From: a virus
Length of the DNA stretch: 21,947 bases
Reading direction: 5' to 3' (one strand)
Virus record (IMG/VR): IMGVR_UViG_3300012012_000575
Coordinates: 1 to 21,947 of that record
Each line of letters opens with the position of its first letter. The first letter of the stretch is position 1. Shown here piece after piece: positions 1-21,947 of the stretch. The position numbers and the translations under genes were made by a program. The notes under the pieces are model-generated. The model saw only the letters and a program-made list of their open reading frames with translations. It made no database searches and was not told the DNA's origin.

Positions 1-377
1 CTAAAATATTATTTAGTACAATTGAAAAATCTGTACCTGATAAAGATTTACAAGCTAAATTAAAAGCTGATTTACAAACACAGTTATTACAATCTAATAC
101 ACAAGAATTACAAGCTGCTGCTAAAATTATAGAAGCTGAAGCTAAAGCAGGTTGGTTTGCATCATCATGGAGACCATTACTTATGTATGTACTTATATTT
201 ATTCTAGTATGGAATTATATATTTGGTCCAATAGTTAAGTTTTTCTTTGGAGCAGCTATTACTATTGATCTTCCAGGTGACGTTTGGACTTTACTCCAAA
301 TAGGTTTAGGAGGTTATGTTGTAGGACGATCAGCTGAATCAGTTGCTAGAACTATGGCAAATAAACCTAAAGAATAA
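1..377 (+). CDS. 3TM-type phage holin, 5' end cut by window start
   Basis: The frame is open from base 3 with no stop before 375-377, so the gene begins upstream of the window. An ATG at 183 would give only 64 residues and would discard a helical segment rich in Ala, Gln and Lys that reads smoothly into the hydrophobic part, so I treat it as internal. The visible protein has an amphipathic helix, then the sequence GWFASSWRPLL, a membrane segment starting LMYVLIFILVW, a second hydrophobic stretch around FGPIVKFFFGAAITI, and a last one around LLQIGLGGYVVGRSAE. This pattern matches the GTA_holin_3TM family (holins of gene transfer agents and many marine phages). The expected role is timed permeabilisation of the inner membrane at lysis. 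The next gene starts 2 nt after the stop. Confidence 0.75.
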   Translation, partial: KILFSTIEKSVPDKDLQAKLKADLQTQLLQSNTQELQAAAKIIEAEAKAGWFASSWRPLLMYVLIFILVWNYIFGPIVKFFFGAAITIDLPGDVWTLLQIGLGGYVVGRSAESVARTMANKPKE

Positions 378-379
378 TT

Positions 380-730
380 ATGAGTAGCGAGTTTAAAGTA
401 AGTGATCAAACACAAGTATCTTTACCTATTAAAAATATAGTAGCTATTGTATCTGCTATCGTTGTAGCGGTATGGACTTATTTTGGAATTGTTGAAAGAT
501 TAAATAGAATTGAAACTAATGAAAAGTTAATGTCACAAGACTTACTTAAAAAAGCTGAACAAACTCCTAAGAACCAGGAGATGTATATGTTGATTGAGTA
601 TCAAGCTAAATCAATTGATAAACATTCTAAACAATTAGAAGAAAATGTGCACACTAAAGTTCTTATAGCTCAATTAGAAAAAAAAGTTGATAAACTAGAA
701 AAAGAATTAGATTCATTACGAGGTAAGTAA
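380..730 (+). CDS. Membrane-anchored coiled-coil protein, possible spanin-like lysis factor
   Basis: The 116-residue product has a short charged N-terminus, one membrane segment at about residues 18-38 (NIVAIVSAIVVAVWTYFGIV), then about 75 residues of polar, Lys/Glu/Leu-rich helix, including LIAQLEKKVDKLEKELDSL, typical of a coiled coil. An N-terminal anchor with an outward coiled coil is the topology of an inner-membrane spanin, and it lies directly after the holin (2-nt gap), so a lysis role is a reasonable inference. Many marine phages carry a similar small protein after the holin without assigned function, and no outer-membrane lipoprotein partner is visible here. Its stop overlaps the next start (TAATG). 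The gene is real; the function is uncertain. Confidence 0.65.
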   Translation: MSSEFKVSDQTQVSLPIKNIVAIVSAIVVAVWTYFGIVERLNRIETNEKLMSQDLLKKAEQTPKNQEMYMLIEYQAKSIDKHSKQLEENVHTKVLIAQLEKKVDKLEKELDSLRGK

Positions 731-942
731 TGGGTGAAATAATATTTGCTTTATTAATGTTTCTTAATGGAAAGTTAGAAAATTATTCTCCTAAAGCTAA
801 TCTTGCGGAATGTTTAGAACAAAAACGTAAAGTAGAACGTGATGGTACATCAAATACTTTGCGAATGGAATGTAAACAAATCGAAGCTATTGTAGAAGTA
901 GATAAGCACGGAGTTAAACGTATTAAAGAAATTAAGAATTAA
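730..942 (+). CDS. Small conserved phage protein with hydrophobic N-terminus
   Basis: The 70-residue product begins MGEIIFALLMFLNG, a short hydrophobic N-terminus that could be a signal or anchor, followed by a charged domain with two cysteines (in AECLEQ and MECKQ) and a basic C-terminus. It resembles small uncharacterised proteins common in marine cyanophages and pelagiphages. It overlaps the upstream gene by 1 nt. Its stop lies inside a TTAA that also supplies the stop of the opposing helicase gene, so the two genes converge with a 4-nt overlap. I considered an outer-membrane spanin, but there is no lipobox cysteine after the hydrophobic segment. Function unknown. Confidence 0.6.
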   Translation: MGEIIFALLMFLNGKLENYSPKANLAECLEQKRKVERDGTSNTLRMECKQIEAIVEVDKHGVKRIKEIKN

Positions 943-2414
943 GCAAATAATTGCTTCCACTTATCTCCAGTTATTTCGTCAGCTAGTTTTTTCTTATTAT
1001 TTAATACTTGAATAATTTTTTCATCTAAAGTATTAGGACACACGAAGTCTATATAAGTAACTTTATCTTTTTGACCTATTCGATGTGCTCTATCTTCAGA
1101 TTGTAGTCTTACTTCCATATCATAAGTATTATTAAAATAAATTACAGTTTTAGCATTAGTTAGTGTTATACCATAACCACCTGTTCTAGGTTGACCTACG
1201 AAAAATCTTATTTCTCCACTTTGAAAATTCTTAACTATCTCTTGTCTTTCTTCAGATTCAGTATCACCAAAGAAAGTTGCAACTTTACTAGCTCCATATA
1301 CTTTAGCTATTGAATCACGGATCAATTTAATTGAGTTTCTATAAGTAGCCCATATAATTATATTACCTTGTGTCTCTTCAATAACATCTAATAGTTCTTG
1401 TATACGAGGATTTTCACCTTCTATTACTTCTTCAGTTCCATCATCATGTTTAATATAACCACATAATATTTGTTGTAATCTTAAAATTCGTGTGATGATA
1501 AGAGGTGCTGACACTATCTTTTCACGTTCAAGCTCTACTATAGCTCTCTTTTTTAAAGTCACATACATTCGTTTTTGTTCAGGTGTCATTTCTACATGTC
1601 TTATTACTTTTACTTTAGGAGGTAAATCTAAACACTCTTCCTTAGTTACTCTAAAACTATATGGCTTTAAAATTTCTTGAAGTTCTTCTAATCTTTGATA
1701 ACCTACTACTTCATCAAAAGTATGAGTAGTTAATCTTCTTCTTCTAATTACACAAAACGTATTACGATAAGCATAAAAACTATTTTGTAATATGTATGGA
1801 TCTAAAAAATGCATTTGAGACCATAAGTCTAACGGACCTTGGGTCACTGGAGTTCCAGTTAATATTCTTCTATATTTTGCTAGTTTATATAATTTATGAC
1901 AATTTTTAGTTCTTCTTGCAGTTCTATTCTTTATATTAGAACTTTCATCTATTACAAAAAATGATTTACCTGTATTTAATAATCTATGAACGTAGTTCTT
2001 TCCTTTCTCTGTAGATAGAGCTTCTATATTAACTACAAAAAATCTTAACTTATTACTTTCTTTTAAAAACTCAACTAGATTATTTATATTAGAAATAGTT
2101 TCAGCGGGAGACCATATCTGAAGTCTTGTAAATTCTTTCACATCATCTGGCATATGAGTTTCATATTCAGAAGCTATCCAGTTACGATATACACCTTTAG
2201 GTGCTGCTATTACAACGGTGTCAATACTTCCTTTACGAAATAGATAAGCGATATTATCTATTATAACTTTAGATTTACCAGTTCCTTGTTCCATAAAAAG
2301 AGCATAACTCTCTTTATCTTTACTAATCATAAAAGCATCAAATTGATGTTTGTATGGTTTAGTTTTAAATTTGTATTCTACAAAATCTTTTTCATCAACA
2401 AATTGTACTTGCAT
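939..2414 (-). CDS. SNF2-family (SF2) DNA helicase/translocase
   Basis: The 491-residue protein has a complete SF2/SNF2 motor: Q-motif-like region YKHQFDAF (residues 21-28), Walker A EQGTGKS (42-48), motif II DESS (156-159), motif III LTGTPV, and in the second RecA lobe IIIWATYRNS, then FVGQPRTGGYGITLT and EDRAHRIGQ, the SNF2-type motif VI. Phage relatives are thought to remodel replication or recombination intermediates; ATP-driven movement on duplex DNA is known for the family, while the role here is inferred. The start is supported by AGAAAG upstream on the minus strand. It is the only clear minus-strand gene in the window, and its 3' end converges on the small gene ending at 942. Separate orientation implies separate transcriptional control from the replication operon. 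Confidence 0.9.
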   Translation of the reverse strand: MQVQFVDEKDFVEYKFKTKPYKHQFDAFMISKDKESYALFMEQGTGKSKVIIDNIAYLFRKGSIDTVVIAAPKGVYRNWIASEYETHMPDDVKEFTRLQIWSPAETISNINNLVEFLKESNKLRFFVVNIEALSTEKGKNYVHRLLNTGKSFFVIDESSNIKNRTARRTKNCHKLYKLAKYRRILTGTPVTQGPLDLWSQMHFLDPYILQNSFYAYRNTFCVIRRRRLTTHTFDEVVGYQRLEELQEILKPYSFRVTKEECLDLPPKVKVIRHVEMTPEQKRMYVTLKKRAIVELEREKIVSAPLIITRILRLQQILCGYIKHDDGTEEVIEGENPRIQELLDVIEETQGNIIIWATYRNSIKLIRDSIAKVYGASKVATFFGDTESEERQEIVKNFQSGEIRFFVGQPRTGGYGITLTNAKTVIYFNNTYDMEVRLQSEDRAHRIGQKDKVTYIDFVCPNTLDEKIIQVLNNKKKLADEITGDKWKQLFA

Positions 2415-2498
2415 ATAAAACTTTCTGTTTTCTAATTTAATTTTTTAAAATATAAACTTTTTAAGTATAAAGTAAATCAAAAAAAGAAAGGAAAAGAA
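2415..2498. promoter_or_regulatory. Divergent intergenic region, likely holding promoters for both directions
   Basis: This 84-bp, almost pure A/T spacer separates the starts of the minus-strand helicase and the rightward operon, and it is one of the few non-coding gaps in the window. Rightward, TATAAA at 2466-2471 could be a -10 element, with only a poor T-rich -35 candidate 19 bp upstream. Leftward, TTGATT followed about 18-20 bp later by TTTATATT is a weak candidate. A strong ribosome-binding site (GAAAGGA) precedes the ATG at 2499. The position makes promoters likely; the exact elements are guesses because AT-rich DNA gives many chance matches. Confidence 0.45.
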
Positions 2499-2840
2499 AT
2501 GGCGAAAGTGTTTATAGTGCAAGAAAATCCAAATGTAAATGTTCTTGCAGCCGGTAGGTATGGCGAATTAATTGCTTTACTAAGACCGTATAAGCAAATA
2601 ACTTTTTCATCTGATCCTGTTGTACGTTTAATGAAACAGAAATTAAAAGATTTTAATGATTCTGATTTTTTACTCGCAATGGGAGATCCTGTAGCTATTG
2701 CAATTGCATCAATAGTTGCCTCTGATATAAATAATGGTAGACTAAAAATACTCAAATGGGATAGAGAGCATAGAGCTTACTATCCAGTTGAGATAGATAT
2801 TTATAATAACAGAAAGGAGAATGAAGACTATGTCGGATAA
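2499..2840 (+). CDS. Conserved phage protein of unknown function, first gene of the replication operon
   Basis: The 113-residue soluble protein begins MAKVFIVQENPNVNVLAAGRY and contains LLAMGDPVAIAIASIVASDIN followed by LKILKWDREHRAYYPVEIDI. I recognise this arrangement from marine podo- and siphoviruses, where homologues sit at the start of the DNA-metabolism block and are annotated only as hypothetical. There is no catalytic motif that I can name and no membrane segment; the Gly-Asp-Pro plus small-residue helix may be structural. A good ribosome-binding site, AAAGGA, lies 7-12 nt before the ATG. Its 3' end overlaps the next gene's start, and it heads a run of rightward genes reaching the end of the window, so it is probably early-expressed. 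Function unknown. Confidence 0.7.
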   Translation: MAKVFIVQENPNVNVLAAGRYGELIALLRPYKQITFSSDPVVRLMKQKLKDFNDSDFLLAMGDPVAIAIASIVASDINNGRLKILKWDREHRAYYPVEIDIYNNRKENEDYVG

Positions 2841-3411
2841 ATGGATATTTGACGCCGTAGAAAAGCATAAGAAAAAGAAAACTTTACCAAAAGGAGGACT
2901 AGAAATAGTTACTGCTATTGGTAATAAATTAATAGAAAAAAAGAAAGTTCTTGAAAAAGAAGAAGAAAGATTAAAAGTCTTAAAATCTGAAATTCGAGAA
3001 ATAGAAGAAAAAGAATTACCTGATGCTATGGCATCGTGTAATAATATGACTAGATTTGATCTTGCAGATGGAAGTCAAATTGTAGTTAAAGACGAACTAT
3101 TTTGTTCTATACCAGATGATAAAAGAGCAGGTGCTCTTAAATGGTTAGAAGAAAATGGTCATGCTGAACTAATTAAACATGATGTTAAAGTTAGTTTTGC
3201 AAAAGGAGAGTACGATGAGGCTGATAAACTTATAGGACTTCTTAATAAGAATTTTAAGAATATCCCGTATGAAGAAAAGTCGACCGTGCATCCTGGTACA
3301 TTAAAAGCTTTTGCTAAAGAAAGATATTCTTTAGGTGAAACATTACCTGAACAATATTTTAGTGTATACGAAGCCAGTATAGCAAAAGTAAAACTCGGAA
3401 AGGAGAAATAA
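2830..3411 (+). CDS. Conserved phage protein with N-terminal coiled coil, unknown function
   Basis: From the ATG at 2830 the product has 193 residues. An ATG at 2821 is in frame, but the strong AAGGAG at 2814-2819 lies only 1 nt from it and 10 nt from 2830, so I prefer 2830. The N-terminal third is a charged coiled coil (IEKKKVLEKEEERLKVLKSE), followed by a compact mixed domain including DLADGSQIVVKDE and GALKWLEENGHAELIKHDV, and a C-terminal segment HPGTLKAFAKERYSLGETLP. Similar proteins occur next to ssDNA-binding-like proteins in marine phages, so a DNA-transaction role is plausible but unproven. The next gene starts 3 nt after its stop, in the same operon. Confidence 0.65.
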   Translation: MSDKWIFDAVEKHKKKKTLPKGGLEIVTAIGNKLIEKKKVLEKEEERLKVLKSEIREIEEKELPDAMASCNNMTRFDLADGSQIVVKDELFCSIPDDKRAGALKWLEENGHAELIKHDVKVSFAKGEYDEADKLIGLLNKNFKNIPYEEKSTVHPGTLKAFAKERYSLGETLPEQYFSVYEASIAKVKLGKEK

Positions 3412-3414
3412 TAA

Positions 3415-4215
3415 ATGGCTGAAGTAAAACAAGTAGTAAAGAAACCAGCAAGTAATGGATCTCTAGTAGGTAACATTAATGCTGATTTAATTCTGAAAAA
3501 TGCCGGTAAAGGATTACAGAATGTCACTAACGATGATATTACAATTCCTAGACTAGCTATAGTTCAGTCAGGTTCACCTCAAAGAAAGAAAAAAGATGAA
3601 AAGTATATTGAGGGAGCTGAAGAAGGTATGATTTTTAATACTGTTACTAATACTGTATATGGTAATACTATTGAAGTTATTCCTTGTGGATATAGAAAAA
3701 CCTATGTAGAGTGGGTACCTAGAGAAGATGGTGGCGGATTAGTAGCAGTTCATGATATGAAACCTGCTAATACTAAAACTGATCCTAAAACTAGAAAATC
3801 TTTATTAGGTAAAAATCAAATAGTTGATACTGCGGAACATTTTGTGCTTCTTCAAAAAGAAGATGGTACATATGAACCTGCTGTATTAAATATGACTTCT
3901 AGTAATCTTTCAGTTTCAAGAAAGTGGAATACACTTCTTAAAATGAAAAAGATTAATGTTAAAGGTCAAACTATTGATCCACCTAGTTTTCTATATAAAT
4001 TTAATCTTTCTACTGTTCAAGCTGAGAATGACTTGGGTAGTTGGTTTAAATATAAAATAGAAGAAATAGGTCAAATTGATAGTAAAGATGTATTTAGTCA
4101 AGCTGAAGGTCTAGCTGAATCAGTGGACAAAGGCAAAGTTAAAGCATCTGAACCTGTAGAAGTTGATCAACCTGTAACTGATGATTCTGACGATAACGAA
4201 GAAGCACCTTTTTAA
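3415..4215 (+). CDS. Probable single-stranded DNA-binding protein with acidic C-terminal tail
   Basis: The 266-residue protein has a flexible Lys-rich N-terminus, a central domain containing NDDITIPRLAIVQSGSP, FNTVTNTVYGNTIEVIPCGY and KTYVEWVPREDGGG, and an unstructured C-terminus ending DDSDDNEEAPF. An acidic tail closing on an aromatic residue is characteristic of phage and bacterial ssDNA-binding proteins (T7 gp2.5, SSB), where it recruits replication partners. The gene lies directly before the primase (3-nt gap), which supports the assignment. The central domain belongs to a phage family usually annotated as hypothetical, so the SSB call rests on the tail and context, not on a recognised OB-fold signature. 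A ribosome-binding site, AAAGGAG, sits just inside the upstream gene's 3' end. Confidence 0.5.
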   Translation: MAEVKQVVKKPASNGSLVGNINADLILKNAGKGLQNVTNDDITIPRLAIVQSGSPQRKKKDEKYIEGAEEGMIFNTVTNTVYGNTIEVIPCGYRKTYVEWVPREDGGGLVAVHDMKPANTKTDPKTRKSLLGKNQIVDTAEHFVLLQKEDGTYEPAVLNMTSSNLSVSRKWNTLLKMKKINVKGQTIDPPSFLYKFNLSTVQAENDLGSWFKYKIEEIGQIDSKDVFSQAEGLAESVDKGKVKASEPVEVDQPVTDDSDDNEEAPF

Positions 4216-4218
4216 GCT

Positions 4219-5727
4219 ATGTTGTCTGACGATTTCTTTAATGTATTTCCAGGTCTAACTCGTGCTTATGGTAAATTTACCATTACTCAAACTAAAGGAG
4301 TTAAGCTTGACGGATTTGGAAATACTATTAGAGAACCTTATACAAAAGATTTATGGAAATTACACCTAGAAGGTAAAATAGGTCTAGGTGTAGTTCCAAT
4401 AAATGAAGAAAGTAAGTGTAAATGGGCATGTCTTGATGTAGATGATTATGCCGGTGTAGATTTAGAAAAAATTTCAAAGTCATTTGTTAAAAAGAATTTA
4501 ATTATATGTCGTTCTAAAAGTGGAGGAGGGCATATTTTTTTATTTTCTAAAAACTTTATTCCAGCAACTCATATGATTAAAAAATTAAAAGAGATTGCTA
4601 AAGCATTTGGATTCAATAAATATGATTTAAGACCATTACAAGATAAAATATTAACTAAAGAAGATGTAGGTAATTGGCTTAACATGCCATACTTTGGAGG
4701 AGTTGAAACTGAACGTTATGCTTTATATGATGGTAAAGTATTATCACCAGAAAATTTTATTAAATGGGTTCACAAATTTTCAGTAGAGAGTTTAGATGAA
4801 ATTGATTTAAGTTTTATAAAAAAATTAGATAATTCTGAAGATAAACTTCCAGGAGGACCTCCTTGTTTACAACATCTATTAGCTTCAGGTGGAATTAGTG
4901 AGGGTGGAAGAAATAATGGATTATTTAATTTAGGAGTTTATTTAAGAAAAAAAGATCCAGAGAATTGGGAAGAAGAATTAGAAGATTATAATGAAAAATA
5001 TTTAATACCTCCTCTTAAACCTAGAGAATTTACTAATACATTAGAGAGTTTAAAAACTAAAAATTATAATTATAGATGTAGTGAATCACCTATTAACTCT
5101 GTATGTAATAGACCTAAGTGTATTACATGTAAATTTGGAATTAATGATAATGGAGAAATGCCATCACTTAATGGAATAACTAAAATATTAACAGATCCTC
5201 CTACTTACTATTTAACTTTAAACGAAAAAAGAATTGGTCCATTAGAAAGTAATCATATCTACAGTTTTTTAGATTTTAAAAAAGTAGTATTTGAAAATAT
5301 TAATATGTTACTTCCTAAAATTAATGAAAAGTTATGGGTAGAAACTATTAACGATTTAATGCAAAGATTAGAAGAAGTAGATGCTCCAGCTGATTCAAGT
5401 AATAAAGGTAGATTATATGAATTACTAGAAAGATTTTGTACTGGATCAAGTTCATCTACTGAACCTGAAGATTTACTTAGAGGTAAAGCTATTATATTAG
5501 AAATAAATACAGAGTTTAGAATTAATGATTTTATGGAATTTTTAGATAGACATAGATTTAAAGAATTTAAATTACATGAAATAACTGCTTATTTAAAAAA
5601 TTTAGGAGCTAATCATATAGGTAGAAAGATTAAAGGAAAGTTTGTAAACGTATGGTCTATTAAAAATTTTCAAACTCAAACTGAAGAATTTAAACAACCA
5701 AATATAGAAAAGGAAGCATATGAATAA
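4219..5727 (+). CDS. AEP/PrimPol-family DNA primase with 4-Cys zinc-binding region
   Basis: The 502-residue protein carries archaeo-eukaryotic primase motifs: KWACLDVDDY with metal-binding Asp73 and Asp75, SKSGGGHIFLF (residues 100-110) as the motif II glycine/histidine segment, and GNWLNMPYFGG (151-161), typical of the phage and TOTE-type primase-polymerases. Residues Cys287, Cys296, Cys301 and Cys304 form a likely zinc site ending CKFGI. The C-terminal 170 residues look like a helical accessory region; I see no helicase motif, so helicase activity must come from another protein. The family synthesises primers and may extend DNA. There is no clear ribosome-binding site; the ATG is 3 nt after the SSB-like stop, suggesting translational coupling. 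The last 8 nt overlap the small downstream gene. Confidence 0.8.
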   Translation: MLSDDFFNVFPGLTRAYGKFTITQTKGVKLDGFGNTIREPYTKDLWKLHLEGKIGLGVVPINEESKCKWACLDVDDYAGVDLEKISKSFVKKNLIICRSKSGGGHIFLFSKNFIPATHMIKKLKEIAKAFGFNKYDLRPLQDKILTKEDVGNWLNMPYFGGVETERYALYDGKVLSPENFIKWVHKFSVESLDEIDLSFIKKLDNSEDKLPGGPPCLQHLLASGGISEGGRNNGLFNLGVYLRKKDPENWEEELEDYNEKYLIPPLKPREFTNTLESLKTKNYNYRCSESPINSVCNRPKCITCKFGINDNGEMPSLNGITKILTDPPTYYLTLNEKRIGPLESNHIYSFLDFKKVVFENINMLLPKINEKLWVETINDLMQRLEEVDAPADSSNKGRLYELLERFCTGSSSSTEPEDLLRGKAIILEINTEFRINDFMEFLDRHRFKEFKLHEITAYLKNLGANHIGRKIKGKFVNVWSIKNFQTQTEEFKQPNIEKEAYE

Positions 5728-5893
5728 ACAACAAGCTATAAATATATTACTTGATTATGCTAATAAAAAGGAAGTAAATAACGATGCTTTAACTTCTGCA
5801 ATTTTATTTTTAGAAAATGATAGAGATAAAAATAAAATAGATAATCAAGTTCAAGTAAAAGGGGTTGAATTATCTCTAAGAAAGGGATCATGA
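5720..5893 (+). CDS. Small 57-residue protein between primase and exonuclease
   Basis: The ORF begins MNKQQAINILLDYANKKEV and ends KGVELSLRKGS. The ATG overlaps the primase 3' end by 8 nt and is preceded by AAGGA at good spacing; the stop TGA overlaps the exonuclease ATG (ATGA). This fully fills what would otherwise be a 160-bp gap, which is strong evidence that it is translated. The protein is soluble, helical and charged, with no motif that I recognise. Its fixed place between replication genes suggests a small accessory factor, but the function is unknown. Confidence 0.7.
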   Translation: MNKQQAINILLDYANKKEVNNDALTSAILFLENDRDKNKIDNQVQVKGVELSLRKGS

Positions 5894-6687
5894 TTCTTTT
5901 CTTTGATACAGAAACTAATGGACTTTGGCGTAGAGATTTAAAATCAGATCATCCAGAACAACCTCATCTTGTTAGTTTAGCAGCTCAACTTTGTGATAAT
6001 AAAGAAAAGGTAGTATCTCAAATATCTTTTAGAATACAACCTAGTCATATACCATTTGATATTCCTAAAGAAGCATCTGATATACATGGAATAACTACAG
6101 AGGAAGCTGAAAGTACAGGCATACCAACAAAGTTAGCTTTAGAAGTTTTTTCAGAACTATTAGGTCGAGCTGATACTTTAGTAGCTCATAATACAGCTTT
6201 TGATTTACAAATAATAGAAAGAGCATTTAATGTGTTTCATATGAAATTTAAAAAGCCAGATAATATTTTTTGTACAATGATGATGGCAAAAGATCAAATG
6301 AAACTACAAGGTAAATATAAAGATTATAAATTTCCTAAATTACAAGAATGCCATGAGTTCTTTTTTAGTGTAGGTTATCATGATTGGCATGATGCTTTAA
6401 CTGACGTGAACGTATGTCGTATGATTTACTTTCATATGATGAATTTAAAAATAGAGAACGTATCTCCTAGAGAAATACCAAATGAACTTTTAAAAAAAAT
6501 TGAAGGAGAGAAATATAAAAATCTAACTAGTTTTTTAAAGAGTATGGATACAACTAAATTAAATACTTGGGAACTAGAATTTTGTAATAGTGTAATTGAA
6601 AAATTAAATAAATCTGAAGAACATATTTTATTATCTAATAAGCAACATCAAGTATTAGTTAATATTCATAAAAAACATGGACAATAA
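5890..6687 (+). CDS. DnaQ-like DEDDh 3'-5' exonuclease
   Basis: The 265-residue protein shows all exonuclease motifs: Exo I FFDTETNG (Asp6, Glu8), Exo II AHNTAFD (Asp105) and Exo III HDALTDV (His167, Asp168, Asp172), giving the DEDDh arrangement of the epsilon subunit of DNA polymerase III. The domain occupies residues 1-185; the C-terminal 80 residues are Lys-rich and helical, of unknown role. The expected activity is removal of 3' nucleotides from DNA (or RNA), in proofreading, end-processing or degradation of host nucleic acid. PolA at 12506 has its own proofreading domain, so this enzyme is likely to serve another step. It begins within the ATGA overlap and overlaps the helicase start by 11 nt. 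Confidence 0.85.
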   Translation: MILFFDTETNGLWRRDLKSDHPEQPHLVSLAAQLCDNKEKVVSQISFRIQPSHIPFDIPKEASDIHGITTEEAESTGIPTKLALEVFSELLGRADTLVAHNTAFDLQIIERAFNVFHMKFKKPDNIFCTMMMAKDQMKLQGKYKDYKFPKLQECHEFFFSVGYHDWHDALTDVNVCRMIYFHMMNLKIENVSPREIPNELLKKIEGEKYKNLTSFLKSMDTTKLNTWELEFCNSVIEKLNKSEEHILLSNKQHQVLVNIHKKHGQ

Positions 6688-8188
6688 AACTTTAAAGATA
6701 TTTGGAAGTCCTGGAACTGGTAAGACAACAGAACTATTAAAAATATTAGAAGAAAAAATAGCAGAAGGATATAAAGCAAATAGAATTGGATTTTTTTCTT
6801 TTACACGCAGAGCTATTAAAGAAGCAAGATCAAGAGTTATTAAAAAATTTAAATTATCAGAAGATGATTTAGAATATTTTAGAACTATACATAGTCTATG
6901 TTATAGAGCTTTAAATATTAATAGTGGTCAAGTATTTAAAGGAGAACGTATAAAAGAATTTAGTGAATTAGTAAGAGTAGAAATGACTGGAGTATCAGAA
7001 GAAGATAACTCAGGACTTATTATTGGAAGTAAAAAAGGTGATTTATTATTATTCTGTGACGAGGTAGCTAGATCAAGTGAAAGAGATTTAAAATCAGTAT
7101 GGAAAGAATTAGAGTGTGAACACTCTTGGGAAGAGCAAGACTATTTTAGTAAATCATATTCTAATTTTAAAAAAACTAAAAATCTTCTTGACTTTACAGA
7201 TATGTTAGATGTATTTTTAGAACAAGAGTATGTACCTGATTTAGATATAGTATTTGTAGATGAAGCACAAGACTTAACTATTAAACAATGGAAAGTAATA
7301 GAAAAATTAACTAAGAATTGTAAATTGAGATATATAGCAGGTGACGATGATCAAGCTATTTATAAATGGTCAGGCGCTGACGTAACTAATTTTTTAAATA
7401 TAAAAGGTGAAGTTAAAGTTCTTCCTAAAAGTCATAGACTTCCTAAAGTAATTCATAAACTAGCTTGTAATATTACTAATAGAATTTCATTTAGACAATC
7501 TAAAGAATGGACTTCTAAAGATGAAGAAGGAAGTATAACTGAAATATCTTCTATAGAAGAAGTGGATATGACTTCAGGAGAATGGTTAGTATTAGCAAGA
7601 TCAGGATATCAATTACATAGAGCTGAATCTTATTGTAAACGTATGGGTTGGTTTTATGAAAGAGGATATCAAGAATTTAAAGCTAATAAATTTGTCGTAG
7701 CCATTAGATCATGGATCAAATTAAATAAAGGAGAAACTATTTCTTTTGAAGAACTTCAAAAACTATATTCTTGTTTAAGAAGTAACGTAGGAATTAAACG
7801 TGGATTTAAATCATTAAAAGATGTAGATACAAATTTAGAATTTAATTTAGAGTATTTAAAAGAAAATTGTGGATTACTTGCAAATGGAGATTGGAGAGAA
7901 ATAATTCATGGACTTGATCCTGAAGATATGTTAATGTTTGAATCTTTAGTTAAATCTGGAGATATATTTAAAAATAAAGCAAGGATTAGATTATCTACTA
8001 TACACGCTATTAAAGGTGGTGAAAGTGATAATGTTATTGTAATTAGTGATATATCTTATAAAACTTGGAAAAGATTAAATGTAGAACCCGATGATGAACA
8101 TAGAGTATTTTATGTTGCAGTAACTAGAGCTAAAAAGAATTTGTTCATTCTACAGCCTGAAACGAAGTATAGTTATACAATACATTAA
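6677..8188 (+). CDS. UvrD/Rep-like SF1 DNA helicase
   Basis: The 503-residue protein has a nearly complete set of SF1 helicase motifs: Walker A GSPGTGKTT (residues 10-18), motif Ia FFSFTRRAIKEA, motif II FVDEAQD (193-199), motif III GDDDQAIYKWSGAD, motif IV region EWLVLARSG, motif V STIHAIKGGESDNV and motif VI FYVAVTRAKKNLFIL. The family unwinds DNA 3'-5' using ATP and works in replication restart and repair. It is shorter than bacterial UvrD (about 720 residues), lacking large insertions, which is common for phage versions. With no DnaB-type helicase in the window, it could be the replicative or restart helicase; that is inference. It overlaps the exonuclease start-side by 11 nt and the methyltransferase by TAATG. 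Confidence 0.9.
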   Translation: MDNKTLKIFGSPGTGKTTELLKILEEKIAEGYKANRIGFFSFTRRAIKEARSRVIKKFKLSEDDLEYFRTIHSLCYRALNINSGQVFKGERIKEFSELVRVEMTGVSEEDNSGLIIGSKKGDLLLFCDEVARSSERDLKSVWKELECEHSWEEQDYFSKSYSNFKKTKNLLDFTDMLDVFLEQEYVPDLDIVFVDEAQDLTIKQWKVIEKLTKNCKLRYIAGDDDQAIYKWSGADVTNFLNIKGEVKVLPKSHRLPKVIHKLACNITNRISFRQSKEWTSKDEEGSITEISSIEEVDMTSGEWLVLARSGYQLHRAESYCKRMGWFYERGYQEFKANKFVVAIRSWIKLNKGETISFEELQKLYSCLRSNVGIKRGFKSLKDVDTNLEFNLEYLKENCGLLANGDWREIIHGLDPEDMLMFESLVKSGDIFKNKARIRLSTIHAIKGGESDNVIVISDISYKTWKRLNVEPDDEHRVFYVAVTRAKKNLFILQPETKYSYTIH

Positions 8189-9246
8189 TGAAAGCATTAG
8201 GAGCATATATATTCGCAGGTGGATTTGCATTAGGAGTTGAAAAACATTTTGATATTTTAGCTCATTTTGAAATGAAACCTGGAGTTTATAAAAAAACGTT
8301 TCAAGCTAATTTTCCTAATGTTGAATATTACGAAGGTGAAGAAAATTGGCCTAGAGAAAAATTTAAAAATAAAGTAGATTTTATTTATTGTAACCCACCC
8401 TGTGCTCCGTGGTCTAATTTAGGATCAACTCAAAAAGGTGCGATGGCTTGGAGAGATGACCCTAGAATAGCATGCTGGAGAAATGCTTTTAATTTATTAA
8501 AAGATTTAAAACCTAAAGCTATTGTACTTGAATCAGTTCCTAGAGTTTATAGTAAGAATGGTGGATATGAAATGATTCAACAATTAACTAAAGAAGCAAA
8601 TGAACTTGGATATTATACTACTCATTTATTAATTGATGGTGGCTATACTGGATTAAATCATAGTCGTAAAAGATTTTTTTTTATAGCAACTAAATATCAT
8701 TTAAGTGTTAGACCTTTAAATTTTTCTCCGTTACCAACTACAGGAGATGTTCTTAAAAATTTTAAATTAGAACATAAAAAAGATATAGGACATTTAATGA
8801 AGTTAGGAAAAAACGAAATTCCTTATTTAAAACATTGTAAACAAGGAGAAAGTTTAAGAGTAACTTGGGAAAGATATAATCCTCCAGAAACTTGGAAACG
8901 TGGAGGAATGAGAGGAGGAGTAAAAGGTAGACCTCAATTTATGAAATGGAGATTAAAAAGTGACGAACATATACCAGTTATAGCTGGAGGTTTTTATATA
9001 CATCCAACAGAAGATAGATTATTCGGACATAAAGAATTAGCTTATATGACTGGTTATCCTCATGATTATATTTGGGAAGGACCAGTTTCTACTATAGGTT
9101 CACAAATTGCGAGAAGTGTTATGCCACCTGTAGCTGAATATGTAGCAAGGATAATTAAAAATAGTATAGAAAGTAAAAAAGAAAATAAAGAAATACATCA
9201 AGTGGTTGATTTTAGAAAACCACCTGAGCAAGAAAGATTGATATGA
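8188..9246 (+). CDS. C5-cytosine DNA methyltransferase
   Basis: The 352-residue protein shows C5-MTase motifs in order: motif I-like AYIFAGGFALGVE (residues 6-18) for S-adenosylmethionine, motif IV NPPCAPWS with catalytic Cys72, motif VI LESVPRV (Glu115; Ser replaces the usual Asn of ENV), motif VIII SRKRFFFIAT (159-168), a target-recognition region about 180-265, and motif X SQIARSVMPPVAEYVARII. It should methylate cytosine in a specific site, to protect phage DNA from host restriction or to mark it; no partner restriction enzyme is visible. It begins in a TAATG overlap with the helicase and ends in an ATGA overlap with the MazG-like gene. Its presence beside a dCMP hydroxymethylase is notable because a hydroxymethyl group would block the same carbon. 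Confidence 0.85.
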   Translation: MKALGAYIFAGGFALGVEKHFDILAHFEMKPGVYKKTFQANFPNVEYYEGEENWPREKFKNKVDFIYCNPPCAPWSNLGSTQKGAMAWRDDPRIACWRNAFNLLKDLKPKAIVLESVPRVYSKNGGYEMIQQLTKEANELGYYTTHLLIDGGYTGLNHSRKRFFFIATKYHLSVRPLNFSPLPTTGDVLKNFKLEHKKDIGHLMKLGKNEIPYLKHCKQGESLRVTWERYNPPETWKRGGMRGGVKGRPQFMKWRLKSDEHIPVIAGGFYIHPTEDRLFGHKELAYMTGYPHDYIWEGPVSTIGSQIARSVMPPVAEYVARIIKNSIESKKENKEIHQVVDFRKPPEQERLI

Positions 9247-9662
9247 CAGATATATTAAAAGACATAGATAATTTCCATAAAAAATATGGCTTTGAAAAGA
9301 ATGAAAAGATTGATATACCTAGTAATAGTGAACTTATTAATTTTAGAACTGCTTTTTTAATGGAAGAACTTGCTGAATATACTAATGCTATAACTAAAAA
9401 AGATGCAGCTGGAGCTTTAGATGCTTTAGTTGACATAGTTTATATAGCTTTAGGAACAGCTTGGTTATTTAATTTACCATTTGAAAAAGCATGGAACGAA
9501 GTTCAAAAAGCTAATATGAGTAAGATTAGAGCTAAAGATAAAACAGGAAAACGTGGAACTAAATTTGATGTTGTAAAACCTAAAGATTGGAAAGCTCCTA
9601 ATATAGAAAAAATTATAGAAGAAGAAAGAGAAATAAATGAAAATTTTAGTAACAGGATTTAA
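9243..9662 (+). CDS. MazG/HisE-like all-alpha nucleotide pyrophosphohydrolase
   Basis: The 139-residue helical protein has the metal-binding pattern of the all-alpha NTP pyrophosphatases: FLMEELAEY (Glu41, Glu42, Glu45) and ALDALVDIVYIALG (Asp60, Asp64), followed by AWNEVQKANMSKIRAKDKTGKR and a WKAPNIEKI end typical of the phage phosphoribosyl-ATP-pyrophosphohydrolase-like branch. The family cleaves nucleoside triphosphates to monophosphate plus pyrophosphate. T4 gp56 dCTPase belongs to the same broad fold group, and here the gene opens a run containing glycosyltransferase, dNMP kinase and dCMP hydroxymethylase, so dCTP removal is an attractive but unproven role; a stringent-response (ppGpp) or general housecleaning role is the alternative. 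The start overlaps the methyltransferase stop (ATGA) and the end overlaps the next gene by 26 nt. Confidence 0.75.
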   Translation: MTDILKDIDNFHKKYGFEKNEKIDIPSNSELINFRTAFLMEELAEYTNAITKKDAAGALDALVDIVYIALGTAWLFNLPFEKAWNEVQKANMSKIRAKDKTGKRGTKFDVVKPKDWKAPNIEKIIEEEREINENFSNRI

Positions 9663-10662
9663 CGCATTATCAATTGGAACTGCTCGCAGTCCATTAAATA
9701 TTGCAACTTCTGCTAGAATACTCCCTACTGTTTTAAAAGAATTAGGACACGAAGTAATTCATAAAGCGATCATCCCGGGAGAAGATGTATCAATGTATGA
9801 TAAGGTATTTGTATTCGTATTTGGTCCTAATAGTTTATCAGCAAGATATTGGTATGGAGCTGCATACACTATAATTAAAAGACCTGATGCTATCGTATCT
9901 ATAGACGATTGGCAAACTAAAGATTCAGTAAGTGGATTTGGAACTTTTAGTAGAGGACATTGGAGAATATGGAAGAAAGTAAGTCAAGCTGGAAATCCTG
10001 TTGGTAAAGTTTATTGGGACGAAGCACAACCTTATAAAAAAGAAATAGAAGATTTAGTTGATACATTTGCTTTTGAAAAATGGCCACATACTTTATTAGT
10101 ACCAGCTTATGATGGTGGTAATTATAATGAATTAGGAATAAAAGCAAATAAAATTATTAATTGGGATCCTACACCTTATACTGATACTTATTTAAATCAT
10201 ACTGACAATGATAATTTATTTTCAAAAGAAAATAAAGAAAAAGAAAAAGCATGGATACTTGCAAGTTTAGTAAGTAAAGATAGTTGGTTTAATAAGCAAG
10301 TATTTAATTGGAATGTTAAAAGATTTGGAAATGTAAAAGAAAAACAAGTACGTTTAAAAGAACATGAATTATTTGAAGAATATAAAAAAGTATGGGGAAT
10401 GATTAGTCCTCCACATTATCATACTATGAAAGGAAGTGGTTGGTGGAGAGTTAGATATAAAATAGCAAACGATGCTGGTAATATTATATATGCACATCCA
10501 GAAGAAGCTAAAATTTTAGGATTAAATATTGATTTAAAAATTATAGAAAACGGTAGTAATGAAGAATTAAAAGAATTAATAAGTAGTCAAGCTTATATAT
10601 TAAAGAAAAAGTTTTGGACTAAAGAAAGGACTAAAGAATTTTTTAAATGCTTGCTAGGATAA
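9637..10662 (+). CDS. GT-B-like glycosyltransferase, possible DNA base glycosyltransferase
   Basis: The 341-residue protein looks like a two-domain GT-B glycosyltransferase: N-terminal MKILVTGFNALS and ILPTVLKELGHEVIHKAI, an acidic strand AIVSIDDW with Asp90/Asp91, and a C-terminal domain with GMISPPHY, GSGWWRVRYKIANDAGNIIY (Arg271, Asp279) and a closing helix. Length and layout resemble T4 beta-glucosyltransferase (351 residues), whose Asp100 and Arg269 lie in comparable places (LFTDIR; LRVWETMASDA); the residue matching its Glu272 is Tyr here. I aligned this by eye, so it is a hypothesis. It overlaps the MazG-like gene (26 nt) and the kinase (16 nt), one gene away from the hydroxymethylase, which argues for sugar transfer to modified DNA and against envelope synthesis. 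Confidence 0.55.
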   Translation: MKILVTGFNALSIGTARSPLNIATSARILPTVLKELGHEVIHKAIIPGEDVSMYDKVFVFVFGPNSLSARYWYGAAYTIIKRPDAIVSIDDWQTKDSVSGFGTFSRGHWRIWKKVSQAGNPVGKVYWDEAQPYKKEIEDLVDTFAFEKWPHTLLVPAYDGGNYNELGIKANKIINWDPTPYTDTYLNHTDNDNLFSKENKEKEKAWILASLVSKDSWFNKQVFNWNVKRFGNVKEKQVRLKEHELFEEYKKVWGMISPPHYHTMKGSGWWRVRYKIANDAGNIIYAHPEEAKILGLNIDLKIIENGSNEELKELISSQAYILKKKFWTKERTKEFFKCLLG

Positions 10663-11222
10663 TAATATTAGAAGGACCTGATGGAGTTGGTAAAACTACA
10701 TTAGCTAAAAAATTTAAAGAGTTATATCCTAACTCTTATTATATTCATTTAAGAGTACATAATAATATGGAGTTATGGCATACAGCAGCTGCAAGACTTG
10801 CTGTTAAAATGAAAGAAAAAGGAAAATTAGTTATATTAGATAGACATTGGCCATCTGAACAATGTTATTCTTATATTTATAGAGAAGGTCCTTCTTATGA
10901 TGCTTATAGTATATGGAGATATTTAAATCGTGAAGGAGCTATATACGTTTGGTGTATACCTGATGATACTAAAAAAGTAAAAGATAATCATAATAGAAAT
11001 AAAAAAATTAGACATGAAGAATATGATGATATTGATAAAGTTATTGATATGTATTTAAATTGTTGGGAAGATAAACATCCTAAACAAAATAGTTTTTTAT
11101 CTTTATTATGTCCTTTAAAAGACCGTAAAGATTTTGTTCGTTATGATATGTTTAAAGAAGGTCATGATTTAAATAGAGTTGTAGAAAAAATAGAAGAAAC
11201 GGCTTTTGTAAATAGTATATGA
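10647..11222 (+). CDS. Deoxynucleoside monophosphate kinase, thymidylate-kinase-like
   Basis: The 191-residue protein begins with a P-loop, LEGPDGVGKTTLA (Lys16, Thr17), of the thymidylate kinase type, followed by LVILDRHWPSEQCYSY, the DR(x)-type substrate/lid region, and a helical C-terminus. It should transfer phosphate from ATP to a dNMP. The exact base is not decided by the sequence. Between a glycosyltransferase and a predicted dCMP hydroxymethylase, phosphorylation of 5-hydroxymethyl-dCMP (as done by T4 gp1 kinase) is plausible, with dTMP as the alternative. The start ATG lies 16 nt inside the upstream gene; its stop overlaps the next start (ATGA). The N-terminal MLAR leads straight into the first beta strand, supporting this start. 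Confidence 0.75.
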   Translation: MLARIIILEGPDGVGKTTLAKKFKELYPNSYYIHLRVHNNMELWHTAAARLAVKMKEKGKLVILDRHWPSEQCYSYIYREGPSYDAYSIWRYLNREGAIYVWCIPDDTKKVKDNHNRNKKIRHEEYDDIDKVIDMYLNCWEDKHPKQNSFLSLLCPLKDRKDFVRYDMFKEGHDLNRVVEKIEETAFVNSI

Positions 11223-12052
11223 ATCAAATAGATCAAGATTATAAAAATTTTATAGTTGAAATAATAAGAGAATTTGATTATGAGTGTGCACCTCGTCAAT
11301 TAAAAATTTATGAAAAATTAAATCATTCTTTTCAAATTGATATGAATTTGCCAATCATAAGTATTAGAGAAAGAAATTTAAATTATAGTTTTATGTTTGG
11401 CGAAGCAGCATGGATATTAGATGGTAGAAATGATCTTTTAACTATTTCAAAGTATATGAAAAATATAAAAAGATTTAGTGATGATGGTGTAACTTTCTTC
11501 GGAGCTTATGGCCCTAAAATTATAACTCAAATAAGTTATATTATAGATACACTTAAAAAAGATAAAGATTCAAGACAAGCGGTACTTACTATATGGAGAG
11601 AGAATCCTAGATCAAGTAAAGATATTCCATGTACTGTAGCTATGCAATTCTTTTTAAGACCTAGAGGTGATGAATTATATTTACATTGTATAACTACAAT
11701 GAGAAGTAACGATGTATGGTTAGGTCTTCCTTACGATAGTTTTAATTTTAGTGCAATCAGTTTCGTAATCGCTTGTCATTTAAATAATTTAGGAATTCAA
11801 TGTAAGTTAGGAAAATTATATATAAACGCAGGTAGTCGTCATCTATACGATACAAATTTAAAAGATGCTAATATCGTAAGAGCAGGAATTCAAAACTATG
11901 AGTGTGATTTTTCTTTTAATGATTTACTTGAAAAGTATAAATTAAATCCTATGAGAATAGTAGAAACTTTATATCAAGCTGCTGATATAAAAATAGGAAA
12001 AGAAGATGGACTTACTCTTTCTGATAAGTTACAAATAATTAAAAATGGATAA
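11219..12052 (+). CDS. Thymidylate-synthase-superfamily enzyme, predicted dCMP hydroxymethylase
   Basis: The 277-residue protein has the TS fold signature: GEAAWILDG (Glu62), FGAYGPK, KDSRQAVLTIW, active-site IPCTVAMQFFLR (Cys138), RSNDVWLGLPYDSF (Arg162 to Phe175) and GSRHLYDTNL (His208, Tyr210). Two details point away from dUMP methylation. The Asn that reads the uracil ring (Asn177 of E. coli ThyA) is Asp173, as in T4 gp42 dCMP hydroxymethylase (Asp179), and Cys is followed by Thr, as in gp42, not the His of ThyA. The expected reaction is dCMP plus methylene-tetrahydrofolate giving 5-hydroxymethyl-dCMP; a dCMP methylase is also possible. Neighbours (kinase before, dCMP deaminase after) form a pyrimidine nucleotide block. 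It starts in an ATGA overlap and overlaps the deaminase by 8 nt. Confidence 0.75.
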   Translation: MNQIDQDYKNFIVEIIREFDYECAPRQLKIYEKLNHSFQIDMNLPIISIRERNLNYSFMFGEAAWILDGRNDLLTISKYMKNIKRFSDDGVTFFGAYGPKIITQISYIIDTLKKDKDSRQAVLTIWRENPRSSKDIPCTVAMQFFLRPRGDELYLHCITTMRSNDVWLGLPYDSFNFSAISFVIACHLNNLGIQCKLGKLYINAGSRHLYDTNLKDANIVRAGIQNYECDFSFNDLLEKYKLNPMRIVETLYQAADIKIGKEDGLTLSDKLQIIKNG

Positions 12053-12527
12053 TTATAGAATTCCAAAAGATTGGTATTTTCTGAAAATGGCAAATCTAGT
12101 TTCAGAAAGAGGAACCTGTGCTAGAAGAAAAGTAGGTTGTATTTTAATTAATGAAAGAGGACACGTTTTAGCTACTGGTTATAATGGAGGACCTGCTCAT
12201 ACTGAACATTGTATAGATACTCCATGTCCTGGTGCTCATTTAAAATCAGGTGAAGGTTTAGATATTTGTAAAGCTATTCACGCTGAACAGAACGCATTAC
12301 TTCAATGTAGAAACGTATATGAAATAAAATATGTGTATACTACTCTTAGTCCTTGTATTCATTGTGTTAAACTTCTATTAAATACTTCAGCAGAAGGAAT
12401 AATAACTTTTGAAAAATATGTTGACTTTGATACAGTTGGAAAGTTTTGGATGGATAATGGCGGTCAATCTTGGGCTTACATTAATAAAGAAATTATATTA
12501 GGAAAATGTTCAAGTTCTCTGAATTAG
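12045..12527 (+). CDS. dCMP deaminase
   Basis: The 160-residue protein carries the zinc deaminase motifs HAEQNALLQ (His79, Glu81) and SPCIHC (Cys104, Cys107), with GTCARRKVGCIL and GYNGGPAHTEHC upstream, as in dCMP deaminases. Extra cysteines (Cys56, Cys61, Cys75) could bind the second structural zinc found in phage and eukaryotic forms. It converts dCMP to dUMP, feeding dTMP synthesis. No ordinary thymidylate synthase is seen in the window, so dUMP would need a host or distant phage enzyme. It competes for the same substrate as the predicted hydroxymethylase that overlaps it by 8 nt, an arrangement also present functionally in T4. It overlaps the polymerase start by 22 nt. Confidence 0.88.
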   Translation: MDNYRIPKDWYFLKMANLVSERGTCARRKVGCILINERGHVLATGYNGGPAHTEHCIDTPCPGAHLKSGEGLDICKAIHAEQNALLQCRNVYEIKYVYTTLSPCIHCVKLLLNTSAEGIITFEKYVDFDTVGKFWMDNGGQSWAYINKEIILGKCSSSLN

Positions 12528-14347
12528 AAAAATCAAATATTATATCTATTGACACTGAAACATATGATCCTAATCTTAAATCTTTAGGACCAGGTGGTTT
12601 TAGAAAAGATGGTAAATTAGTTGGTATATCTATAGCCACAGATAGTGGTTATAATGAATATTTTCCAATTGCACACGAAGGTGGAGGAAATCTTAATAAC
12701 GATCAAGTCGTTGATTTTATTGACAAATTACTTAAATTAAAGAAAAAGCTCGTATTTGCTAATGCTTTATATGACATGGAGTGGCTAAATTCACACGATT
12801 CAAGATTGGCCTTTACGAAGCACCATTCTATATATGATATACAAGCTATAGAGCACCTATTAGACGAAAACAAGCTTAAATACTCTCTTGAATCTTTAAG
12901 TCAATACTATTTAAAAAAATCTAAATATGAAGCTGAATTAGAACAAGCTATACAATTTAACTTTGGTAAAAAAGCTAAAGTTAAAGAAAATTTATGGAAG
13001 TTACATGCAAATAGTGTAAGAGAATATGCTAAAGAAGATGCTTTACTTACACTTCAAATATTTCAAAAACAATTACCTAGAATAAAGACTGAAGACGTAG
13101 AGGATATAGTTAATTTTGAAATGAGATTAATACCTTGTCTTTTTGAAATAAGAAAACGTGGAGTAAGAATTGATCTTAAAAAAGCAGAGAAACTTTATTA
13201 TGATTTAGAAAAAAAACAACACTTACTTCAAGATCAGCTAAATAAAGTAGGAGGACATGATGTAAATATTTGGGCAAATGCATCATTAAAACAAGCATAT
13301 GATAAGAATGAAATTAAATATAATTTTACAGAAAAAGGAACTGCATCTTTCACTCAAGATTGGCTTGAGCAGCAAAATGATGGAATATCTAAAACTATTT
13401 TAGATATTAGAAAATTGGATAAAATTAGAAATACTTTTATAAAGAATATGATTTTAGAGAAAGCTGTAGGAGGTCGTATTCATTGTCAATTTAATTCTAT
13501 GGGAACTGTAACAGGTAGATTTAGTTCTAGTAATCCTAATCTACAACAAGTACCTGCTAGAGACCCTGAGCTTGGGCCGTTGATCAGAAGTTTATTTATT
13601 CCAGAAGAAAATCAAGACTGGTATTGCGCTGACTATTCTCAACAGGAACCTAGAGTATTAGTTCATTACGCTGTTATTAAAAATATGGAATCTGCTAAAA
13701 AAGTTCAAGAAGAATTTTTAACTAATGATCAAACTGACTTTCACGATATGGTTGCAAAAATGGCTAGTATCGAAAGAAAACAAGCTAAGACTATTAATTT
13801 AGGATTATTTTATGGAATGGGTAATAAAAAATTAGCTAGGGAGTTAGGATTAGATGATGATTCAGCTTATGAATTATTTAATAAGTATCATACTAAAGTT
13901 CCTTTTGTTAAAGAGTTATCTAAACAAGTATCTCATGTTGCAAGTACAAGAGGTTATATTAAAACTTTATTAGGAAGAAAAAGAAGATTTGATAAGTGGG
14001 AACCTAAAGATAGTTATGGTAATACAGCTTATTCAAAAGCAGAAGCTATGGAAAGATATCCTGATAGTGAATTAAAAAGAGCTTATACTCATACAGCTTT
14101 AAATGCTTTAATACAAGGTTCATCTGCTGATATTACTAAAGCAGCAATGCTTAAAATATATGAATCAGGTATTACAGATGAAATAGATATTAAATTAACT
14201 ATACACGATGAACTTGATTTCTCAGTTGATAAATCTAAACAAAAATGTTTTGAAGAAGCTATACAAATAATGAAAAACTGTGTAGATATTAAAGTGCCTC
14301 TAAAAATTGATGTAGAGAAAGGAGATAGTTGGGGCACTGCTAAATAA
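12506..14347 (+). CDS. polA: Family A DNA polymerase with 3'-5' proofreading domain (Leu at 762-equivalent)
   Basis: The 613-residue enzyme has a proofreading domain at the N-terminus (ISIDTETYD with Asp16/Glu18; FANALYDMEWL; REYAKEDALLTLQIF) and a polymerase domain: TGRFSSSNPNLQQVP, motif A CADYSQQEPRVLVH (Asp376), motif B RKQAKTINLGLFYG (Arg424, Lys428, Tyr436) and motif C TIHDELDFSV (Asp568, Glu569). There is no 5'-3' exonuclease domain. At the position equivalent to E. coli Phe762 it has Leu432; Leu762 types are a recognised group among marine viral PolA. It is the likely replicative polymerase and would have to accept any modified dCTP made by the adjacent genes. It overlaps the deaminase by 22 nt and the dehydrogenase by TAATG. 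Confidence 0.95.
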   Translation: MFKFSELEKSNIISIDTETYDPNLKSLGPGGFRKDGKLVGISIATDSGYNEYFPIAHEGGGNLNNDQVVDFIDKLLKLKKKLVFANALYDMEWLNSHDSRLAFTKHHSIYDIQAIEHLLDENKLKYSLESLSQYYLKKSKYEAELEQAIQFNFGKKAKVKENLWKLHANSVREYAKEDALLTLQIFQKQLPRIKTEDVEDIVNFEMRLIPCLFEIRKRGVRIDLKKAEKLYYDLEKKQHLLQDQLNKVGGHDVNIWANASLKQAYDKNEIKYNFTEKGTASFTQDWLEQQNDGISKTILDIRKLDKIRNTFIKNMILEKAVGGRIHCQFNSMGTVTGRFSSSNPNLQQVPARDPELGPLIRSLFIPEENQDWYCADYSQQEPRVLVHYAVIKNMESAKKVQEEFLTNDQTDFHDMVAKMASIERKQAKTINLGLFYGMGNKKLARELGLDDDSAYELFNKYHTKVPFVKELSKQVSHVASTRGYIKTLLGRKRRFDKWEPKDSYGNTAYSKAEAMERYPDSELKRAYTHTALNALIQGSSADITKAAMLKIYESGITDEIDIKLTIHDELDFSVDKSKQKCFEEAIQIMKNCVDIKVPLKIDVEKGDSWGTAK

Positions 14348-15618
14348 TGAATATCGGATTTTTAGGATTAGGAAAATTAGGACTTCCAGTAGCTCTTGCT
14401 ATAGAAGATAAAGGACATAACGTTTGCGGAACGGATATTAGTCCAATTACATTAAAAGGAATAAGAACAAAAACCCTCCATTATAAAGAAGAAGGTGCTC
14501 AAGAACTATTAAATAAATCGAATATTCAAATAAAAAACATTAGCGATATAGTCAAAGATTGTGATATAATTTTTGTCCCTATTCAAACTCCACATGAAGA
14601 AAAATACGAAGGAATTACAAGAATACCTAAAGAAAGAGCTGATTTTAATTACGAACATTTAAGAAATGGATTAAGAAATTTAGCTATAGAAGCTATGTTT
14701 CATAAAAAAGAAATTGTTGTAATTATAATATCGACTGTTCTCCCGGGAACTATTCGTAGAGAGATAATGCCTGTATTAAATAATTATATTAAACTTTGTT
14801 ATAATCCTTTCTTTATAGCAATGGGTACTACTATTCAAGATTTTTTAAATAGTGAAATTATATTATTTGGAGTTGAAAATGAAGAAGCAGCAAAAAAAGC
14901 TGAAGAATTTTATAAAACAATTAATGATAAACCTTTTTTTAAAACTACATTAGAAAATGCTGAATTAATAAAAGTAGTTTATAATACTTTTATTTCAACT
15001 AAAATTTCTATGATTAATACAGTTATGGAAACATGTCATTATCTTCCTAACACTAATGTAGATGAAGTATCTAAAGCTCTTTCACTTTGTACAAATAGAA
15101 TTGTAAGTAATAAATATTTACAAGGAGGAATGGGAGACGGAGGTGGTTGTCACCCTAGAGATAATATAGCTCTATCGTATCTTGCAAATAAATTAGATTT
15201 ATCATTTAATTGGTATGATATGATTATGAAACAACGTGAACATCAAACTGAATGGTTAGCAAGATTAATTATACAAAATAGAAATGGATTAGAAATAAAT
15301 ATTTTAGGTAAATCTTTTAAACCTGAAACTACTTTAACTTTAGGAAGTCCTTCATTACTTCTTAAAACTATTTTAGAAGAATATGGTATTACAATAAAAA
15401 TTTGGGATCCATACGTTGATGGCAATATAGAAAAAACAGCAAAAGAATATGGGTGGAATGATCGAGCACAATTATTTTTTATAGGAACTAAACATGAAGC
15501 TTTTCATCATTTTTATTTTCATAAAGATTCAGTAATCATTGATCCATTTAGGTACTTAAATCTTAAAGATGATGTTAAATATATACCAATAGGAATATGC
15601 AACCAAAAGATAGAATAG
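14347..15618 (+). CDS. UDP-glucose/GDP-mannose dehydrogenase family protein with divergent active site
   Basis: The 423-residue protein has an N-terminal Rossmann domain IGFLGLGKLGLPVA (GxGxxG at Gly7-Gly12, Asp30 for NAD), TVLPGTIR, the central domain with ENAELIKVVYNTF (Lys209, Asn213) and STKISMIN, the nucleophile region GDGGGCHPRDN (Cys268), and a C-terminal UDP-binding domain (LGKSFKPET). These define nucleotide-sugar 6-dehydrogenases, which oxidise UDP-glucose or a similar sugar to the uronic acid with two NAD+. Unusual points: the NPEFLxEG segment is NPFFIAMG (residues 153-160), so both usual glutamates are Phe155 and Met159, and the C-terminal TDDxRxSP motif is TTLTLGSP. Substrate or product may therefore differ. 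It sits between polA (TAATG) and nadE (22-nt overlap), a context of DNA synthesis and not of capsule synthesis. Confidence 0.82.
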   Translation: MNIGFLGLGKLGLPVALAIEDKGHNVCGTDISPITLKGIRTKTLHYKEEGAQELLNKSNIQIKNISDIVKDCDIIFVPIQTPHEEKYEGITRIPKERADFNYEHLRNGLRNLAIEAMFHKKEIVVIIISTVLPGTIRREIMPVLNNYIKLCYNPFFIAMGTTIQDFLNSEIILFGVENEEAAKKAEEFYKTINDKPFFKTTLENAELIKVVYNTFISTKISMINTVMETCHYLPNTNVDEVSKALSLCTNRIVSNKYLQGGMGDGGGCHPRDNIALSYLANKLDLSFNWYDMIMKQREHQTEWLARLIIQNRNGLEINILGKSFKPETTLTLGSPSLLLKTILEEYGITIKIWDPYVDGNIEKTAKEYGWNDRAQLFFIGTKHEAFHHFYFHKDSVIIDPFRYLNLKDDVKYIPIGICNQKIE

Positions 15619-16367
15619 AACATATAAAAAATTGGATTTTTAATTATGTAACTGAAATGCCTAATCCAGCTAATTGTTTAGTTGTAGGTATATCAGGCGG
15701 AATTGATTCATCTGTAGTAAGTACCATATCAGCAATGACTGGACTTAAAACTTTACTTGTTTGTATGCCAATACATCAAAGACCTGAACAACATGATTTA
15801 TCTATAGCACATAAAAATTGGCTTACTAATAAATTTAAAAATGCTTATGGAGTTGAAGTTGATTTAACTTATACTTTTAATTCTTTTGAAAATACTTTAA
15901 TTGATAGAAAATTTACATCTCAACTAGGATTAGCTAATTCAAGAGCTAGATTAAGAATGATGTGTTTATATCAAATAGCTTCTTCTTGTAACGGAATAGT
16001 AGTTGGAACTGGAAATAAAATAGAAGATTTTGGTGTAGGATTCTTTACTAAATATGGAGACGGCGGAGTAGATGTATCTCCAATTGGTGATTGTTTAAAA
16101 ACAGATGTATGGAAAATGGGTAAAGAGTTAGGAATATTAGAGGATATTATTATGGCAGATCCAACTGATGGGTTATGGTCAGATGGCAGAACTGACGTTG
16201 ATCAACTAGGAATGAGCTATAAAGAATTAGAAATAGCTATGCAAGATCCTTCTGATAAGAATTATACTAAATATTTAGAACTTAGAATTAAGAATTTACA
16301 TAAGATGAAGTCAATCCCTGTATGTAAATTTGATGGAAAAACTACTCTGGAAACAGATAAGAAATAA
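15597..16367 (+). CDS. nadE: NAD+ synthetase (ammonia-dependent NadE)
   Basis: The 256-residue protein matches NadE: PP-loop GISGGIDSSVVS (SGGIDSS at residues 33-39) for ATP, LANSRARLRMMCLYQIA, VVGTGNKIEDFGVGFFTKYG, VDVSPIGDCLKTDVWKMGKELGI and DPTDGLWSDGRTDVDQLGMSY, the deamido-NAD-binding segments. The absence of an N-terminal nitrilase domain and the length (family about 275) indicate the ammonia-using form. It converts nicotinic acid adenine dinucleotide to NAD+. It overlaps the NAD-dependent sugar dehydrogenase by 22 nt, so the two are probably co-translated; supply of NAD+ for that enzyme, or restoring NAD+ pools attacked by host defences, are two possible reasons. Neither is shown by sequence. 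Its 3' end overlaps the nuclease gene. Confidence 0.92.
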   Translation: MQPKDRIEHIKNWIFNYVTEMPNPANCLVVGISGGIDSSVVSTISAMTGLKTLLVCMPIHQRPEQHDLSIAHKNWLTNKFKNAYGVEVDLTYTFNSFENTLIDRKFTSQLGLANSRARLRMMCLYQIASSCNGIVVGTGNKIEDFGVGFFTKYGDGGVDVSPIGDCLKTDVWKMGKELGILEDIIMADPTDGLWSDGRTDVDQLGMSYKELEIAMQDPSDKNYTKYLELRIKNLHKMKSIPVCKFDGKTTLETDKK

Positions 16368-16731
16368 ATTAAATAATTTTTTTATTCAACGTATTGAAAC
16401 TCAAATAGAACGAGGAATCCCTGACGTTCATTATTGTGTAAATGGTGTATCAGGTTGGATTGAAGGTAAATATCTTAAAACTCCTAAAAGAGATAATACA
16501 AAAGTTAAATTAAAAATAACCGTTGAACAATTAGCTTGGCATAGAACTTATAATATATGCGGTGGTAAAGTTTTTATTTTAGTAAAGAAAGATAGAGAAG
16601 TTTATTTATTTGATGGTAAAGATGGAAATGATTTAGCAATAGGAATATCTAAAGAAGAATTTGAAAAGCGTGCACTTGCTAAAGATTGGAACATGATAAA
16701 GATAATATTGTCGCAAAAGAAATTAGAATAA
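16333..16731 (+). CDS. VRR-NUC-type PD-(D/E)xK nuclease
   Basis: From the ATG at 16333 (a TTG at 16330 directly before it is also in frame) the product has 132 residues. It contains QIERGIPDVHYCVNGVSGWIEGKY, with Asp31 and the EGK triad residues Glu44 and Lys46, then LAWHRTYNICGGKVFILVK. This is the compact VRR-NUC arrangement of phage structure-selective or Holliday-junction-type nucleases. The likely role is cleavage of branched replication or recombination intermediates. It overlaps the end of nadE by 35 nt, in a different frame. After the stop there is a short AT-rich gap of 34 nt, so this may close the tightly overlapped nucleotide/DNA block. Confidence 0.75.
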   Translation: MEKLLWKQIRNKLNNFFIQRIETQIERGIPDVHYCVNGVSGWIEGKYLKTPKRDNTKVKLKITVEQLAWHRTYNICGGKVFILVKKDREVYLFDGKDGNDLAIGISKEEFEKRALAKDWNMIKIILSQKKLE

Positions 16732-16765
16732 AATATATTATAAGTAAGTAAACAGAAAGGTAGAA

Positions 16766-17506
16766 ATGTCAAAAGAAGATATAATAAAAAAAATACAAAA
16801 GCTTTTAGCTGTATCTAAAGACAAAGGCGCTTCTGAAAATGAAGCTATGATGGCTGCAGATATAGTTCAAAAACTTTTACAAGCTCATAATCTATCTCTA
16901 GGAGAGATTAAAGATAATGAGAGTATAGAACCTATCAATGAAGAAAGTTACGAAGTTGAACGTGATACATGGAAAGGTTGGATAAGAAACTCAACATCTA
17001 AACTTTATTACTGTACTACTTATAGTTCATCTAAATTTAATGAATTATATAAAAGAGTTAAAGTTACATTCTTTGTTGGCCGAGAATCAAATCGAATTGT
17101 AGCTAAACATATGTCAGATTATTTTATCGACACAATAGAAAGTTTAGCTGATAAAGAATTTGAAAAAGTTCCAGGTAATAGAGGCGAAGTAAATAGAATG
17201 AAGCACGCTTTTAAACAAGGTTGTGCTAGTCGTTTATCACAAAGATTAAGAGATAAATATGCGGAATCAAATAAACCAGTAGAATATACTGGAATTGATA
17301 ACCCTAATAATTTACCTTTATCTTACAGAAATGAAGAAAAAGCAGTAGTTAAATGGCTAGAAGATAAGGGAATAAAGTTAGTATCAAAATCAAGTAGATT
17401 TAGTGTTCGAGATAGAGTAGCTTTCGGTCGTGGCTCAGAAAAAGCCAATGACATTGGACTAAATACTCAGGTAAATGCGAATGCTAGAGGATATATCTCA
17501 AATTAA
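16766..17506 (+). CDS. DUF2786-domain protein
   Basis: The 246-residue protein starts with a clear DUF2786 signature: IIKKIQKLLAVSKDKGASENEAMMAADIVQKLLQAHNL, an N-terminal helical repeat of unknown function found in many phages and prophages. The middle part (WKGWIRNSTSKLYYCTTY, FFVGRESNRIVAKHMSDY) and a C-terminal SSRFSVRDRVAFGRGSEKAN match the usual longer architecture of this family. A good site, AGAAAGGT, precedes the ATG. The 3' end overlaps the metallopeptidase-like gene by about 26-32 nt, so the two are co-translated. No catalytic residues can be assigned and the function is unknown; related proteins are often near DNA-replication genes. Confidence 0.75.
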   Translation: MSKEDIIKKIQKLLAVSKDKGASENEAMMAADIVQKLLQAHNLSLGEIKDNESIEPINEESYEVERDTWKGWIRNSTSKLYYCTTYSSSKFNELYKRVKVTFFVGRESNRIVAKHMSDYFIDTIESLADKEFEKVPGNRGEVNRMKHAFKQGCASRLSQRLRDKYAESNKPVEYTGIDNPNNLPLSYRNEEKAVVKWLEDKGIKLVSKSSRFSVRDRVAFGRGSEKANDIGLNTQVNANARGYISN

Positions 17507-17807
17507 AGTAGGTTATTTTAAGGTGGATGTAAATATTACGTCCACCGAAGACTACGGAGAATTTGATCATGATACTAAAATAATTACAATCTCTAATACA
17601 CTTTCAGATTTAGAAAAAGTAAATACATTTATTCACGAATGTTTTCACGCAATTCTTTTTGAAAGAGGAATAACATCTGACGGCGGATTTTTATTTGATA
17701 AAGAAAAAGAAGAGGAACAATTAGTTAATCAATTAACTAATGGTTTTATTGCATTATTACAAGATAATCCAAAAATAAAAAAATTAATTTCAGACTGTCC
17801 ATTTTAA
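17481..17807 (+). CDS. Small ImmA/IrrE-like HExxH metallopeptidase-type protein
   Basis: The product has 108 residues from the ATG at 17481 (110 from an in-frame ATG at 17475; AGG at 17469-17471 spaces better to 17481). It contains FIHECFHAILFERG, an HExxH zinc motif, preceded by IKVGYFKVDVN and GEFDHDTKIITISNTLSD, and followed by EEEQLVNQLTNGFIALLQDN, where a Glu may be the third ligand. This matches the short phage relatives of ImmA/IrrE peptidases. ImmA-type enzymes cut repressors or defence regulators, but the phage short forms have no proven target. There is no HTH domain. It overlaps the DUF2786 gene, suggesting joint expression. The gene is confident; activity is uncertain. Confidence 0.7.
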   Translation: MLEDISQIKVGYFKVDVNITSTEDYGEFDHDTKIITISNTLSDLEKVNTFIHECFHAILFERGITSDGGFLFDKEKEEEQLVNQLTNGFIALLQDNPKIKKLISDCPF

Positions 17808-17826
17808 AATTAATACTTATAGTGTT

Positions 17827-18126
17827 ATGTATATGTTTGATATTAAAGATGAGATAGATAAGTTATTAAATGAATTTCATTCATCACCTACTCGTAATTA
17901 TTGGGTGGAAATAAGTTATTTTGAAAAGAAAAATCCTAAAAAACTACTCACAATAGAATTTGCTCAATTTGATAACGATCCTTTCTTTCCTAGGATTTAT
18001 AGAATGTTTAATTTTTTAAAATTTAAGATGAAAGATTTTGAATTTGTAGATTTAGATGTTGTTCCTTATTTTAAAGAAATACCTAAGTATGTAGAGCACT
18101 TTCAAACTGAATTTACTATACATTAG
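17827..18126 (+). CDS. Hypothetical protein
   Basis: The 99-residue soluble protein is rich in Phe, Tyr, Asp and Lys: MYMFDIKDEIDKLLNEFHSS at the N-terminus and FPRIYRMFNFLKFKMKDFEF in the centre. No family is recognised, and there is no membrane segment and no cysteine cluster. The start is poorly marked: no Shine-Dalgarno is seen before the ATG at 17827, and a second ATG lies at 17833. It lies 19 nt after the peptidase-like gene and is followed by a 43-nt AT-rich gap before the lysozyme-type gene. The codon use is like that of its neighbours, and the open frame fills its interval, so I accept it as coding. Confidence 0.55.
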   Translation: MYMFDIKDEIDKLLNEFHSSPTRNYWVEISYFEKKNPKKLLTIEFAQFDNDPFFPRIYRMFNFLKFKMKDFEFVDLDVVPYFKEIPKYVEHFQTEFTIH

Positions 18127-18169
18127 TTGTATACTTAAAATTCTAAATATTTAAAATAATCTAAATACT

Positions 18170-18763
18170 ATGAAAAAAAGCTCATTTAAAGCTCTTTATT
18201 CACACGGTTTAGTCTATATCCATATACTACTATGGCTGACTATTTTCATTTATTTAAACTTTTCAGCAACTCTAAAAGAACCCGTCTTTAAGTATAATAA
18301 CAATAGAGAATTTGTTGTTGATCTTCAAAGATGTATAGATTATCATCATCAATATATTCCTAAAAATCAAAGAATACCTGACGAAATGATAGTAGCTCAG
18401 GCGATAGTAGAAAGTGATTATGGTACAAGTCGATTTGCTATAGAAGCTAATAATCTTTTTGGAATTAGAACATATAAGAAAGAAGAAAAGCAATTAAAAC
18501 CACTTCATAGACCTAATGCTAATTTTGGTGTAAAAGTATTTAAAAGTAAATGTGATAGTGTAAGATTTTATATGATCATGATGAACAATCACCATGCTTA
18601 TCAATCATTTAGAGCTTTACGAGACAATGGAGTCAAAGAGCCGTTGATCCTGATTACCAAATTATATAATTTCAGTGAGAACAAGATGTATTATTATTTA
18701 TTAAGAGAAGTTATTATTAATTTAAGAAAGGATAACAATGAAAGTAAAAGTAATAAAACGTGA
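18170..18763 (+). CDS. Bax-like glucosaminidase endolysin with N-terminal membrane anchor
   Basis: The 197-residue protein has a basic N-terminus, a hydrophobic segment at about residues 14-31 (LVYIHILLWLTIFIYLNF) that can act as a signal or signal anchor, and a catalytic domain DEMIVAQAIVESDYGTSRFA followed by ANNLFGI, the pattern of the Bax/glucosaminidase superfamily with likely catalytic Glu81. It should cleave the glycan strands of peptidoglycan once outside the inner membrane, with the anchor giving Sec-dependent, possibly SAR-type export. It lies about 18 kb from the holin at the left edge, so the lysis genes in this window are not adjacent. An AT-rich 43-nt gap before it lacks a clear ribosome-binding site. 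The 3' end overlaps the next gene by 26 nt. Confidence 0.75.
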   Translation: MKKSSFKALYSHGLVYIHILLWLTIFIYLNFSATLKEPVFKYNNNREFVVDLQRCIDYHHQYIPKNQRIPDEMIVAQAIVESDYGTSRFAIEANNLFGIRTYKKEEKQLKPLHRPNANFGVKVFKSKCDSVRFYMIMMNNHHAYQSFRALRDNGVKEPLILITKLYNFSENKMYYYLLREVIINLRKDNNESKSNKT

Positions 18764-19004
18764 TCAATTAATAGAAGCTAATCAGATTGCTATAGAGAAA
18801 AATTGGCCACGTCATTTTAAAGAACATAATTTTGATGAATTTGATGAAGATCAAGATTGGCCTATTCTTTTTTTTATTAAGAAAAATAAAGATAGAACTA
18901 GAGTGTTATTTGAACATGATAATGGTGAATTATATCAATTAGATGTTGAAGATAATATCTTCACTAATTTAAAAGAAATAGAAGAAAATATTGTTTTAAA
19001 TTAA
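18738..19004 (+). CDS. Hypothetical acidic protein
   Basis: The 88-residue protein begins MKVKVIKRDQLIEANQIAIE and has an acidic middle (FDEFDEDQDWPILFFIKKN) and end. There is no recognised family, membrane segment or catalytic motif. Translation is supported by AGAAAGGA just before the ATG, within the 3' end of the glucosaminidase gene (26-nt overlap). It starts the run of small accessory proteins that fills the window to 21501. After it comes an 80-nt non-coding gap containing the hairpin at 19031-19059. Function unknown. Confidence 0.6.
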   Translation: MKVKVIKRDQLIEANQIAIEKNWPRHFKEHNFDEFDEDQDWPILFFIKKNKDRTRVLFEHDNGELYQLDVEDNIFTNLKEIEENIVLN

Positions 19005-19030
19005 TTTTATTTAATATAATTAAAAATAGA

Positions 19031-19059
19031 GAGAGAAATCGCCACCCGATTTTTCTCTC
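19031..19059 (+). promoter_or_regulatory. RNA hairpin in the 5' leader of the small-gene cassette
   Basis: In the 80-nt gap between 19004 and 19085, GAGAGAAATCG (19031-19041) pairs with the downstream CGAT...TTTCTCTC (19047-19059), leaving a CCACC loop and a two-U bulge. It stands out as a G/C-bearing structure in an A/T-rich gap. There is no U-run after it on the + strand, so it does not look like a normal rightward terminator; the minus-strand transcript would have a U-rich stretch after it. It may be an mRNA-processing or stability element or a leader for the downstream genes. The pairing is seen in the sequence; the role is a guess. Confidence 0.45.
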
Positions 19060-19084
19060 GCTAACATAGAAAGAAAGAAAAAAC

Positions 19085-19276
19085 ATGTCTATAAAAGTAA
19101 TACCAATTGTACCACAAGAGGGTATGGTAAGAGTAGTAGCTAATGACTTGTATCGTATAGAAGATATACAAGAAGCAGCTATTCAGTGCGGTTATGATCC
19201 AGAGAAACTATATGATAAATTGACTGGATTTCCTAATGGAAAAGATAAAGTGATAGGAGAATTAATTAATGAGTGA
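19085..19276 (+). CDS. Small hypothetical protein
   Basis: The 63-residue protein begins MSIKVIPIVPQEGMVRVVAN and ends with an acidic helix LYDKLTGFPNGKDKVIGELI. It is soluble, with no family that I recognise. It follows the hairpin-bearing leader and is preceded by a purine-rich AGAAAGAAAG tract that can serve as ribosome-binding site. It overlaps the DUF3846-like gene by 8 nt. Function unknown; co-expression with its neighbour is likely. Confidence 0.6.
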   Translation: MSIKVIPIVPQEGMVRVVANDLYRIEDIQEAAIQCGYDPEKLYDKLTGFPNGKDKVIGELINE

Positions 19277-19604
19277 TAAAAATTATAAACATATCTTTAT
19301 ATGGTCGTCAGGACTTCATATAGAAACTGATTTAAAAAAATCTATTGAAGACTTAGAACACTTGCAAGGAGTAGTAGGCGGTTTTATAGAACAATCTCAA
19401 GGTAGATATGATGGTAAAAACTATACGATGTGGGTTAACGAAGAAGGTCTTTTACATAATTTACCAGTAAATCAAAAAGCTACTAAGGCATATCAAGACT
19501 ATTGGTTTTGGTACGAAAACGAAAATCCAGGAACTACTGATCGCACTCGTATAGAACAAACTAAAATAGTAGGAAATGTAGTTTTAATAGATGAACAGGG
19601 ATAA
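19269..19604 (+). CDS. DUF3846-like protein
   Basis: The 111-residue protein shows the layout of DUF3846: an N-terminal segment HIETDLKKSIEDLEHLQGVV, then GGFIEQSQ, MWVNEEGLLHNLPVNQKATKA, a Trp/Tyr-rich stretch YQDYWFWYENENPG and a closing KIVGNVVLID. This small domain is widespread in phages and plasmids, without a known function. The NEEGL..LP.N..A core is the part I rely on. The start overlaps the upstream 63-residue gene by 8 nt, and the next gene begins 14 nt before its stop, so it is part of a translationally coupled run. Confidence 0.65.
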   Translation: MSDKNYKHIFIWSSGLHIETDLKKSIEDLEHLQGVVGGFIEQSQGRYDGKNYTMWVNEEGLLHNLPVNQKATKAYQDYWFWYENENPGTTDRTRIEQTKIVGNVVLIDEQG

Positions 19605-19866
19605 TAAATCTAATTATTTTATAGGAGTTGGTAGTACAATAAATACAATTAGATTTATTGGTCCTTTTAACAGATTAGTTTTAGCAAAAAAATTCTATAA
19701 ACGAAATGAAGGTGATCCTGCATTTAATCCTCATAAAGAGATAGTTCAAATATATAAAGTTATTACACCTAAAAAATTTTTAGAAGAATCAAAAAAATTA
19801 TTTGAAAATTATTTTGAAAAACGTAATGTAATTGATTTTTTACATTACAAGAAAAGAAAGAAATGA
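19591..19866 (+). CDS. Hypothetical basic protein
   Basis: The 91-residue protein begins MNRDNKSNYFIGVGSTINTI, is rich in Lys, Arg and Phe, and ends LHYKKRKK. No family is recognised and no membrane segment is present. The basic C-terminus could bind nucleic acid, but that is only compositional. It overlaps the DUF3846-like gene by 14 nt at its start, and its stop is shared with the next ATG (ATGA). The codon use matches the neighbours. Confidence 0.55.
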   Translation: MNRDNKSNYFIGVGSTINTIRFIGPFNRLVLAKKFYKRNEGDPAFNPHKEIVQIYKVITPKKFLEESKKLFENYFEKRNVIDFLHYKKRKK

Positions 19867-20015
19867 AATTTATTACTGTAGATAAACTGAAAGAATTAAT
19901 TAATAGTAATAAAATAAGACTGAAAGATAAAGAATATTTTGATGAACTATACCATTACCAATTCTATTTAAAAGAAATAGTAATGAACTGGTTATCAAAA
20001 AGAAAGAAAATATGA
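19863..20015 (+). CDS. Small 50-residue ORF in overlapping chain
   Basis: The ORF encodes MKFITVDKLKELINSNKIRL at its start and ends NWLSKRKKI. Its ATG sits in an ATGA with the previous stop, and its own stop is in an ATGA with the next start. GAAAAGAAAG lies just upstream as a purine-rich ribosome-binding region. It is soluble, helical and basic, with no known family. The exact nesting between neighbours, filling the interval with no slack, is the main evidence. Confidence 0.6.
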   Translation: MKFITVDKLKELINSNKIRLKDKEYFDELYHYQFYLKEIVMNWLSKRKKI

Positions 20016-20149
20016 AAGAAGAATATTATAAAGTTACATATACAGATGGAACTATAGAATATTGGGAAAGCTATGATAAACTTGAAATTGAAAGATTAAG
20101 TAAAATTAATCCAGTGATAAGTATCATACTTGTTAAAGAAAGAAAATGA
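20012..20149 (+). CDS. Small 45-residue ORF in overlapping chain
   Basis: The ORF begins MKEEYYKVTYTDGTIEYWES and ends VISIILVKERK, looking like a small beta-rich domain (YKVTYTDGTIEYW) followed by a helix. It is joined on both sides by ATGA overlaps, and AAAGAAAGAAA upstream can act as ribosome-binding site. No family is recognised. Its place in a continuous coupled run supports translation. Confidence 0.6.
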   Translation: MKEEYYKVTYTDGTIEYWESYDKLEIERLSKINPVISIILVKERK

Positions 20150-20322
20150 TTAGTTTAAATACATTATCGACTATATACAATCGTTGGGGAGATAAAGAAG
20201 AATTACATCCTCTTGCTTCTGCCGATGCAGAATTATGGCGTAATGATTTAACCGAGGATCAAGTAGATTGGTTACAACGTTTTATTTTATTATGGAATAA
20301 AACAAAAAAGAAAGAAAGATAA
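20146..20322 (+). CDS. Small 58-residue ORF in overlapping chain
   Basis: The ORF begins MISLNTLSTIYNRWGDKEEL and continues HPLASADAELWRNDLTEDQVDWLQRF, ending in a Lys-rich tail. The Trp-rich helical composition suggests a small folded domain. It starts in an ATGA with the previous ORF and ends in a TAATG with the next gene. No family is recognised with confidence; function unknown. Confidence 0.65.
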   Translation: MISLNTLSTIYNRWGDKEELHPLASADAELWRNDLTEDQVDWLQRFILLWNKTKKKER

Positions 20323-20588
20323 TGAAAAATATAAAAGTTCAAGTTCAAGTAATAGTTCCAACTACATTTGAGTTAGAGATAACTGATAAAAAACGTTGGA
20401 AAGAAAAAAAAGATGAGTTTTTTTCTCAATGTAATTGTGAAAAAGATATGGGAGCTTATATACAAACAGACTATTGCGAAGAAGAATATGGCATTAGAAT
20501 TATAGATGAGAATATTGAAGAAGATCATCTAAATAAAGAGTTTGGAGATATAATACAAACATGGGATGAAAATGGAAAAGCCAGATAA
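20322..20588 (+). CDS. Hypothetical acidic protein
   Basis: The 88-residue protein starts MKNIKVQVQVIVPTTFELEI, an alternating pattern likely to form beta strands, followed by a Lys/Glu-rich helix and an acidic C-terminus; it has three cysteines (QCNCEK and DYCEEE). No family is recognised. AAAGAAAGAT is a fair ribosome-binding site, and the start shares an A with the previous stop (TAATG). It overlaps the next gene by 17-23 nt. Confidence 0.6.
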   Translation: MKNIKVQVQVIVPTTFELEITDKKRWKEKKDEFFSQCNCEKDMGAYIQTDYCEEEYGIRIIDENIEEDHLNKEFGDIIQTWDENGKAR

Positions 20589-20763
20589 TTGGAAAATATA
20601 TCATAAGACTAAAGATGAATTAAGAATTGCTTTAGAAAATCATCTAAAGTCTATTGATTTAGTTTTTATCTATGATAATACAAATAACGATGGAGACTAC
20701 GAAGCTCATATGGAATCTTTATGTGTCTCTGAAATGCATAAAATATTAAGGACTTATGAATAA
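20566..20763 (+). CDS. Small hypothetical protein
   Basis: The 65-residue protein begins MKMEKPDNWKIYHKTKDELR; a second ATG at 20572 is equally possible. The rest includes ENHLKSIDLVFIYDNTNND and a C-terminal helix. It is soluble, with no known family. It overlaps the upstream gene by up to 23 nt and the downstream gene by 8 nt, consistent with the coupled run. Confidence 0.55.
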   Translation: MKMEKPDNWKIYHKTKDELRIALENHLKSIDLVFIYDNTNNDGDYEAHMESLCVSEMHKILRTYE

Positions 20764-20986
20764 AAATAAATACATGTTAATCTACTGGTGGGGTTATAAT
20801 AACAACAGTAATGATAATAAACCTTTTATAGAGTGGATTGAAAAAAATGCTGAAGAACACTTTACAGAAGATAATGGATTTGATATTGATGATATAGAAA
20901 ACATAAAAGAGTTGTCGCCAGGAGATGACCATGAAATATGGGGAGCTGCTAGCACAACTAAACTTACAATATATTGTTACGCATGA
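20756..20986 (+). CDS. Small acidic hypothetical protein
   Basis: The 76-residue protein begins MNKNKYMLIYWWGYNNNSND and continues with an acidic region (AEEHFTEDNGFDIDDIENIK) and a closing strand KLTIYCYA. No family is recognised. It overlaps the preceding gene by 8 nt, and its stop is part of an ATGA starting the first of four tiny membrane ORFs. Function unknown. Confidence 0.6.
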   Translation: MNKNKYMLIYWWGYNNNSNDNKPFIEWIEKNAEEHFTEDNGFDIDDIENIKELSPGDDHEIWGAASTTKLTIYCYA

Positions 20987-21078
20987 TCTGGTTTATACTC
21001 GGTACAATTTTAGGAATATGGCTCGGCTGGAAATATGAACGTGTTGTAAATGATATTATAGAGAGTTATTTTAAATGA
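20983..21078 (+). CDS. Membrane micro-ORF 1 (31 residues)
   Basis: The ORF encodes MIWFILGTILGIWLGWKYER followed by a charged tail VVNDIIESYFK. Residues 1-16 form a single hydrophobic segment, with the charged part after it, like a small inner-membrane peptide. It is linked by ATGA overlaps to the gene before and the micro-ORF after. Too short for family recognition; the evidence is the tight chain and the hydrophobic design shared with its three followers. Confidence 0.5.
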   Translation: MIWFILGTILGIWLGWKYERVVNDIIESYFK

Positions 21079-21146
21079 TAATCGGTTTAGTAATTATATT
21101 TATTTTAGTTATATTATTAATGTGGACACTGATGTTGTACCCATGA
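21075..21146 (+). CDS. Membrane micro-ORF 2 (23 residues)
   Basis: The ORF encodes MIIGLVIIFILVILLMWTLM plus LYP: essentially one transmembrane helix and nothing else. Both ends lie in ATGA overlaps. A peptide of this length could arise by chance in AT-rich DNA, so the support comes from its position between two similarly built ORFs. Confidence 0.4.
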   Translation: MIIGLVIIFILVILLMWTLMLYP

Positions 21147-21232
21147 TTGAATTATTGAGAGAATTATATTTATATGAAATTATAATTATCATACTTCTAG
21201 GATACGTTTGTCTTTTACTCATGACTAAATGA
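21143..21232 (+). CDS. Membrane micro-ORF 3 (29 residues)
   Basis: The ORF encodes MIELLRELYLYEIIIIILLG followed by YVCLLLMTK: a short amphipathic start with charges, then a hydrophobic segment at about residues 12-27. It is joined by ATGA overlaps to micro-ORFs 2 and 4. Function unknown; confidence depends on the chain as a whole. Confidence 0.4.
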   Translation: MIELLRELYLYEIIIIILLGYVCLLLMTK

Positions 21233-21309
21233 AACGTGATCTTTATTTAGACGCAGCATTTGTTGTTATATTAATCGGACTTATTTTGGTATTCGTTATA
21301 CTTATTTAA
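21229..21309 (+). CDS. Membrane micro-ORF 4 (26 residues)
   Basis: The ORF encodes MKRDLYLDAAFVVILIGLIL and ends VFVILI: a positively charged N-terminus, then one hydrophobic helix reaching the stop TAA at 21307-21309. The start is in an ATGA overlap with micro-ORF 3. The same frame stays open after the stop up to 21501, which is noted separately. Confidence 0.4.
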   Translation: MKRDLYLDAAFVVILIGLILVFVILI

Positions 21310-21411
21310 AAATATTATATTTATATTATAAGTTACGAATATAAATGGGTACACGAATATAATATAAAAAAATTTAAAAATAAAATTATACCACTAAAAG
21401 CTATTCCGTTT

Positions 21412-21501
21412 ATGTGTAATCATATGCCTGTAGTTCATAAAGGTAAATATAAAGGTTGTATAGGAATAGTAGGTCTAATTCTTTGTATAGTTAAAAAATG
21501 A
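21412..21501 (+). CDS. Uncertain small ORF before the last gene (29 residues from first ATG)
   Basis: The frame is open from 21310 to the TGA at 21499-21501, which overlaps the next ATG (ATGA) exactly as elsewhere in this operon. The first ATG at 21412 gives MCNHMPVVHKGKYKGCIGIV and a hydrophobic end; a second ATG is at 21424. No ribosome-binding site is seen. The upstream open part reads YEYKWVHEYNIKKFKNKIIP, which looks coding, so the true start may be a non-ATG codon further left. The region 21310-21411 holds no other gene that I can see. Confidence 0.3.
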   Translation: MCNHMPVVHKGKYKGCIGIVGLILCIVKK

Positions 21502-21947
21502 ATATCTTTTATTTAGACGAAAATCCTAAGAAATGCGCAGAATATCATTGCGATAAACACGTAGTCAAGATGATTATCGAATATGCGCAATTACTCTCTA
21601 CAGCCCACCGGCTTTGTGATGGAATAGAGAGCCGTGGATCAAGTAGATCAGGTAAAAGACAAGTAAGAGTATGGAAGCTTGACGATTCACGTGAAAATAG
21701 CTTGTATTTAGCCAGTCATATCAATCACCCAAGTAATATATGGACACGTTCTAGTGTAGAGAATTATCAATGGTTATGGCAATTATGGTATAATCTATGT
21801 AAAGAATACGAAGAAAGATATAATAGAACTCATGCAACATGGATCAAGTTAGCTACTCATTTATCTATTCCACCTCATAATATTCCCGAGATAAGAGCAA
21901 CTCCTATACCATTATGTATGCCTGACGAATATAAGACCGAGGATCCA
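21498..21947 (+). CDS. Conserved phage protein, 3' end cut by window end
   Basis: The first 150 residues are present: MNIFYLDENPKKCAEYHCDK, HVVKMIIEYAQLLSTAHRL, then VWKLDDSREN, HINHPSNIWTRSSVENYQWL, YEERYNRTHATWIKLA and a Pro-rich TPIPLCMPDEYK before the window ends. I recognise the CDKHVVKMI...AQLLSTAH and NHPS.IW.R.S..NY.WL pattern from cyanophages and other marine phages, where it is generally an unassigned conserved protein. Several conserved His, Asp and Cys residues suggest an enzyme or metal site. It begins in an ATGA with the ORF before it. Base use seems slightly richer in G/C than the genes to its left. Confidence 0.75.
   Translation, partial: MNIFYLDENPKKCAEYHCDKHVVKMIIEYAQLLSTAHRLCDGIESRGSSRSGKRQVRVWKLDDSRENSLYLASHINHPSNIWTRSSVENYQWLWQLWYNLCKEYEERYNRTHATWIKLATHLSIPPHNIPEIRATPIPLCMPDEYKTEDP

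Follow-up and report, generated by a model that had tools for sequence, protein, structure and literature searches.

Short repeated sequences at gene boundaries or before gene starts have been described in several phage systems. Among Cluster I mycobacteriophages, Island3 gene 68 is missing from Brujita, and Pope et al. (PMC3029335) tie this difference to short boundary sequences, with a repeat at the gene ends and a hybrid copy. The same paper states that at most mosaic boundaries such boundary sequences are unidentifiable. Cluster K mycobacteriophages contain start-associated sequences, for which the authors suggest a role in translation (PMC3203893). In T4-type phages, promoter-early stem-loop (PeSL) cassettes place a repeated regulatory element between small genes, and this element is said, as cited in PMC4503421, to mediate gene shuffling.

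The locus described here lies in a 21,947-base virus record with 28.5% G+C, the whole of which was analysed and is referred to as the window. Tailed-phage replication genes are present in the window, and its DNA polymerase A is 40–44% identical to that of phages such as DSL-LC04 and Pelagibacter phage HTVC023P; a megablast search with the whole window returned no near-identical phage record. An earlier note on this DNA had reported a chain of three ORFs of 50, 45 and 58 codons, designated here A50, B45 and C58, that tile positions 19863–20322. These coordinates are exact, and the joints are as claimed, with ATGA at 19863, 20012 and 20146 and TAATG at 20320–20324. It is also correct that the interval would look non-coding under a 60-aa cutoff, which leaves zero ORFs listed between 19866 and 20322. 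A50, B45 and C58 are probably genuine accessory genes of an AT-rich tailed phage, coupled at the level of translation and arrayed as single-gene cassettes; a repeated linker would serve as the ribosome-binding region and also supply short homology. The comparison set consists of the window and all nine close contigs found (L011–L019), all of them metagenomic. The ORFs of the locus and its surroundings are as follows.

19085..19276, plus strand, 63-aa ORF, a second optional cassette, absent from L013, L014, L015, L016 and L017
19591..19866, plus strand, 91-aa ORF, the stable left flank, with a C-terminal KKRKK encoded by the linker
19863..20015, plus strand, A50, 50-aa ORF with an ATGA overlap with both neighbours
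20012..20149, plus strand, B45, 45-aa ORF, optional cassette
20146..20322, plus strand, C58, 58-aa ORF, optional cassette, PHROG 9962
20322..20588, plus strand, 88-aa ORF, the right flank, in eight of the nine close contigs and lost in L019
20983..21309, plus strand, four small and mostly hydrophobic ORFs (31, 23, 29 and 26 aa) in an ATGA-joined chain

The purine-rich sites noticed before the starts turn out to be one identical 11-mer, AAAGAAAGAAA, which precedes all four starts of the slot and also that of the 63-aa ORF.

19070..19080, plus strand, AAAGAAAGAAA before the 63-aa ORF
19853..19863, plus strand, AAAGAAAGAAA before A50, within the 3' end of the 91-aa ORF
19999..20009, plus strand, AAAGAAAGAAA before B45, within the 3' end of A50
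20135..20145, plus strand, AAAGAAAGAAA before C58, within the 3' end of B45
20307..20317, plus strand, AAAGAAAGAAA before the 88-aa ORF, within the 3' end of C58

With a sixth copy at 3581, away from any start, the window contains six copies of the linker and none on the minus strand, against a mean of 0.28 and a maximum of 2 in shuffled sequences (n = 100). Lying within the last part of the preceding gene, the linker codes for the Lys/Arg tails of the upstream proteins (KKRKK, SKRKKI, VKERK and KKKER). Just before the first linker, at 19029–19059, a 13-pair hairpin (fold z −4.2) lies between an 88-aa ORF and the 63-aa ORF; it is largely kept in the seven close relatives that cover this site (L016 not counted) and is not called as a terminator.

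Comparison of the slot between the 91-aa and 88-aa ORFs reveals five layouts among the nine relatives and the window.

A50, B45 and C58: window, L012 and L018 (L018 is cut by the contig end)
A50, X53 and B45: L011
A50 and C58: L013, L016 and L017
A50 alone: L014 and L015
Truncated A50, with the 88-aa ORF lost: L019

A50, B45 and C58 are thus single-gene cassettes, and the relatives differ by whole genes, with the differences placed at the AAAGAAAGAAA repeat. A50 is full length in seven of the nine close contigs (L011–L017), the L018 copy being cut by the contig end and the L019 copy truncated by a deletion; B45 is present in three (L011, L012 and L018), and C58 in five. For most slots, these presence/absence differences could reflect either gain or loss. 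The conservation that the earlier note had proposed to check holds in part: starts and frames are kept wherever a gene is present, but gene ends are not strictly kept and presence is polymorphic. A50 is 50, 51, 52 or 58 aa long, varying with the gene that comes next, C58 is 64 aa long in L018, and a mechanical ORF finder places the B45 start eight codons earlier in L012.

Other small genes vary as well. An extra 57-aa gene lies ahead of the 111-aa ORF in L012, an extra 47-aa gene lies ahead of the 76-aa ORF in L019, and the 23-aa and 26-aa hydrophobic ORFs of the 20983–21309 chain are variably present. The 23-aa ORF is found in the window, L011, L013 and L015 and is cleanly missing from L012, L018, L017 and L014. 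A 57-aa gene of L012, L018 and L017 has its window counterpart at 21328–21501, where ATA replaces ATG, so that the start of the window copy may be lost; the alleles of this gene in L011, L013 and L015 are divergent. The start of the 76-aa ORF (20756–20986) in the window is closer to that of L014, L015 and L017 than to that of L011 and L012, which are otherwise the window's closest relatives, a pattern that suggests allele exchange.

Gene-size shifts, defined as differences of at least 40 nt, were taken from blastn blocks between the window and eight relatives (L016 was omitted as a copy of L017, the two being identical over the compared stretch). A total of 21 shifts is seen, or 15 after automatic merging, which counts the 23-aa and 63-aa differences twice. 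Both ends lie at most 20 nt from a window start in 11 of the 15 merged shifts, against a rotation mean of 1.1; the value of 11 is reached by 0 of 10,000 independent rotations and by 65 of 10,000 common-offset rotations. Hand-merging of both double counts gives 10 of 13 shifts with both ends at starts. The exceptions are the L018 copy of the 23-aa difference, which is an alignment overrun; the 26-aa gene, whose right breakpoint is at the stop rather than the start; a ~210-nt insertion in L019 (L019:1085-1298) at window position 18126, directly after the 99-aa ORF; and an off-seam L019 deletion from 19931 to 20587, which cuts inside A50 and removes linkers together with the 88-aa ORF. In the control region of larger genes, from ~14.7–15.0 kb to 18.7 kb, there are no gene-size shifts in L011, L012, L014, L015 or L017. 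The empty sites retain traces of both neighbouring linkers. In L013, the left part of the B45 linker runs into the right part of the C58 linker, whereas in L011 the end of B45 is joined directly to the start of the 88-aa ORF; hybrid linkers occur at the empty joints of L013, L017 and L011.

Two alternatives would account for the ORFs or for their layouts in another way. The ORFs could be spurious, in an interval that is non-coding or a pseudogene and whose AT-rich, purine-rich composition favours open frames, and it is true that all three are short, that neither A50 nor B45 has a convincing family match, and that B45, identical over 135 nt in the window, L011, L012 and L018, offers no informative substitutions among its four copies. 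However, Markov shuffling yields a chain of three ORFs of at least 40 codons each in 0 of 20,000 trials on the stretch and in 0 of 3,000 trials on the 2.8 kb around it; the gapless layout is moreover kept in most relatives. Residues 3–54 of C58 match positions 3–57 of the 59-long PHROG 9962 (phrog_9962) profile (E 1.3e-9), so that the match to this family without known function spans nearly the whole protein; it is the sole PHROG match obtained for the three ORFs. Further viral contigs carry C58 homologues, the frame is kept in those at 50–66% identity, and 22 columns, including IYNRWGD, are invariant among eight aligned sequences. For C58, dN falls below dS in each of the four distant pairs, at 0.30 versus 0.72 (L006) and at 0.76–0.85 versus 1.7–2.9 (L007, L008 and L010). 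The same holds for A50 between the window and L017 (dN 0.09, dS 0.35), L014 and L015; closer A50 pairs have too few changes to judge, as with L012, where dN of 0.024 exceeds dS of 0 on three differences. The case for B45 as a gene depends on the chain and on B45 staying intact as a unit. Spurious ORFs are therefore an extremely improbable explanation, and the reading of the three as genuine but easily missed genes is supported by conservation in relatives, by the C58 homologues and by the shuffle test. The layouts could instead have arisen during assembly, if strains were mixed and adjacent genes collapsed at short repeats; the relatives are metagenomic throughout, and purine repeats can confuse assembly. 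Yet the shared repeats are just 11–16 nt, which is below usual assembly word lengths, the same layouts recur in contigs whose samples carry different numbers (A50-C58 in L013 and L017, A50 alone in L014 and L015), and X53 is a new gene rather than a collapse, making an artefact of this kind very unlikely.

The remaining question is how whole genes come and go. In the favoured explanation, AAAGAAAGAAA would serve at each joint as a weak, purine-rich ribosome-binding site next to a stop codon that overlaps the following start codon (ATGA or TAATG), and because each gene opens its own frame at the joint, a joint-to-joint unit could be removed or added with its neighbours unharmed. The linker repeat would provide the short stretch of homology for deletion, through slipped replication or strand annealing, and for insertion, through exchange with co-infecting phages. 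The main rival is selection on random breakpoints: illegitimate recombination would occur anywhere, only products that spare the neighbours would survive, and the linker would be a preferred ribosome-binding sequence with no role in recombination. The position of the breakpoints is no proof of homology-driven recombination, because selection alone leaves start-to-start differences too. Selection alone also fits the location of the purine tract at the ribosome-binding position, the AGAAAGGA-type sites before several other window genes, and the several joints that share just 5–7 nt (those of the 23-aa gene, the L012 57-aa gene and the L019 47-aa gene); the joints of the 63-aa cassette have almost no in-register shared sequence. 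It does less well in the slot itself, where the longest run common to adjacent start windows is 12 nt for A50/B45, 13 nt for B45/C58 and 11 nt for C58/88-aa ORF, whereas of the 276 start-window pairs from genes upstream of 19000, 0 have more than 10 nt in common. The perfect 16-nt repeat AAAGAAAATATGAAAG that flanks X53 in L011 and the hybrid linkers at empty sites likewise speak against it. Selection on random breakpoints accounts for the clean starts but not for the long shared linkers, and as the sole explanation it appears rather unlikely.

C58 provides a view of exchange of a single gene. The window and L017 are 89.9% identical over 4.4 kb upstream (about 10% difference), but C58 differs at only 3 of 161 nt, compared with 14 of 136 in A50 and 32 of 267 in the 88-aa ORF (Fisher p 1e-4), and the linkers flanking C58 differ at 0 of 16 and 0 of 19 positions. 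The comparison of C58 between L013 and L017 likewise gives a Fisher p of 1e-4. Between the window and L017, dS is 0.03 in C58 versus 0.35 and 0.55 in the flanks; because dS itself is low in C58, protein-level constraint alone cannot explain the similarity. The simplest reading of these substitution patterns is a recent transfer of C58 as one unit, in either direction.

Relatives of C58 are also found in unrelated neighbourhoods, in two further phage groups whose linkers are different. In L056, two perfect 22-nt copies of AAAAACTAGGGAGGGTTAAATG bracket a C58 homologue, and the core of this repeat is absent elsewhere on that strand of the 6.2-kb locus. In L051, an extra 62-aa gene just before the C58 homologue lies between imperfect start-proximal repeats, with AAAAGARAGGAYCAAAARAATGGTTAAAC as the linker; L052 is without the 62-aa gene and has a single repeat, the left part of which equals L051 copy 1 and the right part copy 2. 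L056 and the L051/L052 pair are single examples rather than a survey. The C58 homologue of L054 is 98% identical to that of L056 while the neighbours differ; L054 was considered as an empty site relative to L056 and dropped, its right-hand junction not being linker-to-linker. Matches of the L054 homologue to marine phages, mostly cyanophages, were discounted (E 0.4–0.8). A tblastn search of phages with C58 gave no match, and a scan of genome contigs with the C58 alignment yielded 63 pattern matches, none of which was confirmed; tblastn of the 111-aa ORF in phages returned 34 distant records, which were set aside. Regions of HTVC023P and 023Pt_psg01 were consulted for how their genes are arranged. 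A homologue of X53 (81% identity) occurs at L044:2620-2784, in a 36% G+C contig where it is ATGA-joined to the upstream gene, and beyond this homologue no convincing relative of the window locus was found in L044. It is possible, and put forward only tentatively, that a stop-start overlap joined to a recurring ribosome-binding linker works as a reusable seam by which small phage genes become composable, that groups have settled on their own linkers (AAAGAAAGAAA here, AAAAACTAGGGAGGGTTAAATG in L056 and AAAAGARAGGAYCAAAARAATGGTTAAAC in L051), and that this is a general selected device for accessory-gene turnover. If so, any gene with the same seam could drop into or out of the run, with frame and coupling restored automatically.

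A50, B45 and C58 have no Pfam match above the cut-off, and PADLOC gives no match for the ten proteins tested, these three among them. B45 is predicted to fold as strand-strand-helix-strand (single-sequence model, pLDDT 79) and C58 as three helices with moderate confidence (pLDDT 68); structure comparison of the two gave no significant match, the C58 comparison being made against viral structures. The nearest folds to the B45 model include the UDG inhibitor p56, T7 Gp2, Dmd and YkzG, but these resemblances are weak (Z 3.5–4.4, Foldseek E >0.3), no better than a common small arrangement, and are given little credence. The earlier note suggested that small early proteins in such runs often act on host machinery or defences. 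Gene-by-gene accessory turnover is consistent with host-interaction genes, although it does not demonstrate such a role. Elsewhere in the window, positions 15597–16367 encode a phage NAD synthase (PF02540, E 2.5e-45), which may be linked to NAD-depleting defences.

How tiny accessory genes are swapped in dense phage operons without damage is a long-standing question. This locus displays the boundary sequence together with empty sites and the exchange of one gene, which leads to the prediction that linker repeat length should forecast gene loss. The pattern suggests how some phages reshuffle small accessory genes while leaving the neighbours undamaged, and it shows that a slot of actively exchanged genes goes unseen under a 60-codon cutoff.

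Set against the described systems, the locus resembles each in part. The PeSL cassettes place a promoter and stem-loop in gaps, whereas the linkers here are inside coding overlaps: the A50/B45/C58 joints are gapless, promoter-like sites in 18000–21947 are at chance level (28 versus 27.1 in shuffles), and terminator-like sites in the same interval number zero. With the Cluster K start-associated sequences, the linker shares the form of a short one-orientation repeat a few nt before the starts of non-structural genes, in genomes whose gene content varies between phages. The sequence is unrelated, with no match to the 13-bp consensus GGGATAGGAGCCC at up to two mismatches, and unlike the Cluster K sequences the linker is proposed here to act as an exchange seam. 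No description of this linker, or of single-gene exchange at ATGA seams, was found in the literature, which was searched in open-licence papers. The closest likeness is to Island3/Brujita and the lambdoid linkers, in which a small gene is absent from a close relative, a repeat stands at two neighbouring gene ends, and a single hybrid copy remains at the empty site. The same short conserved sequence at module edges and single hybrid copy are found here, and exchange may have proceeded by homologous recombination or annealing at the boundary. The Island3/Brujita case involves ~50–60 bp shared at one locus, compared with an 11–16 nt linker at five joints here; unlike that sequence, the linker of the window doubles as the putative ribosome-binding region and bounds several consecutive one-gene units. 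The array is read here as a variant of the already known boundary-sequence mosaicism.

Follow-up and report, generated by a model that had tools for sequence, protein, structure and literature searches.

A chain of four ATGA-joined, putative membrane micro-genes, some gained or lost as units, in a pelagiphage-like virus

Near the end of the small-gene cluster of a marine, pelagiphage-like virus, four consecutive ORFs of 23 to 31 codons are joined stop to start by ATGA, and among related phages individual units are gained or lost exactly at these joints. We analyzed the whole 21.9-kb IMG/VR virus record that carries them (GC 28.5%; hereafter the window). The reading we favor, at a probability of about 55%, is that the array encodes modular, translationally coupled and exchangeable accessory peptides of the inner membrane, which would act on the host envelope in takeover or exclusion. 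Coding, for ORF1 and ORF3, and modularity of the array are established or strongly supported, and the four ORFs are probably genuine accessory genes overlooked by annotation. As judged from sequence matches, ORF1 is conserved and belongs to a wider family whose members overlap the ends of several unrelated genes.

An earlier sequence-only reading had picked out the four ORFs (31, 23, 29 and 26 codons; 20983-21309) and their exact ATGA joints, and we verified both coordinates and joints (Table 1). All four junctions, including that between the upstream 76-aa gene and ORF1, are ATGA. The array had also been described as continuing the overlap pattern of the preceding genes; of 36 neighboring pairs in our gene list for the window, 10 overlap by −4, so that ATGA is common in this phage without being universal. 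Frameshift fusion of ORF1 with ORF2, or of ORF3 with ORF4, was ruled out by an in-frame TAA directly before the ATG of ORF2 and of ORF4.

Table 1. Array ORFs and other features of the window discussed in the text
Feature	Coordinates	Strand	Description
3TM holin (PF11351)	3-377		Pfam match
Lysis-region protein	380-730		Weakly spanin-like
Glucosaminidase endolysin	18170-18763		
76-aa gene, function unassigned	20756-20986	+	Stop overlaps ORF1 start via ATGA
ORF1	20983-21078	+	31 aa, MIWFILGTILGIWLGWKYERVVNDIIESYFK; one hydrophobic helix and a charged amphipathic tail
ORF2	21075-21146	+	23 aa, MIIGLVIIFILVILLMWTLMLYP; almost wholly hydrophobic; optional cassette
ORF3	21143-21232	+	29 aa; charged N-terminus followed by a hydrophobic helix; in 9/9 genomes
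ORF4	21229-21309	+	26 aa, MKRDLYLDAAFVVILIGLILVFVILI; hydrophobic anchor at the C-terminus; optional cassette
57-codon frame after the array	21328-21501	+	In relatives, a gene with an ATG start
phrog_624 "DNA binding protein"	21498-21947	+	Weakly similar to Pyr_excise; continues past the window edge; bounds the variable region on the right

In Markov simulations of matching composition, the frequency of three-ORF ATGA chains (ORFs of at least 20 codons) was 4e-5 to 2e-4 per ATG; four 4-Mb simulations yielded a single four-ORF chain. By chance, a four-ORF ATGA chain occurs at ~1e-5 or less per ATG and is not expected, in line with the earlier remark that four hydrophobic ORFs in perfect register come less easily. 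Chains of at least two such micro-ORFs were absent from the order-3 simulation and, among 100 loci (0.79 Mb), occurred only in the window and eight close relatives; these loci are related or distantly related phages, many fetched as relatives of the window, and so not a random phage sample. ORFs 2-4 are more hydrophobic than random ORFs even of the region's own T-rich composition (P ~1e-4 to 4e-3); ORF1 is only moderately hydrophobic by that measure (P = 0.18), but more so when the 2 kb around it serve as reference (P = 0.02). AlphaFold2 predicted residues 2-30 of ORF1 as a single helix (pLDDT 86.6). Taken together, the hydrophobicity and this one helix prediction suggest that the peptides would insert into the inner membrane.

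The same locus is present in eight IMG/VR contigs, where the 76-aa gene is 88-96% identical and every frame that is present is intact and ATGA-joined. The sequence-only reading had named as telling against its ORFs any relatives whose frames are broken by frameshifts or stops while conservation persists at the RNA level only; none was seen in the window lineage, and the comparison of overlaps and substitutions that it proposed revealed synonymous bias in ORF1 and ORF3. Under a neutral model in which each minor allele is one event and the tree is ignored, so that P values are approximate, ORF1 shows 18 changes, 14 at third positions and 5 nonsynonymous against 12.6 expected (P = 1e-4, pN/pS 0.10); ORF3 shows 40 changes, 23 nonsynonymous against 30.6 expected (P = 0.003, pN/pS 0.40); ORF2 has few changes, one of five being nonsynonymous (P = 0.05, pN/pS 0.06); and ORF4, with four nonsynonymous and one synonymous, has too few for power. 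The nonsynonymous changes in ORF3 are mainly exchanges between hydrophobic residues. These counts point to purifying selection that is strong on ORF1 and moderate on ORF3, and are suggestive of it for ORF2. Real membrane micro-genes, as originally proposed, are supported for ORF1 and ORF3 and likely for ORF2, but ORF4 is unproven at the protein level.

ORF1 and ORF3 occur in all nine genomes (the window and its eight relatives), ORF2 in four (window, L001, L005, L007) and an intact ORF4 in five (window, L005-L008), the other four lacking it. The presence or absence of ORF2 and ORF4 respects the ATGA joints exactly: arrays without ORF2 are shorter by the 68 nt that separate two ATGAT repeats, with ORF1 ATGA-joined to ORF3, and ORF3 ends in TAA rather than TGA where ORF4 is absent. 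In trees built from either flank, some nodes of which are weakly supported, genomes with ORF2 are scattered over both clades, a pattern that calls for several events of gain, loss or recombination. The more distant L018, with a 76-aa gene of 70% identity, is without all four ORFs; in their place, a 93-aa basic protein (RRIPRKPGQPARSKKHSD...) at 3668-3949 is ATGA-joined to the 76-aa gene. Patterns for ORF2, ORF3 and ORF4 matched in the window lineage only.

This gain and loss bears on a rival reading in which ORF4, and perhaps also ORF2, would have no function, being hydrophobic frames of T-rich DNA that persist through linkage. Hydrophobic frames arise easily in AT-rich DNA, ORF4 is without synonymous bias and ORF2 has accumulated few changes. 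However, both are extreme in hydrophobicity even for the region's composition, retain their exact length and their ATGA joints in the genomes that have them, and come and go as whole units, and we consider passive carriage rather unlikely.

Downstream of the array, the 57-codon frame reads ATA AGT where L006 has ATG AAT, so that its start codon is lost or non-standard with the frame still open; the next ATG within it, at 21412, would leave only 29 codons. A leader-peptide role of the array ORFs for the phrog_624 gene that follows was considered and is unlikely, as elsewhere the ORF1 family precedes unrelated genes.

With a degenerate DNA pattern, we found ORF1 homologues of 35-36 residues (MIWFILGTVLGLYLEWKYEIAKYIIESIKIHLNIK and similar) in other contigs. 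We define the family by a motif of the MIWF..G....G....WK.E type in 31-36 residues, which ORF1 carries. Its invariant positions include MIWF, L6, G7, G11, W16, K17 and E19, most of them fixed by the search patterns, whereas agreement over the remaining protein was not. Among the first 13 homologues, 10 overlap by −4 a gene ending IPTTAR (in L105, a DUF7483 tail fibre) and 2 overlap a tail assembly chaperone gene by −1. A looser pattern yielded more copies, some overlapping a 95-aa gene and others, in L139, L141 and L143, a 49-aa gene. Together with the 76-aa gene of the window, these are the genes whose ends the family overlaps, usually by 4 or 1 nt. The family thus occurs in two further phage backgrounds, behind tail-fibre or tail-assembly genes and in T4-like contigs such as L139, whose ribonucleotide reductase is 81% identical to that of Pelagibacter phage Mosig EXVC030M. 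Homologues behind tail genes carry 13 nonsynonymous changes of 36 against 26 expected and are likewise under purifying selection.

One homologue in the tail-fibre context, in L108, is frameshifted after 14 matching codons (18 aa) and may be a pseudogene or an assembly error. No searched contig held two ORF1 copies. Profile searches placed the family in none of HTVC008M, Mosig, HTVC023P and DSL-LC04, and neither tblastn against cultured phages, a weak search with its low-complexity filter on, nor the ORF1 pattern in host genomes gave a match. In L138 and L105, a conserved 39-56-residue amphipathic protein (...YWSKFYADAFEDAK.FWKDYA..VEQFY) lies ~40 nt after the ORF1 homologue and has no Pfam or PHROG match.

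PHROGs gave nothing useful for the four ORFs. Residues 1-18 of ORF1 match positions 9-26 of phrog_4568 (E = 0.0008), which is 18 of 73 profile positions and the hydrophobic stretch only, and the profile also matches in 8 of 14 control genomes. We rejected the assignment; the match is probably generic membrane-helix similarity.

The distribution of the family bears on superinfection exclusion, one of three roles suggested earlier for the array, in which ORF1-type inner-membrane proteins would block the DNA entry or receptor use of a second phage and units would vary as rivals vary. ORF1 homologues are shared by phage types for which competition over SAR11-like hosts is probable, and they often stand directly after tail-fibre or tail-assembly genes; immunity factors sometimes adjoin tail genes, as T5 llp does its receptor-binding gene. 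Yet the window ORF1 sits in the small-gene cluster rather than adjoining tail genes, we detected no lipobox or export signal, and none of the four ORFs matches a described family in Pfam, NCBIfam or PADLOC. Exclusion as the dedicated role of the array is, in our estimation, doubtful.

Lysis, the second suggested role, is disfavored; the original interpretation as a whole is supported in part. Small single-helix membrane proteins can be holin partners, and in L105 and L109 the ORF1 homologues lie a few kb from endolysin and holin, as might suit an antiholin, a pinholin or a factor in lysis timing. The window, however, has complete-looking lysis genes elsewhere, in the form of a holin, a weakly spanin-like protein and an endolysin. 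The array ORFs do not belong to a holin/endolysin cassette: some 2.2 kb separate them from the endolysin and some 20 kb from the holin. ORF2 and ORF4 are also dispensable. We regard a lysis accessory role as improbable. The endolysin, distant from the holin, has a hydrophobic N-terminal segment that is a possible signal anchor.

A similarly low probability attaches to the third suggestion, membrane-depolarizing toxin-like peptides of type I form, for which we found nothing positive at the locus. Peptides of the TisB, Fst and Ibs class are of similar size and single-helix hydrophobicity, but an Rfam search found no antisense RNA family at the locus, promoter-like sites in the region are no more frequent than in shuffles, and we know of no type I locus with four coupled units.

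The host of the window phage is probably of SAR11 type, because the lysis-region protein next to the holin matches almost only Pelagibacter phages (38 of 40 cultured records matched); it has no match in host genomes. The window also encodes a primase, thymidylate synthase and a DNA polymerase A whose closest matches are those of DSL-LC04 and 023Pt_psg01 (44%), followed by pelagiphages HTVC023P and HTVC027P (40-41%). A UDP-glucose/GDP-mannose dehydrogenase-like gene and the NAD synthase gene, at 14347-16367, are possible auxiliary metabolic genes. A closely similar cassette of holin, 115-aa and 70-aa genes is found at 3-942 of the window and at 11933-12913 of L105, in different phage contexts. 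As L105 has the window's holin-region genes, exchange between both phage types is plausible beyond ORF1, and the shared block suggests that lysis genes may move between pelagiphage types.

Returning to the reading of the array as coupled, exchangeable membrane peptides, we considered how it might be translated. The array has, as ATGA, the stop/start overlap (ATGA or TAATG) that marks termination-reinitiation genes, and termination-reinitiation at ATGA pairs is experimentally established in E. coli and Haloferax (PMC6728339, PMC10666635). By analogy, ribosomes ending the 76-aa gene would probably re-initiate at every ATGA, making four single-pass inner-membrane peptides in turn from ORFs that lack a clear ribosome-binding site. 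No Shine-Dalgarno (SD) motif is evident before ORFs 1, 3 and 4, while AAGAAAGGA-like motifs precede many other window genes. Since removal of the SD motif usually lowered reinitiation in reporters (PMC6728339, PMC10666635), coupling without one may be weak. Most likely, the peptides would reside in the inner membrane of the host and there bind its membrane proteins or disturb them, with host takeover or exclusion of competing phages as the outcome rather than lysis.

All units begin with ATGA, extended to ATGAT in several, so units could be swapped without breaking neighbors; recombination between joints may be the route by which they are added or removed. More tentatively, the joints may form a natural cassette system through which membrane micro-genes move among unrelated pelagiphages and accumulate as envelope-effector arrays. 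A micro-gene would then plug in behind any expressed gene and take its translation from it, without a promoter or ribosome-binding site of its own.

Few entities in the sea are as abundant as SAR11 and its phages, and annotation rarely includes genes below ~35 codons. A conserved membrane protein of 31-36 residues in several phage types that probably infect one host group points to a shared host target that has gone unstudied, and exact gain and loss of units at ATGA suggests a simple way to plug in new genes, with the neighbor supplying translation. We found no published description of such an exchanged micro-gene array, and no directly relevant publication on phage small-gene catalogues, in a literature coverage that was incomplete.

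Among known systems, the ATGA termination-reinitiation pairs of Huber et al. (2019, PMC6728339; 2023, PMC10666635) share the exact, co-directed −4 overlaps, here four in a row, but the array differs in having units of 23-31 codons only, in being without clear SD motifs and in that two units are individually dispensable. Obligate heteromeric complexes have been associated with ATGA pairs (PMC6728339, PMC10666635); because two units are individually dispensable, such a complex of the array peptides is unlikely. Phages of the HTVC023P and DSL-LC04 type likewise carry, from the DNA polymerase to the terminase small subunit, runs of small hypothetical genes that often overlap, but their clusters contain no annotated genes this small and no detected ORF1 family or micro-ORF chain. 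With phrog_4568, whose function is unassigned, ORF1 shares a hydrophobic stretch and not the whole profile. Phage mosaicism at gene boundaries is similar in that whole genes are gained or lost at borders among related phages; unlike in ordinary mosaicism, the border in the array is a start/stop overlap of 4-5 nt that is itself the shared sequence, so that neighbors still overlap after exchange. ATGA coupling is already known, as are gene-border mosaicism and small membrane proteins of phages; what appears new is a run of four membrane micro-genes that are exchanged unit by unit at ATGA, one of them common to several phage types.
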